DNA of 64,000 nucleotides from NCBI GenBank assembly GCA_026003215.1, contig BPGV01000001.1, positions 1,366,466-1,430,465 on the forward strand. Reading direction: 5' to 3'. Under the pieces are notes generated by a model, which did no database searches, was not told where the DNA came from, and worked only from the letters and a program-made list of their open reading frames with translations. The stretch comes from Bacteroidia bacterium. GTDB taxonomy: Bacteria; Bacteroidota; Bacteroidia; SpSt-205. A program made the translations under genes and the position numbers. Numbering within the stretch: the first letter of the stretch is position 1; each line of letters starts with the position of its first letter. Below are positions 1 to 64,000 of this stretch, piece by piece.

Positions 1-419
1 GTTAGCAAAGCACGGGCTTTTTCTGCATTTTCTTTACACTGGCGTTCGTAAGCCTGGCGGTTTTCTTCAAACCGGATGACCGCATCTTCAAACCGCTTCT
101 GGAAAGTCTCCAGGCGCGTAATCTCCGTCTTGCGACTTTCCGGGGGAAGCTTCTCGGCATGCTGTTTCCATTCTGGCAGCGCCTGATTGACATACCGCTT
201 AAAAGCTTGCACGAGGGAGTTGTACGCACGCTGGTAGGGCAGCTGAGCCAAATACTCGGCAAGCAATGCAATTTCTGAAAGATGCGGTTTTTTTTCCGCC
301 AATACGCGCTTCAGCCCTTCAGAGGTTTCGGCTAAGAGCTCCTCTAAGGTTTTTCGCAGGTGCTCTATCGGCACAAGCGCCTCCGGGCTGGGATTCTCGG
401 AGGGGTGAAACTCCACCAT
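1..419 (-). CDS. Partial coiled-coil protein, possibly DUF349 family (cut by window edge)
   Basis: The reading frame is open from an ATG at 419 down to base 1, so about 139 N-terminal residues are visible and the C-terminus is outside the window. The protein is highly charged and helical, with no signal peptide or membrane segment. Its later part (a KRFEDAVIRFEENR-type helix followed by a Lys/Glu/Ala-rich helix) resembles the N-terminal region of Bacteroidota DUF349 proteins, but this is inference from pattern only and the repeats that define DUF349 are not in view. A TAnnTTTG element lies 9 nt upstream. It is divergent from the Usp-family gene, 44 bp apart. Confidence 0.6.
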   Translation of the reverse strand, partial: MVEFHPSENPSPEALVPIEHLRKTLEELLAETSEGLKRVLAEKKPHLSEIALLAEYLAQLPYQRAYNSLVQAFKRYVNQALPEWKQHAEKLPPESRKTEITRLETFQKRFEDAVIRFEENRQAYERQCKENAEKARALL

Positions 420-428
420 ATAGCCCGG

Positions 429-436
429 CAAAGGTA
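429..436 (-). promoter_or_regulatory. TAnnTTTG (-7) element for the partial gene
   Basis: Reads TACCTTTG on the minus strand, an exact match to the Bacteroidota -7 consensus. It lies 9 nt before the ATG at 419. Confidence 0.5.
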
Positions 437-450
437 CAATAGAAATCGCA

Positions 451-458
451 TACTTTTG
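451..458 (+). promoter_or_regulatory. TAnnTTTG (-7) element for the Usp-family gene
   Basis: Reads TACTTTTG, exact consensus, 5 nt before the ATG at 464. This spacing predicts a leaderless or nearly leaderless mRNA. Confidence 0.6.
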
Positions 459-463
459 TCTAT

Positions 464-1300
464 ATGGCTAAGCTCTTAGCCGCGATAGACTATAGTGAAG
501 CTGCCGCCTCGGCTGTCCGAGCGCTTTTGCCGCTACGCCGCAGCCTCCAAGACACCCTTATACTCTACCATGCTTACCAAATCCCGCGAGGGTTGCCCTT
601 TCTTTCAGCCCATGTGATAGAACAGATAGAAAAAGAGGCAGAGACCACCGCCCGCGAAAAGCTCCGGGAGTTTCTTTCCAGCATCGTACCCCCCTCGGAA
701 AGGCGTGGTATTCGCCTTTTAGCCCAGCGCGAATTCCCCACGGATGGCTTACGCCGTCACCTTGCCACCGATAAATACGGGCTCTTAGCCTTAGGCGCGC
801 AAAGCTCTGACGACTCAGAGGGTGGATTAGGCTTCCACGCCAGACACTTTATTTATTATTCCCCCATCCCTACCCTTGTGACTTTCCCAGAGACCCATAT
901 CTTTTGGAAAAAGCTCCTCATAGCCTATGACAAAAACTACACCTCTCCTAAGGGCAAACCCTTTTTGCGTCGCCTCATAAGTAAAATGGCCTGTGAGGTA
1001 ATAGGCCTACCTATTTTGCGGCAAGACAGCCGTATAGAACAAATGCACACGCGCTTACAGCGGCTTACAGGCGCCACCCACTATACCCGAATCTTATGGC
1101 GGGGCACAGATCTTGTACGGTTACTACGGCAGGCCGCATTATCTTATGGCGCGGAAGTAGTGGTCCTCTACACAGCCCCCGATGAGATTGTGGAAGGGCT
1201 CAAAAGCCTGCCGGCTGACCAGCTGCATGGCACACCGGCCTGGCTCTTTTTGCCGCAGCCCTCCTCTGCACCACAAGAAGCCGTCGAACTGGAAACCTAA
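464..1300 (+). CDS. Universal stress protein (Usp) family, tandem-domain size
   Basis: The protein has 278 residues. It opens with the typical Usp first strand and helix (KLLAAIDYSEAAASAVRAL) and has a LLALGAQ strand near residue 110 and a second strand KKLLIAYDKN near 150, so it looks like two Usp folds in tandem, the second degenerate. I do not see a clear GxxG(9)GS/T ATP-binding motif. Usp proteins are cytoplasmic stress or nucleotide-responsive factors; the exact role cannot be read here. The ATG is fixed by the TAnnTTTG element 5 nt upstream. The gene ends 3 nt from the convergent ctpA stop. Confidence 0.75.
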   Translation: MAKLLAAIDYSEAAASAVRALLPLRRSLQDTLILYHAYQIPRGLPFLSAHVIEQIEKEAETTAREKLREFLSSIVPPSERRGIRLLAQREFPTDGLRRHLATDKYGLLALGAQSSDDSEGGLGFHARHFIYYSPIPTLVTFPETHIFWKKLLIAYDKNYTSPKGKPFLRRLISKMACEVIGLPILRQDSRIEQMHTRLQRLTGATHYTRILWRGTDLVRLLRQAALSYGAEVVVLYTAPDEIVEGLKSLPADQLHGTPAWLFLPQPSSAPQEAVELET

Positions 1301-1303
1301 CCT

Positions 1304-2968
1304 TTATTCCCCCTGAGCGATAATCCCCTTATACTTATTCTTGTCCAGACGACCGGTCTTTTCTAACTCTTCTGCAGCTGAAAAGAGCTTAAGGGCCCTT
1401 CTAAGGTCCTTATCCCGCTCCATCTCTATGCGCGTACGCGCCTCCTCTCCATAAGCGAGCTTGCCCACAAACTGGCGCAAAAACCACTCTGCATCCCGAC
1501 GCGCCGAGTCGCCCCGAAAATCACACCCTAAACCCCGCTCCTGTGCCTTTTGCTCAAATAATGCCCAGAGATCGGCATCTACCTTAAACTTCTGGGCAAA
1601 CGCCTCAGCCGAAGTATATTTATTTTTTAGGGCGCCATGGGAGCTCAGATAGGCCTGCGCAGTCAAGAGGTAAAGATTCTTTCGCTGGGCTGTCAGCGCA
1701 CAGGAATGGATACGTTGCGTCGTATCTATGGGGAAAAATATATCTGGCACGATGCCCCCTCCCCCATATACAATCCGTCCCGAAGCCGTACGAAACTTAA
1801 GGGATTCGGGCATAGCTATCTTCTCCTCATCGTAAAACTCCCCTCGGCGGGCCCGTTCCTCTAACTCTCGTTCATAAGCTTCCGCCGAAAGCCCTTCAAA
1901 AGGCTTCTGAATACACCGCCCACTCGGAGTAAAATACCGAGAAAAAGTTATCCGTACGGCGGAGCTATCCGGCAAATACCGCTGGGTCTGCACTACCCCT
2001 TTGCCAAAAGAACGCTGCCCTACAATCAGGCCCCGGTCCCAATCTTGCACCGCTCCCGCCACAATCTCACTGGCCGACGCACTGCCCGGACTTATCATGA
2101 TAATAAGCGGCCCTTTTTCATAGAGGTTATAGTAGCTGGTAGCTATGTAGCTGGTGTTGCTCTCAGGCACACGGCCTTGGGTATAAACTATTTTCTTCCC
2201 TTCCGCGATAAACTCATCTGCAATCCGTTGGGCCATATGCAGATACCCCCCCGGGTTTTGCCGCAGGTCTAAAATAATCCCTTTCACTCCTTGTTCTTTG
2301 AGGGATTTTAGGGCCCCCCGAAGCTCTTCATGGCTGGTTTCGGAAAAGCGCGTCAGCCGAATATACCCCATCTCCCCTACCTTCCCAGCAAAAGCCACCG
2401 CATGTATGGGTATCCTATCGCGGGTAATCTCAAACTCTAATACACCTTGCTCCTCCGGCCGAAGGATTTTTACCCGCACTTTGGTACCCTTTTTGCCTCT
2501 GAGCATGCGAATAACGTCTTGGTTGGTGATGCCTTTGCCGGCCACTACTTTGCCATCTACTTCTACGATTCGGTCGCCGGCCTGAATGCCTAAAAGTTCG
2601 CTGGGTCCGCCTCGTATCGGCGAAACTACCTGTATCGTGTCATCTATAATCTGAAACTCAATCCCTATGCCTTCAAATCCTCCCGACATTTCGGCTTCCT
2701 CTTGCTGCTGCACCTCCTTGGGAATGTAAAAAGAATGCGGGTCTAACTCCCGAAACATGCCATTTATGGCTTTGAGCACCAGCTCTTCCTGCGTGACAGG
2801 CCGATAATAGTACTTTTCTACCAGCTCTATAATGAGCTGAAGCTTCCGTATATCATCGGTTTGCGGTGCAGGCGGTGGAGTCTCCCGCCACCGAAAGCCC
2901 CATAAAAACAATCCGAAGCCTCCCCCTACCACCACACTTAGCCAGCCAAGCCAACGCAAATGCTGCAT
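1304..2968 (-). CDS. ctpA: C-terminal processing peptidase (S41 family)
   Basis: Secreted or periplasmic serine protease of the CtpA/Prc type, 554 residues. There is an N-terminal hydrophobic anchor or signal at about residues 7-24, a PDZ domain at about 95-175 (GIGIEF, GDRIVEVDGK), and the S41 catalytic core at about 195-345. The Ser-Lys dyad is visible: Ser298 in the SASASEI motif and Lys323 in SFGKG, 25 residues apart as in the family. A C-terminal domain follows (about 400-554). It is the last gene of a three-gene operon, 9 nt after the thioesterase gene. Confidence 0.92.
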   Translation of the reverse strand: MQHLRWLGWLSVVVGGGFGLFLWGFRWRETPPPAPQTDDIRKLQLIIELVEKYYYRPVTQEELVLKAINGMFRELDPHSFYIPKEVQQQEEAEMSGGFEGIGIEFQIIDDTIQVVSPIRGGPSELLGIQAGDRIVEVDGKVVAGKGITNQDVIRMLRGKKGTKVRVKILRPEEQGVLEFEITRDRIPIHAVAFAGKVGEMGYIRLTRFSETSHEELRGALKSLKEQGVKGIILDLRQNPGGYLHMAQRIADEFIAEGKKIVYTQGRVPESNTSYIATSYYNLYEKGPLIIMISPGSASASEIVAGAVQDWDRGLIVGQRSFGKGVVQTQRYLPDSSAVRITFSRYFTPSGRCIQKPFEGLSAEAYERELEERARRGEFYDEEKIAMPESLKFRTASGRIVYGGGGIVPDIFFPIDTTQRIHSCALTAQRKNLYLLTAQAYLSSHGALKNKYTSAEAFAQKFKVDADLWALFEQKAQERGLGCDFRGDSARRDAEWFLRQFVGKLAYGEEARTRIEMERDKDLRRALKLFSAAEELEKTGRLDKNKYKGIIAQGE

Positions 2969-2977
2969 GGTCCTAAG

Positions 2978-3340
2978 TTAACGCTTTTCTAAGATTTTTT
3001 GTGTTTGCTCCCCGTAGGCCACACGCTTACCTGCCCACCATACTTCGTAGAAGCAGTGTACGGTCCTCTCTTGCACCCAAAGCAGCGTGGCGATAATTTC
3101 TACCTCTGCGCCCACGGGCACGGCCCCCACATGATGCACAGAAAGGTATGTGCCTATCCCTTCTTCATGGGGTTCTTTCATTTCAAGCACAAAAAGCCTG
3201 CATGCCCATTCGGCATCTTGTCCCAAAGCAAAAGTAGAATAGTAGGGATGCACTACCTTTCCGTGGAACTGAGCCCCTTTATCGGAAGTAACAGAGGTTC
3301 TATAGCGCTTTTGGTCCCCTGGTCTAAAAGGATTTCGCAT
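2978..3340 (-). CDS. Hotdog-fold thioesterase (FlK-like family)
   Basis: A 120-residue single hotdog domain. The segment VVHPYYSTFALGQDAEWACR followed by EEGIGTYLSVHHVGAVPVG matches the thioesterase family that includes fluoroacetyl-CoA thioesterase, with conserved His, Glu and Thr near the active site. It probably hydrolyses an acyl-CoA in the cytoplasm; the substrate is unknown. The start codon shares one base with the stop of the upstream SCP2 gene (TGATG), so the two are translationally coupled, and ctpA follows 9 nt later. Confidence 0.8.
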   Translation of the reverse strand: MRNPFRPGDQKRYRTSVTSDKGAQFHGKVVHPYYSTFALGQDAEWACRLFVLEMKEPHEEGIGTYLSVHHVGAVPVGAEVEIIATLLWVQERTVHCFYEVWWAGKRVAYGEQTQKILEKR

Positions 3341-3636
3341 CAGAGTATGCGACTTATAGCCATCGCTATACCCATATTGCCCTCTACTTTGATTTTACCA
3401 AACATAAATGCGGTCATCGCTGACCCCTTGCCCGAGATAAGGTCTTGGAAAGTATCCCCACTGAGCCGTATGGTACAATCGGCAGGCTTATCCTCTGTGG
3501 TAATCTGGACGGGGCGCTGCGTGGCATCTACATGCACGACTTTGGTGCCGTCTATGACAAACTTTACGATGCCTCGCAGGTCACCGGCCTGTTGTACCCG
3601 GGCTTGGATAGCCTGGACAATCTCCTCCAGCGTCAT
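3340..3636 (-). CDS. SCP2 sterol-binding domain protein
   Basis: A 98-residue stand-alone SCP2-type lipid or acyl-CoA carrier domain. The family pattern is visible: DCTIRLSGDTFQDLISGKGSA followed by AFMFGKIKVEGNM near the C-terminus. These small proteins bind hydrophobic ligands in the cytoplasm. It is the first gene of the SCP2-thioesterase-ctpA operon, suggesting handling of acyl chains, although the link to the protease may be only positional. A TAnnTTTG element sits exactly 4 nt before the ATG. Confidence 0.88.
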   Translation of the reverse strand: MTLEEIVQAIQARVQQAGDLRGIVKFVIDGTKVVHVDATQRPVQITTEDKPADCTIRLSGDTFQDLISGKGSAMTAFMFGKIKVEGNMGIAMAISRIL

Positions 3637-3640
3637 AGCC

Positions 3641-3648
3641 CAAAGGTA
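3641..3648 (-). promoter_or_regulatory. TAnnTTTG (-7) element for the SCP2 operon
   Basis: Reads TACCTTTG on the minus strand, 4 nt before the ATG at 3636; predicts a leaderless transcript. It lies in the 44-bp gap after the methyltransferase stop. Confidence 0.65.
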
Positions 3649-3680
3649 AGGGTTCTAAGCCATAGCCGAAAGCTCTGCCC

Positions 3681-4562
3681 CTAAGGGTGGCCCCTCCCCA
3701 ACCCATCCTCCAGGGAAGCCCCAGGAGCCACCAGCTTCGGCTGGGCGAAAGCCAACCGCTTAGCCATGATGCGGATAGCCTCAGGATGGTTATCTATGAG
3801 CACAAACTTTCGGCCCAGACGGGCGGCCGCTTCCCCCGTGGTGCCGCTACCCGCAAAAAAATCCAATACCCAATCCCCCGGCTCACTATGTACCCGCACA
3901 ATCCGCTCTAAGAGCTTGAGCGGCTTTTGGGTGGGGTAGCCTGTTTTCTCCTTGCTGTGGGTAGGTACGATAGTGAGCCACCACACATCGGTAGGGGTTT
4001 TCCCCCTGGCAGCTTTTTCCGGGCCGACTAACCCAGGCGCCATATAGGGGATACGGTCTATCTCAGCGTACCGAAAAACATACCGCTCGGGGTCTTTCAC
4101 ATACCACAAGATATTGTCGTGCTTGCGGGGCCAGTAGCGTTTGCTGCGGCCCCCGTAATCGTACGCCCAAATAATCTCATTCATAAAACAGGCCCGCCCA
4201 AAAATCTTATCCAAAAGTACCTTTACATAATGCACCTCATGCGGGTCCAAATGAATAAAAAAAGACCCATCAGGCGCCAGTACGCGGTAAGCTTCTTCCA
4301 GCCTCGGAGCTAAAAAATCCAAATAATCCGCAAAATCATCCTGAAAAGCTGGCGACTCATAGGTCTCCACAGCATACCTTTTCCCTCCAAACCCTACTCT
4401 TTGCCCATTCGGTTGCGCCACCGCTCGGAGGCGTTCTCGGCGCTGTACCTTACCCGTATTGAATGGCGGGTCTATGTATATAAGCCGAAACTGCTGGGCC
4501 GGCAGCGTACGAAGGAGCTGTAAGTTATCCCCGTAGAAGATTTGGTTGGGCCCCTCTGGCAT
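3681..4562 (-). CDS. Solitary DNA methyltransferase, beta class (N6-adenine or N4-cytosine)
   Basis: A 293-residue site-specific methyltransferase. The catalytic motif DPPF is at residues 31-34 and precedes the AdoMet-binding FxGxG motif (DFFAGSGTTGEAA, about 234-245), which is the beta-class order. The DPPFNTG context favours adenine-N6. No restriction endonuclease, specificity subunit or helicase gene is adjacent, so it may be an orphan regulator-type methylase. It is monocistronic: divergent from the GH1 gene, with the downstream SCP2 operon having its own promoter. A TAnnTTTG element lies 7 nt before the ATG. Confidence 0.9.
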   Translation of the reverse strand: MPEGPNQIFYGDNLQLLRTLPAQQFRLIYIDPPFNTGKVQRRERLRAVAQPNGQRVGFGGKRYAVETYESPAFQDDFADYLDFLAPRLEEAYRVLAPDGSFFIHLDPHEVHYVKVLLDKIFGRACFMNEIIWAYDYGGRSKRYWPRKHDNILWYVKDPERYVFRYAEIDRIPYMAPGLVGPEKAARGKTPTDVWWLTIVPTHSKEKTGYPTQKPLKLLERIVRVHSEPGDWVLDFFAGSGTTGEAAARLGRKFVLIDNHPEAIRIMAKRLAFAQPKLVAPGASLEDGLGRGHP

Positions 4563-4569
4563 GCCTTTC

Positions 4570-4577
4570 CAAAGGTA
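4570..4577 (-). promoter_or_regulatory. TAnnTTTG (-7) element for the methyltransferase
   Basis: Reads TACCTTTG on the minus strand, 7 nt before the ATG at 4562. Confidence 0.55.
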
Positions 4578-4609
4578 GGAACCTTTCGGAAGAGATGCCT
4601 CCTTCGGTG

Positions 4610-4617
4610 TACTTTTA
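4610..4617 (+). promoter_or_regulatory. Near-consensus -7 element for the GH1 gene
   Basis: Reads TACTTTTA (one mismatch to TAnnTTTG), followed by GGGG and then the GTG start at 4622, a 4-nt spacing. The same TACTTTTA-GGGG string occurs in front of the AAA+ gene at 58332. Confidence 0.45.
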
Positions 4618-4621
4618 GGGG

Positions 4622-5980
4622 GTGCTTCTCACTGAACCCATTTTTCGGAAAGACTTTGGGGAAGGTTTTCACTGGGGGGTAGCCGTCTCGGCTTACCAAA
4701 TAGAAGGAGGGTGGAACGCGGACGGCAAGGGCCCCTCCATCTGGGATGCCTTCGTGCGCCGGCCGGGGAAGATTGACCGCCGAGAAACAGGCGATGTAGC
4801 TTGTGACTTTTACCACCGGTATTTGGAAGACATTCAGCTTTTGCGGGAGCTGCGCATACCGGCATTTCGGTTTTCGCTTTCTTGGCCGCGCCTCCTACCT
4901 GAAGGCCGCGGCGAACCCAACCCCGCCGGCGTGGCCTTTTACCACCAAGTAGTAGATGCCTGCTTGGCCGCGGGGGTGGAGCCGTGGGTAACCCTCTATC
5001 ATTGGGACCTTCCGCTGGCATTAGAGGAAGCTTATGGCGGCTGGACCCATCGTAAAATAGTAGAGGACTTCCTCGCCTATGTGGAGTTTTGCGCAAAAGA
5101 GTACGGCCACAAAGTAAAATATTGGATGGTCCTGAATGAACCGCTGGCTTTTACAGCAGCAGGCTATTTGCTGGGAATACATGCACCCGGACGACGGGGC
5201 CTTAAGAACTTCTTACCTGCTGTCCACCATGTAGCCCTGGCCCAAGCCGAGGGCATTCGCCTGCTCAAGCGCCTCTTACCAAAGGCTATTGTGGGGACTA
5301 CCTTCTCCACCGCTCCGACTTTCCCCTATCGCCCACAAAATCCTAAGGACGTGGCGGCCGCCCGCCGCTACGACGCGATCCTCAATCGCCTTTTTGTAGA
5401 ACCGCTTTTAGGAAGGGGCTATCCCGTGGAGGCCTTCCCCATGCTGGCGGAGATCCCTCGGCGCTATGGGCTGCCAGGCGATGAGAGTCGCCTCCAAGCT
5501 CAGCCGGACTTTTTAGGCATCCAGAACTACACCCGCGAAGTGATAAAACACCATAGTTTGGTTCCCTGGATAAAAGGCCGGCCTATCCCCCCGAAACGCC
5601 GAGGCATGCCCTACCAAGCTATGGGCTGGGAAGTCTTCCCGGAGAGCGTATATTTAGCACTCAAACAGTTTGCCCAGTATGACCCCAACCTTCCGCTTAT
5701 CATTACCGAAAATGGCTATGCTGCGGAAGGAGAAACCACCCATGACCCTGCCCGTGTAGCTTACCTCTCGGCCGCCCTCCGTCAAATATATCGGGCCCGC
5801 AAGGAGGGCATCCGAGTAGAAGGGTACTTTATCTGGACCTTCTTAGACAACTTTGAGTGGGCCGAAGGGTATCGGCCCCAGTTTGGGATCGTGTATGTAG
5901 ATAGGGCTACCTTGGCGCGCAAGCCCAAGGACTCAGCGTATTGGTACCGAGACTTCTTAGAAGGGAAGGTTTCGATATAA
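4622..5980 (+). CDS. Beta-glucosidase, glycoside hydrolase family 1
   Basis: A full-length GH1 enzyme (452 residues) with a TIM barrel and no signal peptide, so probably cytoplasmic and acting on imported disaccharides or aryl-glycosides. The acid/base Glu173 is in the NEP motif and the nucleophile Glu363 is in ITENG. The conserved N-terminus (GFHWGVAVSAYQIEGGWNADGKGPSIWD) and the YHWDLP motif are present. GTG is chosen as start because the family N-terminus begins a few residues later and a -7-like element lies 4 nt upstream. No sugar transporter or regulator gene is adjacent. It ends directly against the convergent ompH stop with no spacer. Confidence 0.93.
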   Translation: MLLTEPIFRKDFGEGFHWGVAVSAYQIEGGWNADGKGPSIWDAFVRRPGKIDRRETGDVACDFYHRYLEDIQLLRELRIPAFRFSLSWPRLLPEGRGEPNPAGVAFYHQVVDACLAAGVEPWVTLYHWDLPLALEEAYGGWTHRKIVEDFLAYVEFCAKEYGHKVKYWMVLNEPLAFTAAGYLLGIHAPGRRGLKNFLPAVHHVALAQAEGIRLLKRLLPKAIVGTTFSTAPTFPYRPQNPKDVAAARRYDAILNRLFVEPLLGRGYPVEAFPMLAEIPRRYGLPGDESRLQAQPDFLGIQNYTREVIKHHSLVPWIKGRPIPPKRRGMPYQAMGWEVFPESVYLALKQFAQYDPNLPLIITENGYAAEGETTHDPARVAYLSAALRQIYRARKEGIRVEGYFIWTFLDNFEWAEGYRPQFGIVYVDRATLARKPKDSAYWYRDFLEGKVSI

Positions 5981-6484
5981 CTACCGCAAGCCCAGCTTAG
6001 CGGCTACAGCATCGGTCAGGTCGTAGGCGTTCTCCCCGTATAATACCACCCCGCCGGCGCTACGATCTAAAACAATAGCAAACTTTTTCTCTTGGGCCAC
6101 TGCTTGGATAGCTTGTTGGAGGCGGTCTAAAATAGGCTTCATTTTTTCTTCTCGCTGTTTGAAGAGGTCGCCATTGGGGCCGAATCGCTTCCGTTGCAGC
6201 TCGCGCGCTTTGCGCTCTTCGGCTTCTATCTCGTCTTGTTTGCGGCGCTTCATTTCAGGCGACATAAGGGGTTCTTGCTCGCGATACTGCTGGAAAAGCT
6301 GCTCCACCCGTGCATATAAGTCGTCTATTTCTTTTTGCCACTGCTGGGTAATGCGTTCTATCTCTTGTTCGGCGGCTTTATACTCGGGCATGCGTTCTAA
6401 GAGGGCCTGGCTATCTACGAAGCCCACTTTCTGCGCAAATCCCCAGAGAGATACCGCTAAAAGTGCTACAAGTGCGCGTATCAT
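5981..6484 (-). CDS. OmpH/Skp family periplasmic chaperone
   Basis: Periplasmic chaperone of the Skp/OmpH type. I start it at the ATG at 6484 rather than an in-frame upstream start at 6505, because this gives a clean signal peptide (MIRALVALLAVSLWGFAQ) and a 4-nt gap after bamA instead of an overlap. The mature part opens with KVGFVDSQALLERMPEY, continues with a long coiled-coil rich in Glu, Gln, Lys and Arg (the Skp tentacles), and ends in a short beta segment KKFAIVLDRSAGGVVLYGE. Escorting unfolded outer-membrane proteins fits its position directly behind bamA. Confidence 0.88.
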   Translation of the reverse strand: MIRALVALLAVSLWGFAQKVGFVDSQALLERMPEYKAAEQEIERITQQWQKEIDDLYARVEQLFQQYREQEPLMSPEMKRRKQDEIEAEERKARELQRKRFGPNGDLFKQREEKMKPILDRLQQAIQAVAQEKKFAIVLDRSAGGVVLYGENAYDLTDAVAAKLGLR

Positions 6485-6488
6485 AACG

Positions 6489-8957
6489 TCAGAGTTGTTG
6501 GCCAATCATGAAATGGAACCGGCTCCCACCTAAGGGGAGGCCATTCGGATCGCGGGCATCGTCTATACCATACCCATAATCCACCCCCAAAAGTCCAAAC
6601 ATCGGTAGAAATATCCGAACGCCTACCCCAAAAGAACGCCGAAGCTGTAGAGGGTTGAATGCTTTGAGGGAACCCCAAGCATTGCCGCCTTCGGCGAAAG
6701 CATGCACCCACAGAGTGGCTGCAGGATTGAGCGAGATAGGCTGGCGCAGCTCCAAGGTAAACTTACTAAACGCTAAGGAGCCATTCGCTGGCCCTAAGAA
6801 AGGAGAGGCATACCCCCGCAGCGCGATAATCTCCCGCCCATCTATATTGAAGCCCTGAATGCCATCCCCGCCCACAAAGAACCTTTCAAACGGCGAATAG
6901 GGGACTTGACGATTGTACCGGCCCAATAAGCCTAAGCGGAAGCGCGGCGCTAATACCATATTCCCCACTACCCGCACATAAAACTGCGCATCCATGCGCC
7001 ACTTATGAAACTCCAACAGCCGAAACGCGTCCCGCTGCACCGAATAGCTCCCGCCTAATAGATACGACCACGGGGGAGTAGCTTCCACGGAAAAAATAAT
7101 GGAGGAACCCGAACGCGGGTAAATCGGGGCATCTATGCTGGTACGCTCTATGGCTTGCCGCAGGGAAAGGATATTCACAAAGGCGCTGCTCCGGTCCCCT
7201 AAAAGCGAAAAAGCATTCTTTGCCGTATAATACCGATACGAAATCGTGGTATAGCTGCGGAAAAAGTCATCCGGGAAACGCAAGCGCCGCCCTAAATCCA
7301 ACGAAATACCCAAGATAGAAAGGTAATAATCGGATAAAAGCGAGCGTTGTACCGAGTAATATGCCGAAAAACCCAGGGAGTTAGGCTTTTTCCCGCCAAA
7401 CCAGGGGTCTAAAAAGTTTATCGCATAGTTTTGGAAGTTGATACCATTCAGCTGGACTTGGAGGCCGAGCTGCTGGCCATCGCCCGTGGGCAAGGGACGC
7501 CAAGCCCGCTTATTGGGGATACGACTGAAAGAAAAATTATTGAAGCGCAAGCCTGCGGTGAGGATGAGGCCCCCTCCTATGGGATTACCGTAGGCATCGC
7601 GAATGCGGCCGCCCCAGCCCCCTTGTAAAAATACTTGGTCAGAGGGGCGCTCTTCCATAGCGTATTTGAGGTCTACCACCCCCTGGGCCGGGTCAGGTAA
7701 GGGAATAATATTGGTCTTCTCTTGGTCAAAGTAGCCCAAAGCCAACAGCTCCCGTTGAGAACGAATAAGGGCGCTTCGGCTAAATTTATCGCCCGGGAGG
7801 GTTCGTACTTCTCGGAGGATGACCTTATCGCGGGTGCGGTCATTCCCTTCTATGAGGATGCGGCGGACCGTCGCCTGCGGCCCCTCAAAAATCCGTATAA
7901 CCAAATCCACCGAGTCCTCCCCCACGATCTTTTCCACCGGCTCGGCTCGGAAAAAGAGATAGCCATCATCTAAGTACAATGACGCCACATCGTTTCCATT
8001 CGGATCCATCTGTAAGCGCCGCTCTAAGAGCGAGGGGTTATACACATCTCCCCGTTTTATGCCCAAAATACGGGAAAGCGCGGTAGAGTCATGAACCGAG
8101 TTTCCTTCCCATGTGATATTACGGAAGTAGTACCTTTTCCCCTCATAGAGCTGCAACTGCACATACAAGCGGCGGGGGTCAATGAGTGCCACCGAGTCGC
8201 CCAATACGCGCGCATCGCGATAGCCTTTATTCCGCAAGGCCGCCACAAGCTTTTCTTGGTCCTGCTCAAACTCATTTCGTTGGAAGCGCGAGCGTTTCCA
8301 GAGGCGGTACCACCGGCGTTCCTTGGTTTCTTTAAACTGGCGTTTAGCCCACGAGGGCGTGTTTTCGACAAGACCCTGAATGTCTATGCGGGCAATCTTG
8401 ACACGGGGTCCCCGCTTGACTACGAAAAGGACCTTTACTGTATTGGCACCGGTATCTGGGTCTATTTGGGTAGTGACTTCGGTGCTGTAATAGCCTTTGC
8501 TTTGGAGGTAGTTTTTGATGATGCGCTGGGCATTCAGGCGCTGCGACTCGGTAAAAATGGTACCGCGGACGAGGCCGATTTTCTCGGAGATTTCTTTAGA
8601 CTGGGTTTTATTGACGCCCCGGATAGCGAAGCGGCTGAGGCGAGGGCGTTCCTCTACCCGAAGGGTAAGCCACACTTTCGTATCGGTGAGGCTATCGGCG
8701 AGGATTTCTATATCGCCGAAAAGCCCTTGGCGCCAAAGTTTCTGTACGGCTTGGGCCAGGTCATCGCCCGGCACACGAATTTTTTGGCTTACGTACAAAC
8801 CGCTGGCGATAAGCACCGCCTGAGGGTCCAAATAGCGGAGCCCTTCCACCCGCAAACTGGCTATTTCTACGGTACGAGGGGTAGGAGAAAGTTGTCCCCA
8901 CAGCCAAGTCAGGTAGGCACTCGCCCAAAACGCCTTTCGCGCCGCTGATATTCCCAT
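6489..8957 (-). CDS. bamA: Outer membrane assembly factor BamA
   Basis: Core component of the outer-membrane beta-barrel assembly machine. From the ATG at 8957 it has 822 residues, with a signal-like start (MGISAARKAFWASAYLTWLWGQ). About five POTRA domains fill the first half (for example VEGLRYLDPQAVLIASGL and GVNKTQSKEISEKIGLVRG), then a C-terminal 16-strand barrel with the conserved surface-antigen signature GGDGIQGF and a final GSRFHFMIGQQL strand. The frame is open upstream to 9038, but that start lacks a signal peptide. It overlaps the uppS 3' end by about 49 nt and is followed by ompH. Confidence 0.93.
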   Translation of the reverse strand: MGISAARKAFWASAYLTWLWGQLSPTPRTVEIASLRVEGLRYLDPQAVLIASGLYVSQKIRVPGDDLAQAVQKLWRQGLFGDIEILADSLTDTKVWLTLRVEERPRLSRFAIRGVNKTQSKEISEKIGLVRGTIFTESQRLNAQRIIKNYLQSKGYYSTEVTTQIDPDTGANTVKVLFVVKRGPRVKIARIDIQGLVENTPSWAKRQFKETKERRWYRLWKRSRFQRNEFEQDQEKLVAALRNKGYRDARVLGDSVALIDPRRLYVQLQLYEGKRYYFRNITWEGNSVHDSTALSRILGIKRGDVYNPSLLERRLQMDPNGNDVASLYLDDGYLFFRAEPVEKIVGEDSVDLVIRIFEGPQATVRRILIEGNDRTRDKVILREVRTLPGDKFSRSALIRSQRELLALGYFDQEKTNIIPLPDPAQGVVDLKYAMEERPSDQVFLQGGWGGRIRDAYGNPIGGGLILTAGLRFNNFSFSRIPNKRAWRPLPTGDGQQLGLQVQLNGINFQNYAINFLDPWFGGKKPNSLGFSAYYSVQRSLLSDYYLSILGISLDLGRRLRFPDDFFRSYTTISYRYYTAKNAFSLLGDRSSAFVNILSLRQAIERTSIDAPIYPRSGSSIIFSVEATPPWSYLLGGSYSVQRDAFRLLEFHKWRMDAQFYVRVVGNMVLAPRFRLGLLGRYNRQVPYSPFERFFVGGDGIQGFNIDGREIIALRGYASPFLGPANGSLAFSKFTLELRQPISLNPAATLWVHAFAEGGNAWGSLKAFNPLQLRRSFGVGVRIFLPMFGLLGVDYGYGIDDARDPNGLPLGGSRFHFMIGQQL

Positions 8958-9643
8958 ACCGCCTGATAAAAGTCCTCTCGCCGAAAGTCCGGCCACAAAA
9001 CAGGCAAAAACACAAACTCTGTGTATGCACTCTCCCACAAGAGAAAGTTACTGATGCGCTGTTCCCCACTGGTACGGATGAGGAGTTCGGGGTCGGGCAG
9101 CTCCCGCGTCCATAGATAAGAACGAAATACAGCTTCGTCTATCTCTTGGGGGGCAAGGAGTCCTTTTTGGATGGCGTCGGCTATATGGCGCACGGCTTGG
9201 AGAATGTCTTGACGCCCCCCGTAGCTGAGCGCCAATACCAGCGTGAGACGCTCCCCAGCAGCGGTGCGTTCTATGGCTTGAAGGAGGCGTTTGCGTATAG
9301 CCGGAGGCAGTTTTTCTACCATTCCAATGACTTGCAAACGCACGCCATCACGAATAAGGGCCGCTTCTTCTCGCTCTAAGGTATAGGAGAGCAGCTGCAT
9401 AAGCCCCTCCACTTCCAGAGCGGGACGCTGCCAGTTTTCGGTAGAGAAGGCATACAAGGTAAGGAAGCGCACGCCTACTTCTGCTGCGGCTTCCACGGCT
9501 TCCCGCACAGCTCGGACGGCCGAACGGTGTCCTTCTATGCGGCTTTTGCCTTGGCGCTGTGCCCACCGGCCATTCCCATCCATAATGATGGCCACATGTC
9601 GAGGCACGCGCTGGAGATCTATCTGGGCCAGGACGCTATCCAT
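8909..9643 (-). CDS. uppS: Isoprenyl (undecaprenyl) diphosphate synthase
   Basis: Cis-prenyltransferase that makes the C55 lipid carrier for peptidoglycan and O-antigen synthesis. The catalytic Asp22 lies in the conserved DGNGRWA motif; the GHRSAV, FSTENW and ELPDPELLIRTSGEQRISNFLLW motifs of the family are all intact. The ATG at 9643 shares a base with the stop of the upstream PorG-like gene (TGATG), implying coupling. The order PorG-like, uppS, bamA, ompH is a familiar Bacteroidota arrangement. Confidence 0.95.
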   Translation of the reverse strand: MDSVLAQIDLQRVPRHVAIIMDGNGRWAQRQGKSRIEGHRSAVRAVREAVEAAAEVGVRFLTLYAFSTENWQRPALEVEGLMQLLSYTLEREEAALIRDGVRLQVIGMVEKLPPAIRKRLLQAIERTAAGERLTLVLALSYGGRQDILQAVRHIADAIQKGLLAPQEIDEAVFRSYLWTRELPDPELLIRTSGEQRISNFLLWESAYTEFVFLPVLWPDFRREDFYQAVWEYQRRERRFGRVPT

Positions 9644-10506
9644 CAACGAAACTTAGGGCACCTGTCGCCCGGGTCAATAATATAAGTCACACTGAATCCC
9701 GTATAGACATACCAATCCTTTTGGTTGACAAAGCCCCGCACGTCGTTAGACTCATACCCGCTACTACCCTGAGCACGATATCCGCTTCTATCGGAAAGCT
9801 CAGCTGCAATAGGTCCCATTTGCGCCAGCATGAGGTCAGGCGGCGGATACCGATCACTTACATCATCCAAATAGTCGGTGAAGGTCTTCCGCAGCCCAAG
9901 CTCAAACCATAAATCCCAGCGGGTAGCAAGAGTCCACCGCGCGCCTATCCCCATTGGAATAGACACCTGGGTAAGCGCATACGGCTTAGGATAGGTACGG
10001 GTAGGGTCGTTTAAGAACTGCCCTTCCGTCCCCAACGGCTGCAAACGGTACCAGTTTCCATCGCTGGCCTTGGCCTTAGGATCAAAGTTGAAGATAGCTA
10101 CACCCGCAAAAATGAGCGGAGAAAACTTCGGACGGAAGCGATACAGTCGCGGCGAGGCAAAAAACTCATACATAAACTGCAAACTAAACTCCGTAATGTG
10201 CGAACGGAAATGCAAGTTCCGCCACTTCCTAAAACGATCTACACTCACGGAGTCAGCAGCTCCCATCCACCCTTGCACGAAGCCCAATCGGGCCCGCAAA
10301 TGGGGATGGAAGTTATAAATAAGATTGAACCCGAAGCCCGGCTTAGTAAACTTGAGGGTAAAATCATCGTCCAGGTCGCCTTTGTAGTTTGTAATGCCTA
10401 CCGAAGGACCCAAAGCTAAGTAGCTTTTATAGGCTCCGCGTTGAGCCCAGAGAGCGCCTCCTCCCCCTAAAATGAAGAGGCAGATGCACCCAATAAAGTA
10501 GCGCAT
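9643..10506 (-). CDS. PorG-like / DUF6089 outer-membrane beta-barrel protein
   Basis: A 287-residue secreted outer-membrane barrel protein with signal peptide MRYFIGCICLFILGGGGALWAQ. Diagnostic DUF6089 features are the start of the mature part (LALGPSVGITNYKGDLDDD), the central FSPLIFAGVAIFNFDPKA segment and the final KDWYVYTGFSVTYII strand. PorG of Porphyromonas, a type IX secretion component that binds the PorK/PorN ring, belongs to this family; that this protein has the same job is inference. Its position before uppS and bamA is typical. A degenerate element TTACTTTG lies 4 nt upstream of the ATG. Confidence 0.82.
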   Translation of the reverse strand: MRYFIGCICLFILGGGGALWAQRGAYKSYLALGPSVGITNYKGDLDDDFTLKFTKPGFGFNLIYNFHPHLRARLGFVQGWMGAADSVSVDRFRKWRNLHFRSHITEFSLQFMYEFFASPRLYRFRPKFSPLIFAGVAIFNFDPKAKASDGNWYRLQPLGTEGQFLNDPTRTYPKPYALTQVSIPMGIGARWTLATRWDLWFELGLRKTFTDYLDDVSDRYPPPDLMLAQMGPIAAELSDRSGYRAQGSSGYESNDVRGFVNQKDWYVYTGFSVTYIIDPGDRCPKFR

Positions 10507-10546
10507 GGGACAAAGTAAAGAAGTTTCGTTCGGTTTTTCGCAAGGG

Positions 10547-11137
10547 TCAGGCTGGAGTAGGGAAAGCCTCTGGAAACCGGGCTCCTGCCCATATCGTATG
10601 CGGAGGCCAGCGCCAGCGCCGCACTTCGGCCAGACGCTCCGACAAACGTTCGCCTACCCATCGCGCTTGCGCCGGCAGAAGCACATTCCAAAATATAAGG
10701 CCCTCCCTTGCAAGTAAAGAAACGGCCGTATCTACAAACCGCTGGCTCAGAAGCGTCTCAGGGATGCTTTCTTCTTCAAATGCATCTACAAATATCCCGC
10801 TGTATTCCCCATAGAGCTGATGGATAGTCTCTGCAGCATCTCCGAGTACCACCTCATAAGCAAGGGGAAGCGCACAGTGGGCCTCTTGCAGGGCTACCAT
10901 CTCGGCGTACTTTTCCAGCACGGTCACTTGGGGAAGGGGAGGGGTCGCCGTGGAAGCGAGGATTTGCATCAGCGATGCGCCCATTCCGACCAAGAGCACG
11001 CGCTCCCACGGCTGTCCCTCTAACCCAAACGCCTGAAAAGCTTCTTGCCAGGCCATTTTGAGCCGGCCCCCCACATAACAGACCCGCTCGCCTTCAATCA
11101 TCCATGCGCCCCGAACCTTGCGTGCCCGAAACCTCAT
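10547..11137 (-). CDS. Spermidine synthase-like methyltransferase-fold protein
   Basis: A 196-residue Rossmann-fold protein resembling polyamine aminopropyltransferases: a VLLVGMGASLMQIL nucleotide-binding strand-loop, an acidic strand end (VTVLEKYAEMV), and VVLGDAAETIHQLYGEYSGIFVDAF. It is shorter than real SpeE (about 280 residues) and lacks the full N-terminal beta domain, so substrate and activity are open. It starts in an ATGA overlap with the smc stop and ends 40 nt before the PorG-like gene, so it is part of the long minus-strand run. Confidence 0.65.
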   Translation of the reverse strand: MRFRARKVRGAWMIEGERVCYVGGRLKMAWQEAFQAFGLEGQPWERVLLVGMGASLMQILASTATPPLPQVTVLEKYAEMVALQEAHCALPLAYEVVLGDAAETIHQLYGEYSGIFVDAFEEESIPETLLSQRFVDTAVSLLAREGLIFWNVLLPAQARWVGERLSERLAEVRRWRWPPHTIWAGARFPEAFPTPA

Positions 11138-14100
11138 GCCGCAGCCACTGCTTCCTGGGCTACTTTGAGGTCCACTACAAGCACGGTACTGACGCCTGGC
11201 TCGGGCATGGTCACCCCGAAAAGCTGCTCACAGTACGACATCGTCACCTTATTATGCGTAATGACAATGAGGGGGGTTTCTTGGGAAAAGCGCACCAAGA
11301 GCTGCCCAAACTTGTGCGTGTTTACATCATCTAAGGGCGCATCTACCTCATCTAAGACACATAAAGCTGAAGGACGCACGGCAAAAGTGGCAAAAAGCAG
11401 GGCAATCGCTGTCAGGGCTTTTTCCCCACCGGAAAGTTGCTGGAGGGACAGGGGTTTTTTGCCCTTAGGACGGGCGATAATCTCTATCTCACTGGTGAGC
11501 GGCTCTTCTGGTCGTACCAAGATAAGGTCACAGGTATCCCCTTCGGCAAATAGTCCTTGAAAAAGCGCAATAAAGCGTTCTCGCACAGCCGCAAAGGCCT
11601 CTAAGAAGCGCGCACAAGCTTCCTGGTCCAGCGAATGAATAAGGGCCTTCAGTTGGGTAAGGGTCTCTGTGATATCGGTTTTTTGGGTAAGCAGCTCGGC
11701 CTGGCGTCCCAGCAGCTGCTCCAAAAGGGCCGCTGCTTCAAAGTTAAGCTCGCCTAAGGCGACTATCTCCTCTTTGAGTTGGGTGAGACGCTGCTCAACC
11801 CATTCTGCTTTTAGGCGGGACGAAGGAGGAGCTGGGAGCTCCGTTAGCGAAACTTCAGCTTCTACTTCTGCTCGTTGGCGCAAAAGGGCATACTTCTGCT
11901 CCAGCTCTGCCAGACGCATCTCCCCGCGGGCTATGCTCTGCTGCACAGCTTCCTTGTCTTTTTGAAGGGAAGCCCATTCCACCCGCAGACGGGAAAGTTC
12001 TGACTCAATGGCCTTTTGCTGTCCGCGCAGCTCTTCTACACGCGCTTTTAGGGCTTCTATTTTGGGCCCAATCTCGGATAGTTCTGCCGCTATCTGGGCC
12101 AGCCGCTGCTCCGCTTTGGTCTTGTCTCTTTGGGTCTCCTTTTGACGCTCTTCGGCCGCTAAGGCCCCCCGATGCACCTGCTCTACCTGCTGCAAAATAA
12201 GCTTATAGGCTCGTTCTACGCTCTGCAGCTCACTCTCCTGCTGGGCGAGGAAAAACTTTCGCTCAGAAAGCTCCTGGGAAGCCTGGTTATACTGGCTTTG
12301 TAGGATACGCAAGTGCTCTTGCAGCTGGGTTAGCGCTGCTTCCTGTTCCGTTAGTTGAGCCTCTAAAGCTTGAAGCTGCGGGGCGATTTGTTGTATTTCT
12401 TTGAGCTTAGCCTCCCGCTGCTGCACATATTGGTGAGCTTCTCGCTCAAGTGTCTGCAAGCGCTTTTCCATCTCTTCCCGACGCACTTGTAGAGTGGAAA
12501 GGGTTTTTTCCTGCTGGGCATAGGCAGCTTCCCTCTCTCGGAGGAGCCGCTGATACCGCTCCAAGGGCAGCCGGCGCAGCTCCCTCTCTATATGCTCTAC
12601 ATAGAAGCGCAGGAGGTCCTTACGCTTCTCCCACAGGCGTTCCTCGGCTTGTAAGCGCTGGATACGATGCGGTAGGCCTATATGCGCTGTGGAGGAGTCC
12701 GACAGGTAGTACAAGCACCCATCCGGCAAATATATCTTACGACCCGTGGGGTCTATGCGGCGCCCTTTTTCTGGCATGCCTTCTCCGACCTCCACATCTC
12801 CCCACAGATAGGTTGCCAGCCCTGCAAAGTCCTCCAGTTCTTGAAAGCGCGCACTCCACCCTTTTCGCTCCGCCGCAGAAGAGCTATATATCCGCACACA
12901 GAAAAACCCTTCCTTACTCTCTTTCAAAAGGGCTTCCAACCGCTCCATCTCCTCTTTTGAGCGCACCCATAGGGTAGGGAGTTCGGTCCGCAGAAGGGTG
13001 GCTAAGAACACCATGTCGTTCCCCTCTGCAAAGAAGATATCTTCGGTGCGCCAGAAAACCACTTCTCGCTTTTGCCGTAGCTCTCCTAAAAACTTAGGAA
13101 GGCCTTCCGTCTGGGCAAATAAGGCTTCTAATGCTTTTCGTTGCGAAGCCAGCCCTTGGAGGGTAGCCTCTACTTTCCGGGCTGTGGTACGCAGGCGTTC
13201 CTGCTGCCCCAAAAGCGCTGTTTTGTACGCATTCAGCGCGTGGAGCTGATGGCGCCATTGGGCTACTTCCTGCGCGAGGGCAGCTTGCCCCTCCAGTAGC
13301 TGCCTTCTTTCCTCTTCCAGACGCATAAGCTGCGCCTGTAGATGGACTCGCTCACTTCCTATGCTTTGAAGCCTCTCTTCTATCGGCTCTAAGGCAGCTC
13401 TAAGCTCATTCGTACGACTTTGTAACTTATACAGCTTTTCGGCAGCATGCTTCCTTTCTTGCTCCTTAGCTTTGTAGGCGGCTTCTGCTTTTTGTATCTC
13501 TTGGCTGAGGAGGGTATGGCGAGCTTGCAGGTCAGCCAGCGCTTCCCGTTCTTTCAAAAGGAGGCTTTCTACTTGGGTGCGTTTATCCCGCAGGCGAGCT
13601 TCTTCGGCGATGAGTTCTTCTTTTTGGCGGAGGCGATACGCCTGTTCCTCGGAGAGGGCTTCCAGCTGACGAACCAGGTGTTTGTGGCGCTCTTGGAGAG
13701 CGCTTTCTTCCCGCTGGAGCTCCTGTTTCCGTCCCCGTAAGTGCTCATACGCGGCCTCTGCCAACGAAAGGGCCTCGGTAAGGTTCTCTTTTTCCAACTG
13801 CTGTATCCTTTCTTCAATCTGACGGAGGTTCTCCTCCAGCCCACTCCGCTGGCTTCGCTGGGCTTCTATCTGCGTACAAGTCTGTGCCTTTTGTTTCTCT
13901 ATGCTTTGCACCTCCTGAGCAATCCACCCTAAAAGCACTTCCTTATAAGCGTCCCGAAGCTGCCGGTACTTTTCTACCTTTTCGGCCTGCTTCTTAAGCT
14001 GTTCTATTTGCCCCTCTAACTGCCCCAAGAGCAACTCGACTTGCGCAAGGGCTTGCTCGGTTTTTTCCAGCTCAGCGAGGGCTTCTTTTTTGTGGTGGTG

Positions 14101-14592
14101 GTAGCGTTCTATGCCGGCCAGCGACTCAATGAGGGCTCGGCGGGCCCCACCCCGGTCCTGAATAAGCGCTTCTACTTGGCCTCCATCTAAGATGCTTTGT
14201 GGGGTAAGCCCCACCTGCCAGAAGTACGACAAAAAATCCTTCAGGCGCGCGGGGGAACCATTGAGGAAGTATTCACTTTCGCCGGAGCGATACACTCGGC
14301 GGGTGAAGGTAAGGCGCGGCAGCTCTGGCGAAAAGTCCTCAACTTCCAGGGAAACCTCTGCGAAAGGGAGGGGCTTCCGGCGCTGGCTACCGTTGAAAAT
14401 GAGATTTTCGGCTTTTTCTATGCGGAGGAGGCGCCCTTTCTGCTCCCCCATAATCCAGCGCAGCGCATCGGCGATATTGGACTTACCACACCCGTTAGGT
14501 CCTACTATCCCTATGAGCCGAGCGGAGAGGGGCAGCTTGACAGGGTCTGCAAAACTTTTGAACCCCCTCAGCTCTATGGAACGCAACTGCAC
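11134..14592 (-). CDS. smc: Chromosome partition protein SMC
   Basis: A 1152-residue SMC ATPase. Walker A GPNGCGKSN is at residues 31-39, long antiparallel coiled coils flank a hinge at about 500-650, and the C-terminal head carries the LSGGEKALTAIALLFA signature and Walker B (LCVLDEVDAPLDD). SMC organises and helps segregate the chromosome with ScpA/ScpB, which are not in this window. The frame is open up to 14739, but the family N-terminus (QLRSIELRGFKSFADP) directly follows a GTG at 14592. That start leaves a 4-nt gap after the DUF429 gene rather than a long overlap. Confidence 0.95.
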   Translation of the reverse strand: MQLRSIELRGFKSFADPVKLPLSARLIGIVGPNGCGKSNIADALRWIMGEQKGRLLRIEKAENLIFNGSQRRKPLPFAEVSLEVEDFSPELPRLTFTRRVYRSGESEYFLNGSPARLKDFLSYFWQVGLTPQSILDGGQVEALIQDRGGARRALIESLAGIERYHHHKKEALAELEKTEQALAQVELLLGQLEGQIEQLKKQAEKVEKYRQLRDAYKEVLLGWIAQEVQSIEKQKAQTCTQIEAQRSQRSGLEENLRQIEERIQQLEKENLTEALSLAEAAYEHLRGRKQELQREESALQERHKHLVRQLEALSEEQAYRLRQKEELIAEEARLRDKRTQVESLLLKEREALADLQARHTLLSQEIQKAEAAYKAKEQERKHAAEKLYKLQSRTNELRAALEPIEERLQSIGSERVHLQAQLMRLEEERRQLLEGQAALAQEVAQWRHQLHALNAYKTALLGQQERLRTTARKVEATLQGLASQRKALEALFAQTEGLPKFLGELRQKREVVFWRTEDIFFAEGNDMVFLATLLRTELPTLWVRSKEEMERLEALLKESKEGFFCVRIYSSSAAERKGWSARFQELEDFAGLATYLWGDVEVGEGMPEKGRRIDPTGRKIYLPDGCLYYLSDSSTAHIGLPHRIQRLQAEERLWEKRKDLLRFYVEHIERELRRLPLERYQRLLREREAAYAQQEKTLSTLQVRREEMEKRLQTLEREAHQYVQQREAKLKEIQQIAPQLQALEAQLTEQEAALTQLQEHLRILQSQYNQASQELSERKFFLAQQESELQSVERAYKLILQQVEQVHRGALAAEERQKETQRDKTKAEQRLAQIAAELSEIGPKIEALKARVEELRGQQKAIESELSRLRVEWASLQKDKEAVQQSIARGEMRLAELEQKYALLRQRAEVEAEVSLTELPAPPSSRLKAEWVEQRLTQLKEEIVALGELNFEAAALLEQLLGRQAELLTQKTDITETLTQLKALIHSLDQEACARFLEAFAAVRERFIALFQGLFAEGDTCDLILVRPEEPLTSEIEIIARPKGKKPLSLQQLSGGEKALTAIALLFATFAVRPSALCVLDEVDAPLDDVNTHKFGQLLVRFSQETPLIVITHNKVTMSYCEQLFGVTMPEPGVSTVLVVDLKVAQEAVAAA

Positions 14593-14596
14593 GGCG

Positions 14597-15193
14597 TCAA
14601 ATATACCCCCCACCGCTTGGGGAAAGCGGTGGAAAAACAGCGCGAGGCACCCATAAGCCCCCTTCGGTACCCTCCAGCACCAGCAGTTCCTCGGGAGCCA
14701 GGGTACCCATAGCCCAGCAGGTGAGCGCATCCCACTCATGCACCGAGCGCGGCTCTCCTTTGAAACCTAAACCCTTGGCCCACTCCGCTAACGGGCTTGT
14801 ATCCTTTTTATTAATCGCACGCCGGCCCGTAGGGCCAGAAACATGGCCCTGAGATAAAGCCCGATAAAAAGCCCACGGAAATGTTTCTCGGAAAGGCATG
14901 TGGGGTAGTTGTGCCTGTAAGCGTAGGGCCCGCGCGTACAGCTGACGCATGGCTGGCCAAGAGAGCGGCAGCAGCGTAATACCCCTCTGCATGAGCAGCC
15001 TGTCACAATCTCGGAAAGGCCCCTTCCCCTCCGTCAGCGGCGCATCTATCCATACCATACAAGCTTGGACGAGGGAGGCTATTATCTCTTCATCGGTGTA
15101 GCAGGTATGCACCTGTACCGTGGACCACATTTCGCCCACCGCTACCCCTGAGGGCCTTTTGGGAGAGGCCGCCAAATCTACTCCAGCCCACAC
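14597..15193 (-). CDS. DUF429 family protein (predicted RNase H-like nuclease)
   Basis: A 198-residue protein with DUF429 features: an N-terminal acidic strand (WAGVDLAASPKRPSGVAV), a second acidic motif VWIDAPL, the RDCDRLLMQRG motif, and a late HEWDALTCWAMG motif that places another Asp near the active site. The fold is thought to be RNase H-like; the substrate is unknown. The start is GTG at 15193. It sits between metG and smc with 18-nt and 4-nt gaps. Confidence 0.7.
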   Translation of the reverse strand: MWAGVDLAASPKRPSGVAVGEMWSTVQVHTCYTDEEIIASLVQACMVWIDAPLTEGKGPFRDCDRLLMQRGITLLPLSWPAMRQLYARALRLQAQLPHMPFRETFPWAFYRALSQGHVSGPTGRRAINKKDTSPLAEWAKGLGFKGEPRSVHEWDALTCWAMGTLAPEELLVLEGTEGGLWVPRAVFPPLSPSGGGYI

Positions 15194-15211
15194 CCGGAGA
15201 AAACAGAAAGA

Positions 15212-17227
15212 TTATTTGACTGGACTGCCCGGGGGCACCGGCCTTTCTGGACCTACACGCACCAGAGCTCCCCCCTCCCCCTCCGCAAATAGAAGCATCC
15301 CCTCGCTGGTAACACCTCGTAGCGTCTTGGGCGGTAAGTTAGATACCCACACAGCCTGCTGACCTATAAGGTCCTCTGGAGCATAATGCTGGGCTACCCC
15401 AGAAACCACCGTATGGAGGCCATCGTCTGCTTCTACTACAAGCTTGAGCAGTTTATCCGCTTTGGGCACCCGCTCCGCCGCACGAATGGTAACCACTTTC
15501 AGGCACACCTTCTGAAACTCTTCTATGGAAATCCCAGGAATGGGTCCCGTAGAAGGCTCCTTAGGGGCTTTTATCTCTTCCTGCATAGGCAAAAGCTGCG
15601 AACGGATAGTATGAAGCTCCTCTGGAGTAAGCTTAGCCACAAGAGGAATAGGCGCCTCTCGCAGCTGGAGATGCTCCACAAGGGGAGCTGACGAGAGGAG
15701 ACGCTGCCAAGGAAAAAGTGACACCCCAAGCATTTTACGCAGAGTCGGTGCTACCTTCAGGGGGAGGAAAGGCTCCAGCAGCGTACCCATAGCCGCCAAA
15801 AGATCTCCATAAGCCGCCAGGATAGGGCGCGATTCTTGAGGCGATTTATGCCAGGGCGCAGCGTCTGTAAGCCGTTTATTGGCTTTTTGGGCCAAAGCCA
15901 AGATAACGCCGAGCGCCCCGCCAAAGTCGTAGCGTTCTATGCGCTGGCCAATCTCTTGAGCGGCTTGTACCCGGGCTTCTAACAGCTCTGCGGGCACCGA
16001 GACCTCTACCGATCCCCCATGCCGCCAGATAAGCGTAAGGACCCTATGAACCAGGTTTGTGAGGGTAGCGATGAGTTCATTATTGACCCGAGCTGCGAAC
16101 TCTTCCCATGTAAAGTCCCTATCCTGTGTCTGCGGCATAAGCGCCGTGAGCACATAGCGGAGCTCATCTATGCGCTGGGGCGCGATAGCTACATATTTAT
16201 CAATATCTATGGTCCAGCGGCGGGAAGTAGAGATTTTGCGGCCCTCTAAGTTGAGAAACTCATTAGCTGGGACATCATGGGGCAGCGTATAGCCCTCCGC
16301 CACGCCTAAGAGAATGGCCGGAAATATCAGCGTATGAAAGACGATATTGTCTTTGCCGATAAAGTGGATGATGCGGGTCTGCGGGTCTTTCCAAAAAGCT
16401 TCCCATCGTAGGGGGTCTCCAGTCTCCAAGGCCCAGCGTTTGGCGATAGAGATATAGCCTATGGGAGCCTCAAACCATACATACAATACCTTCCCAGCCA
16501 TATCTGGAAGGGGAACCGGCACCCCCCAGGGCAGGTCCCGCGTAATAGCCCGCGGCGCCAAGCCCTGCCTGAGCCAGTTTTCTATCACCGGGCCGACATT
16601 CGGCTTCCATGCTCGGCTGCGTACAAAAGCTTCCACCTGTGATTGGAGTTTGTCTAAGAGAAAGTAGTACTGGGCACTTGGACGCAGCTCAGGTGTGGCT
16701 CCCGTGAGGCGAGAGCGGGGATTGCGTAAATCTGTGGGCGCAAGCATACTCCCGCAGCGCTCACACTGGTCGCCATACGCTTCCTCAAAGCCGCAATAGG
16801 GGCAAGTGCCTACAATGTACCTATCCGGCAAAAAAACTTGCGCTTGCGGATCCCAGAACTGTTCCACGGAACGCTTTTCTCCCCAGCCTTTTTCCCATAG
16901 GCGCAGAAAAAACTGCTGGGCTGTCTCGTGGTGAAGAGGGTCTGAGGTTCGGCCGTAGTAATCCACGGAGATCCCCAGGGCGTGGAGGCTTTCTTTGAGG
17001 AGCGGATGGTATTTGGCTATGATGGCTTGGGGAGTAGTGTTTTCTTGCCAGGCGCGCAGGGTAATAGCTACGCCGTGTTCGTCGGAGCCGCAGAGGAAAA
17101 GCACTTCTTCGCCCCGCAAGCGGAGATACCGGCTAAAAATATCTGCGGGCAGGTAGGCTCCGGCAATATGGCCTATATGGAGGGGGCCATTCGCATACGG
17201 CAGTGCTGCCGTAATCAGGTAACGCAT
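15212..17227 (-). CDS. metG: Methionyl-tRNA synthetase
   Basis: A 671-residue class I synthetase. The HIGH motif is LHIGH at 16-20; the zinc knuckle has Cys at 142, 145, 155 and 158; the KMSKS loop is present as the variant KISTS at 331-335. The anticodon-binding helical domain follows, then a fused C-terminal EMAP-II-type tRNA-binding domain (about 565-671) that dimerises the enzyme. The gene begins 1 nt after the ankyrin protein stop and leads into DUF429 and smc. Confidence 0.96.
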   Translation of the reverse strand: MRYLITAALPYANGPLHIGHIAGAYLPADIFSRYLRLRGEEVLFLCGSDEHGVAITLRAWQENTTPQAIIAKYHPLLKESLHALGISVDYYGRTSDPLHHETAQQFFLRLWEKGWGEKRSVEQFWDPQAQVFLPDRYIVGTCPYCGFEEAYGDQCERCGSMLAPTDLRNPRSRLTGATPELRPSAQYYFLLDKLQSQVEAFVRSRAWKPNVGPVIENWLRQGLAPRAITRDLPWGVPVPLPDMAGKVLYVWFEAPIGYISIAKRWALETGDPLRWEAFWKDPQTRIIHFIGKDNIVFHTLIFPAILLGVAEGYTLPHDVPANEFLNLEGRKISTSRRWTIDIDKYVAIAPQRIDELRYVLTALMPQTQDRDFTWEEFAARVNNELIATLTNLVHRVLTLIWRHGGSVEVSVPAELLEARVQAAQEIGQRIERYDFGGALGVILALAQKANKRLTDAAPWHKSPQESRPILAAYGDLLAAMGTLLEPFLPLKVAPTLRKMLGVSLFPWQRLLSSAPLVEHLQLREAPIPLVAKLTPEELHTIRSQLLPMQEEIKAPKEPSTGPIPGISIEEFQKVCLKVVTIRAAERVPKADKLLKLVVEADDGLHTVVSGVAQHYAPEDLIGQQAVWVSNLPPKTLRGVTSEGMLLFAEGEGGALVRVGPERPVPPGSPVK

Positions 17228-17228
17228 G

Positions 17229-18005
17229 CTATTCCTCCGCGCCCTGTGCTTGTAACCACTCCGCTACCTCACTATGCCAGCGCTTTTCGGCGGCATAAAG
17301 GGGGGTTTCTCCCCGAGTATCCGTAGCGTTGATGTCTGCACCATGTTGTACTAAGAGTTTGACTACCCCCAAATGACCGCGGGCAGCCGCTTCGTGTAAG
17401 GGCGTGCGTCCTTCTTTATCGCGGGCATTTACGTGGGCGCCCCGTGCTAAAAGAAGCTGCACCATCTCCCCATTTCCTGTAATAGCCGCCCAGTGGATGG
17501 GTTGAAGACCTTTATGTGTAGCTGCTTGCAAAGAGGCCCCACACGCTAAAAGGTATTCCACCACAGGCAAGTGGCCATTATACACAGCCAAGTGAAGGGG
17601 CGTAGAACCATTTTCATTAGCTACATCCACGAGAGCCCCCCGTCTGCACAGGACCTTTACGATTTCCAGATGCCCGCCATGAGCTGCTACATGAAGCGGT
17701 CGCGCCCCCGTGAGGCTTGCCGCATTCACATCGGCGCCGCTGTCTAAGAGAAACTCTACCATTTCTTTTTGGCCAGAGCGAACCGCATAATGGAGCGGCG
17801 TCTCATTATTTTGGTCGCAGTCATTGGGCGAGAGGCCTTTTTCTATGAGCCACTGGGCAATCGGAGTCGCCCCCGCTCGGGCTGCCCAGTGAAGCAAAGT
17901 AGCTTCATTTGCATCCCGCAAGAAAAGCTCTTCCAGGGTCCCCAGCCGCGCTTGCAGGGCAGCCAGATCCCCCGCTTGTACATAACTCTGTATCTCAGCA
18001 TCCAT
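17229..18005 (-). CDS. Ankyrin-repeat protein
   Basis: About 258 residues made almost entirely of about seven ankyrin repeats (recurring TPLHxA and hLLxxGA units; for example GRTPLHEAAARGHLGVVKLL). There is no signal peptide, so it is probably a cytoplasmic protein-protein interaction scaffold with unknown partners. I choose ATG 18005 (MDAEIQSYVQ) over an in-frame ATG at 18041, because a TAnnTTTG element at 18027-18034 lies between them and would put the longer start upstream of transcription. It heads the long run into metG. Confidence 0.85.
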   Translation of the reverse strand: MDAEIQSYVQAGDLAALQARLGTLEELFLRDANEATLLHWAARAGATPIAQWLIEKGLSPNDCDQNNETPLHYAVRSGQKEMVEFLLDSGADVNAASLTGARPLHVAAHGGHLEIVKVLCRRGALVDVANENGSTPLHLAVYNGHLPVVEYLLACGASLQAATHKGLQPIHWAAITGNGEMVQLLLARGAHVNARDKEGRTPLHEAAARGHLGVVKLLVQHGADINATDTRGETPLYAAEKRWHSEVAEWLQAQGAEE

Positions 18006-18015
18006 AGGCGGGGCG

Positions 18016-18023
18016 TATCTTTG
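18016..18023 (+). promoter_or_regulatory. TAnnTTTG (-7) element for nuoK-plsC-gatC
   Basis: Reads TATCTTTG, 23 nt before the nuoK ATG, so a short 5' leader is expected. It faces the minus-strand element at 18027-18034 only 3 nt away. Confidence 0.5.
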
Positions 18024-18026
18024 CGG

Positions 18027-18034
18027 CAAAAATA
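18027..18034 (-). promoter_or_regulatory. TAnnTTTG (-7) element for the ankyrin-metG run
   Basis: Reads TATTTTTG on the minus strand, 21 nt before the ATG at 18005. Confidence 0.5.
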
Positions 18035-18046
18035 CGCACATTCTCC

Positions 18047-18316
18047 ATGCCTTTCCTTATTGCAGCGGCGTTTCTGTGTGCGGGGCTATACCTTCTCTTA
18101 GCTCGGCCACACGCCTTATGGCTGCTAATCGGCGCTGAACTCCTCCTAAATGCCCCCGCCCCCTTGCTCCTCGTGGCAGGAACCCCCGAAGCAGTCACAG
18201 GGATATTAGTACTTCTCTTCTTTGCGCTTTTGGAAGCCGGAGCTGCCGTTTTTCTCTTTTTTCACTGGCATCACGTTTCAGGCAAGCTCTCGTTAGAACA
18301 TTTATGGGCCGAATGA
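18047..18316 (+). CDS. NuoK-like subunit of complex I (orphan)
   Basis: An 89-residue, three-helix membrane protein. Helix 2 carries LLIGAELLLN and helix 3 carries FFALLEAGAAVFLFF, placing Glu residues where NuoK/MnhC proteins have their proton-channel glutamates. It is a little shorter than usual NuoK (about 100) and ends in a short polar tail. No other nuo or mrp gene is nearby; instead it overlaps plsC by 4 nt. It may supplement a nuo operon elsewhere or serve another membrane complex. Confidence 0.75.
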   Translation: MPFLIAAAFLCAGLYLLLARPHALWLLIGAELLLNAPAPLLLVAGTPEAVTGILVLLFFALLEAGAAVFLFFHWHHVSGKLSLEHLWAE

Positions 18317-19059
18317 GCGATGTTCTTCGCCGGCTGTGGAGCTTGTGGTTCGCTTTTTGGCTGGTAGGGTACTTCGTGGTCATGCTGCCTGTATATGGGA
18401 TAGTGCTCTCTCACCTCACCCCGCGCACTATCCGTTGGGGGCATCAGCTTAACCGCCTCTGGGGCAAGCTCATTCTTTTCATGGGGCGCATACGAGTACG
18501 CGCGCTGGGCTACCATTTTCCAAAAGAGCCCTGCATCCTTGTAGCCAATCATCGGAGCTATTTGGACATTCCTGTGTGTTATACGCTTTTCCCACCGCGG
18601 GTAGCCTTCTTAGGAAAAGCTGAACTGGCCCGCATCCCCCTCTACGGCTGGACCTATAAACGCCTCCATGTGATTGTAGATCGGAAAGATCCAGAAGCCC
18701 GCAAAAAAAGCCTCTTAGCTGTCACCCTTAAGCTAAAAAAGGGCCTCTCTGTACTCATCTACCCCGAGGGCACCACCAAACATCCCCGCCCCTTAGGGCG
18801 CTTTTACGACGGGGCTTTTGTGCTGGCCTGTGAGCTAAAAGTGCCTATCCTACCTTTTGTCATCATCGGCTCGGATAGGTGCCTCACTGCAGATGGACGC
18901 TTCCTCATGCAGCCCGGCACCGTCACTTGTGTATTCCATCCCCTCCTCTCGCCCGAGGGAGAAACCCCAGATTCCCTACGCGAAAAAGTTTATACCTGGA
19001 TGCAAGAAACCCTCACAACCTATGAAAATAGACGAGCACTTGCTGGCCAATCTATGTGA
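18313..19059 (+). CDS. plsC: 1-acyl-glycerol-3-phosphate acyltransferase (PlsC family)
   Basis: Membrane-bound lysophospholipid acyltransferase, 248 residues from the ATG at 18313 that overlaps the nuoK stop as ATGA; an ATG at 18304 in the same frame is also possible. The HX4D catalytic motif is NHRSYLD, the lysophosphatidate-binding motif is YPEGTTK, and an N-terminal hydrophobic helix (WSLWFAFWLVGYFVVMLPVYG) anchors it. It makes phosphatidic acid from lysophosphatidic acid. Its 3' end overlaps gatC by 38 nt. Confidence 0.9.
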   Translation: MSDVLRRLWSLWFAFWLVGYFVVMLPVYGIVLSHLTPRTIRWGHQLNRLWGKLILFMGRIRVRALGYHFPKEPCILVANHRSYLDIPVCYTLFPPRVAFLGKAELARIPLYGWTYKRLHVIVDRKDPEARKKSLLAVTLKLKKGLSVLIYPEGTTKHPRPLGRFYDGAFVLACELKVPILPFVIIGSDRCLTADGRFLMQPGTVTCVFHPLLSPEGETPDSLREKVYTWMQETLTTYENRRALAGQSM

Positions 19060-19318
19060 GCTGGCCCGATTACACATAGAAGGTCCCGAACGCGAAGCTC
19101 TCCTAAAAGACCTCCAACGCATAGTAGATTTCGTAGAGAAAATCAATGAGCTCCCTCTGGAAGGCGTTGAGCCTTTGCGATTTGTAGGGCACCCTGCGGG
19201 GTTTCTACGCGAAGATGTGCCCGAGTCCCCAGAACCTTCCGCGCTTATCTTCCAGAATGCGCCGAAGGCCGATGGGTTGTATCTACGGGTGCCAAAGTTT
19301 GGGGTGAAAGAAGGGTAG
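19022..19318 (+). CDS. gatC: Asp-tRNA(Asn)/Glu-tRNA(Gln) amidotransferase subunit C
   Basis: A 98-residue GatC that stabilises the GatCAB transamidosome. The family pattern is clear: an N-terminal LLANLCELARLHI helix, the DLQRIVDFVEKINEL helix, then the GVEPL region and a LREDVPES segment. The ATG at 19022 is chosen because it begins the family N-terminus. The gene overlaps plsC by 38 nt and, at its 3' end, overlaps the convergent glycosyltransferase gene by 74 nt. gatA and gatB are not in the window. Confidence 0.9.
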   Translation: MKIDEHLLANLCELARLHIEGPEREALLKDLQRIVDFVEKINELPLEGVEPLRFVGHPAGFLREDVPESPEPSALIFQNAPKADGLYLRVPKFGVKEG

Positions 19319-20894
19319 GTTTCCGCCTACGCCAAACAGAGCCGTTTGGCTCCACAAGGTCAAAAAGTTGACAAAAAGAGTCCCGCACTGCTGCCGAGGG
19401 AAACGGAAAATACGAAGGCAAAGTAGCAGGGCAATGGGTAGCTCCCAAGGGTAAAGCCCATTTCCACTGCCAGCGGGGGCCCTCTCTGTGGGGATCACAA
19501 ATAGGGCCCTCCACCAACTGCACAGCTCCATCCACACGCCACAAGCCCAGCACATCGTGACGAGTATGGCCCGGGAAGTACAAATACCCCGGTCGTCCGT
19601 TGCATAACACCAGATGCCCCCTCTGGGCTACAGAGGTATCCGTCTTGCCAAGATAATCTCGCCATATATATTTATCCCCATGAAAATACGGCAAAAGACC
19701 AGCCCTGCCCACCATGACTACAGCATTATGCGAAAAAAACTGGTCTAAATTTATGAAATATCTTTGGTTTTCTCCCAATATGTCTACAAAATTTTTCCAT
19801 CTATGAAAGAGTAGGTCCGATTTCAGGCGAGGAGTTCCATAAGCTATGAACCCTATTGCCAGGATCTTTAGTACAAAATGCAAGGAGAGGCGTTCCAATG
19901 CATATCCAGACAGGACAAAAAGCAAAGGAAAAGCGTTCAATAGAAATCTATTGCTTGTAGCAGAAGTTTCATAAATGTCACCTCCAACATAAGTATTATA
20001 AAGCAGATAAATCCCAGAGACTGCCAGGAGCGGTAGAATACGGCTACTACCTCGCAGGAACCAAAAACCGATCCCTGCTGCCAGCCAGAGGGGGATATTC
20101 ATCAAAACATGCATAAGAAAAGAGAACGTTCCATTCCATATGCGCCACGAGATGGGGAGAGAAGAAACTTTCAACACGTAAGTATTGGGCACCCACATCT
20201 TATAATAACTCACACGCCACAAGGTAGTAGCCCCCCCCACCAGGAAAGCCACTCCAATAGCCCCTATAAACGGTATTATTCGTTGAGGTTCCTTCTGATA
20301 TAGCCAAGCCCCTGCTATCCCTATGGCTACCACCCCCAAGATAAAGTCCATGCGCACCAGAGTACCAAGAGCTGCTACTATGGCATATACCCATACCTTT
20401 ACCTCCCCCTTAATGGTCCAATACGCCCAGTAAGTAAGAAGCATTGCGAGAAATCCTGCCTCTAATCCAGAAATATGATGAAAAATAAGGGGTAAAAAAA
20501 GCGCCCCTATCCACGATGCCCACAAAGCCACGCCTTCCCCCCCTATCTCTCGCGCAACAAGATATACCGCACGCAAATGAAGCCCCAGCGTAACAGCCCC
20601 TGTAAGTACTATAGGCAAACCAACCCACTTCTCAGATAGCCCTACCCAGTGCCAAAGAGCCATGTACAATACCCACCCCAGATTGGTATATCCTTCCACA
20701 CGCTCACCCCCACATTGCCAAACCAAGCCGCATCCTTTTACAAGATTGCGCGCATAGGTTAGGGAAATCATCGCATCATCTATCAAACTCCACCCTACAA
20801 AGGTGCCTTCATACCATATCGGAAAACTATAAACCGCAGCCCCCATAGCTATACTTATGCCTGCTCCTATGGGCCAAAGCCACGCTCGCTTCAC
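19245..20894 (-). CDS. GT-C type polytopic membrane glycosyltransferase, paralogue 1
   Basis: A 549-residue integral membrane protein with about ten hydrophobic segments. The first extracytoplasmic loop carries LIDDAMISLTYARNL then VEGYTNLGWVLYMALWH, the acidic-pair motif of lipid-linked-sugar GT-C enzymes such as actinobacterial AftB. It probably transfers a sugar from a polyprenyl donor outside the inner membrane; donor and acceptor are unknown. It is clearly paralogous to the gene at 21189-22799. Compared with that copy it has an extra tail of about 20 Pro/Thr/Ser-rich residues that runs into gatC on the other strand. The GTG start is fixed by the TAnnTTTG element 4 nt upstream. Confidence 0.75.
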   Translation of the reverse strand: MKRAWLWPIGAGISIAMGAAVYSFPIWYEGTFVGWSLIDDAMISLTYARNLVKGCGLVWQCGGERVEGYTNLGWVLYMALWHWVGLSEKWVGLPIVLTGAVTLGLHLRAVYLVAREIGGEGVALWASWIGALFLPLIFHHISGLEAGFLAMLLTYWAYWTIKGEVKVWVYAIVAALGTLVRMDFILGVVAIGIAGAWLYQKEPQRIIPFIGAIGVAFLVGGATTLWRVSYYKMWVPNTYVLKVSSLPISWRIWNGTFSFLMHVLMNIPLWLAAGIGFWFLRGSSRILPLLAVSGIYLLYNTYVGGDIYETSATSNRFLLNAFPLLFVLSGYALERLSLHFVLKILAIGFIAYGTPRLKSDLLFHRWKNFVDILGENQRYFINLDQFFSHNAVVMVGRAGLLPYFHGDKYIWRDYLGKTDTSVAQRGHLVLCNGRPGYLYFPGHTRHDVLGLWRVDGAVQLVEGPICDPHREGPRWQWKWALPLGATHCPATLPSYFPFPSAAVRDSFCQLFDLVEPNGSVWRRRKPTLLSPQTLAPVDTTHRPSAHSGR

Positions 20895-20898
20895 ACCA

Positions 20899-20906
20899 CA
20901 AAGCTA
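20899..20906 (-). promoter_or_regulatory. TAnnTTTG (-7) element for GT-C paralogue 1
   Basis: Reads TAGCTTTG on the minus strand, then TGGT, then the GTG start at 20894; a 4-nt spacing, predicted leaderless. Confidence 0.6.
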
Positions 20907-20938
20907 CACACCTTGACCGCCACGCCCACTTTTGCCTG

Positions 20939-21010
20939 TAGCCCCACCAGGACTCGAACCTGGATCTTGAGCTCCGGAGGCTCACGTTCTATCCCTTGAA
21001 CTATGGGGCC
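20939..21010 (-). tRNA. tRNA-Arg (anticodon CCG)
   Basis: A 72-nt cloverleaf reads cleanly on the minus strand: 7-bp acceptor stem (with a G-U at 1-72), U8/A9, 4-bp D stem around AAGGGATA, 5-bp anticodon stem TGAGC/GCTCA around the loop CTCCGGA, a 4-nt variable loop, and a T arm CCAGG-TTCGAGT-CCTGG. The anticodon CCG reads Arg CGG codons. The discriminator is A, and CCA is not encoded. It sits between two paralogous GT-C genes. Confidence 0.93.
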
Positions 21011-21014
21011 AGCA

Positions 21015-21022
21015 CAAAAATA
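21015..21022 (-). promoter_or_regulatory. TAnnTTTG (-7) element directly before tRNA-Arg
   Basis: Reads TATTTTTG on the minus strand, 4 nt before the tRNA 5' end, so transcription could start at or next to G1. A sigma70-like pair further upstream (TTGACT at 21162-21167, 17 nt, TTTATA at 21139-21144) is an alternative promoter with a leader of about 120 nt. Confidence 0.45.
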
Positions 21023-21188
21023 CACACACTTTCGCATTCCCTTGACATTCTGCCCCTATGGCAGAGAGTGTTATTCTACCCCGAAAAAGTAGCCTCTTTT
21101 TCTTCACCCGAGGTACCCCTTGGCCAACGTGCTTTTTCTATAAAGAAGCTACCTACAGAGAAGTCAAGCCTTTTGCGAAGAGAATATG

Positions 21189-22799
21189 CTAATCTCTTGT
21201 TTTCCTTTTCCAAATAAAAGCCGCAGTGTCCACAAGCTCAAAATTCCGACAGAAAGAATCCCGCAAGGCCGGCGAAGGAAACGGATAGTAGGCAGGCAAA
21301 GCTAAAGGACACCCGCGCAAGAGAGCAGGTACAGGGAGCAAAGGAGGAACCTTCAACGGAATAGCCTTCCGCGAAGGCGCACATATATCCTGTGAAAAAC
21401 CAAAAAGCGCTATCACCCCATCTACCCGCCATATATCTACAAAGTTATAATGCGTGTGCCCCGGAAGGTAAAGATACGCATATTCTCTACGATAGGCATG
21501 ACATATTGCCGGCCTAAGTCTCTTCGTAACAAAAGTATCTGTTTTGCCCAAATAGTCCTTCCACTTATATCTCTCCCCATAAAAATACGGCAAAATACCC
21601 GCGGCACTAACCATGAGTGTAGAGCCATCCGGAAATATATTTTCCAAAACAGGAAGATTGTTATTTGGCCAAAAATGCTGCGGCATAAAAAGCCGCTCCC
21701 ACCTCTTAAGAAAAACACTTTTAGCACCAAATCCATAAAAACCATGAGATACCAACGCCACAAAGACTATTTTCATCACACGCCTTGAAAAAAGTTTCTC
21801 AAGTGCGTATGCGGAGAGCACAAACATGCCGCAGAATAAATACAGAAGAAATCTATTTCTGTCTTGAACGCGGTCAAATATATCTCCTCCCACATAAACA
21901 TTGTAAAGCACATAAACCATCGGCGCTAAAAGCAAAAGCACTATGGCATTCCTTTTTCTGAGAAGAAATATCCCCAGAAGAGCAAAGCTGAAAAACACTA
22001 CTTCTACATACAAGGCGGGCAGTAGAGCAAATATCCCATTATAGACACGCCAAGAAAAAGGTATGGAAGTTACTTTCAACGTGTAGGTGTTAGGGGTCCA
22101 TAGGCCATAGTAAGCCTTCCGCCATACCGTAAGGCCTATCGCTACCAATAGCGCCGCTCCCACAGCTATTACAAAGGGTAGCGCCCGTCTCCACGCTCGC
22201 CTGTGCACCCATAGCTGCACTATTGCCACTGCTATCACCCCCAGCAGAAAATCCATCCGGACCAGCACCCCTACAGCCGCTACCCCTGCATATATCCACC
22301 AGCGCTGCTCACCCCTCAACGCCCAATACAAGTAGTATGTAAGGAGCATGGCCAAAAAACCCGCCTCTAAACCCGATACATGATGAAATAAAAACGGGGG
22401 AAATACCGCACTCGTCCATGCAGCCCACACTCCTACCTTTTCTCCTCCTGTCTCTCGTCCTAAGCGGTATATGCCCTGCACATGCACCCCTAACACTATC
22501 AACCCAGTAAGCACGATAGGCAATGCTGCCCACCTTTCCGGAATCCCTAACCAATGCCAGAAAGCCATATACAGCACCCACCCTAAGTTTGTATAGCCCT
22601 CCACCTTATCGCCGCCACACTGCCATACAAGCCCACAGCCTTTAGCCAGATTCCGCGCATACGTCATAGATATCATCGCATCGTCATCCAATACCCATCC
22701 AAAGAATCGCCCTTCTTGGCGTATGGGCGCTTGAAAAAGGATAACTATGCTTCCGAGAACCATTCCTACCCCCACTGGCCACGCGCCTGCGCTCCGCAT
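21189..22799 (-). CDS. GT-C type polytopic membrane glycosyltransferase, paralogue 2
   Basis: A 536-residue membrane protein colinear with the gene at 19245-20894. The first hydrophobic segment is followed by the DDDAMISMTYARNL loop and VEGYTNLGWVLYMAFWH, then LFHHVSGLEAGFLAMLLTYY and about ten membrane spans, ending in a soluble domain (PYFYGERYKWKDYLGKTDT). The acidic DDD near residue 40 is the probable catalytic site. The copies differ most in the last third, so they may use different acceptors. The 178 bp after it hold the tRNA promoter region and a 6-bp hairpin without a T-tract. Confidence 0.75.
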   Translation of the reverse strand: MRSAGAWPVGVGMVLGSIVILFQAPIRQEGRFFGWVLDDDAMISMTYARNLAKGCGLVWQCGGDKVEGYTNLGWVLYMAFWHWLGIPERWAALPIVLTGLIVLGVHVQGIYRLGRETGGEKVGVWAAWTSAVFPPFLFHHVSGLEAGFLAMLLTYYLYWALRGEQRWWIYAGVAAVGVLVRMDFLLGVIAVAIVQLWVHRRAWRRALPFVIAVGAALLVAIGLTVWRKAYYGLWTPNTYTLKVTSIPFSWRVYNGIFALLPALYVEVVFFSFALLGIFLLRKRNAIVLLLLAPMVYVLYNVYVGGDIFDRVQDRNRFLLYLFCGMFVLSAYALEKLFSRRVMKIVFVALVSHGFYGFGAKSVFLKRWERLFMPQHFWPNNNLPVLENIFPDGSTLMVSAAGILPYFYGERYKWKDYLGKTDTFVTKRLRPAICHAYRREYAYLYLPGHTHYNFVDIWRVDGVIALFGFSQDICAPSRKAIPLKVPPLLPVPALLRGCPLALPAYYPFPSPALRDSFCRNFELVDTAAFIWKRKTRD

Positions 22800-22803
22800 G
22801 CCT

Positions 22804-22811
22804 CAAAAATA
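22804..22811 (-). promoter_or_regulatory. TAnnTTTG (-7) element for GT-C paralogue 2
   Basis: Reads TATTTTTG on the minus strand, then AGGC, then ATG; 4-nt spacing. Confidence 0.6.
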
Positions 22812-22889
22812 GAGCCCTCTCCAAAAAGAAGCGCTCCCAAGGCTAATCTTGTTGGCGTCGTTATAAACAAAGCTTGGGCGGTTTCCCTG

Positions 22890-22897
22890 TACCTTTG
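22890..22897 (+). promoter_or_regulatory. TAnnTTTG (-7) element for the ABC exporter
   Basis: Reads TACCTTTG, then GATA, then the GTG at 22902; 4-nt spacing. It decides the start of a frame that is open for about 60 codons further upstream. Confidence 0.6.
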
Positions 22898-22901
22898 GAT
22901 A

Positions 22902-24713
22902 GTGCACGCCGTAAGAAACATTTTACGCTACGGCCATTCCGCCCAAAAACACCTCTGGCTGGCCCTAAGTGCCTTTGTGCTCTTCAACTTCTTTAATGTA
23001 TTCTCCCTGACGCTCATCATCCCCTTCTTGGAAATACTTTTCTCACAGCCCGCCGAACCCGCACCTTTTCCCCAAGCTTTCTCCATAGAAGCCTGGAAAA
23101 AATATTTGTTTTATCACCTATACCTCTTCCGCTTGCAGGAAGGGCCTATTGTAGCCTTACTCTATTTCAGTGGGGCGATTGCCATCGCTATCCTTCTTAA
23201 GAATCTTTTTCGCTACGCCGGCAGCTGGCTCATGGCGCATTACGAAAATACCCTCATCCAAAATCTCCGAAACCATCTCTTCTCCCACCTTACCCAGCTT
23301 CCGCTGGGGTTTTTTATCCGCACCCGCAAGGGGCGCCTCCTCAACCTCGTCACCCAAGATGTCCAGATCATCCAAGAAGCCACTATCGGTACTATTTATA
23401 ACCTCCTCAACGACCCGCTTACCATGCTCTTTTATTTGGGCGCCATGCTCGTGCTCTCCTGGAAGCTAACGCTCATATCCCTGATAGTTTTACCGCTGAC
23501 AGGGTGGATGATTAGTCGCCTGACAAAAGCCCTTCGCCGAAAGGCACATCAGGGACAGCGCCGCATGGATGTGGTACTAAGCATATTAGATGAGTTTCTC
23601 TCCGGCGTGCGCATCGTAAAAGCTTTTGGCGCAGAAGAACATGAAAGACAGCGCTTCTTTCAAGCTAACGCCGACTACACCCGCTTCATGATAAGCCTGC
23701 GACGGCGCATGGAGCTCGCTTCGCCCCTCACCGAAGTACTCAGCGTCATCGTAGTATTGGGGCTTTTGTATTATGGCACCTTCTCGGTCTTGCAAGGAGA
23801 GCTCAAGGCTTCGGAGTTTATCACGTTCATCGCCATTTTTGGGCAGTTTCTTTCCCCCATGAAAACCTTCAACCAAGCGGTCTCTCGCCTCCAAAAAGCT
23901 ATCGTATCCTACCGCCGGATAGAAGCCCTCTTACGCCAACCCCTCTCCGAAGAGTACGATCCTCACCGCTATCCTATCCAGCGCATGCAGGAGGGTATCC
24001 GCTTAGAAAGTGTCTCTTTTGCCTACGGAGAAAAAGAAGTCCTGCGAGGTATCACCTTAGAAATACCCGTTGGCACCCGGGTAGCCTTAGTAGGGCCTTC
24101 GGGCGCAGGAAAAACCACACTTGCCGACCTAATATGTGGCTTTTACCAGCCCACCACAGGCAAAATTTACATTGATGGGCGCCCGCTCTCAAGCATAGAC
24201 CCTAAGGCTTACCGACGCCTTTTAGGGATTGTACCGCAAGATGGGATTCTTTTTCATGCCACCCTCTTGGAAAATATCACCTATGGCGCAGAAGGGACTA
24301 ATGAAGCGCGGGTATGGGAAGCCTTGGAGATGGCACAAGCGCGCAGCTTTGTAGAGGAGCTCCCAGAAGGACTTTATACCATGGTTGGTGAAAAGGGGCA
24401 GCGGTTTTCCGGCGGGCAGCGGCAACGGCTCGCACTGGCTCGGGCCCTCTATCGCCGCCCCCAACTTCTCATCTTAGACGAGGCTACCTCGGCCTTAGAC
24501 AGCGAGTCCGAAGCTAAAATCCATGCCGCTTTGGCGGCTCTCCCTCGGAGTTATACCCTTATCTTTATCGCGCACCGGCTCTCTACGGTACGGCATGCCG
24601 ACTGGATCTATGTCTTAGACCAAGGGCAAATCGTCGAAGAAGGCACTCATGACAGTCTCCTCGCCCGCCAGGGCCTATATGCCCGTCTGTATCAGCTCCA
24701 ATCCACCCCTTAG
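22902..24713 (+). CDS. ABC exporter, fused permease-ATPase (MsbA/lipid exporter type)
   Basis: A half-transporter of about 603 residues: a six-helix membrane domain, then a nucleotide-binding domain with Walker A GPSGAGKTT, Q-loop, signature FSGGQRQRLALARAL, Walker B LLILDEATSALDSES and the H-loop IAHRLSTV. It probably exports a lipid or lipid-linked glycan as a homodimer. The frame is open back to 22716, inside the divergent gene, but the GTG at 22902 is supported by an element 4 nt upstream and by the family N-terminus (AVRNILRYG). Next to two GT-C genes, a role in envelope glycolipid export is plausible but unproven. Confidence 0.92.
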   Translation: MHAVRNILRYGHSAQKHLWLALSAFVLFNFFNVFSLTLIIPFLEILFSQPAEPAPFPQAFSIEAWKKYLFYHLYLFRLQEGPIVALLYFSGAIAIAILLKNLFRYAGSWLMAHYENTLIQNLRNHLFSHLTQLPLGFFIRTRKGRLLNLVTQDVQIIQEATIGTIYNLLNDPLTMLFYLGAMLVLSWKLTLISLIVLPLTGWMISRLTKALRRKAHQGQRRMDVVLSILDEFLSGVRIVKAFGAEEHERQRFFQANADYTRFMISLRRRMELASPLTEVLSVIVVLGLLYYGTFSVLQGELKASEFITFIAIFGQFLSPMKTFNQAVSRLQKAIVSYRRIEALLRQPLSEEYDPHRYPIQRMQEGIRLESVSFAYGEKEVLRGITLEIPVGTRVALVGPSGAGKTTLADLICGFYQPTTGKIYIDGRPLSSIDPKAYRRLLGIVPQDGILFHATLLENITYGAEGTNEARVWEALEMAQARSFVEELPEGLYTMVGEKGQRFSGGQRQRLALARALYRRPQLLILDEATSALDSESEAKIHAALAALPRSYTLIFIAHRLSTVRHADWIYVLDQGQIVEEGTHDSLLARQGLYARLYQLQSTP

Positions 24714-25039
24714 CGAAAAACATCGGCCCAGTGCTGCACCTCGGGGGGGTGTGTCAGCCGTACAGCTACCACATCTATGCGCGCAGGTAGGACAAGATAC
24801 GCCGGGTTTTCGGTGTAAAACACCTCTATGGCCTGCAAAAGCGCTGCTTTTTTCTGCTCCCCCAGACTTTCTTCCGGATTCCAGGGCGTAGTAGGCGATA
24901 CTGTCCGCACCTCCACAAATACGAGTTCTCCCCTATCCCAGGCAATAAGGTCTATTTCCTGGCTGCCTTTGCGCCAACGCCAAAATAGCAAAACATACCC
25001 GTGGTCGCGTAAGTAACGAGCCGCTATCTCTTCGCCCAT
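24710..25039 (-). CDS. UPF0102 (YraN) family endonuclease-like protein
   Basis: A 109-residue protein with the UPF0102 pattern: GEEIAARYLRDHGYVLL, then QEIDLIAWDRGELVFVEVRT, which supplies the D-(E)x(R/K) core of a PD-(D/E)xK nuclease fold, and KKAALLQAIEVF. Its cellular role is not settled in any organism. It lies 11 nt after the cbpA-like gene, and its stop overlaps the convergent ABC exporter stop by a few bases. Confidence 0.85.
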   Translation of the reverse strand: MGEEIAARYLRDHGYVLLFWRWRKGSQEIDLIAWDRGELVFVEVRTVSPTTPWNPEESLGEQKKAALLQAIEVFYTENPAYLVLPARIDVVAVRLTHPPEVQHWADVFR

Positions 25040-25050
25040 GAGGCCTATAT

Positions 25051-25893
25051 TCAGCCGGTGGGTCGTAATCGGCGCAGCTCTTCAAAAAGGGCTTTTTCTT
25101 GCGGGGTAAGGTTTTGGGGTAGACGCACAGAGACGGTCAGGTATAAGTCCCCCCCCGGAGGGGCGGGCCAGCCTTTCCCACGCAGCCGAAGGAGGTGTCC
25201 ATTCGGGGTTTCGGGGGGCAGGTTTATCCGCAAACGCTGGCCATCTAAATGCACAAACTCCACCGGTCCGCCCAAGATAGCGGTATAAAGTGGCACTTCT
25301 AAGGGCGCATAGAGGTCACGGCCTTTGAGCGAAAAGCGGGGATGGGGCTGCAGCTGCAAGCGTAATAGAAGGTCGCCGCCGCCTGGGGCCTTTCCTCGGA
25401 CCCGTAAGCGGGTATTCGGCGAAGTGCCCGGCCGCAAGGTAATCTCCACGGTTTGCCCCCCTACATACACCTTTTTTGCCCCTCCTCTGTAAAGCTCTTC
25501 CAAGGCAACTGGGAGCGTAGCCTCTACATCCCGCCGCTGCCGCAAAAGGTCCTCTCCAAAAAACATCCTAAAGAAGTCCGAAAATCCTTCAAAGCCCTGG
25601 ATATCTTGCCAGCCCATGCCCCCAAAGCCCGCACCCCCACTTTGGGCCATGCGCTCGTATTCTTTCCAGTTAGCCCCCAGTTGGTCGTATTTGGCGCGGG
25701 TTTCCGGGTTGCTAAGCACTTCGTAGGCCTCCTGGATCTCCTTGAACTTCTCCTCGGCGGCTTTGTCGCCGGGGTTAGCGTCCGGGTGGTATTTGCGCGC
25801 GAGGCGGCGATAGGCCTTCTTTATCTCCTCTTGCGTGGCATTCCGAGCTACCCCCAAAATGGCATAATAGTCCTTAAAGCCGACAGTGCTCAT
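25051..25893 (-). CDS. DnaJ-family co-chaperone without zinc finger (CbpA type)
   Basis: A 280-residue type II J-protein. The J domain holds the HPD motif (KYHPDANPG), followed by a Gly/Phe-rich linker ([10 protein letters not shown]) and two C-terminal substrate-binding beta domains, with no CxxCxGxG zinc repeats. It would stimulate DnaK. ATG 25893 ([14 protein letters not shown]) is preferred to an upstream in-frame start at 25962. It is divergent from hsp20 with 157 bp between, suggesting joint stress control, although no known heat-shock operator is evident. Confidence 0.9.
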
Positions 25894-25909
25894 ACCATAC
25901 AAAGTCTTA

Positions 25910-25917
25910 CAAAAATA
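25910..25917 (-). promoter_or_regulatory. TAnnTTTG (-7) element for the cbpA-like gene
   Basis: Reads TATTTTTG on the minus strand, 16 nt before the ATG at 25893, giving a short leader. Confidence 0.5.
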
Positions 25918-26040
25918 CAACCTACGGCCAGAATGGCGTTTTTGCCTGCCAGAGTGCCCCAAAACATGCCATTTAGACGAAAATATTTACATAGGCACGG
26001 GGTATGCCTTAAACTTCCCCATGCAAACAACCCAAAAAAC

Positions 26041-26045
26041 GGAGG
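26041..26045 (+). promoter_or_regulatory. Strong Shine-Dalgarno (GGAGG) of hsp20
   Basis: GGAGG lies 5 nt before the ATG at 26051 and selects that start over an in-frame ATG at 26021. It is one of very few convincing Shine-Dalgarno sequences in the window. Confidence 0.65.
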
Positions 26046-26050
26046 TGCCT

Positions 26051-26500
26051 ATGAGCAGCCTGGTAAGACTGATGGACTGGACCGAAACGCTTCCGGAAAG
26101 GATGCGTACCTTGCAAGAAGTCGTTGAACGCATGTTCAACGAAACTGCGAGTAACTTTACTCGCTTGGAAACTTTCGTGCCTCGGGTAGATATCGTGGAG
26201 ACCGACAAGGCGTATGAAATCCATGTAGCTGCCCCGGGCATGAAGAAAGAAGACTTCAAGGTAGAGCTGACCGAGGGCCGCCTCACCGTCTCCGGCGAAA
26301 GGAAGTTCCACAAAGAAGAAGGCGACAAAAAGACCTATCATCGGGTAGAAACCCAATATGGGTCCTTCATGCGGAGCTTCCTCGTGCCGGAGGATGTGAA
26401 GGCGGACAGCATCTCGGCCGAGTATGTGGATGGTATCCTGCGGATTAGTTTGCCCAAGGATGAGAAGAAGGCTCAGGTAGCTCGGATTGAGGTCAAGTAA
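26051..26500 (+). CDS. Small heat-shock protein Hsp20
   Basis: A 149-residue alpha-crystallin domain chaperone. After a short N-terminal helix region the domain runs from about residue 40 (VPRVDIVETDKAYEIHVAAPGM) through GRLTVSGER to YVDGILRISLPK, ending with a short C-terminal extension that has VARIEVK. It binds unfolding proteins without ATP. The transcript has a real leader and a strong Shine-Dalgarno, unlike most genes here, and is closed by a strong intrinsic terminator, as expected for a highly induced monocistronic gene. Confidence 0.93.
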   Translation: MSSLVRLMDWTETLPERMRTLQEVVERMFNETASNFTRLETFVPRVDIVETDKAYEIHVAAPGMKKEDFKVELTEGRLTVSGERKFHKEEGDKKTYHRVETQYGSFMRSFLVPEDVKADSISAEYVDGILRISLPKDEKKAQVARIEVK

Positions 26501-26524
26501 GACTCCTCTCTAAGCTACCCGACA

Positions 26525-26557
26525 GGCCCACGGGAATGCCGTGGGCCTTGTTTTTTT
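26525..26557 (+). terminator. Intrinsic terminator after hsp20
   Basis: A 9-bp GC-rich stem (GGCCCACGG / CCGTGGGCC) with a 5-nt loop, followed by TTG and seven Ts. It is the only convincing rho-independent terminator I find in the window. Its T-tract also forms the upstream element of pyrE. Confidence 0.93.
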
Positions 26558-26558
26558 G
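26551..26558 (+). promoter_or_regulatory. T-tract promoter-like element for pyrE
   Basis: TTTTTTTG followed by TGGT and GTG, the same 4-nt TGGT-GTG spacing as at the GT-C paralogue 1 start. It matches the TTTG half of the consensus but lacks TA. Confidence 0.35.
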
Positions 26559-26562
26559 TGGT

Positions 26563-27177
26563 GTGACGCTGGAGAGCTACGCGCGATTTTTATGGGAAGC
26601 GGAGATTGTCCAAGTACGCACCGCGCCCCCCTGGTTTCGGTGGGCTTCGGGCAAAGAAAGCCCCGTATATGTAGACCATCGCCGGCTTTTAAGCTATCCG
26701 AGGTGGCGAGCGTGGGTCGTGCAAGCGCTGGAAAGCCGGCTGAGAGGCGCCCCCTCCTTCCGGTCCGTAGTAGGGGTCGCCACAGGGGGTATTCCTTGGG
26801 CGGCTTGGCTAAGCGCTCACCTCGGCCTCCCCATGGGCTACGTACGCCCAGAACCCAAAGGACACGGCCTCGGCCGTCAAGTGGAAGGCCTGCCCGCCCC
26901 CATCGGCCCCGTACTCCTGATAGAAGACCTTCTCTCTACTGGCGGAAGCTTACACAAGGCCGCTCAAGCCTTAGAAGCCGGGGGGTTCCCCATCGCTGCA
27001 GCGGTAGTATTGTGGAGCTATGATGTCCCGGGGCCTCTCCCTTTTGGTTTCCCGCTATACGCGCTGCTGACCTTCCCCCAAGCTGTAGCCTTCTGGGAAA
27101 AAGCCGGCTGGCTCTCCTCCGAAGCCAGAACTTTCCTGCTGAACTGGCACCGAGCCGGCTTTCAGTTGTACCTTTGA
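26563..27177 (+). CDS. pyrE: Orotate phosphoribosyltransferase
   Basis: About 204 residues. The PRPP-binding motif VLLIEDLLSTGGSL and the VVGVATGGIPWAAWLS segment identify a type I PRTase; FRWASGKESPVYVDHRRL near residue 30 is typical of PyrE. It adds ribose-phosphate to orotate in UMP synthesis. The frame is open to an ATG at 26536 inside the hsp20 terminator stem, but GTG 26563, 4 nt after the T-tract, gives the family N-terminus. Confidence 0.9.
   Translation: MTLESYARFLWEAEIVQVRTAPPWFRWASGKESPVYVDHRRLLSYPRWRAWVVQALESRLRGAPSFRSVVGVATGGIPWAAWLSAHLGLPMGYVRPEPKGHGLGRQVEGLPAPIGPVLLIEDLLSTGGSLHKAAQALEAGGFPIAAAVVLWSYDVPGPLPFGFPLYALLTFPQAVAFWEKAGWLSSEARTFLLNWHRAGFQLYL
27169..27176 (+). promoter_or_regulatory. 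TAnnTTTG (-7) element embedded in the pyrE stop
   Basis: Reads TACCTTTG and runs into the pyrE stop codon (TAC CTT TGA); 5 nt before the ATG at 27182. Confidence 0.55.
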
Positions 27178-27181
27178 AAAA

Positions 27182-28600
27182 ATGGGGGGCCTCTGGCTAA
27201 GTCTCCTCCTATGGGGACAAACGATTACCGCAGAACTGGCCTTAGATAAACGACAGCCCCGCCCCTTGCGCGCAGAATATGTCCAAGCCGACGGCGGACT
27301 CGTTACCGTCTCTTACAAAACGCCTACCTCCATCCGCACCTTCGCCCTCCACAAATACGATGCGGATTTCCAGCACGAGTGGACCCAAGACCTCTTTGAC
27401 CAAAGCACCGGCGAAGAACTCCTTCACCTCGCCGTCGTGGATACCCAAATATGGGTTTTTACCCAACGCACCGAGGGCAACGCCCAAGTGGTGTTAGCCT
27501 ATGTAGCCGACTTAGAAGGCCGCTTCTACCGACGAGGGAAAGAACTTTTCTCCTTCTCTTCAAGCAAAAATCCCCGGCCAGAACTCACCTATGCTCCCAA
27601 CCGCAAATACGCCTGTATAAGTGTAGCCCTACGCTTACCCGCCGATAGCTTAGACCGCATACGCTATTGGCTCATAGGACCGGACACTACCTACGGCGGA
27701 GACTGGCACCTCCCCTTTCGCGAAAAGGAGCTGGAGATCCGCCGCCCCATCCAGCCCAGCCATGAAGGACAACTCTTTGCCTTAGGTACCGTCCGTGAGC
27801 CCAACTCTCCTTATCCGCGCTACTACCTCTTCAAATACGTGCCCGAAGCGGAGCTTACCCTCTCCGTCCCCTTAGAAATAGAAGGCGTATACCTGATTGA
27901 GCCAATGTTCCGCATAGAAAAAGGCGGGGGAGCCCGCATAGCGGGCTTTTACTCCCTACGAAAGGACGCTTCCCAAGTACAAGGGCTCGTCTTTGCCCGA
28001 GTAGAAGGGAGTGGCTTTTTCCTCTCCAATATCCAGCAGATCCCCTTACCCCAAGAAGTTTTACAACGGTTTCTCTCGGAGCGCCAGATCGCCCGAGGCC
28101 GCGGCATCCCTGACCTTTACTTAGACCATCTCATTCCCAAAGCCGATGGAGGGGCCCTCCTGATTGGAGAACAGTTTTATATTACCACCACGACATTCCG
28201 CGATTTTTATGGTTTTTGGTACACACAAGATACCTATCATTACGACGATATCGTAGTTTTCTCGGTAGACTCTTTGGGCCGGCTTCAGTGGTTTCACATT
28301 ATCCCTAAGGCGCAAACGGGGACCGCTGATACCGAACTCTCCTACGGACTGCTGGTAGGGCCAAAAGCGTTATACTTCTTGTATCGGGGCTACGCTCGGG
28401 GGGTGGGAAGCCAAGTATTTGTGGTGCAGCTCAACGAAAAAGGCGAAGCCACACCGCCGCGCGCCTTTATTCAAGGCTTCCGGAGCTCGGATGTTTTTTA
28501 CCGAAAGCTTACCCGCCAGCTCAGCAATACGGAAGGGTTGATAGCCTATCTCCAAAGCCGCACAGGTCGCTTCATTTTAGCGCGGCTGGCGCTTGAGTGA
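27182..28600 (+). CDS. Secreted protein of unknown function, beta-rich
   Basis: A 472-residue protein with a short signal peptide (MGGLWLSLLLWGQTITA). I recognise no named domain. The rest is rich in beta-strand patterns, with recurring YxFKYVPE and VFSVDSLGRLQWFH units that suggest a beta-propeller-like fold, and a segment GGALLIGEQFYIT then DDIVVFSVDSLG that recurs in Bacteroidota hypothetical proteins of similar length. It is probably periplasmic or outer-membrane associated. It follows pyrE by 4 nt with its own promoter and overlaps the convergent cas6 3' end by 24 nt. Confidence 0.7.
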   Translation: MGGLWLSLLLWGQTITAELALDKRQPRPLRAEYVQADGGLVTVSYKTPTSIRTFALHKYDADFQHEWTQDLFDQSTGEELLHLAVVDTQIWVFTQRTEGNAQVVLAYVADLEGRFYRRGKELFSFSSSKNPRPELTYAPNRKYACISVALRLPADSLDRIRYWLIGPDTTYGGDWHLPFREKELEIRRPIQPSHEGQLFALGTVREPNSPYPRYYLFKYVPEAELTLSVPLEIEGVYLIEPMFRIEKGGGARIAGFYSLRKDASQVQGLVFARVEGSGFFLSNIQQIPLPQEVLQRFLSERQIARGRGIPDLYLDHLIPKADGGALLIGEQFYITTTTFRDFYGFWYTQDTYHYDDIVVFSVDSLGRLQWFHIIPKAQTGTADTELSYGLLVGPKALYFLYRGYARGVGSQVFVVQLNEKGEATPPRAFIQGFRSSDVFYRKLTRQLSNTEGLIAYLQSRTGRFILARLALE

Positions 28601-29338
28601 CTTTTTGACCACTTCCACCATGCCGAAGCCCTGTCCATTCCGCTCACCGAAGCCCGCCTGGTAGCCAATCTGAAATACCTCTATAGGCCCTTGATACAGA
28701 AACTCCCCTGCATAAGCCCGCACATGGGTATTATGTACCTGTATCAGCCGCGAGTGCGTGCGCACGGGGAGGAAAAGTCCCTCTTCGGTAGGAATGGGCT
28801 TCCCGAGGGCCTGGGCCTTCCGGCAGAGATTCTGCCAGAGGATACGGCTAAAAGCCCTGTCGTCGGGAGAAAGAAATACCTTTCGTTTTCGGCCGTCTTC
28901 GGAGACCTCAATCGTGGAGACCACTATGGGAGAGAGCGTGCGCACGCGTATAGGCCCTTCTGCGGGGAGGTGCTCTGATAGCACTTCTACCCGTTCTACC
29001 TGTACTAAGGCTCTACCCAGGGCCACTTGGGGTTCCTTCCATATCCCTTGAATGAGTGCTTCTATCAGCGCACTAAGCGGCGAGCTTACCTGCCAGTAAA
29101 ATGGGGGTTTGAGGCGCAACCCCTGGGACTCGCTCCGGGTATGAGCCGCCCGCAACCAGGAAAAGGTATAGCCCTTATAGCGGTGGCCATCCGCTTCGAA
29201 TCCTTCGCTGTGCAACCGTTGCCCTAAGGAGAAGTTCCCCGCATGGACCCACCGATAAAAGACGCCCATCAGCAGCTCAGGATAACGCCAGGGAAGGCGT
29301 ACAGCCCCTTTCGCAGTGAATCTCACCTGAATGCGCAT
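28577..29338 (-). CDS. cas6: CRISPR endoribonuclease Cas6 (stand-alone)
   Basis: About 253 residues with two RAMP/ferredoxin-like halves. The C-terminal Gly-rich loop GFGERNGQGFGMV is nearly identical to that of Pyrococcus Cas6, and LSPIVVST is the usual mid-protein motif. By position, Tyr28 (VFYRW), His43 (RLHSEGF) and Lys55 (HRYKG) match the catalytic Tyr-His-Lys triad, so it is probably active in cutting CRISPR repeat RNA. ATG 29338 is chosen over an in-frame TTG at 29353. It is the last gene of the lpxK-punA-porin run, 4 nt after its neighbour; no repeat array and no other cas gene are in the window. Confidence 0.9.
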   Translation of the reverse strand: MRIQVRFTAKGAVRLPWRYPELLMGVFYRWVHAGNFSLGQRLHSEGFEADGHRYKGYTFSWLRAAHTRSESQGLRLKPPFYWQVSSPLSALIEALIQGIWKEPQVALGRALVQVERVEVLSEHLPAEGPIRVRTLSPIVVSTIEVSEDGRKRKVFLSPDDRAFSRILWQNLCRKAQALGKPIPTEEGLFLPVRTHSRLIQVHNTHVRAYAGEFLYQGPIEVFQIGYQAGFGERNGQGFGMVEVVKKSLKRQPR

Positions 29339-29342
29339 ACGC

Positions 29343-30275
29343 CTAAAATACAAGTTGGACCCGTAGCAGCTGGGCAGGCTCCCCTGCCCTATCCGAGTCC
29401 GTCACCAAAAAGAACGTTTTTTCTGCCTGCTCCTGTGGGGCAATGCCCTCTACTTTGAGCGGGAGAGGCGCTCCTTGTTCATCTTGTAGCACCGTATAGT
29501 AAGGCTGCCCTTGTGCATCTATCCACCCTATTGCAGAACCCAGAACGGGGCCGTCCTCATACGCGTTAGGGGTGTCTTCTGCTGTAGCGGTGTAGAAAAC
29601 TTGCCCTTGCCATTCCACGGCATCGGTAAAAGCCAAAGGCACCCCCGCTATCTCCCCTAAATCATACCACGAAACCGCTATTGAAAGGGTAAACTTGGGT
29701 GGGGAAAAGAGCCCCACTATGGGGTCTACCTCTTCGGGCACCTTACAGCGTAAGAGTGCGCTGGGGGCCTGCTTGCTGCCTCGCTGGAAAAACCACCAGG
29801 CGCGTTCTTGGGCGCGCCAAATGACGCCTTCTATGTTGAGTTCTACGGTAGGCCCTAAGGCGTCTTGTAAGAGGGCATAAAGTTCGGGGGCCTCGGCAAG
29901 GTGGGCAAGGGTAACCTGCGGGGGGTCAAAGTAAGCTACGCCTATATTTCTACGGGTGGGGCGACTGCCTGAGCCGAAAAAGAGGAGCTCCCCATTCGGC
30001 CCCCAGGTGAGGGCTTCCCAATCAGGTTTAGCGGCCTTAGGTATCTCATGGAAAGGCGCATTCGGTCGCAGCGGACAAAGCACACTTTCCAAAGAAGGCC
30101 ATCGAACGCACACAAGAACGTAGGCGTTATCGGGCAATATAGCCAAAAAATCTCCCTTGGCCCCTATGCCCGAAGCGGCTCCAAGGGGTCGCCCTTCGGA
30201 GTCATATAAAGGTTTGCGCGTCAAGACCTGCACCTTAGGGGTGTGCACCTGCTGGACACGAATCAGAGGGTCCAT
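29343..30275 (-). CDS. Conserved beta-rich protein, possibly DUF6929-like
   Basis: A 310-residue protein with no obvious signal peptide and many short beta strands separated by Gly, Asp and Pro turns. The opening GRPLGAASGIGAKGDFLAILPDNAYV, followed by LTWGPNGELLFFGSGS, recalls DUF6929/SdiA-regulated-like proteins that form a propeller, but this assignment is tentative. It lies 1 nt after the porin stop and 4 nt before cas6, so all three are probably co-transcribed. Confidence 0.6.
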   Translation of the reverse strand: MDPLIRVQQVHTPKVQVLTRKPLYDSEGRPLGAASGIGAKGDFLAILPDNAYVLVCVRWPSLESVLCPLRPNAPFHEIPKAAKPDWEALTWGPNGELLFFGSGSRPTRRNIGVAYFDPPQVTLAHLAEAPELYALLQDALGPTVELNIEGVIWRAQERAWWFFQRGSKQAPSALLRCKVPEEVDPIVGLFSPPKFTLSIAVSWYDLGEIAGVPLAFTDAVEWQGQVFYTATAEDTPNAYEDGPVLGSAIGWIDAQGQPYYTVLQDEQGAPLPLKVEGIAPQEQAEKTFFLVTDSDRAGEPAQLLRVQLVF

Positions 30276-30276
30276 A

Positions 30277-32043
30277 TCAGTTGTAAATATCCCACTGCAC
30301 GCCGAAACTAAAGGCCCGCCCCGGCATAGGGTACCACGCCGTGAGGTAATAGCCTTTCGCCCAGAGGCCCTCCGAAACGTGATCCACCCGCAGATAGACC
30401 ATCACGCGCCCCACATGCACCACAAAGTACGGGTCAAGCCCCCCATAGGCCGGCTGGAGCGGGAGATCGGGACGCAAGTAGTACAATCCCAGGCGCGGTT
30501 CATATGCAAGGGGACGAAAAGCGGTAAAACCCCAGAAGCGCACCCCGAGGTAATACACCGGCGGCCGCCGGGGAAGCTGCCACCGAACATAGACCTGTAG
30601 CCAACCATTCAACCAAGGGAAGGTTTGCGCCCATCCCTGCTGTGCCGTAGGGAAGAAAAACTTCTGGGCCGTAAGGCCGCTCACGCAGCCTACCCCCCGC
30701 TTTTGTATGCCTCCTTCCAAGGTAAGCCCCGTCGCATACCATACAGACTCCCTCCGGGGGGTAGCTTCCCAGAGCCAGGGCTGGCGATAGCTACTTCCCC
30801 ACACCCGTAAGCGCAGGGGCGGGAGAGTGCTGTCGGCTTGCGATAGCGCATATTGCACCCAGGCTCTGGCTATGGATTCATTTGAAGAGGGGAGAGAAGG
30901 AAGCCACTGGCTCTGATACGCTATCCAAGGTAAGGGACGAGAAAGGTAGCTTCCTCCGAAGGAAAAAGCGCCTCGGGTATAACTGAGCAGCAGGGAAAGC
31001 TGAGGAGGCAAGGCGCTTCCACCGGACCAACGGCCATAGTTGCCTTCCAACACAAGCCCGCGGCGGGAAAAGCGCCCTTCTACTTGCCAGTAGCGCCATT
31101 TCCACCCCTGCAGAACGCTGTCTCCCATACCCCGCTGCTCCTGCCAATGCACAGCCACCTGCAACGAGGTAAAAGGACGCCACCGTAGCGCCCCCCCCCG
31201 CTGCACTTGCTTGAACCCCCAGTAAAAGGCAGTTGTGTCTGGGAAAAATAGCCCCTCTCCCCTTAGAGGAAGGGGCGTCTCGGACTGGAGGCGATCCTCA
31301 CGAAGGTATCCTTCACCCGAAAAAACGCCTATGGGAGTATGCCAGCCTACTTCTGCCTGGGCGTAGCGATACCACCGACGCCAGCGCAAGCCCGTGATTC
31401 GCACCGGCTGACTGGCCTTGGCAAAGGCTTCCCAAGGCGACTCCAGCGAGTCAAACACTACCCCTCCGTTGAGAAGATCCTGCAGTTGGTTCCAGCCGGC
31501 CTCGGCTTTCACCCAGGCGCGCTTGCCTATGAAAGCATAGCCACTGAGGGCCGCAGCATAGTGGTCGGTAGCTTGGCTGAGGTATTCGCCTTCCCGAGTA
31601 CGGCGCTTGTAGGCTAAAGTCAAGCCGCCCTTCTTGTGGAAAGTTTGGCCATGGAGCACAGAGAGGAGCTGCGTACGATGGCTGGATTGGTCAAAACGCA
31701 CGCGTGTCCAGGGCTTTTCCGTCCATACGGGAGGTAGACAGCGTAGGATGTACGCTTCCGCGGAGGAGGGAAGGAGGGGCGGCTTGGCAGCTTCATACTC
31801 AGGGGTCCCCTCCCACCAACGGAAGTACGGCTTGAAATACCCCGTACGGTACATAACCCCCACCATCGTATCTAAGGGGTCATACCACGGGAAGTAAGCA
31901 GGCTGGTAAGCTACCCGTTCAAGCTGGGCCGTATCGCCACAAGTAGCCATAAAACCCACCTGCTGACCCCACGCAAGAAACGCCCATAAAACCATTATGT
32001 GCGCCAATCCCCTCACCCAGCCCAGTACATAAAAAGCTATCAC
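30277..32043 (-). CDS. Bacteroidota 'putative porin' outer-membrane protein
   Basis: A 588-residue secreted beta-barrel. The N-terminus (IMVLWAFLAWGQQ) is a signal peptide; the body is alternating aromatic/polar strands rich in Trp and Tyr, and the C-terminus GYYLTAWYPMPGRAFSFGVQW is diagnostic of the Porin_10 family. It probably forms an outer-membrane channel, but the solute is unknown. It starts 3 nt after punA, which makes a role in nucleoside uptake thinkable, though unsupported by sequence. Confidence 0.83.
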   Translation of the reverse strand: MIAFYVLGWVRGLAHIMVLWAFLAWGQQVGFMATCGDTAQLERVAYQPAYFPWYDPLDTMVGVMYRTGYFKPYFRWWEGTPEYEAAKPPLLPSSAEAYILRCLPPVWTEKPWTRVRFDQSSHRTQLLSVLHGQTFHKKGGLTLAYKRRTREGEYLSQATDHYAAALSGYAFIGKRAWVKAEAGWNQLQDLLNGGVVFDSLESPWEAFAKASQPVRITGLRWRRWYRYAQAEVGWHTPIGVFSGEGYLREDRLQSETPLPLRGEGLFFPDTTAFYWGFKQVQRGGALRWRPFTSLQVAVHWQEQRGMGDSVLQGWKWRYWQVEGRFSRRGLVLEGNYGRWSGGSALPPQLSLLLSYTRGAFSFGGSYLSRPLPWIAYQSQWLPSLPSSNESIARAWVQYALSQADSTLPPLRLRVWGSSYRQPWLWEATPRRESVWYATGLTLEGGIQKRGVGCVSGLTAQKFFFPTAQQGWAQTFPWLNGWLQVYVRWQLPRRPPVYYLGVRFWGFTAFRPLAYEPRLGLYYLRPDLPLQPAYGGLDPYFVVHVGRVMVYLRVDHVSEGLWAKGYYLTAWYPMPGRAFSFGVQWDIYN

Positions 32044-32046
32044 CTG

Positions 32047-32874
32047 TCACAACTCCGCAACCAGGTGCGTGAATATTTGCGTAAGCTTAGGTTCGGCCTC
32101 ATTAGCCACGTGTATAATCTCTTCTAAGGAGACCGGTTTGAGGTTGTCTGGGTCGCCTATATCGGTGACGATAGACATAGCGAAGACACGCATCCCCATG
32201 TGGTTAGCGATGATACACTCAGGCACCGTGGACATGCCGACCACATCGCCCCCTATAATCCGGAGGAAGCGGTATTCGGCTCGGGTTTCCAGATTCGGGC
32301 CTTGAACCGCTACATACACGCCTTCTCGGACAGGAATCCCCAATCTTTGGGCTATAGCGCGGGCTTTAGCGATGAGCTCAGGATGATAAGGCGCGCTCAT
32401 GTCCGGGAAGCGTGGCCCCAGCTGGTCCAGATTCACCCCGCGCAGCGGATTTTCCGGGAGCAGGTTTATGTGGTCTGTAATGATCATCAGGTCACCCAGC
32501 TTGTAAGTCAAGTTAAGCGCGCCGGCAGCGTTGGAAAGGAGCAAAGTATGTGCGCCTAAGAGCTTCATGATGCGGATGGGGTAGGTAATCTGGTACATAT
32601 TGTACCCCTCATAATAGTGAAAGCGCCCCTGCATGGCGACGACTTTCTTACCGCCTAAGCGGCCGAAAATGAGCCGCCCAAAGTGACTTTCTACGGTACT
32701 TATGGGAAAATGCGGGATGAAGTTGTAGGCGAGCTGGTGTTCTTTTTCTATGGCTTCGGCGAGGCGGCCCAGTCCTGTGCCTAATACAATCCCTACCTCT
32801 ACTTCCCCTTTGTAGTAACGCCGAATATAGTCCAGCGTCTCTCGGAAATGGCTATAGGCTTCGGGCGTGGTCAT
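32047..32874 (-). CDS. punA: Purine nucleoside phosphorylase, trimeric type
   Basis: A 275-residue PNP that cleaves inosine and guanosine with phosphate. Motifs: the phosphate-binding VLGTGLG near the N-terminus, QGRFHYYEGY, the LLLSNAAGALN loop, and VVGMSTVPECIIANHMGM with the purine-site residues. The ATG at 32874 is the family start; the frame is open to 32958, inside lpxK. It overlaps the lpxK stop by 23 nt. A degenerate element CACTTTTG sits 4 nt before the ATG, so it may also be transcribed on its own. Confidence 0.93.
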   Translation of the reverse strand: MTTPEAYSHFRETLDYIRRYYKGEVEVGIVLGTGLGRLAEAIEKEHQLAYNFIPHFPISTVESHFGRLIFGRLGGKKVVAMQGRFHYYEGYNMYQITYPIRIMKLLGAHTLLLSNAAGALNLTYKLGDLMIITDHINLLPENPLRGVNLDQLGPRFPDMSAPYHPELIAKARAIAQRLGIPVREGVYVAVQGPNLETRAEYRFLRIIGGDVVGMSTVPECIIANHMGMRVFAMSIVTDIGDPDNLKPVSLEEIIHVANEAEPKLTQIFTHLVAEL

Positions 32875-33961
32875 AGTGCAAAAGTGGCGCAAAAAGCTTA
32901 GACAAGAAGCCCGCCGCTTTCTCGGGATCCACTGGCCGCATAGAAATGCGCAAAGCATACAAAGGCAGCCCCTCTAAAGCAGCTAAGGCCGGGGTTTTAT
33001 ACAGGCGCATGATATCTTTTTCCGTAGTCACCATGAGCAGATGAGACAGTTTGAACTTGCGCATTAGCCGTTTATACCGCTGAGCGAGCCAAGCGGCTTT
33101 GGTTTCTGAGAAATAGGCGTGGTCAGGGAAAGTATGGGTTTCGGGTAAGTAGGCTCCTTGACTCTTAAGGAGCGCAAAAAAACTCTTTGGGGTAGCAATG
33201 CCACAAAAGGCCAAAACGCTTTGTCCTGTGAGCGCGCTTAGGGGTAAAGGCTGCAGGCCAGAAAAGGCCGGGATAAGCCCCTCAGGTACATACTCAAAGG
33301 TGAGGGAAGCCTTAGCTAATCGCTTGGGAGGCGATTTGGGGTTTTCCTTCTTATTAAGAACTATGAAATGGGCGCGTCGGTAGCTGCGAAGCGGCTCACG
33401 GAGCCGTCCCAGCGGAAAAAGCCAATCCTTCCATGGCGGCTTGGCTGCGTCCACCAGCAAAATATCTATGTCGCGGTGCAGCTTACGGTGCTGGAAAGCA
33501 TCGTCCAATACCAGGATTTGTAGGTGGGGATAGGTTTGGAGGAGTTTTTGGCCGCCTTCATATCTATTCTCGCACACCGCTACGGGAATCTCCGGCAGGC
33601 GGGCCTTTATTAAGCACGCTTCATCGCCAAATAGGACTGCTGGTTGTGCTTTATCTAAGGAAACCTCTACATAGCCGCGGGTCTGGCGGCCATATCCCCG
33701 GCTAAGGTAAGCTACTGCTACCCCCTTACCCCGTAGCCAATCCAAAAGATACAAGGCAAAAGGGGTTTTGCCACTGCCGCCTAAGGTGAGATTGCCTATG
33801 CTCACCACCTGGCAAGGGAGGCGATGGATAGGAAGCCACTTACGATCGTAGAGCCAGTTGCGCACCGTTATAACCACGCCATATACAAGGGCTATGGGCA
33901 AGGCCAAGAGCTTACCTATCCCTAAGCCTACCTTTTGGAGCAGCTTACCCACCCGCCACAT
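32852..33961 (-). CDS. lpxK: Tetraacyldisaccharide 4'-kinase
   Basis: Lipid A pathway kinase that phosphorylates the tetraacyldisaccharide at the inner membrane; 369 residues. An N-terminal membrane helix (KLLALPIALVYGVVITVRNWLYD) precedes the P-loop NLTLGGSGKTPF, then AYLSRGYGRQTRGY and the acidic LVLDDAFQHRKLHRDIDILLVDA segment. Start ATG 33961 is the family start, preceded by ATACTTTG with 4-nt spacing. It heads the run lpxK-punA-porin-DUF-cas6. The organism therefore makes lipid A. Confidence 0.95.
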   Translation of the reverse strand: MWRVGKLLQKVGLGIGKLLALPIALVYGVVITVRNWLYDRKWLPIHRLPCQVVSIGNLTLGGSGKTPFALYLLDWLRGKGVAVAYLSRGYGRQTRGYVEVSLDKAQPAVLFGDEACLIKARLPEIPVAVCENRYEGGQKLLQTYPHLQILVLDDAFQHRKLHRDIDILLVDAAKPPWKDWLFPLGRLREPLRSYRRAHFIVLNKKENPKSPPKRLAKASLTFEYVPEGLIPAFSGLQPLPLSALTGQSVLAFCGIATPKSFFALLKSQGAYLPETHTFPDHAYFSETKAAWLAQRYKRLMRKFKLSHLLMVTTEKDIMRLYKTPALAALEGLPLYALRISMRPVDPEKAAGFLSKLFAPLLHYDHARSL

Positions 33962-33974
33962 GGGGCAAAGTATG

Positions 33975-33982
33975 TAGTTTTG
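33975..33982 (+). promoter_or_regulatory. TAnnTTTG (-7) element for bioB
   Basis: Reads TAGTTTTG, then CTTG, then ATG 33987; 4-nt spacing. The lpxK element ATACTTTG (minus strand, 33966-33973) lies 1 nt away, back to back. Confidence 0.6.
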
Positions 33983-33986
33983 CTTG

Positions 33987-34967
33987 ATGGAGCGTTTTAT
34001 CGTACGGCATGATTGGACCCGAGAAGAGGTAGCTACCCAGTATCGACGCCCCCTCTTAGCCCTCGTCATGGAAGCCGCCGCAGTACACCGGCACTACCAC
34101 ACCCCCGGAGAGGTACAAGCTTGTACACTTCTTTCTATCAAGACGGGGGGGTGTCCAGAGGACTGCGCATATTGTGCGCAGTCGGTACGCTACCAGACTG
34201 GCCTCAAACCGCACCGCCTTTTAGACGTAGAAGCCGTAGTAAAAGCCGCTCAGGAAGCTAAAGCCGCCGGCGCTACCCGCTTCTGCATGGGGGCCGCCTG
34301 GCGAGAAGTGCGAAATAACCGAGACTTTGAAAAAGTGCTGGAAATGGTCCGACAGGTGCGTAGCCTTGGGTTAGAAGTATGCGCTACCCTCGGCATGCTC
34401 ACCCCAGAACAAGCCGCCGCCCTCAAAGAAGCGGGCCTCACCGCCTATAACCACAACTTAGACACCTCAGAGGCCTACTATTCCCACATTATCACGACAC
34501 GCACCTACCACGATCGCCTACAGACCTTGGAAGCTGTGCGGCAAGCCGGCCTATCGGTATGTTGTGGAGGTATATTAGGGCTGGGCGAGAGCGAAGAAGA
34601 CCGCATAGACCTCCTCCATACCTTAGCCACCTTAGAGCCACACCCCGAATCCGTACCTATCAATGCCCTGGTTCCTATTTCGGGGACACCGCTGGAAGGG
34701 GCCTCCGCTCCCACAGTCTGGGAGCTGGTGCGCGCCATCGCTACCGCCCGCATTCTTATGCCTAAGAGTATGATTCGGCTGGCAGCGGGCCGCGAAAAAC
34801 TCTCCCCCGTAGAACAAGCACTCTGCTTCGTGGCAGGGGCCAACTCTATTTTCTTAGGCGATAAACTCCTCACTACGCCTAATGCTCCTGTGTCCGAGGA
34901 CAAAACACTCTTTGACCTCTTAGGCATCCAGCCCTTACCGGCTTTTGCGGATACTTTACCGGCCTGA
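33987..34967 (+). CDS. bioB: Biotin synthase
   Basis: Radical-SAM enzyme that inserts sulfur into dethiobiotin; 326 residues. The CxxxCxxC cluster for the 4Fe-4S centre is in [13 protein letters not shown] near residue 55; downstream Cys residues (GAAWR and VCATLG regions) and the conserved [12 protein letters not shown] segment match BioB. The ATG at 33987 is supported by its element; an adjacent TTG codon is not needed. No other bio gene is in the window. Confidence 0.96.
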
Positions 34968-34984
34968 GCTATCGTTGCACCAGC

Positions 34985-35965
34985 ATGTGGTGGATGGGGT
35001 TATGGGGGCTGGCATGGGCCCAACTCCTGCCCAACTTAGGGAGCCAGCGCGTAGGTATATCGGCGCTCACTTTCTTGCGGATAGACCCCTCGCCAAGGGC
35101 GGCCGGCTTAGCCGGAGCTGGTATAGCTCTCTTAGGGGACCCTTATAGCGCTTACTGGAACGCCGGTTCTCTTACGCGGCTACCAGGTCCCACAGCGGCT
35201 TTTAGTCATACTTTTTGGATAGCGGGGCTGGATTATTCTTATGTGACATTTTCGGTGCCCTGGCGAGCCAGTCATCGGATAGGCCTTCAAGCCCAGTTTC
35301 TCTCCAGCGGCCCTATTGAACGTCGCACCGAGTACCAAGCCACTGGCACAGGGGAATATTTTACCGCTTCGTACTGGGCAGCTGGACCCGTCTATGCGTA
35401 TGAGTTTAGCGACCGCTTCTCCGCAGGAGGCAGCTTCAAGCTCGTGCGGGAACAGTTAGACTACTTCCAAGCCACCACATGGCTCGTGGATATTGGCTTT
35501 TTATATCAGACCGATGTTCGGGATTTTCGTTTTGGGGTGATTGTCCAAAACTTTGGCCCTAACTCCAGATTGCAGGTGCGGAAAAAAGCCCGTGAAAAAG
35601 CCCCTTCTTTGACCATAGGTTCTTATCCCGCACCTACCCTTTTTGCCATAGGAGCGGCCCTTCGTCTATGGCAAAAAGGCCCCCACCGCATAGAAGGGGC
35701 CTTCCAGCTCAACCACCCGAATGATAACGCCGAAAACTTGCGTTTGGGTGTAGAATACAGTTATGCAGGGCTGCTCTTCCTGCGGGCCGGCGAAAAGCTC
35801 GGCCTCCAAGAGCAATATGTCCCCACCGGCGGCATAGGCATAGCTCGGGCGTGGGGGCGTAGCCGAATTCGTATAGATTATGCGGCAGAGTGGCTCGGCC
35901 GCTTAGGCCTACAACACCGAATCGGACTTGTATGGCAAAAAGAAGTATCCTCTTCCTCGCGCTGA
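34985..35965 (+). CDS. PorV/PorQ family outer-membrane protein
   Basis: A 326-residue barrel protein with signal peptide MWWMGLWGLAWAQ. The hallmark segment SPRAAGLAGAGIALLGDPYSAYWNAGSL is the PorV/PorQ (FadL-like) N-terminal plug signature, and alternating strands follow to the end. PorV and PorQ carry type IX secretion cargo at the cell surface. At 326 residues it is closer in size to PorQ than to PorV. It starts 17 nt after bioB and its 3' end overlaps the lipoprotein gene by 34 nt. Confidence 0.78.
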   Translation: MWWMGLWGLAWAQLLPNLGSQRVGISALTFLRIDPSPRAAGLAGAGIALLGDPYSAYWNAGSLTRLPGPTAAFSHTFWIAGLDYSYVTFSVPWRASHRIGLQAQFLSSGPIERRTEYQATGTGEYFTASYWAAGPVYAYEFSDRFSAGGSFKLVREQLDYFQATTWLVDIGFLYQTDVRDFRFGVIVQNFGPNSRLQVRKKAREKAPSLTIGSYPAPTLFAIGAALRLWQKGPHRIEGAFQLNHPNDNAENLRLGVEYSYAGLLFLRAGEKLGLQEQYVPTGGIGIARAWGRSRIRIDYAAEWLGRLGLQHRIGLVWQKEVSSSSR

Positions 35966-37113
35966 CTTTTTGGAGCTGCGGGGACTTTTTCGGACGGAAA
36001 ACCGACCTCAGCTTCATAGAAGTGCCCCAATACGACAACACTCTGATTGCTTATGTCCCCCTCTTGCCGTACTGGGAAGGGTTTCAAGGCCCCACGGACA
36101 TGTGCATCGGGTTTGATGAGCTTATTTATGTAGCCGACTCGGTAGCTGGCGAAATCGTGTGTTTAGACCAGGCGGGCCGGCGGATTGGACGATTTACGCT
36201 GCCCGGCGTACATACCGTAGTCCAAGACAGACGGCTTGACCTCTTAGCCGCAGCCCCCGCAGATACCGTCATCGCTGGCCAACGCTACCGCTTAGAAGCC
36301 CTCTATCGTATCCGTCTACAAGGGGCCAGCGGATATGGGTTAGCTCACGCTTCCATCGTAAAGCGACTGGTGCATCCTTTTTACTTCAAAAGTACTTTTT
36401 CCACTACCGATACGCTTGTACGCTTCCGGAAAATAGCCATTTTGGCAGACAATAGTTATTACCTCACCCGAAATGGCCCTGATAATGACCCCGCCAAGTT
36501 TGGCGGGCCGGATGATGCTGTTTTACGCTTCAATAGCCAGGATGAATGGCAAGAGGCGATGGTAGTCCAAACCTCTACGGGCGTTCAATCTGACTTTTTT
36601 CAGGGGGCGTGGGGTATATGTACTCGGGCACGCCCCCCCCAAAGTCCCTTCCTTCAGTTGGATGAACGCTTTTGGGTAGGGCTAACCGCACCAGCGCTTC
36701 CCCTGAAAGTACATAGCGTCAATATAAGCGAAGGCGAACAAGGCCGCTTCTATACAGTCGAGTCTGCCTGGGTACAGGGCGATAGCGGCATGGCGGATGG
36801 GTTTTTGGCCACGCCGGGGCGCTTTCAACGGCCAGAAGGTATCGCTTTTACCGGCGGAGCACAGCCCTACTTGATTGTGGCCGATGCCGCCAAGGACTCG
36901 GTGTATGTTTTCACGCTTTCTGGCTTAGAGGGAGTCTTTCCTCCACCCGCAGCAGGCATACGCCGGCCTGTTAAGGTCTCTTTTGGTGGGCAAGGCACTG
37001 GCCCCTTCCACCTTCAGCGTCCTACTGCTGTCGCCTATCACGACCGCATACTCTATGTAGCCGATTTTGGCAATAAGCGAATCGCCCGTTTGCGACTTAC
37101 AACAGACTTTTAG
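35932..37113 (+). CDS. NHL-repeat lipoprotein
   Basis: About 393 residues. From ATG 35932 there is a lipoprotein signal (LFLALTFWSCGD) with Cys at about residue 16. The body is an NHL/six-bladed propeller-like fold, with repeats such as PTDMCIGFDELIYVADSVAGEIVCLD, PEGIAFTGGAQPYLIVADAAKDSVYVF and PTAVAYHDRILYVADFGNKRIARL. Probably an outer-membrane-anchored binding protein; ligand unknown. It overlaps the PorV/Q-like gene, suggesting a shared function at the surface. Confidence 0.8.
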   Translation: MAKRSILFLALTFWSCGDFFGRKTDLSFIEVPQYDNTLIAYVPLLPYWEGFQGPTDMCIGFDELIYVADSVAGEIVCLDQAGRRIGRFTLPGVHTVVQDRRLDLLAAAPADTVIAGQRYRLEALYRIRLQGASGYGLAHASIVKRLVHPFYFKSTFSTTDTLVRFRKIAILADNSYYLTRNGPDNDPAKFGGPDDAVLRFNSQDEWQEAMVVQTSTGVQSDFFQGAWGICTRARPPQSPFLQLDERFWVGLTAPALPLKVHSVNISEGEQGRFYTVESAWVQGDSGMADGFLATPGRFQRPEGIAFTGGAQPYLIVADAAKDSVYVFTLSGLEGVFPPPAAGIRRPVKVSFGGQGTGPFHLQRPTAVAYHDRILYVADFGNKRIARLRLTTDF

Positions 37114-37121
37114 TAAGTTTG
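37114..37121 (+). promoter_or_regulatory. TAnnTTTG (-7) element for the M23 peptidase gene
   Basis: Reads TAAGTTTG, immediately after the lipoprotein stop and 25 nt before the ATG at 37147. Confidence 0.45.
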
Positions 37122-37146
37122 CGGCGGCATAAATGGAGCCGTGAAG

Positions 37147-37992
37147 ATGCTTTTTAATCGCTTTGAGTGGGATGAACATACCTTATCGTTTAGGCGAGCC
37201 GTTTGGGGGTGGCAAGGTATAGGACAGACTTTACGCTATCTTTTCTTATGGAGCATGATAGGAGGCAGCCTGCTTGTTCTCGCAGGGTATCCTATGTGGG
37301 AAAGGTTGTTTCTTTGGCAGGCAGAGAAAGAAAAGGAGCATCTGCTTTCCCAGCAAAAGTATCTCTTGCAGGAGATAACTGCTACAGAAGACAGCCTGGC
37401 TTATTTTTACAACCGCGCGGAGAAACTCTACCGACCCCTGTTAGGCTTGCCATCCCTCCCCCCAGAAATATGGGAAGGACACATGGGGGGAGCCCCTATC
37501 ACCCCTGTGGAACGCCCCTTGTACAAGGCTCGCTTACTAACGGAAGCCTATCAAGAGTTATCCGCACGTCTCCACCACCAAGTAGACCGCTTACTCACCC
37601 TTCCTTGTATAGTACCTGTTCTCGGTCCTATTGTGAGTGGATTTGGCTACCGAACAGACCCGCTTACAGGGGTATGGCAAATGCACACAGGCTTGGATAT
37701 ATCGGCCCCTTATGGTACGCCCGTTCAAGCGGCTGCCCCCGGTAAGGTACGATTTGCGGGATGGGACGGAGGTGGCTACGGCCTCCAAGTGGAAATAGAC
37801 CATGGTAATGGCCTCGTCACCAAATACGCGCACCTCTCCCGCATAGCCGTCCAGGAAGGCGAAATGGTATCGCGCCGACAAGTGATTGGCTATGTGGGTT
37901 CTACGGGGTACTCCGTAGGACCTCACCTGCACTACGAAGTGATAGAGCGGGGCACAAAGGTGGACCCCAGAAAATATTTACTTTTGCCTTAA
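37147..37992 (+). CDS. M23-family peptidoglycan endopeptidase, membrane anchored
   Basis: About 281 residues: a cytoplasmic start, one membrane helix (LFLWSMIGGSLLVLAGYPMW), a coiled-coil stretch, and a C-terminal LytM/M23 domain. The zinc ligands are intact: HTGLDI (His and Asp) and HLHYE (His), with GFGYRTDP at the domain start, so it should be an active periplasmic endopeptidase. A GTG at 37141 is an alternative start; GGAG lies 8 nt before ATG 37147. It precedes ssb by 2 nt. Confidence 0.88.
   Translation: MLFNRFEWDEHTLSFRRAVWGWQGIGQTLRYLFLWSMIGGSLLVLAGYPMWERLFLWQAEKEKEHLLSQQKYLLQEITATEDSLAYFYNRAEKLYRPLLGLPSLPPEIWEGHMGGAPITPVERPLYKARLLTEAYQELSARLHHQVDRLLTLPCIVPVLGPIVSGFGYRTDPLTGVWQMHTGLDISAPYGTPVQAAAPGKVRFAGWDGGGYGLQVEIDHGNGLVTKYAHLSRIAVQEGEMVSRRQVIGYVGSTGYSVGPHLHYEVIERGTKVDPRKYLLLP
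37979..37986 (+). promoter_or_regulatory. TAnnTTTG (-7) element within the M23 gene end
   Basis: Reads TACTTTTG inside the last codons of the M23 gene, 8 nt before the ssb ATG. Probably an internal promoter for ssb-tilS-ppk-queE. Confidence 0.45.
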
Positions 37993-37994
37993 GT

Positions 37995-38423
37995 ATGTAC
38001 GCCCGACTTATCGTAGCGGGGCGGCTCGCGCGGGATGCAGAGTTGCGACAACTGCATAATGGTCAGGTTATCCGATTTTCTGTACCTCATAGGCAGCGCT
38101 TAGCCAGCGGGGAAGAGCGCACCCTCTGGATAGAATGCAGCTATTGGCGTAACACAGGCGAAAGTACCGAGGTCCTAAAACTGCTCAAGAAAGGCGCTGC
38201 AGTAGTGGTAGAGGGCACGCCTTCTGTGCGCCTCTACACCCGCCAAGACAACACGCCCGGCGTGAGTTTTGAATGCCGGGTAACCAACTTGCGGGTCTTA
38301 GCGCTTGCTACTGCCGAAGCCGAAAGCCCTGTCCCTCCCGAATCAGCCGAAGTAGGCACCCCTGAATCAGAGCCCCCTATCCCCCCCGATCTACCCCCAG
38401 CCGGCGAAGACCTGCCCTTCTGA
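37995..38423 (+). CDS. ssb: Single-stranded DNA-binding protein
   Basis: A 142-residue OB-fold SSB: the N-terminal strand RLIVAGRLARDAELRQL, then TLWIECSYWRN and LKKGAAVVVEGTPSVRLYTR. A Pro/Glu-rich flexible tail ends in the acidic tip DLPF, which recruits partner proteins. The DNA-binding part is typical; the tail is short and proline-rich. A main replicative SSB may exist elsewhere. The stop overlaps the tilS frame. Confidence 0.9.
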   Translation: MYARLIVAGRLARDAELRQLHNGQVIRFSVPHRQRLASGEERTLWIECSYWRNTGESTEVLKLLKKGAAVVVEGTPSVRLYTRQDNTPGVSFECRVTNLRVLALATAEAESPVPPESAEVGTPESEPPIPPDLPPAGEDLPF

Positions 38424-39760
38424 AGAAGCTAACCCACGCTTTCCTCCAAAGCCTCGCTTCCTCTCTCCGACCGGCGGTTCAAGAGGGTGATCCCTTCTTA
38501 GTGGCCTTTAGCGGAGGGCCTGACTCCGTGAGCTTAGCCTGTATATTGCGGGATCTGGGGTATCCCGTAGCTCTCGCCTATGTGAACCACAACCTGCGTG
38601 GGGCCGCTTCTATCGCAGAAGAGGCCTGGATAGCAGACTTCGCAGAGAGGCAAGGCTTCCCGCTCTTTGTACGGCGCATCCAACCCGAGGAGTGGATCAA
38701 TTCCACCCGAGGCCTACAAGCTACTGCGCGCCGCCTCCGTTACGAGTGGATGGAAGCGCTTGCCAAAGAAAGGGGATTCCCCTGGATAGCTACCGCCCAT
38801 ACCCAAGAAGATTTGGTGGAAACTTTACTTTACCGCTGGACCCGCAGCACAAGCCCCTACCTTCTACAAGGGATTCCCTATCGCCGAGGACGATGGATCC
38901 GCCCCTTGCTCTACACCTCGCGGCGAGACCTCTTGCGTTACTTGCGGGAAAACGGGCTCCCTTTCTTATTGGATACCAGCAACTACACGCCCCGCTACCT
39001 CCGCAATCAAATACGGTGGTGGGCTTTACCTCCCCTGTATCGTATCAATCCTTCTTTGGCCGCGCGCTGGACGGAGCGCCTCCAGCTGTATCGCATGGAA
39101 CGCAAGCGCTTACATAAGCTTTACCGGCGATGGGTTGCTCGGTGGCTCACCCCTAAACCCTATGGCCTACTGGCCAGTGGCCCTGCCCCCAAGGATGCTT
39201 TCTTTTTCTGGGCTATCTGTCAGCAGAGACTCTCTTGGCCAGAAGCCCAAGCGCTCTGGCGCCTCTGGAAAACTGCTTCCAGTGGGGCCTTTTTCCACCA
39301 TCAAGGCACCCTGTACGTACGAGTGCCTCAGGGCCTCCAAATAGGGGACGCCTCCCTCTGGGAAACAGAATGGCCCCCCCTTCTTATCCCCCCAGACGGA
39401 GGGAGATGGACATGGGGGCTTTGGCACATAGAAGCAGGCCGAGGGCATCCCTCCGCGCCGGGTTTCATCCTCATTTGGGATTACGCAAAGCTCTCCTTCC
39501 CTCTCCGCTTGCGTCAGTGGAGGAGAGGCGACCGCATACGCCCTCACGGCTTACACAGCCATAGCCGCAAGGTTAGCGATATATGGCCCGAGATAGACCT
39601 ATACGGCTTTGAACGAAAGCATGCGCTTGTCGTAGAAAATGCCGAGGGCATCCTCATCGGTGCCATAGGCTACCGTGTGGCAGAAGGGCTTGCGCCTACC
39701 GTCCCAGACACAGAAATTTTTTACCTTCGAGCACAGTATGGGGAGTATCCTCCGCACTAA
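38420..39760 (+). CDS. tilS: tRNA(Ile)-lysidine synthase (non-AUG start likely)
   Basis: Modifies C34 of tRNA-Ile(CAU) to lysidine. The PP-loop FSGGPDSVS, the VNHNLRG motif and the ATAHTQEDLVETLLYR segment are clear; a C-terminal domain holds RLRQWRRGDRIRPHG. The first ATG/GTG/TTG is a GTG at 38501 that would cut off the first core strand (PFLVAFSGG). The frame is open upstream, and about 27 residues of family-like N-terminus (HAFLQSLASSLRP) precede it. The only candidate is CTG at 38420, which overlaps the ssb stop as CTGA, mirroring the ATGA overlaps elsewhere. I list that start, with moderate confidence. Confidence 0.85.
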   Translation: MKKLTHAFLQSLASSLRPAVQEGDPFLVAFSGGPDSVSLACILRDLGYPVALAYVNHNLRGAASIAEEAWIADFAERQGFPLFVRRIQPEEWINSTRGLQATARRLRYEWMEALAKERGFPWIATAHTQEDLVETLLYRWTRSTSPYLLQGIPYRRGRWIRPLLYTSRRDLLRYLRENGLPFLLDTSNYTPRYLRNQIRWWALPPLYRINPSLAARWTERLQLYRMERKRLHKLYRRWVARWLTPKPYGLLASGPAPKDAFFFWAICQQRLSWPEAQALWRLWKTASSGAFFHHQGTLYVRVPQGLQIGDASLWETEWPPLLIPPDGGRWTWGLWHIEAGRGHPSAPGFILIWDYAKLSFPLRLRQWRRGDRIRPHGLHSHSRKVSDIWPEIDLYGFERKHALVVENAEGILIGAIGYRVAEGLAPTVPDTEIFYLRAQYGEYPPH

Positions 39761-41834
39761 TGGTCCTACACGCGCCCAAAAACACGCTTCCGAGCTTTTC
39801 TTCAACCGAGAGCTAAGCTGGCTGGAGTTTAATGCGCGTGTTTTAGAAGAATCTCTCCATGAGGTCCATCCACTCCTGAGTCGGATGCGATTTATTTCCA
39901 TATTTTACAGCAACCTGGACGAGTTTTTCATGATACGAGTGGCGGGCATCAAGGAGCAGATTCGGGCTGGGGTCCGGGAACGCGGACCTGATGGCCTGAC
40001 CCCGCGCCAAACGCTCCAGCGCATACGGGAGCGCGTACGCCAGCTCCTCACTCGGGCCCAGGCTATTTTTGGTCAGCACCTCCTCCCTGCCCTGGAAGAA
40101 GAAGATATCTTTATTTACCAAGGACGACGGCTGAGCCGCCTTCCCCGAGAACAGCTCCATACGTACTTTACCGAAAAGGTATTTCCGCTACTCACGCCGC
40201 TGGCCCTGGACTCTGCGCATCCGGTGCCGCCCTTGCGCGGGTTAGAGCTTATCCTTTGGGTAGAGCTCAAAAATGGAGCCGCACTCGTGCCTATTCCCCA
40301 GGTGCTTCCACGCTTTGTGCCCTTTCATTCCTCCCACCGGTATGGATTCGTGCCTATTGAAGCCTTGGTAGGCCTATTTTTAGAGGAACTTTTCCCTGGG
40401 CGGAAGGTGCGTAACTACTTTACCTTCCGCATTACCCGTGATGCCGACATAGAAATCTCCGAGGCAGAGGCCGATGACCTCTTGGTACTGGTAGAAAGAG
40501 AGCTGCGCCAACGCCGGCTTGGAGCTGTGGTACGCTTTGAATATTCTACTGGCATGCCCCCCGAAACCCTCCGCTTCCTCCAAGAGGAGTTAGCGTTTGA
40601 TGCCGAAGACACCTACGAGGTAGAAGGCTTTCTGGGGTTAGAACGGCTCTGGGACATCCTCGCAGAAGTGGATGAGCCGTCCCTCATAGACCGTCCCTTT
40701 GTCCCCGCTATCCCCCCCGCCCTCCAGGGCAAGTCCAACATCTTCGAAGCCATTGCCCAAGGAGATATTCTCCTCCATCATCCGTATGACAGCTTTGCCC
40801 CCGTGGCGGAGTTCATCCAAGCAGCCGCGCGGGACCCGAATGTCCTGGCTATCAAACAAACCTTATACCGAACCACCGGCGAAAAATCCTTGATCGTACA
40901 GGCCCTACGCGAAGCCGTAGATCGCGGCAAGCAAGTCACCGTCCTAATTGAGCTCAAAGCCCGCTTTGATGAAGAAACCAATATCTACTGGGCCAGAGAA
41001 CTGGAAAAAGCCGGCGCAAATGTAATCTACGGCATGTTAGGCCTAAAAATCCATGCCAAATGCGCCCTCGTGGTTCGGAAAGAAGGAAACGCCCTACGCC
41101 TATATGCCCACCTTAGCACCGGAAACTACAACGAAAAAACCGCACAAATCTACACGGATATTGGCCTGCTCACCGCTAATCCAGCTATTACACGCGACTT
41201 AGCCGAACTGTTTAACTACCTTACAGGAAACTCCGGCCAACAAACCTGGCGCCGTATCGCCGTAGCCCCGGAAAACCTGCGAGAGACTTTCCTCCAAGAA
41301 ATACAACGCTGCCTTGCCGAGCACTCGCCTGAGCGTCCCAGCCGAATCGTCCTCGTACTCAATGCCCTCGTAGACACCGAGATGATCCGCGCCCTGTATG
41401 CGGCCTCTTCTGCTGGGGTGCAAGTGGACCTTATGGTGCGAGGGATTTGCTGCCTTGTGCCTGGCACCCCCCTAAGCCAAAATATCCGAGTACATAGCAT
41501 CATCGGACGCTTTTTGGAGCATAGCCGATTATACATCTTCCAAAGCGGCGGAGAAACCCGCGTCTGGAGTGGAAGCGCGGATTGGATGCCCAGAAACTTA
41601 GACCGGCGCGTAGAGATAGCCTTTCCCATCCAAGACCCCCGCCTGGCCGAACAAGCCATAGATATTGCAGAGACCCTTCTACGGGACTCCCTTCATAGCT
41701 GGGTACTTTTACCAGATGGCACCTATCAAAGGCGCCGTCTTTTGGAACCCGACCTGCCGCCCCTTTCAGCCCAAAAGGAGTTTCTCCGCCGTAGACGCCT
41801 CCTCGTCCAAGAAAAAGAAGAAGAACCCGCATGA
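39738..41834 (+). CDS. ppk: Polyphosphate kinase 1
   Basis: A 698-residue PPK1 that polymerises the gamma-phosphate of ATP into polyphosphate. The N domain starts at ELFFNRELSWLEFNARVLEE; the two catalytic histidines lie in GLKIHAKCALV and FLEHSRLYIF. The C-terminal ATP-binding part is complete. ATG 39738 gives the family start and overlaps the tilS end by 23 nt; a GTG at 39675 also lies in frame but would add an unrelated extension. Confidence 0.95.
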   Translation: MGSILRTNGPTRAQKHASELFFNRELSWLEFNARVLEESLHEVHPLLSRMRFISIFYSNLDEFFMIRVAGIKEQIRAGVRERGPDGLTPRQTLQRIRERVRQLLTRAQAIFGQHLLPALEEEDIFIYQGRRLSRLPREQLHTYFTEKVFPLLTPLALDSAHPVPPLRGLELILWVELKNGAALVPIPQVLPRFVPFHSSHRYGFVPIEALVGLFLEELFPGRKVRNYFTFRITRDADIEISEAEADDLLVLVERELRQRRLGAVVRFEYSTGMPPETLRFLQEELAFDAEDTYEVEGFLGLERLWDILAEVDEPSLIDRPFVPAIPPALQGKSNIFEAIAQGDILLHHPYDSFAPVAEFIQAAARDPNVLAIKQTLYRTTGEKSLIVQALREAVDRGKQVTVLIELKARFDEETNIYWARELEKAGANVIYGMLGLKIHAKCALVVRKEGNALRLYAHLSTGNYNEKTAQIYTDIGLLTANPAITRDLAELFNYLTGNSGQQTWRRIAVAPENLRETFLQEIQRCLAEHSPERPSRIVLVLNALVDTEMIRALYAASSAGVQVDLMVRGICCLVPGTPLSQNIRVHSIIGRFLEHSRLYIFQSGGETRVWSGSADWMPRNLDRRVEIAFPIQDPRLAEQAIDIAETLLRDSLHSWVLLPDGTYQRRRLLEPDLPPLSAQKEFLRRRRLLVQEKEEEPA

Positions 41835-42442
41835 AAGTCTCCCCTCCTTATCCCATAGTAGAACACTTCTACACGCTTCAAGGCGAGGGTTATTGGGCTG
41901 GTCAGCCGGCCTACTTTATCCGATTGGGCGGGTGTGACGTAGGGTGCTCCTGGTGTGATACCCGCCACAGCTGGCCCCAAGAAGGCTGGCCCACCTACAC
42001 CCCGGCAGAGATACTCACCTGGATAAAAGCCACCCCAGCCCAGCATGTGGTCCTCACCGGCGGCGAACCCACCCTGCATCCCCTGGGCGCCCTCGTGCAA
42101 ACCCTCCAAAAAGCCGGCTACTTCGTGCAAATAGAAACTTCCGGCGCCTATCCGCTGGACCCAGAAAACGTACCTGACTGGATTACTTTTTCCCCCAAGC
42201 GATTCAAGCCCCCGCATCCCTCCTACTACACACTTGCCGATGAGCTCAAGGTGGTTATCCACGCCCGCAGCGACCTATCCTGGGCTGAAGCCCAACGTAA
42301 GCGCCTGGAGCGACCTATCCCCGCTTTCCTCCAGCCCGAAGCCTATCAGCCCCAATCCATAGAATGGATCTTAGAGCACCTACGCAACCACCCCCACTGG
42401 CGCCTGAGTGTGCAACTTCATCGTTATCTTGGCCTTCCATGA
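41831..42442 (+). CDS. queE: 7-carboxy-7-deazaguanine synthase
   Basis: Radical-SAM enzyme of the queuosine (preQ0) pathway; 203 residues. The N-terminus has the IVEHFYTLQGEGYWAG motif, the CDVGCSWCD cluster (CxxxCxxC) for 4Fe-4S, and the VLTGGEPTLHP motif. The ATG overlaps the ppk stop as ATGA. No queC, queD or queF gene is in the window. It overlaps the next gene by ATGA too. Confidence 0.95.
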   Translation: MKVSPPYPIVEHFYTLQGEGYWAGQPAYFIRLGGCDVGCSWCDTRHSWPQEGWPTYTPAEILTWIKATPAQHVVLTGGEPTLHPLGALVQTLQKAGYFVQIETSGAYPLDPENVPDWITFSPKRFKPPHPSYYTLADELKVVIHARSDLSWAEAQRKRLERPIPAFLQPEAYQPQSIEWILEHLRNHPHWRLSVQLHRYLGLP

Positions 42443-44376
42443 GAGGCATAATAGGTATAGTAGGGCTATCTCTTCTCTTTGCCCAGCCCCAGCCCCCAAA
42501 AGGAATCTCACGCAAGGCCTATGAATATTACCTCCAAGCCATACGAGCCGCCCAAGCCCGCCAATCCGCCCAAGCCCTCCAGTGGGTAAATGAAGCCCTG
42601 CACATAGAACCCACTTATGAAGAGGCCCTCATTCTCAAGGGAAAGCTGCTTTTGAGCCAAAAAGAGTTTGCCCAAGCTGGAGACGTAGGCCGGACCTTGG
42701 AGGCCTTACGGAACCGTTCAGCCGTAGGATATGCCTGGGCTTTGTACTTCCGGGGCAAGGCCTACTCGCACCAAATGCAGTTTGACTCAGCAGCGGCGGT
42801 ATGGCGGCGTTTTGTCGTAGCGGCCGTAGGAAACCTGCCCCGCAGCGTGCAAGATGAAGGCGCCCTCCTCCTCAATCAAAGCATATATGCCGCCGCATTA
42901 GTGAAGGAACCGGTTCCTTTCAAACCCCAAAATCTCGGCCCCCAAGTCAATAGCCCCTATGAAGAATACCTCCCAAGCCTTACCGCTGATGGACAGCGGC
43001 TATTTTTTACCAGCCGACGCCCTAAGCCGGACCAACCGCCTAACCCCCTGCAAGGCCCCGACGAAGACCTCTACTGGAGTGCTTGGGACAGCGCCGCTGG
43101 CCAGTGGGAATCCGCCCAACTGATGCCCGCTCCCATCAACTCCCCTAAGAATGAAGGCGCGGCCTTCTTCTCTGCCGACGGACAGTGGGCTTTTATCACC
43201 CTGTGTGACCGACCCGAAGGATTAGGCTCGTGTGATTTATACTTTTCTGAGCTCCAAGGCCTCAAGTGGTCTCCACCCCAAAACTTAGGGCCTATTGTGA
43301 ATAGTCCTTTTTGGGAGTCACATCCTTCGCTGAGCCATGATAGGCGGCGCCTCTACTTCGCCTCAGGGCGGCCAGGGGGGCTCGGTGGTACCGACCTCTG
43401 GTATACTGAATGGCGCGAGGGCCAGTGGCAAAAACCCTCTAATCTCGGCCCTCCTATCAATACCCCCGGCAACGAATACAGCCCTATGATAGCCGCCGAT
43501 GGCAAGACCCTCTACTTCGCCTCAGACTATCACCCGGGGATGGGAGGACAAGACCTCTTTGTGGCTTACCTCACCGATACCGGCTGGACTACTCCCCGAA
43601 ACTTAGGCTATCCCCTCAATACCCCCGCCGACGAACAAACCCTGTGCATAGATGCCCGAGGAGAGATAGCCTACATCGCTTTGGTGCGTGACGATGGGCT
43701 CGGAAAAGAAGACCTGTACGCCTTTCCCCTCTGGCCTAAAATACGCCCGGCTACTCCAGCCACGTACGTGCGCGGGCGCGTATTAGATAAAACCACCCAA
43801 ACCCCCATCACCGCCGAGGTAACGATTATCGCCGTAGACACCCGCGACACTTTGCGTACCCTACAATCCAATAAAGCCACGGGGGCGTTTCTCTTATCCT
43901 TGCCCGTAGGCCAACGCTATGCGCTTTTCGCAAAAGCCCCCGGCTATCTCTTCTACAGCTCCCACTTCGAGCTGGTACGCCCAGACACCGCCTATGAACT
44001 GCTGGTACTTTTGGACAGACCCCAAAAAGGCAGCCGCCTCACCCTCCAAAATGTATTTTTTGCGTTTGACCAGGCCGAGCTCAAGCCGGAGTCCGAGATT
44101 GAGCTTATGGAAGTGGTACGCCTCCTACAAGAAAATCCCCGCCTAAAAGTAGAGATAGAAGGCCACACCGATAGTGTAGGAAATCCTGTATATAACCAAA
44201 CGCTTTCGCAGCGAAGAGCCGAAGCCGTAAAAAACTTTCTCGTCTCTAAGGGTATAAAGCCAGAAAGGATTCGGACGCGGGGATATGGGGCCTCTCGCCC
44301 TATCGCGGATAACCGCTCCGAAGCAGGACGGGCCCTCAATCGCCGCACAGAGATTCTCTTCACCGAGGCAGAGTGA
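42439..44376 (+). CDS. PorE-like envelope protein: TPR, PD40 propeller, CRD and OmpA domains
   Basis: About 645 residues from ATG 42439. Domains in order: signal peptide (GIIGIVGLSLLFAQ), TPR-like helices (about 20-130, for example ALQWVNEALHIEPTYEEALIL), repeated PD40 blades (NLGPxxNSPxxExxPSLTADGQRLFF), a carboxypeptidase-regulatory-like beta domain (about 475-545) and an OmpA C-terminal peptidoglycan-binding domain ending FEGHTDSVGN-type (IEGHTDSVGNPVYNQTLSQ). This is the exact architecture of PorE, a type IX secretion component. There is no lipobox Cys, unlike Porphyromonas PorE, so it may be a related paralogue. Confidence 0.78.
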   Translation: MRGIIGIVGLSLLFAQPQPPKGISRKAYEYYLQAIRAAQARQSAQALQWVNEALHIEPTYEEALILKGKLLLSQKEFAQAGDVGRTLEALRNRSAVGYAWALYFRGKAYSHQMQFDSAAAVWRRFVVAAVGNLPRSVQDEGALLLNQSIYAAALVKEPVPFKPQNLGPQVNSPYEEYLPSLTADGQRLFFTSRRPKPDQPPNPLQGPDEDLYWSAWDSAAGQWESAQLMPAPINSPKNEGAAFFSADGQWAFITLCDRPEGLGSCDLYFSELQGLKWSPPQNLGPIVNSPFWESHPSLSHDRRRLYFASGRPGGLGGTDLWYTEWREGQWQKPSNLGPPINTPGNEYSPMIAADGKTLYFASDYHPGMGGQDLFVAYLTDTGWTTPRNLGYPLNTPADEQTLCIDARGEIAYIALVRDDGLGKEDLYAFPLWPKIRPATPATYVRGRVLDKTTQTPITAEVTIIAVDTRDTLRTLQSNKATGAFLLSLPVGQRYALFAKAPGYLFYSSHFELVRPDTAYELLVLLDRPQKGSRLTLQNVFFAFDQAELKPESEIELMEVVRLLQENPRLKVEIEGHTDSVGNPVYNQTLSQRRAEAVKNFLVSKGIKPERIRTRGYGASRPIADNRSEAGRALNRRTEILFTEAE

Positions 44377-44875
44377 CATCAAATAGGTACCGACGCAGGG
44401 GTATGTATTCTGGGCCTGTGGGATGAAGCACAGACTGATACAGGTACGCCACGGTAAAAAGAAAGGCTTCCTGCTCCCTAACCCCTATACTTTCTAAGGT
44501 TATAGGTACAGGAGACCGGGCAATGGTAATGTGCGGGTGTATCTCTTGAGGTACAGGCCTATTTAGCGCTCTGTGCAGCCGTTCTACCATTTCCTTGAAG
44601 ATAGGGGTATTCCCCAGTTGGATCCAGAGGGTGCGCCGCACCCATTTTATATGCGTAGGTATAAGCTGCAGAGCGCTATGGCCCTGTAAGATGGGTTCTA
44701 TCGCTGCATGAAGGGCTTCTACCTTCGTTTCGGGCCATTCTTCTAAAAAGAGCAGCGTAACATGCCACTGACTCGGAGGAACCCACCGGGCACGTGGCGG
44801 CAATAGCAAGGGCTTATGTTGCATAATCCATGCTACTGCTGCCGGTGGAAGTGCCAACCCGACAAATAGCCTCAT
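44360..44875 (-). CDS. thpR: RNA 2',3'-cyclic phosphodiesterase (LigT/ThpR)
   Basis: A 171-residue 2H phosphoesterase. The two HxT motifs are WHVTLLFL (near residue 38) and HPHITIAR (near residue 118), spaced as in the family. It hydrolyses 2',3'-cyclic phosphates on RNA ends. Its stop overlaps the convergent PorE-like gene by 17 nt. A near-consensus element TATATTTA lies 5 nt before the ATG (44881-44888). Confidence 0.9.
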   Translation of the reverse strand: MRLFVGLALPPAAVAWIMQHKPLLLPPRARWVPPSQWHVTLLFLEEWPETKVEALHAAIEPILQGHSALQLIPTHIKWVRRTLWIQLGNTPIFKEMVERLHRALNRPVPQEIHPHITIARSPVPITLESIGVREQEAFLFTVAYLYQSVLHPTGPEYIPLRRYLFDVTLPR

Positions 44876-44945
44876 TTGCGTAAATATACGGACTTAACAA
44901 ACAAGCTTGACAAGTGCTTCTCCGCTTCCCTCCCCAGAAAGCCCC

Positions 44946-44953
44946 TATCTTTG
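44946..44953 (+). promoter_or_regulatory. TAnnTTTG (-7) element for porZ
   Basis: Reads TATCTTTG, 5 nt before the ATG at 44959; predicted leaderless. Confidence 0.6.
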
Positions 44954-44958
44954 TTTAT

Positions 44959-47217
44959 ATGCGGTGGATATGGGGGGTATTGGCTTGCCTGTATGCCCAA
45001 GGAGGGGTTCCGATTGGCCAATGGGGAGTATATGCCTACCATGGAAACATCCGTGAGGTTACCTATGTGGCCCCTTATTTTTGGTGCCTCAGTAGTGAAG
45101 GCGTCGTTTTAATAGATGGAGAAAGTGGGGCATACCGAGAGCTAAGCCGCGCTACGGGCTTGTATGCTAACCAACCCACAGCCCTCTATGGAGACCCTTA
45201 TAGCCAGTGGGTTTTCTTAGGGTACGACGACGGCACTATCCAGTATGGGACAGATGCAGAAAGGCTACAGCTTTTTCAAGACATAGCCCGCAATCCCATT
45301 TATACCTCACGGGCGATACGAAGTTTTCATGCCAAGGGAGATACCTTGGCTATTGGAACCGATTTTGGCGTAGTGCTTTGGCAGAAAAGTTCAGGTAGGG
45401 TCTTGGGGACCGTACCTCAGTTTCCGGGGGCAGGATTCGGTGAAGGGGTGATAGCGGTACGATGGGGCGGAGGCACCCTTTGGTGCCTGACAGCCAAAGG
45501 ACTATTTGCCCTGCCAGAAGGGCGAGCCTGGACAGGCCCCTGGGAGAAACGCTCGGGTGCTGGTTTTCTCCTGCCAGATACTTTGGTTAATCGCTTTCAA
45601 GGGTGGGGTGAAACGCCAGAGGGCTTCCTCATAGCTTATGCGGAGACCCTCTACCGTTGGAATGGGAGCAGTTGGGTCGCGCACCCCCTCCCGCCCGCGC
45701 TGCAAGGACGAAGGGTCCTCCGATTTTTTGGCGAGCGGGGCGGATGGGCCCTGGCCGTAAGCGATACGAACGTGTTTTTCTTCTCGGCCCAAGGAGCCAT
45801 CTATCAAGAATGGAACCCTGGCCCTACAACGCTATGGTGCGACCCTTCTGCTACTTATCACGCTTGGGGCAGTAGTTGGATTGGGGCCTGGGTACGCAGC
45901 CCTAAAATCCAGGTAAGCACCGACTCCTACCAACGGCTGCGAGGGGGCAGCGTGACCGACGTCCTCCCCACACCGGAAGGGCTCTTTTTCTTACATGATG
46001 GCTGGACGCTCTGGCGTAGCGGATGGGGAAACTTTGTCACTTTCTACCGCGCTGGCGCCTCTCGGGGCGAGGCCTTCTCCTTATCCTTCCCCAACGGGCG
46101 TTCCTATTCTACCCCGGCCGGACCTGTTTGGGATGGGGCCACCGCATGGATAGGCACCGGGTTAGGAATAGTCCGGCTCTCCCCTGCAGGCATAGTAGAT
46201 ACTTTTTCAGCCTATAATGCGCCTTTTGATGGCCTCTTTCCCGATGCCCAGGGGAAACCCACTACCCTACGCTTTACAGCACTGGTCCGGGACAATACCG
46301 GCGCAATATGGGCAGGAAAATATTTTGGCAACTCCAACTTAGCCGTATGGATACCTTCTTCTAACACTTGGCGTACCCTTCCTTACTCAGATGGGCTCGT
46401 CGTTTCTATTCAAATAGATAGTCGTGGCTACAAATGGATCCTGTACCGAAACGGTGCACTCCGCGTAATAGATGACAGAGGCAATCCCGACAATCCCACG
46501 GGTTTTCGGACGAGGCTCTGGGGCGGCAATGGCACTACTTTGCCGGGGTTGCCTTCTCCTAATATCTATGTGGTGGCTCCTGACCGCAGCGGCGCTATAT
46601 GGCTGGGCACCGACAAAGGCGTAGCCGTATTGTATGGAGATCCCTTTGACGGTACCCTCTCCGTCTCGCTGCCCGTCATAGAAAACCGCTACCTTTTAGA
46701 AGAAGAAACCATCACCGATATCGCCATAGACGGCCAAAACCGCAAGTGGATAGGTACCGTCAACAGTGGTGCCTATGTTTTGAGTCCTGACGGCAACCGC
46801 CAAGTAGCCAACTTCAATACCACCAATAGCCCCCTCCCCAGCAACTTCATTTTCCATATCCGTCCTTGGGGTCTTACAGGAGAGATATTTCTCATCACCT
46901 CGGCAGGTACGGTCAGCTATAGAGATTGGGCTACCGATCCTTCCCCTGCCTTGGATAGCCTATACATTTTCCCGAATCCCGTATCCCGCCATTTTGAAGG
47001 ATGGATCGGCATCCGAGGACTCTCTGAGGGCAGTACAGTAAGGATATTTACCGTGGATGGGCAAGCGGTCCGCCTACTCCAAAGCTTCGGTGGGCAGGCC
47101 GTATGGGATCTGCGCACGCTTTCGGGGGAAAAAGTTTCTCCCGGCGTCTATCTCGTAGGCGCCATAGATGCAGAGGGACAGCGCAGCGCCGTGGGGAAAA
47201 TTGTTGTTACAGACTAA
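44959..47217 (+). CDS. porZ: PorZ-like type IX secretion protein, two-component-propeller fold
   Basis: About 752 residues from ATG 44959, with signal peptide MRWIWGVLACLYAQG. Two seven-bladed propellers of the two-component regulator type (recurring WIGTxxGV and IDSRGYKWIL blades) precede a C-terminal type IX sorting-like domain (SLYIFPNPVS through SPGVYLVGAID). This order matches PorZ, the attachment-complex protein that presents anionic LPS to the sortase PorU. The opening GQWGVYAYHGNIREVTYVAPYFW fits. The neighbour recO, seen near porZ in other Bacteroidota, supports it. Confidence 0.83.
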   Translation: MRWIWGVLACLYAQGGVPIGQWGVYAYHGNIREVTYVAPYFWCLSSEGVVLIDGESGAYRELSRATGLYANQPTALYGDPYSQWVFLGYDDGTIQYGTDAERLQLFQDIARNPIYTSRAIRSFHAKGDTLAIGTDFGVVLWQKSSGRVLGTVPQFPGAGFGEGVIAVRWGGGTLWCLTAKGLFALPEGRAWTGPWEKRSGAGFLLPDTLVNRFQGWGETPEGFLIAYAETLYRWNGSSWVAHPLPPALQGRRVLRFFGERGGWALAVSDTNVFFFSAQGAIYQEWNPGPTTLWCDPSATYHAWGSSWIGAWVRSPKIQVSTDSYQRLRGGSVTDVLPTPEGLFFLHDGWTLWRSGWGNFVTFYRAGASRGEAFSLSFPNGRSYSTPAGPVWDGATAWIGTGLGIVRLSPAGIVDTFSAYNAPFDGLFPDAQGKPTTLRFTALVRDNTGAIWAGKYFGNSNLAVWIPSSNTWRTLPYSDGLVVSIQIDSRGYKWILYRNGALRVIDDRGNPDNPTGFRTRLWGGNGTTLPGLPSPNIYVVAPDRSGAIWLGTDKGVAVLYGDPFDGTLSVSLPVIENRYLLEEETITDIAIDGQNRKWIGTVNSGAYVLSPDGNRQVANFNTTNSPLPSNFIFHIRPWGLTGEIFLITSAGTVSYRDWATDPSPALDSLYIFPNPVSRHFEGWIGIRGLSEGSTVRIFTVDGQAVRLLQSFGGQAVWDLRTLSGEKVSPGVYLVGAIDAEGQRSAVGKIVVTD

Positions 47218-47218
47218 A

Positions 47219-47728
47219 ATGTTGAATGTGCTTGTCTTTTCTGCGCTTAAGGCTGGGCAGCCATGGGCTCGCCTTCTGCAGAAGGTTCCCCAGGAACCAT
47301 TCCTGGCTTGGGGGGTAGGTCCTTTTCAAGCGCAGCTTTCTAAAACCCTAACAGCAACCCTCGCAGAAATGGGTATATCTGCCCGGTGGCTTCCGCTCTC
47401 CCAGCGTCCGGCTTGGGTCCACCGCACGCTTGCTATGCCTTGGCCAGAGTCGCCCATAGGGACCCTCTTCCAAGAAACCCCCTTTCTCATCCTCACGGCC
47501 GATATGCCCTTGCTTCAGGCCCTGTGGCAGTATCTCACCCAGCAGAAGCTCCTCCATACGACCTACTTTCTCCCTTCTTACGTCCGTTCTCCCCTTACAG
47601 CTGAGCCTACTCCGCTCACTTCCTCAGCTGAGATAGAAACATGGAAAACCCTTTATGAAGAACTGGCCGAAGACTTTGCTTTACTCGAAGCTTGGACGCC
47701 CTGCACCTTAATCGGCGGTTGGTCATGA
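47219..47728 (+). CDS. Conserved hypothetical protein between porZ and recO
   Basis: A 169-residue protein I do not recognise. It opens with a strand-turn MLNVLVFSALKAGQPW, has an alternating alpha/beta pattern with Leu-rich helices (LSKTLTATLAEMG, PLLQALWQYLTQQKLL), and no signal peptide or membrane segment, so it is probably a small cytoplasmic alpha/beta protein. It starts 1 nt after the porZ stop and ends in an ATGA overlap with recO, so it is coupled to both. Confidence 0.6.
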   Translation: MLNVLVFSALKAGQPWARLLQKVPQEPFLAWGVGPFQAQLSKTLTATLAEMGISARWLPLSQRPAWVHRTLAMPWPESPIGTLFQETPFLILTADMPLLQALWQYLTQQKLLHTTYFLPSYVRSPLTAEPTPLTSSAEIETWKTLYEELAEDFALLEAWTPCTLIGGWS

Positions 47729-48276
47729 GTCAAGAAGTGAAAACGCGTGCACTTTTGCTACAGAGCTATCCTTTTCGGGAACGAAGTCGGGTGCTGCGCT
47801 TACATACCGAGCACGAGGGGACCCTTTCTGTGATTGCGTTAGGTCAAACCGCCCACATTCCTCCCGTAGGCGCCCTACTCCAAGTGCGTTTGCGCCTCCG
47901 TCCCCACAGAGACCTTCAGCGGGTGGCAGAGCTGGACTGGGATTACCTCTACCGTACGCTTTTTCATGACCCTACCCGCCATCCTTATCTTATCCTTGCC
48001 GTGGAATGGCTGAGCCGTTGCCTGGTGGCCCCCGACCCTTCCCTTTTTAGTTGGGTGCGCGCGCAGCTTATCGCCTTAGATACCAGCGAAAAACCGCGAG
48101 AAGTCGTACAAAGGCTTTTCCGAGACCTGCTCCCGCGGTGGGGCGGGCCTACTTTGCCCCCACAAGCTACGCTTTCCGAGATAGAAGCTGCGTACCGGCT
48201 CACCTTCCCTGAGTGGAGGCCGCTCCAGAGCTTTTCCCTGCTGGAAAAACTAACTTTGCCTACTTATGGCGCATAA
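47725..48276 (+). CDS. recO: DNA repair protein RecO (short form)
   Basis: A 183-residue protein with the RecO N-terminal OB fold (KTRALLLQSYPFRERSRVLRLHTEHEGTLSVIA) and the beginning of the helical domain. It is shorter than E. coli RecO (242) and the C-terminal zinc-finger region seen in some homologues is absent. RecO loads RecA with RecR. It overlaps the hypothetical gene (ATGA) and dxs by 11 nt. Confidence 0.8.
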   Translation: MSQEVKTRALLLQSYPFRERSRVLRLHTEHEGTLSVIALGQTAHIPPVGALLQVRLRLRPHRDLQRVAELDWDYLYRTLFHDPTRHPYLILAVEWLSRCLVAPDPSLFSWVRAQLIALDTSEKPREVVQRLFRDLLPRWGGPTLPPQATLSEIEAAYRLTFPEWRPLQSFSLLEKLTLPTYGA

Positions 48277-50212
48277 TCCTACTCCCGTGGGTCCGCTCTT
48301 GAGGCAGATCCAGTCTCCGGCTGACCTGCGAAGGCTGCCCGAAGAGCTCCTTCCGCAACTGGCAGAGGAGCTGCGCGAGTTCCTCATCCACCACGCAGCC
48401 GAATACGGCGGGCACTTCGGGGCAAGCCTCGGGGTAGTAGAGCTGACTGTTGCCCTCCACTACACCTATCAAACGCCAGAAGACCTTCTCGTATGGGATG
48501 TAGGACATCAAGCCTACGGCCATAAAGTCCTCACGGGCCGGCGCGACCGCTTCCATACTAACCGCCTTAAAGACGGCATCTCCGGCTTCCCTAAGCGAGA
48601 CGAGTCTATCTACGATACTTTCGGTGTAGGCCACTCCTCTACTTCTATCTCCGCAGCCTTAGGCATAGCCGAAGCCCTCAAACACCTCGGCCAGACCCAC
48701 CGTAAGGTTGTCGCTGTGATTGGCGATGGGGCCCTCACCGCCGGCTTAGCCTACGAAGGCCTCAATAACGTCGGCGCCCTCCAACCCGACCTCCTCATCA
48801 TCCTCAACGACAACCAAATGTCTATTGACCCTAACGTGGGCGCTATCAAGGACTACCTCGCCGGCATTACCGCCTCCCGTACCTATAATCGCTTTCGCGA
48901 TGAAGTATGGAAGCTCCTTACAAAAATCCAAGAAAAACTCGGAGCACCTATCCGAGATTATGCGGCACGACTGGAAGAAATGTTTATCTTCCTCGTATCA
49001 AAGCCAGCCGTCTTTTTTGAAAGCTTGGGGCTGCGGTACTTCGGGCCCGTAAATGGGCATGATGTCTTAGGGCTTACTTCTACGCTGCGCGACCTGAGAA
49101 GCCTCCCCGGACCCAAGCTCCTCCACTGTCGCACGGTCAAAGGCAAGGGCTTTGCTCCAGCAGAGAAAGACCCTATTAAATGGCATGCCCCGGCGTTTCG
49201 TTTTGACCCTCGCACCGGAGAAGCCCTCTTCACAGCCCCACCCAAACCGACCCCTCCCCGCTACCAAGATGTTTTTGGTGAAACTGTTATTGAACTGGCC
49301 GAACAAGACTCCCGTGTAGTGGCTGTCACCCCGGCTATGCTCTCCGGCTCAGGCCTTACCAAAATGCATAAGCTCATGCCGCACCGCTGCTACGATGTAG
49401 GGATTGCCGAGCAGCACGCGGTCACTTTTAGCGCAGGCTTGGCCACCCAAGGCATGAAGGTCTTCTGTAATATCTACTCCACCTTCCTCCAGCGGGCCTA
49501 TGACCAAGTCATCCATGATGTGGCGATACAAAACCTGCCTGTTATCTTTTGCTTAGACCGGGCGGGTGCCGTCGGCGCTGACGGCGCTACCCATCAAGGC
49601 TTGTATGATATTGCCTACCTGCGCCCTATCCCTAACCTCATCCTCTCGGCACCCCTCAATGAGTCCGAGCTGCGGAACCTTATGTACACTGCCTTGCACG
49701 CCGAACACCCCTTCGTTATCCGTTATCCTCGCGGCAATGGCGTCCTCTTAGAATGGCGCACCCCCTTTGAAGAAATACCCATCGGCAAAGGACGCCTCCT
49801 CCGCGAAGGCGAGACAGTGGCGCTCCTTACGTACGGCCATATCGGCAACGAAGCCTTAGCCGCCTGTGCCCAACTCGCAGAAGAAGGCCTCTTCCCCGCT
49901 GTATATGACTTACGGTTTGCAAAACCTCTGGATGAAGACCTCCTCCACGAAGTGGCCCAAAAATACCGTTACATTATCACCGTAGAAGATGGGGTTCGCA
50001 TAGGGGGCATAGGCAGCGCAGTGTTAGAATGGTTCGCAGACCAAGGGTACCACCTGCCCATAAGACGCTTAGCCGCACCAGACATCGTCCTGGAACACGC
50101 TACCCAAGCCGAACAATACGCCCTCTGCGGCTATGACCGCAAAAGCATAGCCGAGGCCGTGCGGCAGGCTTTCCAAGTCAGCGTACATTTGCCCGCGTGG
50201 AAGCGCTCATAG
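48266..50212 (+). CDS. dxs: 1-deoxy-D-xylulose-5-phosphate synthase
   Basis: Thiamin-dependent first enzyme of the MEP isoprenoid pathway; 648 residues. The ThDP/Mg motif GDGALTAGLAYEGLNN is at about residue 152, the HFGASLGVVELTVALHY segment near 50, and the transketolase pyrimidine domain (DVGIAEQHAVTFSAGLA) near 375. The isoprenoid product connects to uppS elsewhere in the window. It starts inside the recO end (11-nt overlap) and overlaps nhaD by 16 nt. Confidence 0.96.
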   Translation: MAHNPTPVGPLLRQIQSPADLRRLPEELLPQLAEELREFLIHHAAEYGGHFGASLGVVELTVALHYTYQTPEDLLVWDVGHQAYGHKVLTGRRDRFHTNRLKDGISGFPKRDESIYDTFGVGHSSTSISAALGIAEALKHLGQTHRKVVAVIGDGALTAGLAYEGLNNVGALQPDLLIILNDNQMSIDPNVGAIKDYLAGITASRTYNRFRDEVWKLLTKIQEKLGAPIRDYAARLEEMFIFLVSKPAVFFESLGLRYFGPVNGHDVLGLTSTLRDLRSLPGPKLLHCRTVKGKGFAPAEKDPIKWHAPAFRFDPRTGEALFTAPPKPTPPRYQDVFGETVIELAEQDSRVVAVTPAMLSGSGLTKMHKLMPHRCYDVGIAEQHAVTFSAGLATQGMKVFCNIYSTFLQRAYDQVIHDVAIQNLPVIFCLDRAGAVGADGATHQGLYDIAYLRPIPNLILSAPLNESELRNLMYTALHAEHPFVIRYPRGNGVLLEWRTPFEEIPIGKGRLLREGETVALLTYGHIGNEALAACAQLAEEGLFPAVYDLRFAKPLDEDLLHEVAQKYRYIITVEDGVRIGGIGSAVLEWFADQGYHLPIRRLAAPDIVLEHATQAEQYALCGYDRKSIAEAVRQAFQVSVHLPAWKRS

Positions 50213-51492
50213 TAGCCGTTTTTCTCATAGGGTATGCCCTCATCGCCTTAGAGCATCGCCTCCATATAGATAAGGCCGCTACGGCCATCCTCATAGGAAC
50301 CTTTAGCTGGTTTGCCCTTTTTGTTTTTCCTCTCTTTACCCACGGGGCAGTACCTCCCTCCACCGAAGGAGCCCTCCTCCATCACCTCAGCGAGACCGCG
50401 AGCATCCTCTTTTTCCTCATGGGCGCTATGACCATCGTGGAAGTAGTGGATTCTTACGACGGCTTCCGTTTCGTACTGCAACTGCTGCGGGCTCGTACCT
50501 TGTGGGCTTTCTTAGCTATATTGGTTACACTCACCTTTTTTCTTTCAGCGGTCATAGATAACCTTACAACCACCCTGCTTATGGTCTCACTCTTGCAAAA
50601 AATAGTTCCTTCTGAGGAGAGGAATGCGCGGCTGCTGGGCGCCTCGCTTATCGTTATCGCCGCAAATGCCGGTGGAGCATGGAGCCCCCTCGGGGATGTC
50701 ACCACCACGATGCTCTGGATAAAAGGGTGTATCACCGAGGTCAATATCATTCTCCGTACGTTCCTACCCAGCCTCCTTTCCGTAGCTCTACCCTTTTTCA
50801 TTCTCGGCAGACAACTCAAGGGAACCGCCCTCAGCCTCACCCCTTCCCCGTCCGATGAAGAGAACTTCATACCTCGCCGGGCCAGTTTGATAGTTTTTTT
50901 AGTAGGCATAGGGGGTATCCTGGCTGTACCTATCCAAAAACTCGTTTTCCATGTGCCGCCGTTCTTAGCTATGCTCCTCTCCATGGGAGGCGTATGGCTC
51001 GTCACAGAAATCTTCTACCGCCGCCTGCGTAGGCAGGTAGAGGATCCGTACCGCTTACGGGTAGCCAGCGCCTTAGAGAAGATAGACACCCCCAGCTTGC
51101 TATTCTTCTTGGGTATTCTTTTAGCGGTAGGGGCCTTAGGAGAAATAGGTATTCTGCGGTGGACAGCAGAAGCCCTGGACCATACCCTCGGAAACTTAGA
51201 CGCGGTGGTATTCCTCTTCGGTCTGCTCTCAGCTGTAGTAGATAATGTCCCCTTAGTAGCCGCTGCCATTGAAATGTACCCCTTAGACCTCTACCCCACG
51301 GACCACCGGTTGTGGGAGTTTATGGCATATGCGGCTGGGGTAGGCGGGAACCTCCTCATTATCGGCTCCGCGGCCGGCGTGATAGCCATGGGCATGGAAA
51401 AAATAGAGTTTTTCTGGTATCTGCGACGAGTTTCGTGGATAGCGTTCTTAGGATACCTCACAGGCGCTCTCACTTACATCCTCCTCGCCTAA
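50197..51492 (+). CDS. nhaD: NhaD-family Na+/H+ antiporter
   Basis: A 431-residue ion transporter with about 11-12 membrane segments. NhaD/ArsB-like features include ILFFLMGAMTIVEVVDSYDGF, LSAVIDNLTTTLLMVSLL with its polar Asp-Asn pair in the membrane, ANAGGAWSPLGDVTTTMLW, and a second LLSAVVDNVPLVAAAIEM near the C-terminal end. It extrudes Na+ or Li+. The start is GTG at 50197, inside the dxs end. The gene abuts the convergent secreted-protein stop without a spacer. Confidence 0.92.
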   Translation: MEALIVAVFLIGYALIALEHRLHIDKAATAILIGTFSWFALFVFPLFTHGAVPPSTEGALLHHLSETASILFFLMGAMTIVEVVDSYDGFRFVLQLLRARTLWAFLAILVTLTFFLSAVIDNLTTTLLMVSLLQKIVPSEERNARLLGASLIVIAANAGGAWSPLGDVTTTMLWIKGCITEVNIILRTFLPSLLSVALPFFILGRQLKGTALSLTPSPSDEENFIPRRASLIVFLVGIGGILAVPIQKLVFHVPPFLAMLLSMGGVWLVTEIFYRRLRRQVEDPYRLRVASALEKIDTPSLLFFLGILLAVGALGEIGILRWTAEALDHTLGNLDAVVFLFGLLSAVVDNVPLVAAAIEMYPLDLYPTDHRLWEFMAYAAGVGGNLLIIGSAAGVIAMGMEKIEFFWYLRRVSWIAFLGYLTGALTYILLA

Positions 51493-52392
51493 CTAATAGC
51501 TCCCCCCAGACAAACGGGCTCCATAAGGCCGCCCTCCTATCCACAGACGCACTACCGCAGGGACAGGAATCTGTATCTCCCATTCTTGGTTTCCGATTTG
51601 GGCGAGGGTTACCGGAAGCCTGCGCCCCAAGAAGTCCCATGCCTCCACCGATGGCGAGAGGACGCTTCGCACAAAAAGATGGTTTCCTCTTTGCCAAAAG
51701 GGGAGGTTTGTTTGGGCCTCCAGCGCTGTAGGACTAAGCTGGTGGATAGCGACCAAGCCATCCAGGTCTGCGCTGAGGCGGTCGGACGGCTGCCAGTGAG
51801 TCGCATCGCGCACACGCACCCACCGAACCCACCCTAAGGCTACCTGCGCTAAGTCAAACGCATCCCCGCCAGCTTCCGCGGGGTCTTGCCAGCTAATTTC
51901 CCCTGAGCAACTACCACACCCCGTAGGCGTACGCCCGGCCAATCCGGCCCCTGTCACCGAGTCGTACGGAAAAACCCGCCAGTTTTGCCCATCCTGCGAC
52001 ACCTCCACTATCATCCACTCCTCAAAGACTTGGCCATTCCCATAGAAGAAGGCATTCTCAAATACAACAAAATCAGGTCCTGGCCCATCCACTATCGGCG
52101 GGTCAAACTCCAAAGTTATATAGCCGCCTTTTCCTAAGGACACCACCTGACAAGGGTCGGCACAAGGCCGAGTGGGGGTGGCCGTCGTACAGATAGGCCC
52201 CAGGACATTGTACGGAAAGTACCGGCTATCTTGCCCAAAGGTCTGCGAAGTGCCAAAAGCATAATCTACCACGCGCACTGGCCATATACTGGGGGGCGAA
52301 GGGGGAAAACAGCGTTCACCGCAAGCACACTGCGCAAAAAGTACCCTTGTCAGCACACCTATTATGCCCCCGCAGAGATACGCTCGCCCCAT
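51493..52392 (-). CDS. Secreted cell-surface protein, unknown function
   Basis: A 299-residue protein with an N-terminal signal (GIIGVLTRVLFAQC). The mature part carries LGKGGYITLEFDPPIVDGPGPDFVVFENAF, then EEWMIVEVSQDGQNWRVFP, which recurs in secreted bacterial cell-surface proteins with jelly-roll-like folds, and many Cys pairs (TGCGSCSG). The last 60 residues (VEAWDFLGRRLPVTLAQI through VRLWIGGRPYGARLSG) resemble a degenerate type IX sorting domain. It overlaps the oxidase gene by 31 nt; GTG 52356 would avoid that overlap. Confidence 0.65.
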   Translation of the reverse strand: MGRAYLCGGIIGVLTRVLFAQCACGERCFPPSPPSIWPVRVVDYAFGTSQTFGQDSRYFPYNVLGPICTTATPTRPCADPCQVVSLGKGGYITLEFDPPIVDGPGPDFVVFENAFFYGNGQVFEEWMIVEVSQDGQNWRVFPYDSVTGAGLAGRTPTGCGSCSGEISWQDPAEAGGDAFDLAQVALGWVRWVRVRDATHWQPSDRLSADLDGLVAIHQLSPTALEAQTNLPFWQRGNHLFVRSVLSPSVEAWDFLGRRLPVTLAQIGNQEWEIQIPVPAVVRLWIGGRPYGARLSGGSY

Positions 52393-53672
52393 AAGAGCGC
52401 CTGTAAATAAGGAGTGCGAAAAACCCCATGCGAATCATACTGCGCCTGCAGCGCCAAAAAGGTAGAGAGCTGCGGATACTGCTGAGCTATGTATTCGGCG
52501 GAGGCGGTATGCATTTTCCCCCAGTGCGGGCGTCCCCCATACGCCTGAAAAATCTCCTCTATCCCGCGGAAAAACTCTGCATAAGGCATGCGATAATAGG
52601 CGTGCACCGCAATAAAGACTCTGTCTTCTCCATAAGCGGGACTAAGCGGAATATCATCACCCCGCACATAACGGTATTCTATCGGGAAGCTGACTGCAGG
52701 CTGATGTTTCTCTATCCAGCGGCGAATCTCCCGTAAAACTTCCGGACCGGCCGCCGCAGGCACGCCATACTCCATCTCGCGGAAACGTACCCACCTCGGC
52801 GAAGCAAATATCCGATAGGCTTTATCCACACGTACTTCTTCGGACATGCTCCGCCCGGCAAACCGACACAGGGCAGGACTGGCGCTCGGGAGAAACTGCG
52901 CGAACTTATTCACGGCCCAAAAAGCCCCATTCTCCCACAAGGCATCTATAAACCAGCGCCGCAAAAACGACACTTGGCCTGCCTCAGTGCTTTTCTCGCT
53001 AAGCTTGACAGCGGCCTTCTCACTATACGGAAACCAAAAAAACTCAAAGTGTCTATACCGCTCCAGCCACTCTTCGCTACGCTGCAGCGCTTCTTCCAGG
53101 GGGTAGAGCTTCTTAGTAAGACGAAGGTAAAAGCGGGGTTCCACGCGTAGGGTCACCTGCGTAATCACGCCAAGCAGGCCCAACGACACTTGCAAAGCCC
53201 GAAAAAGCGCCGGCTGGGTATCGGCATACACATCGTGTATCCGTCCCTCTCCATCTACAAAGCGATAATGCACGGCCTGCGTGGCCAGAATACCAAACGC
53301 CTTACCTGTGCCATGGGTGCCTGTGCTAAAAGCGCCGGCGATACTTTGTCTATCTATGTCGCCTTGATTGGAAAGGGAAAAGCCCTCCTTCCACAAGAGC
53401 GGCAGGGCCCGATACAGGCGCGTACCCGCCCAAAGCGTAGCGGTATGCTGGGTAGGGGAAACGGATATGAGGCCCTGCATCCTATCCAGTCGCAGTAATA
53501 TCCCTTTCGTATCCGCCAATGGAGGCCACGAGTGTCCTGCCCCTATCACCCGAAGGGTATGCTTTTTTTTTGCAGCCTGCTGGACCCATCGTACTATCTC
53601 TTCCTCATTCGTAGGCTCGGCGTATACAGTGGGTTGTATCGCTACAGTTCGGCCCCAGTTGCGTACCCTCAT
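52362..53672 (-). CDS. FAD-linked sugar-lactone oxidase (gulonolactone/arabinonolactone oxidase type)
   Basis: About 436 residues. The FAD-binding PCMH domain is at the N-terminus (TLRVIGAGHSWPP and SIAGAFSTGTHGTG), and the C-terminal ALO domain ends in RPHWGKMHTASAEY, with the HWGK motif at the active site. It probably oxidises an aldonolactone to its 2-keto product; the substrate is unknown. ATG 53672 is in ATGA overlap with the aroA stop. A start at 53687 is also open. Confidence 0.85.
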   Translation of the reverse strand: MRVRNWGRTVAIQPTVYAEPTNEEEIVRWVQQAAKKKHTLRVIGAGHSWPPLADTKGILLRLDRMQGLISVSPTQHTATLWAGTRLYRALPLLWKEGFSLSNQGDIDRQSIAGAFSTGTHGTGKAFGILATQAVHYRFVDGEGRIHDVYADTQPALFRALQVSLGLLGVITQVTLRVEPRFYLRLTKKLYPLEEALQRSEEWLERYRHFEFFWFPYSEKAAVKLSEKSTEAGQVSFLRRWFIDALWENGAFWAVNKFAQFLPSASPALCRFAGRSMSEEVRVDKAYRIFASPRWVRFREMEYGVPAAAGPEVLREIRRWIEKHQPAVSFPIEYRYVRGDDIPLSPAYGEDRVFIAVHAYYRMPYAEFFRGIEEIFQAYGGRPHWGKMHTASAEYIAQQYPQLSTFLALQAQYDSHGVFRTPYLQALLWGERISAGA

Positions 53673-54958
53673 GAAGCGAAGGTACATTTTATCCCCAGCT
53701 CTGTAAGCGTGCGCCAGTATCCCGGAAAGGACTTAATGACCGAATGCGGCTGCCGGATCCCCACGGGCCCTTTGCTCCGAGCAGCGATGAGACTCATCCC
53801 CATAGCCATCCGATGGTCTCCGTAGCTTTCAAATACCATATCGCCCAGGATTTGTCGGCGGAGCGGATACACCATCAGCTCATCTGGGGTCCATTTGAGC
53901 TGTACACCTATGCGCGCCAGTTCGGTGGCTAAGGCTTGGAGCCGATGAGTCTCCTTATAAGGGAGCGTAAATACGCCTGTCAAACGGGAAGGTGCCTCGG
54001 CAAAAGCACTCACTACCACCAGCGGAATAGCCGCATCCGGAAAGTCTCGTACATCCATTTCTATCGCCGGAATAGGACCCCCTTGACTTTCAACCCAGAG
54101 ACCTTCCTCTTCCCAATTCAAGCGCAAAGGCCAAGGCAGAACATCCAGCAAGAGCCTTTCTGGCTGAAAAGAACATGAAGATATAGGCAAAAACAAACGA
54201 GCCTCTACAAGCATAGCCCAGGCAAAAAAGAATGTAGCGAGGCTCCAATCAATCTCTCCTTTAAAGTACAAGGAACTTTGGGGAGTAGAACCGATCGCCA
54301 ATCGCCATCCTTCTTGGGTAGGTATCCATTCCCAGCCATAGGCCCTGAGAAGCTGCCGCGTGATCTCGCGGTAAGAAGGGGTAGCTGGCTGCTTAGCGCG
54401 TTCCTCTATATACGCCCCCTCGGGCAAATGAGGCGCCAAGAGAAATAAAGCTGATAAAAACTGACTGCTCACTGAGCTATCCACTGAAAATCCTTCTGGC
54501 CTCCAGCTTGGTTCACCCCAAATTTCTATGGGAAAAAGCCCAAGCGCTACTTTTATTTGAGCCCCAGCAGATAGGAGGGCTTCTATAAGAGGGAGGATAG
54601 GCCGCTTTCGTAAGGGGGGCGCCACATCTATCCAAAATCGCCCTGGAAAACGCGCCAAAAATGGTAAAAGAAACCGCAACGTCGTTCCCCCTTCTCCCAA
54701 ATAGAGGTGAGCCCCGGTGCCTCGTATCGAATCAAGCGAGAAAAGATGCGTTTTTCCCTCTTTGGCATGGAGATAGCCCAAAGAGCGGAGCGCCTTCACT
54801 AAGTAGTATGTATCCTCAGCCGCCGAAAGCCCCTCTACCTTAAATGGCTGGCCTGTCTGCGCTCCCAATACAAGCTGGCGATTGCTTAGGCTCTTACTAT
54901 AGGGCAACCGAACCTGCCCCTCTACCCTGGAAGGGGGCGGAGAAACCCATACCATCAT
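53669..54958 (-). CDS. aroA: 3-phosphoshikimate 1-carboxyvinyltransferase (EPSP synthase)
   Basis: A 429-residue shikimate-pathway enzyme. Motifs: PYSKSLSNR near the N-terminus (Lys and Arg of the substrate site), GEGGTTLRFLLPFLA (the variant of GTAMRP), SSVSSQFLSALFLLAP, the DVRDFPDAAIPLVV catalytic Asp loop, and ESYGDHRMAMGMS near the end. It adds the enolpyruvyl group to shikimate-3-phosphate. It starts as ATGA on the aroB stop. Confidence 0.93.
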   Translation of the reverse strand: MMVWVSPPPSRVEGQVRLPYSKSLSNRQLVLGAQTGQPFKVEGLSAAEDTYYLVKALRSLGYLHAKEGKTHLFSLDSIRGTGAHLYLGEGGTTLRFLLPFLARFPGRFWIDVAPPLRKRPILPLIEALLSAGAQIKVALGLFPIEIWGEPSWRPEGFSVDSSVSSQFLSALFLLAPHLPEGAYIEERAKQPATPSYREITRQLLRAYGWEWIPTQEGWRLAIGSTPQSSLYFKGEIDWSLATFFFAWAMLVEARLFLPISSCSFQPERLLLDVLPWPLRLNWEEEGLWVESQGGPIPAIEMDVRDFPDAAIPLVVVSAFAEAPSRLTGVFTLPYKETHRLQALATELARIGVQLKWTPDELMVYPLRRQILGDMVFESYGDHRMAMGMSLIAARSKGPVGIRQPHSVIKSFPGYWRTLTELGIKCTFAS

Positions 54959-55890
54959 CTTAGCAGCTTCTTATACCAGCGTACAGCCGCCTGTAGCTCT
55001 TGCACGCGCACAGGTTCTATGCGCACTTCACCTGGGGCAGCCCATATAGGCACATATAACCGGCCGGCTTTTCGCTTCTTATCCTGCAGAAGGGTTTTTA
55101 GCCAACGCTCCCATGTAAAAGAAGGCAGCGGAAGAAGTAACTTTTCACTTCTGATTTTCTCAACAAGCTGGTCCAAGTGTGCTGGGGCTAAGTAGCCTTT
55201 TTGGTAGGAAAGCCAGGCCTCTTGCACCAGCCCCACTGCGACAGCTTCCCCATGCGTAAAGGGGATAGCTTGGGACAAAGAGAGACTTTCCCACACATGG
55301 CCGAGGGTATGGCCTAAGTTTAGGACACGGCGGCGGTCTTTTTCTGTCGGGTCTTGTGCGACAATCTCCCACTTGACGGCAGCCGCTTGCTCCAAAATAG
55401 CCAGCGAGGGTACCTGCGTAAAATCCCTGGCCAGCACAAGCTCCCATAACGCCCCGCCCACAATCATGGCATGCTTGAGCACTTCCACCCACCCGGAACG
55501 TACCTCCCGAGCAGGTAGGGTCTCTAAGAAGCCCCTATACGCCCAGATGGCTACCGGCTCCGCAAAGGTGCCTATTAGGTTTTTGCCTGCCTTGAAGTTT
55601 ATACCCGTTTTCCCGCCTATGGCTGCATCTACTTGAGCTATAAGGGTAGTAGGCACATAGACAAAAGGCACGCCCCGCTTCCAGGTGCTGGCCACAAATC
55701 CCCCTACATCTAACATACTGCCTCCACCGATAAATACCACTACATCCTGACGCTCCACCTCGTACTGCCAGAGCTTTTTCCACAGCCGCCGCACGACTGG
55801 GAGAGTTTTCATGGCCTCTCCTCCTTCTACGGTAAGCAGGGGAGTTCCCGCTCTAAGCGTATCTATGAGGGGTTTCCAAAGGGCATACAC
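54955..55890 (-). CDS. aroB: 3-dehydroquinate synthase (true start probably upstream, non-AUG)
   Basis: Converts DAHP to 3-dehydroquinate with NAD and a metal. Motifs: VVFIGGGSMLDVGGFVASTWKRGV, PTTLIAQVDAAIGGKTGIN, and the zinc ligands in EVLKHA, LNLGHTLGHV and HGEAVAVG. The GTG at 55890 is the first canonical start, but the family's first NAD-domain strand (VIRLFVCDGRVYALW) lies across it, and the open frame extends back to a TAG beyond the etfA stop with no ATG, GTG or TTG. A CTG at 55995 is one candidate. Confidence is high in function, low in start. Confidence 0.9.
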   Translation of the reverse strand: MYALWKPLIDTLRAGTPLLTVEGGEAMKTLPVVRRLWKKLWQYEVERQDVVVFIGGGSMLDVGGFVASTWKRGVPFVYVPTTLIAQVDAAIGGKTGINFKAGKNLIGTFAEPVAIWAYRGFLETLPAREVRSGWVEVLKHAMIVGGALWELVLARDFTQVPSLAILEQAAAVKWEIVAQDPTEKDRRRVLNLGHTLGHVWESLSLSQAIPFTHGEAVAVGLVQEAWLSYQKGYLAPAHLDQLVEKIRSEKLLLPLPSFTWERWLKTLLQDKKRKAGRLYVPIWAAPGEVRIEPVRVQELQAAVRWYKKLLR

Positions 55891-55978
55891 TCGCCCATCA
55901 CATACAAAGAGCCGAATAACCCCCTCTATCCCCGTTCGGGCTTGAAGAAACTCCCCCTCCGTAGCGTAAAATGCGGGC

Positions 55979-56974
55979 TTAGTGGGTATGTTCAGCCTTG
56001 TATTTTTTGATAGCCTCTATGAGGCGGGGTACGACTTCAAAGGCGTCGGCAACAATTCCATAATCCGCCACCTTAAAAAAGGGCGCCTCGGGGTCGTTAT
56101 TGATGACGACGATATTTTTAGAGGAAGCTACACCAGCCAAATGTTGGATGGCCCCAGAGATGCCTATGGCGATATACAGGTTCGGCGAGATTTGGATGCC
56201 TGTCTGGCCTACGTGTTCGTGGTGGGGACGCCAGCCTACGTCCGCCACGGGCTTAGAGCACGCGGTAGCCGCGCCCAATACCTGCGCCAGCTCCTCTATT
56301 ATGCCCCAGTTTTCCGGTCCTTTGAGGCCGCGCCCACCAGACACCACTATCTCGGCCTCCGTGAGCGGTATCTTATCCGTCGCTACTTTTTCCACGCCCA
56401 CTGGTCGGGCCCGCAGGTCTTCCGCCGAAGGAGTAAAAGCAAAATCTTCTTCACTTACCGAAGGGCGTGGCGCGCGTGCAGGGATAATCGCGTTTGCCCG
56501 CATAGTGACGATAAGGGGGAGATGGTCAGTGTACACCCACTCTATGGCTTTATTAGAATAGGCAATACGACGGGCACGAAACCCCGCGCTTTCTTTTTCG
56601 GGCACTTGGACAATCCCTGAGAGCAAAGCCCCATCCGCCCACACACTCAGCATGGGCGCCATAGCCCGCCCATTATAGGTCTGGGATAGGACCGCATAAG
56701 GCACTTTGTGGGCCGCAAGAAATGCAGCCATGGCCCGCGCATACGCCGCAGGAATAAACTCCGCCAGCTCTGGATGTAAGATGCGTATCACTTTATCGGC
56801 GCCATACTCGGCCAAAACTTGGGAGGTATTTTGGGGAACCTCCTTGCCTATTACCACTGCCCATACAGGGAGGCCTAAGGCATCCGCCCAAGTGCGTGCG
56901 GCCGTCAGCGCTTCTAAGGTAGATTTTTTGAAACGGCCTTCGGATACTTCAGCCCATACCGCTACGGCACTCAT
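55979..56974 (-). CDS. etfA: Electron transfer flavoprotein alpha subunit
   Basis: A 331-residue FAD-binding subunit. The C-terminal FAD domain has VVSGGRGLKGPENWGIIEELA, SKPVADVGWRPHHEHVGQTGIQISPNLYIAIGISGAIQHLAG and the IVVINNDPEAPFFKVADYGIV tail, all canonical. It accepts electrons from acyl-CoA dehydrogenases and other flavoenzymes. It overlaps etfB as ATGA. Confidence 0.96.
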   Translation of the reverse strand: MSAVAVWAEVSEGRFKKSTLEALTAARTWADALGLPVWAVVIGKEVPQNTSQVLAEYGADKVIRILHPELAEFIPAAYARAMAAFLAAHKVPYAVLSQTYNGRAMAPMLSVWADGALLSGIVQVPEKESAGFRARRIAYSNKAIEWVYTDHLPLIVTMRANAIIPARAPRPSVSEEDFAFTPSAEDLRARPVGVEKVATDKIPLTEAEIVVSGGRGLKGPENWGIIEELAQVLGAATACSKPVADVGWRPHHEHVGQTGIQISPNLYIAIGISGAIQHLAGVASSKNIVVINNDPEAPFFKVADYGIVADAFEVVPRLIEAIKKYKAEHTH

Positions 56975-57729
56975 ATCAATCCTTTGTTTGCGAGTTCCTG
57001 AACGAGTTCTTCTATCTTGTCGGGGTCAATCTTCTTGAAGGGGCCCTTTGCCGGGGGAAGCTCATGTCTTAGGGTCTGGACCCGCGGCGTTACCTCCACA
57101 GGCGGGAGAACATGAAGGGGCTTGGTTTTCGCTTGCATGATGCCCCGCACGTTCGGGATGCGCCACTCTGCCAGGCCTTTCTGAGCACTCAGCACCAGAG
57201 GAAGCGGAGATTCTATCCGTTCCTTTCCCCCCGTAATCTCGCGCGTAAGAACAGCTTTTTGCCCCGCTATCTCTATGCTCGTGGCGTAAGAGATATACGG
57301 AAGATTCAAGAGGGCCGCCACCATGCCCGGCACTTGGGAGCCGTTGTAGTCTATGGACTCCTTGCCGAAAAACAAGAGGTCAAATCCTTGCTTTTCGGCA
57401 TACGCGGCGATTTGGTTAGCGACAAAGTAGCCATCCACGGGGAGTGCATCTATCCGTACCGCTTCATCCAGCCCTAAGGCCAAGGCTTTGCGGAGATTGC
57501 TATCTACATTATCCGTGGAAGAGGCCCCATTTTTCCCTACACAGAGGACGGTCACATGCACGCCAGAGGGATTTTTTTCTTTAAGTTCTGCGGCTCGGGC
57601 CAGGACAAAATCATCGTACGGATTGACAATAAAGGTTACGCCGGTACGGTCCAGCTGGGTGCCATCCGCCGAAAACTGGATACGCGTGGTAGTGTCCGGC
57701 ACATGGCTAATGCAGCACAGGATTTTCAT
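56971..57729 (-). CDS. etfB: Electron transfer flavoprotein beta subunit
   Basis: About 252 residues from ATG 57729 (MKILCCISHVPDTT), the family start; the frame is open to 57753. The AMP-binding region FIVNPYDDFVLARAAELK, DLLFFGKESIDYNGSQVPG and the recognition-loop region match EtfB. Upstream is TTTTTTTG followed by 6 nt (57736-57743), a weak version of the element used by pyrE. It begins 30 nt after the NYN gene. Confidence 0.95.
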   Translation of the reverse strand: MKILCCISHVPDTTTRIQFSADGTQLDRTGVTFIVNPYDDFVLARAAELKEKNPSGVHVTVLCVGKNGASSTDNVDSNLRKALALGLDEAVRIDALPVDGYFVANQIAAYAEKQGFDLLFFGKESIDYNGSQVPGMVAALLNLPYISYATSIEIAGQKAVLTREITGGKERIESPLPLVLSAQKGLAEWRIPNVRGIMQAKTKPLHVLPPVEVTPRVQTLRHELPPAKGPFKKIDPDKIEELVQELANKGLI

Positions 57730-57759
57730 CACGGGCAAAAAAACGAAAAACAACCGAGC

Positions 57760-58278
57760 CTATCTCTCTATTTCGGGTTCCTCCACCAGCCCAGGAACCC
57801 GCGAGAGGCTGATAAACTCATGGCAGGCCTGGATAAGCTCCGGCGCAGAATATTGGTCAGGCCCTATTACCCGTACTATCTTGCCTTTATGAATGAGCCT
57901 ATTGACCAATGCCATAAAGTCCCCATCGCCCGACACAATCACGATCTCATCCAAAAAAGCCGACACCTCTAATATCTCCATGGCAATCTCCATGTCCATG
58001 TTGGCTTTGATTTCGCCGGAAGGAAGGCGTTTGAGGGGTTTAGTAATCACTCGGTAGCCCATTAGCGCTAAGGCCATGAGGAAACGCCGCTGCTCCTCCC
58101 GCTCTGGGTCGAAAGAAGAGAACGCGGTAAAAGTGGTGATATAGCTTTTTTCCCGCAAGAAGTAGTCCTTGAGGGCCTGATAGTTGAGGCGCGCATTAGG
58201 GTTTAGCGCGCGTACCGTACTGAAAACATTTTGCACATCTACGAAAACGCCTCGGCGGCGTAGCCAGCTTTCTTGCAC
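57760..58278 (-). CDS. NYN-domain protein (LabA/DUF88 family)
   Basis: A 172-residue PIN-like NYN fold. The three acidic corners are GVFVDVQNVF (Asp near residue 15), KANMDMEIAMEI (Asp near 95) and VIVSGDGDFMALV (two Asp near 118). Such proteins are predicted Mg-dependent RNA nucleases; the target is unknown. The GTG start is fixed by an exact TAnnTTTG element 4 nt upstream. It is divergent from the AAA+ gene, 109 bp apart, and 30 nt before etfB. Confidence 0.85.
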   Translation of the reverse strand: MQESWLRRRGVFVDVQNVFSTVRALNPNARLNYQALKDYFLREKSYITTFTAFSSFDPEREEQRRFLMALALMGYRVITKPLKRLPSGEIKANMDMEIAMEILEVSAFLDEIVIVSGDGDFMALVNRLIHKGKIVRVIGPDQYSAPELIQACHEFISLSRVPGLVEEPEIER

Positions 58279-58282
58279 GAAA

Positions 58283-58290
58283 CAAAGGTA
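58283..58290 (-). promoter_or_regulatory. TAnnTTTG (-7) element for the NYN gene
   Basis: Reads TACCTTTG on the minus strand, then TTTC, then GTG 58278; 4-nt spacing. Confidence 0.6.
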
Positions 58291-58331
58291 TCACAGGGGA
58301 GAGGAGCTTCTGAGAAAACCAACGCTTTTTG

Positions 58332-58339
58332 TACTTTTA
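58332..58339 (+). promoter_or_regulatory. Near-consensus -7 element for the AAA+ gene
   Basis: Reads TACTTTTA-GGGG, identical to the GH1 upstream string. A start near 58344 would give a leader of about 45 nt that holds the hairpin at 58345-58385. Confidence 0.4.
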
Positions 58340-58344
58340 GGGGA

Positions 58345-58385
58345 GGCGAGCGGAGGCCCTGGTGGGTGCGACCCCCACCCTCGCC
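58345..58385 (+). promoter_or_regulatory. Bulged 12-bp leader hairpin directly before the AAA+ start
   Basis: GGCGAG (58345-58350) pairs with CTCGCC (58380-58385), and GGTGGG (58361-58366) with CCCACC (58374-58379) around a 7-nt loop; a 10-nt 5' bulge contains GGAGG. The stem ends 2 nt before the ATG, with no T-tract. It could gate translation. Confidence 0.55.
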
Positions 58386-58387
58386 AC

Positions 58388-59410
58388 ATGGCTAAGCTGA
58401 ACGTGGAGGAGCTTTTGGCTCTCCTCAGCCGACAAGAGCTGCTCCGCATCGCGCGCGAAGGCCGAGAGCTGGGGCTACTCCGTCCTACCTACCCCCTCAA
58501 TCACTACGATGCCCAGAGCTTGCGTCGCCTCCTCCGCCGTCATGCAGAAATCCTCACCCATCTACCCTCTGTGCAAGATTACTTGCATAAATACAGCCGC
58601 CGCTCTACCCGCGAGCGGAACTCTCCCCCCCCTTCCGAAACCCTCCCAAGCCTACCTGTGCTCATGGAACGCCTCTTTCCAGGGGTACAGGGCATGGATG
58701 CGGAAAAAGAATCCCTCATAGAGTGGATATACCTACCCTTGGCAGCCCCCCAGCAAGCCCAACGCTACGGCCTTTCGCTCTCGCCCACCCTCCTCGTAGA
58801 AGGACCTCCAGGCACCGGGAAAAGCTTCCTCTTGCGACGATTTGCCCAAGGTAGCGGCTTTACTTACAAAATCATTCATACACCCGCTTTAGCCGTCAAA
58901 TGGTACGGCGAGACCGAACGCCGCCTCCGCAATATAGTTCATTCCGCCGTGCGGAAAGCCCCTGCACTCCTCGTATTCGAAGAGCTGGAAAGCCTCTTTC
59001 CCGATAGAGAACAAAATCTCCCTTGGCTCACCGGACCTGTGCAACAGTTTCTCCTCCTCTTAGATGAAATAAAAAACAAACAAGGCATCGCCGTGATAGG
59101 GATTACCAATCATGCTCAGAGATTAGATAAAGCGTTAGTACGGCCGGGCCGCTTTGACCACAAGCTATATGTACCCCCCCCAGACTTTACGGAAAGGCTC
59201 CTATTTCTCTCACGCCACGCGCAAACCTTACCCTTTGCCCCAGGGATAGATTGGACTCATTGGGCTGAAACCACGTCGGGCTATACCCGGGCTGACCTGG
59301 CCCACTTGCTCCAAGAAGCTGGACGCCGAGCCTTCCTACGCCACTGGCGAGAAGGAGCTCCCCAGCTCATCACCGAAGAAGACCTCCGCCTGGCCCTCAA
59401 ATCCGTGTAG
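58388..59410 (+). CDS. AAA+ family ATPase
   Basis: A 340-residue protein: a helical N-terminal domain (about 1-100) and one AAA module. Walker A GPPGTGKS is near residue 142, Walker B is LLVFEELE, where the usual Asp is Glu, a RPGRFDHKLYV segment supplies the arginine-finger region, and a small lid domain follows (TSGYTRADLAHLLQEAGRRAF). Resembles the central ATPase of FtsH/Cdc48-like proteins but lacks protease or membrane parts, so the substrate is unknown. ATG 58388 is the only plausible start. It overlaps the ricT stop by 14 nt. Confidence 0.85.
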   Translation: MAKLNVEELLALLSRQELLRIAREGRELGLLRPTYPLNHYDAQSLRRLLRRHAEILTHLPSVQDYLHKYSRRSTRERNSPPPSETLPSLPVLMERLFPGVQGMDAEKESLIEWIYLPLAAPQQAQRYGLSLSPTLLVEGPPGTGKSFLLRRFAQGSGFTYKIIHTPALAVKWYGETERRLRNIVHSAVRKAPALLVFEELESLFPDREQNLPWLTGPVQQFLLLLDEIKNKQGIAVIGITNHAQRLDKALVRPGRFDHKLYVPPPDFTERLLFLSRHAQTLPFAPGIDWTHWAETTSGYTRADLAHLLQEAGRRAFLRHWREGAPQLITEEDLRLALKSV

Positions 59411-60422
59411 GCAGATCCGGAAACTTGAATGTATAGGGTTCTATAGATGGCGGCTTTTCTCCCCGAGCGTTCAGCTCCATAAGGGCTTTAACGTCCTTAG
59501 CTAAAATGCAAACCTGCTTCCCTTCCCCTACTTTTTCAAACCATAAGCGTTCCAAGAGTATCTCTGTACGCAAGTATCGCCACTCGCCCTCCTCTGTGTA
59601 GAGCATCTTTACTTTAGGAAGCTTTTCTAATGCACTTTTGTAGGCGTCCAGCTCATAGTTGAGGCAGCATTTGAGCTTACCGCACAGGCCGGTTATCTTA
59701 GTGCTATTGAGTGAGAGGCCTTGGTAACGAGCGGCTTCGGTGGTGACGGCCGGGATTTCGGTCATCCAGCTGCTACAGCACAGCTCTCGGCCGCAGGGGC
59801 CAATCCCGCCTACACGCGCCGACTCTTCTCGGGCATTTATCTGACGCATCTCCGGCCGCACCCGAAAAAGCTCTGCCACACGCCGAACAAGCTCCCGAAA
59901 ATCTACTCGCCCCTCCGCCGTAAAATAACATATAAGGGTTCGCCCATCCGCGCTCAGCTCTACATCTGTAACCTTCATTTGGTGGGCAGGCCCAAGCCCT
60001 AACTCTTCCACCAGTTGGCGTATGCGGAGGAGCATATCCTGTTCTCGGGCACGCGCTTCTTGCAAACGCTCTATATCCGCCGGGGAAGCCCGGCGGAGCA
60101 CCTTCTGCGAGGGGTCTGGGAGTTGCTTCTGTGCCTTAGCCCGAGCTTGTGCCAGATAGCCCGTAAGCGATACACACCCTATATCAAACCCTTTACCTAT
60201 CTGTGGGGGGGCTTCACTTCCTCGGCGGATAACCTCCGGCACGACTATCCATTCTCCGGTAGCCAAAGGCGGCTGTAAATCCACCCAGAAAAGCTCTCGG
60301 CGATTCCCTTTGAAGCGTACTTCTATGAGTGGCGGGGCCTCTTGGGGGGGACGCACCCCTTCCAGCCAGTCCCCTACAAATACGCTATTGGAACACCCAT
60401 TACACCCCCCGCGGCACCCCAT
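59397..60422 (-). CDS. ricT: PSP1/RicT (YaaT) family protein
   Basis: A 341-residue protein with an N-terminal Cys cluster (GCRGGCNGCS) typical of Bacteroidota members, and the PSP1 domain with CGRELCCSSW and LCGKLKCCLNYE in the C-terminal half. In Bacillus, RicT forms a complex with RicA and RicF that carries 4Fe-4S clusters and adjusts RNA maturation; whether this holds here is unknown. It overlaps gltX by 23 nt. Confidence 0.9.
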   Translation of the reverse strand: MGCRGGCNGCSNSVFVGDWLEGVRPPQEAPPLIEVRFKGNRRELFWVDLQPPLATGEWIVVPEVIRRGSEAPPQIGKGFDIGCVSLTGYLAQARAKAQKQLPDPSQKVLRRASPADIERLQEARAREQDMLLRIRQLVEELGLGPAHQMKVTDVELSADGRTLICYFTAEGRVDFRELVRRVAELFRVRPEMRQINAREESARVGGIGPCGRELCCSSWMTEIPAVTTEAARYQGLSLNSTKITGLCGKLKCCLNYELDAYKSALEKLPKVKMLYTEEGEWRYLRTEILLERLWFEKVGEGKQVCILAKDVKALMELNARGEKPPSIEPYTFKFPDLPTRI

Positions 60423-61923
60423 ACACCTCCTGGAAACGCTGTATTCGCTGGCTTACCTCTCGGGCCCCGAGCAGCTCCATAATCGCATAGAGGGAGGGCC
60501 CCGCCTCCTCTCCCGTCAGTATCAGGCGGAGGGTAAGCAGCACCTTGCCCATAGGAAGCCCCCTGGCTTTGACCCATTCCTTGAGTTTAGCCTCTAAGAG
60601 GGGGGCTTCCCAACTGGAAATACCCTGGAAAAGGGCCTCTATCTCGGGAAGAAGAGCTATCACCCCGCCATGAAGCTTCTCGGCCAGGGGTTCCTTAAGC
60701 GGAAGGGCCGGCCGCTCATAAAAGAAGCGTACCGCCTCTATCAGCTCTGGGAGCAGAGAAGCGCGTTCTCGTGCCAGCTCAATAAGACGCGCCAGGACCA
60801 GCTGGGAGACCGGCGGAAGGCCACGCTCACGCCAGAGCTGCTCCACCCTCGGCAAAAGCCGTTCTATGGGCGCCCTACGCAAATGCTGCTGGTTGATCCA
60901 CTTGGCTTTTTCGTAATCAAAGCGCGCCCCGGCCTTACTTACTCGCTCCAACGAAAACGCCTCTATAAGCTCCTCCATCGTGAATAGCTCTCGGTCCTCT
61001 GCTGGGTGCCAGCCAAGTAAAGCTAAATAATTTACCACCCCTTCTGGCAGGAAGCCTCGTTCTCGGTAGCCGGACGACTCCTCGCCTGTGTGCGGGTCTT
61101 TCCACCGCAAGGGAAAAACGGGGAAACCCAATTGGTCGCCATCTCTTTTGCTGAGTTTACCGCCGCCATCCGGCCGCAGCAAAAGTGGCAGGTGGGCAAA
61201 CTTCGGCATCTCCCACCCAAAAGCCTCATACAAAAGCACATGGAGCGGCGTAGAAGGCAGCCACTCTTCCCCCCGTATTACATGCGTCACCCCCATCAGG
61301 TGGTCATCTACTACATTCGCCAGGTGGTAAGTGGGCATGCCATCGCTCTTAAGAAGCACCTTATCGTCCAGCTCGCGGGTATGAAAGCTTACCCATCCCC
61401 GAATCTCATCATAAAAGCGCACTTCTCGGCCCCTCGGCATCAAAAACCGTATCACATACGGCTGGGACCGTAGGCGTTCCTCTACCTCTTGGGGCGGAAG
61501 GGTAAGGCTGTTTTTCATGTACATGCGGGTCACAGCATCATATTGGAAGGCCTCCATGCCTGCGGCCTTCACCTTCTGCCGCATAGCCTCCAGCTCCTCT
61601 TCGGTGTCAAACGCATAATAGGCCCATCCCCGCCGCACCAGCTCATGGGCATATTCGGCGTAAATGGCTTTGCGTTCGCTTTGGCGGTAAGGCGCATGCG
61701 GTCCACCCACATGCGGCCCCTCATCAAATGTAATCCCACACCACGTGAGGGCCTCTATAATATACTCCTCAGCCCCAGAAACGTAGCGGGTCTGGTCGGT
61801 ATCCTCTATGCGGAGGATAAATCGACCCTTATGCTTCCGCGCCAGGAGGTAGTTATACAGGGCTGTGCGAACCCCCCCTATGTGCAGGGGGCCCGTAGGG
61901 CTGGGCGCAAACCGTACTACCAT
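60400..61923 (-). CDS. gltX: Glutamyl-tRNA synthetase
   Basis: A 507-residue class I synthetase. HIGH is at PSPTGPLHIGGVRTALYN (residues 8-25) and KMSKS at KLSKRDG near 255. The anticodon-binding domain is complete. With a gatC gene in the window, this enzyme may be non-discriminating and mischarge tRNA-Gln for GatCAB, but the gltX sequence alone does not decide that. It follows the metallo-hydrolase by 3 nt. Confidence 0.96.
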   Translation of the reverse strand: MVVRFAPSPTGPLHIGGVRTALYNYLLARKHKGRFILRIEDTDQTRYVSGAEEYIIEALTWCGITFDEGPHVGGPHAPYRQSERKAIYAEYAHELVRRGWAYYAFDTEEELEAMRQKVKAAGMEAFQYDAVTRMYMKNSLTLPPQEVEERLRSQPYVIRFLMPRGREVRFYDEIRGWVSFHTRELDDKVLLKSDGMPTYHLANVVDDHLMGVTHVIRGEEWLPSTPLHVLLYEAFGWEMPKFAHLPLLLRPDGGGKLSKRDGDQLGFPVFPLRWKDPHTGEESSGYRERGFLPEGVVNYLALLGWHPAEDRELFTMEELIEAFSLERVSKAGARFDYEKAKWINQQHLRRAPIERLLPRVEQLWRERGLPPVSQLVLARLIELARERASLLPELIEAVRFFYERPALPLKEPLAEKLHGGVIALLPEIEALFQGISSWEAPLLEAKLKEWVKARGLPMGKVLLTLRLILTGEEAGPSLYAIMELLGAREVSQRIQRFQEVYGVPRGV

Positions 61924-61926
61924 GCC

Positions 61927-62685
61927 TTATCCTTCAAGAGTCCGCTCGGCTTCCTTAGAATCCTTCTGGGGAAGGGCATCCTTTGCAAGCGTCGCAAGGT
62001 TCAAGGTGGCCCCTATTTCCAGGAGATGGAGTTCTATATCATTTTCTTTGAAGGCCGCCTGAGCCTTTTGGGCCTCTATTTGGATAGGTGGGAAGGTATT
62101 GTAATGCATCCCCACCACATGCGCTACATCTAAGAGCAGCGCCGCTTCCACCGCATCCTCCACATCCATCGTAAAGGTCCCCCCAATCGGCAAAAACGCT
62201 AAATCCAGCACATAGCGCTCAGCCAGCAGCTCCATTTCCAGCGTGAGTGCCGTATCCCCCGCATAATACACCGTGTACTTGCCATCTGAGATTAAAAAGC
62301 CCACCGGTACTCCTCCATAGCTCCCATCCGGAAAGCTACTGGTATGCATAGCCGGCACGAGTTTCACCCAGAGTTCGGAGCCTTTCTTGGGAGACCACGT
62401 ACCCCCCACATTCATGGGATAAGTCGGGCAGCCCCGCTTCTCAAAATAGCTGTGGATCTCCCACACCCCGATGATAGGGGCATTATGGGCTTTGGAGAGC
62501 GTCTCCGCATCCGCTATGTGGTCAAAGTGCGCATGGGAAAGAAAGATATAGTCTGGCCGAAGGTCCTCTAAGCGCACTTTATCCTTAGCCAGGGGATTGG
62601 GCGTAATGAAGGGGTCAAAGAGAAGCCTTTCTCCGGTGGAGGCAGTTATCAAAAAGGCAGAGTGGCCGAGGTACTGTATCTGCAT
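61927..62685 (-). CDS. UPF0173 metallo-beta-lactamase-fold hydrolase
   Basis: A 252-residue zinc hydrolase. The HAHFDH metal motif is near residue 51, with further ligands in VKLVPAMHTSS, YYAGDTAL and VVGMHYNTFP, all as in UPF0173. The substrate is unknown. A near-consensus element TACCTTCG sits 4 nt before the ATG (minus strand, 62690-62697), so it likely leads the hydrolase-gltX-ricT operon. Confidence 0.92.
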   Translation of the reverse strand: MQIQYLGHSAFLITASTGERLLFDPFITPNPLAKDKVRLEDLRPDYIFLSHAHFDHIADAETLSKAHNAPIIGVWEIHSYFEKRGCPTYPMNVGGTWSPKKGSELWVKLVPAMHTSSFPDGSYGGVPVGFLISDGKYTVYYAGDTALTLEMELLAERYVLDLAFLPIGGTFTMDVEDAVEAALLLDVAHVVGMHYNTFPPIQIEAQKAQAAFKENDIELHLLEIGATLNLATLAKDALPQKDSKEAERTLEG

Positions 62686-62689
62686 GAGG

Positions 62690-62697
62690 CGAAGGTA
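62690..62697 (-). promoter_or_regulatory. Near-consensus -7 element for the hydrolase-gltX-ricT operon
   Basis: Reads TACCTTCG on the minus strand (one mismatch), 4 nt before the ATG at 62685. Confidence 0.45.
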
Positions 62698-62725
62698 AGC
62701 AAATCCCCAAAAAGTCGCTTTCCTT

Positions 62726-62733
62726 TACCTTTG
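62726..62733 (+). promoter_or_regulatory. TAnnTTTG (-7) element for glutamate dehydrogenase
   Basis: Reads TACCTTTG, 5 nt before the ATG at 62739. Confidence 0.6.
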
Positions 62734-62738
62734 CTGGC

Positions 62739-64000
62739 ATGAGTCGCAAGAAAGAAGAGGTCACGCCTGTCGTAGAAAATGCCGCTTCTGCCCCCCCTAT
62801 GCCGCCGACAAAGCCTGCGTCCGACCCTTACACTTCTATGCTAAGCCGCTTTCATGCAGCTGCCGATCGCTTAGGCCTTTCTCCCGATGAGCGCGAGATC
62901 CTCAGCAAACCCTCCGAAATCCACATCGCTTACCTCCCCGTAGCCATGGACGATGGAAGTGTAAAGGTCTTCGAGGCGTACCGCATCATTCATTCCAAGG
63001 CGCTGGGGCCCGGCAAAGGAGGCATCCGCTATGCCCCAGAAGTCAACATGCGCGAGGTAATGGCGCTGGCCGCCTGGATGACCTGGAAATGCGCCGTAGT
63101 CAATATCCCTTACGGCGGCGCCAAAGGCGGCATCACCTGCGAACCCAAAAAAATGTCCTTAGGCGAGCTGGAACGGCTCACCCGCGCCTATACCCGCGCC
63201 ATGTCTTCGGTCTTTGGCCCAGATAAAGACATTCCTGCGCCAGACATGGGCACCAGCGCCCGAGAAATGGCCTGGATCGTGGATGAATACTCCCGCCTCC
63301 ATGGCGGCAACTTTATCCCCGCCGTGGTCACCGGCAAACCCTTGGAGCTGGGCGGCTCCAAAGGCCGGGTGGAAGCCACCGGCCGCGGCGTGACAACCGT
63401 TATCTTACAAGCGCTCCAACGTATGGGGCGCCGGCCCGAAGGCCTCACCGCCGCCGTCCAAGGCTTCGGAAATGTCGGCTCTATCACCGCGAAATACCTC
63501 TCCCAAAATGGCATCCGTGTGGTAGCCATCTCGGATAAAACCGGCGGCTTCTACAACGAACACGGCATCCTCATCCACCAAGCTATCCAATACCGCGACA
63601 ATCACGGAGGGGTCTTAGATGGTTTCAAGGGCGGGAGCCGCATCACGAACGAAGAGCTCCTCACCTTAGACGTAGATATTTTGGTTCCAGCGGCATTAGA
63701 AGACCAAATCACCCCGCAAAATGCCCCGCACATCAAAGCTTGGCTGATTGCCGAGGGCGCGAACGGGCCCACCATGGCCGAAGCCGACCCCATCCTCAAC
63801 GAAAAAGGCATCACCGTCATCCCAGATATCTTAGCTAACGCCGGTGGCGTGATTGTGTCCTACTATGAGTGGGTACAAAACCGGCGAGGGCACTACTATA
63901 CCGAGGCCGAAGTGCAAGACCGCGCCGACAATACTATCAAGCAGGCCTTTGACGAAGTCTTTAGCCGAGCTGCCACCCAAAAGATCTCCCTGCGCGAAGC
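62739..64000 (+). CDS. gdhA: Glutamate dehydrogenase (partial, C-terminus outside window)
   Basis: The frame is open to the right edge with about 420 residues visible. After a polar N-terminal stretch come the Glu/Leu/Phe/Val dehydrogenase motifs: LGPGKGGIRYAPEVNMREV, the catalytic-Lys region IPYGGAKGGI, GPDKDIPAPDMGT, and the NAD(P)-binding AVQGFGNVGSITA; ILANAGGVIVSYYEWVQN is near the end. It interconverts glutamate with 2-oxoglutarate and ammonia. Only the last few residues are likely missing. The cofactor cannot be decided by eye. ATG 62739 is fixed by the element 5 nt upstream. Confidence 0.95.
   Translation, partial: MSRKKEEVTPVVENAASAPPMPPTKPASDPYTSMLSRFHAAADRLGLSPDEREILSKPSEIHIAYLPVAMDDGSVKVFEAYRIIHSKALGPGKGGIRYAPEVNMREVMALAAWMTWKCAVVNIPYGGAKGGITCEPKKMSLGELERLTRAYTRAMSSVFGPDKDIPAPDMGTSAREMAWIVDEYSRLHGGNFIPAVVTGKPLELGGSKGRVEATGRGVTTVILQALQRMGRRPEGLTAAVQGFGNVGSITAKYLSQNGIRVVAISDKTGGFYNEHGILIHQAIQYRDNHGGVLDGFKGGSRITNEELLTLDVDILVPAALEDQITPQNAPHIKAWLIAEGANGPTMAEADPILNEKGITVIPDILANAGGVIVSYYEWVQNRRGHYYTEAEVQDRADNTIKQAFDEVFSRAATQKISLRE

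Follow-up and report, generated by a model that had tools for sequence, protein, structure and literature searches.

Introduction

Co-existing class 1 CRISPR systems in Sulfolobus islandicus and in Pyrococcus furiosus use one Cas6 in trans (PMC11127173), and a cell of Synechocystis (PMC3575380) or Marinomonas (PMC5576922) contains more than one Cas6, each enzyme preferring a repeat of its own. In addition, effector modules have been described to be exchanged while adaptation genes, array and cas6 stay in place (PMC6452270). Sharing of Cas6 and shuffling of modules are thus already known habits of CRISPR systems, and the case reported here fits them, while no paper on lone chromosomal cas6 genes under that name was found in our literature search. 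The cas6 gene in question lies in a Bacteroidia genome that also carries two cas loci, named locus A and locus B, and very probably encodes the dedicated pre-crRNA processing nuclease of locus B, acting in trans from a distance of ~240 kb. As in S. islandicus and P. furiosus, a cas locus without cas6 would rely on a Cas6 gene at a different genomic site; in those organisms, however, the enzyme that is shared is part of another CRISPR locus, whereas the present one belongs to none and matches the array of locus B by family.

A lone cas6 gene behind housekeeping genes

The genome under study (G000) is one contig of 2,268,343 bases, and the 64-kb stretch analysed (1,366,466-1,430,465) is referred to as the window; gene coordinates in this section are those of the window. 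The cas6 gene is located on the minus strand at 28577..29338, in an open reading frame that is intact and reaches a TTG at 29353. An earlier sequence-only reading had given the gene as 28577-29353, and the intact Cas6 stood, while the strand is now given as minus and the start was moved: because the proteins of relatives begin with MRL or MRI, translation likely starts at the ATG at 29338, which would yield a protein of 253 aa. The gene order proposed in that reading, lpxK, punA, porin, DUF and cas6, was matched by profile hits. These genes, all on the minus strand, are lpxK (tetraacyldisaccharide 4'-kinase, 32852..34069) and punA (purine nucleoside phosphorylase, 32047..32958), both of whose true starts are probably internal, a putative porin gene (PF14121, 30277..32043), and a gene for a DUF6929 protein (29343..30275), whose stop codon stands 4 nt ahead of the cas6 ATG. 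The operon is bounded by a convergent plus-strand gene of unknown function (27182..28600), which shares 24 nt with the 3' end of cas6. Promoter and terminator scans were run, and the promoter scans around cas6 performed no better than chance; cas6 is presumably co-transcribed with the lpxK-punA-porin-DUF6929 string.

The window protein scored 108 bits against TIGR01877 (cut-off 58.65), 96 bits against PF01881 (cut-off 23) and 195 bits against the PADLOC Cas6b profile, and is thus placed among the Cas6 endoribonucleases by curated profiles above their cut-offs. Its AlphaFold model (pLDDT 80) has the Cas6 fold with two RRM-like domains, the best match in the PDB being 5yi6 (E 4e-19, TM 0.75). 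The catalytic positions Tyr28, His43 and Lys55 are all present, as is the Gly-rich loop (GFGERNGQGFG) expected at the C-terminal side of a Cas6; these features, which had been read as signs of an active Cas6, are invariant in 4/4 members of its family (the B family, see below), down to 40% identity, so that this part of the earlier reading was confirmed, and activity itself is predicted from these residues. In the alignment, the three residues line up with those of Cas6 proteins of solved structure. Both fold and Tyr/His/Lys positions align with 5yi6, a Methanococcus-type Cas6, and with P. furiosus Cas6 (3i4h, 3pkm), albeit at just 22-24% identity and with a hairpin in the putative substrate repeat that is predicted to be weak. 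Between species, comparison of the window gene with other family members gave dN values of 0.30-0.41 with saturated dS, which, as read from these codon changes, means that the B-family cas6 is under purifying selection. Silent changes are in strong excess in the window cas6, and a pseudogene reading of the gene was rejected.

Two cas loci with arrays elsewhere in the genome

A periodicity scan with exact 20-mers detected no CRISPR array in the window. The earlier statement that neither an array nor other cas genes are present therefore held within the 64 kb, but the genome as a whole has two cas loci with arrays. Profile searches of G000 revealed two cas1 and two cas6 genes, and two arrays were found in a search confined to repeats ending in GAAAC (the array search as a whole was limited to repeats with GAAAC or TTGAAAY at their end). 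All six frames of locus A, locus B and the window were also searched with a profile built from seven Cas6 proteins, which gave no cas6 beyond those of locus A and the window.

The type I-B system of locus A (126-140 kb) is complete and consists of cas3, cas5, cas7, cas11b, cas8b, cas6, cas4 and cas1, together with an array of GTTTTTATCGGCCCATTATGGAGTGGAAAC (repeat A). Its Cas6 is intact and only 21% identical to the window Cas6, which falls into a separate clade (100/100 support) and hence is not a member of the locus A family; the idea that the window gene was borrowed from locus A was rejected. Repeats A and B are identical in 19/30 bases. By the sequence-only reading, its proposal of a role in trans would be refuted if the genome carried a complete cas operon that includes a cas6. 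Locus A is such an operon, yet it does not refute that role, because its Cas6, Cas1 and repeat are of another family.

Locus B extends over 1.605-1.640 Mb and contains the I-B genes cas8b, cas7b, cas5, cas3, cas1, cas4 and, on the opposite strand, cas2, together with an array of 36 copies of GTGAAAATCGCACCAATGTGGGATTGAAAC (repeat B; contig positions 1,638,093-1,640,366). Neither the curated profile nor the seven-Cas6 profile over all six frames detected a cas6 at this locus, from which the window gene is ~240 kb apart. Locus B is hence of the kind for which the earlier reading had proposed to search the genome, namely type I cas genes and an array lacking cas6. No Rfam CRISPR repeat family matched array B, and no copy of repeat B with up to 3 mismatches of 30 was found outside this array in the genome.

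Within locus B, cas8-cas7-cas5 is set apart from cas3-cas1-cas4 by ~26 kb of defence genes (1,608,230-1,633,801) of helicase, methyltransferase and Hma/Dpd/DISARM-like types, and a gene for a DpdB/DndB-like protein of the DGQHR type (extracted stretch L023:5642-6757) stands directly upstream of cas8, where cas6 would be expected. Apparent frame breaks affect cas8, which is in two frames near 1,605,190, and cas3 near 1,635,500; cas5 seems disrupted at its end. HmaC-like and DrmMI-like genes of the island show apparent frame breaks as well (extracted stretch L007, ~1450 and 10760-10805). Several of these breaks fall at homopolymer runs, with other genes of the island split at runs of G, and the island is either decaying or carries homopolymer sequencing errors. 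If it is decaying, the crRNAs of array B may be left without a partner effector, which would put interference by locus B in doubt.

Cas6, Cas1 and repeats in relatives

Close cas6 orthologues were found in two of the 59 relatives searched, both of the same genus (G001 and G002). In the MAG G002 (SKW77; the contig is the same as JAOAHZ010000004.1), an orthologue with 63% identity opens a type I-B operon, cas6-cas8-cas7-cas5-cas3-cas1-cas4, which is adjoined by an array of GTGAAAATCGCACCAATGTGGGATTGAAAT. This repeat is identical to repeat B in 29/30 bases, with only the last base differing; its type occurs 238 times in G002 and is present in G000 and G002, but in none of the nine further genomes of the genus. 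Cas1 and Cas4 of locus B share 68% identity with their G002 counterparts; among the effector proteins, those with a match reach only 26-39%, and the two Cas8s hit different profiles. Compared with the reported exchange of effector modules (PMC6452270), locus B likewise keeps cas1, cas4 and repeat close to those of G002 next to divergent effectors, but cas6 is here not beside the adaptation genes. By this analogy, the pattern at locus B, with adaptation genes and array kept and effectors different, is best described as the known effector module exchange.

A more distant homologue (40% identity) was found in bacterium HR24 by an alignment-based scan of genome contigs. It lies between cas1 and cas2 in the order cas4-cas1-cas6-cas2, and the first of the repeats by this cas6 is identical to repeat B in 25/30 bases. 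The repeat B and HR24 variants have the same small predicted hairpin (z -1.9 and -3.9, respectively, the G000 value alone being modest), as expected for the substrate of a shared Cas6. The same two groups emerge from the tree of Cas6, from Cas1 identities and from the repeats: group B comprises the window, G002 and HR24, with G001 placed by Cas6 alone, and group A comprises locus A, G005 and G009 (the G009 contig did not include its array). The window Cas6 accordingly belongs to the family that is encoded with repeat B and its Cas1 elsewhere.

In G001, the orthologue (54% identity) stands alone between ileS and aspS (extracted stretch L039:4078-4845), and synteny of cas6 with the porin gene, which the sequence-only reading had suggested checking, is not conserved, as the gene has another location in each relative found. 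DUF6929 genes in relatives had neither cas6 nor other window genes alongside. A mobile carrier of the window cas6 was also considered and gave no sign: no cas6 relative was found in phage records, and Thermus plasmids carry Cas6 at 29-30% identity only.

Proposed role of the window Cas6 and alternative readings

Since Cas6, Cas1 and repeats sort into the same two families, the window gene would be array B's own Cas6. We propose that Cas6 is made at the end of the housekeeping gene string, diffuses, and acts in trans on the array B transcript, where it would bind the hairpin of each repeat and cut near the hairpin's 3' base, leaving crRNAs with a ATTGAAAC-type 5' handle for the type I-B effector of locus B. 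The separation of the gene from its array may have come about through effector exchange at locus B or through relocation of cas6; the cas6 site differs in each of the four genomes (G000, G001, G002 and HR24). The option of a Cas6 serving arrays in trans, raised in the earlier reading, is therefore well supported by a locus B with array and I-B genes but without cas6, and by an orthologue heading an operon beside a near-identical repeat.

Against this assignment, the locus A Cas6 may also cut repeat B. If it processed both arrays, the window Cas6 would be a redundant remnant, left behind by a former operon of locus B and on the way to being lost, a view in keeping with the intact Cas6 of locus A and the damaged look of the locus B effector genes. 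We consider it improbable, however, as the two enzymes are 21% identical and their repeats 19/30, each tracking its own Cas1 family, as the frame, the catalytic residues and the excess of silent change in the window gene do not resemble those of a remnant, and as Cas6 enzymes in other multi-system genomes are specific to their own repeats (PMC3575380, PMC5576922).

The lone orthologue in G001 also speaks against an assignment to array B, as neither array nor cas1 was found there, though this MAG is 81% complete. Arrays are often missing from MAGs. A Cas6 that no longer serves CRISPR and instead cuts some other RNA of the cell, for instance a transcript of the housekeeping operon, would agree with the lack of a detected array in G001 and with a cas6 that stands alone among housekeeping genes in both G000 and G001. 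The two neighbourhoods, however, have no genes in common and hence suggest no common new partner, G000 has no repeat-like sequence outside array B at the threshold given above, and the cognate array B, present without any other cas6, accounts for the retention of the gene. The new RNA substrate put forward in the earlier reading thus found no support, and we regard it as extremely unlikely. There is likewise a very slim chance that the B-family Cas6 has become, within the genus, an independent gene beside housekeeping genes (the porin operon in G000, ileS-aspS in G001), with a steady supply uncoupled from cas regulation, and acts in G001 on another RNA without an array.

With the window Cas6 read as the displaced nuclease of array B, the case illustrates that sequence alone can suffice to match a separated Cas6 to its locus, since Cas6, Cas1 and repeat vary together. 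It also calls for caution when judging from a window, in that a CRISPR locus without cas6 is not necessarily incomplete and a lone cas6 is not necessarily an orphan. The genome is also a natural test case for whether a cell's two Cas6-repeat pairs work independently, and for what follows when a housekeeping operon drives cas6.

Additional observations at locus A

The RAMP search gave no match to cmr1, and no cas10 was present among the ORFs scanned, in a partial type III-B operon that directly follows array A (135,833-139,972) and comprises the end of cmr3, cmr4, cmr5, cmr6 and csx1. The A-family Cas6 proteins (extracted stretches L002:1486-2256, L041:1224-2051 and L040:2310-3068) have no equivalents of the B-family Tyr28 and His43 and hence must use other catalytic residues.
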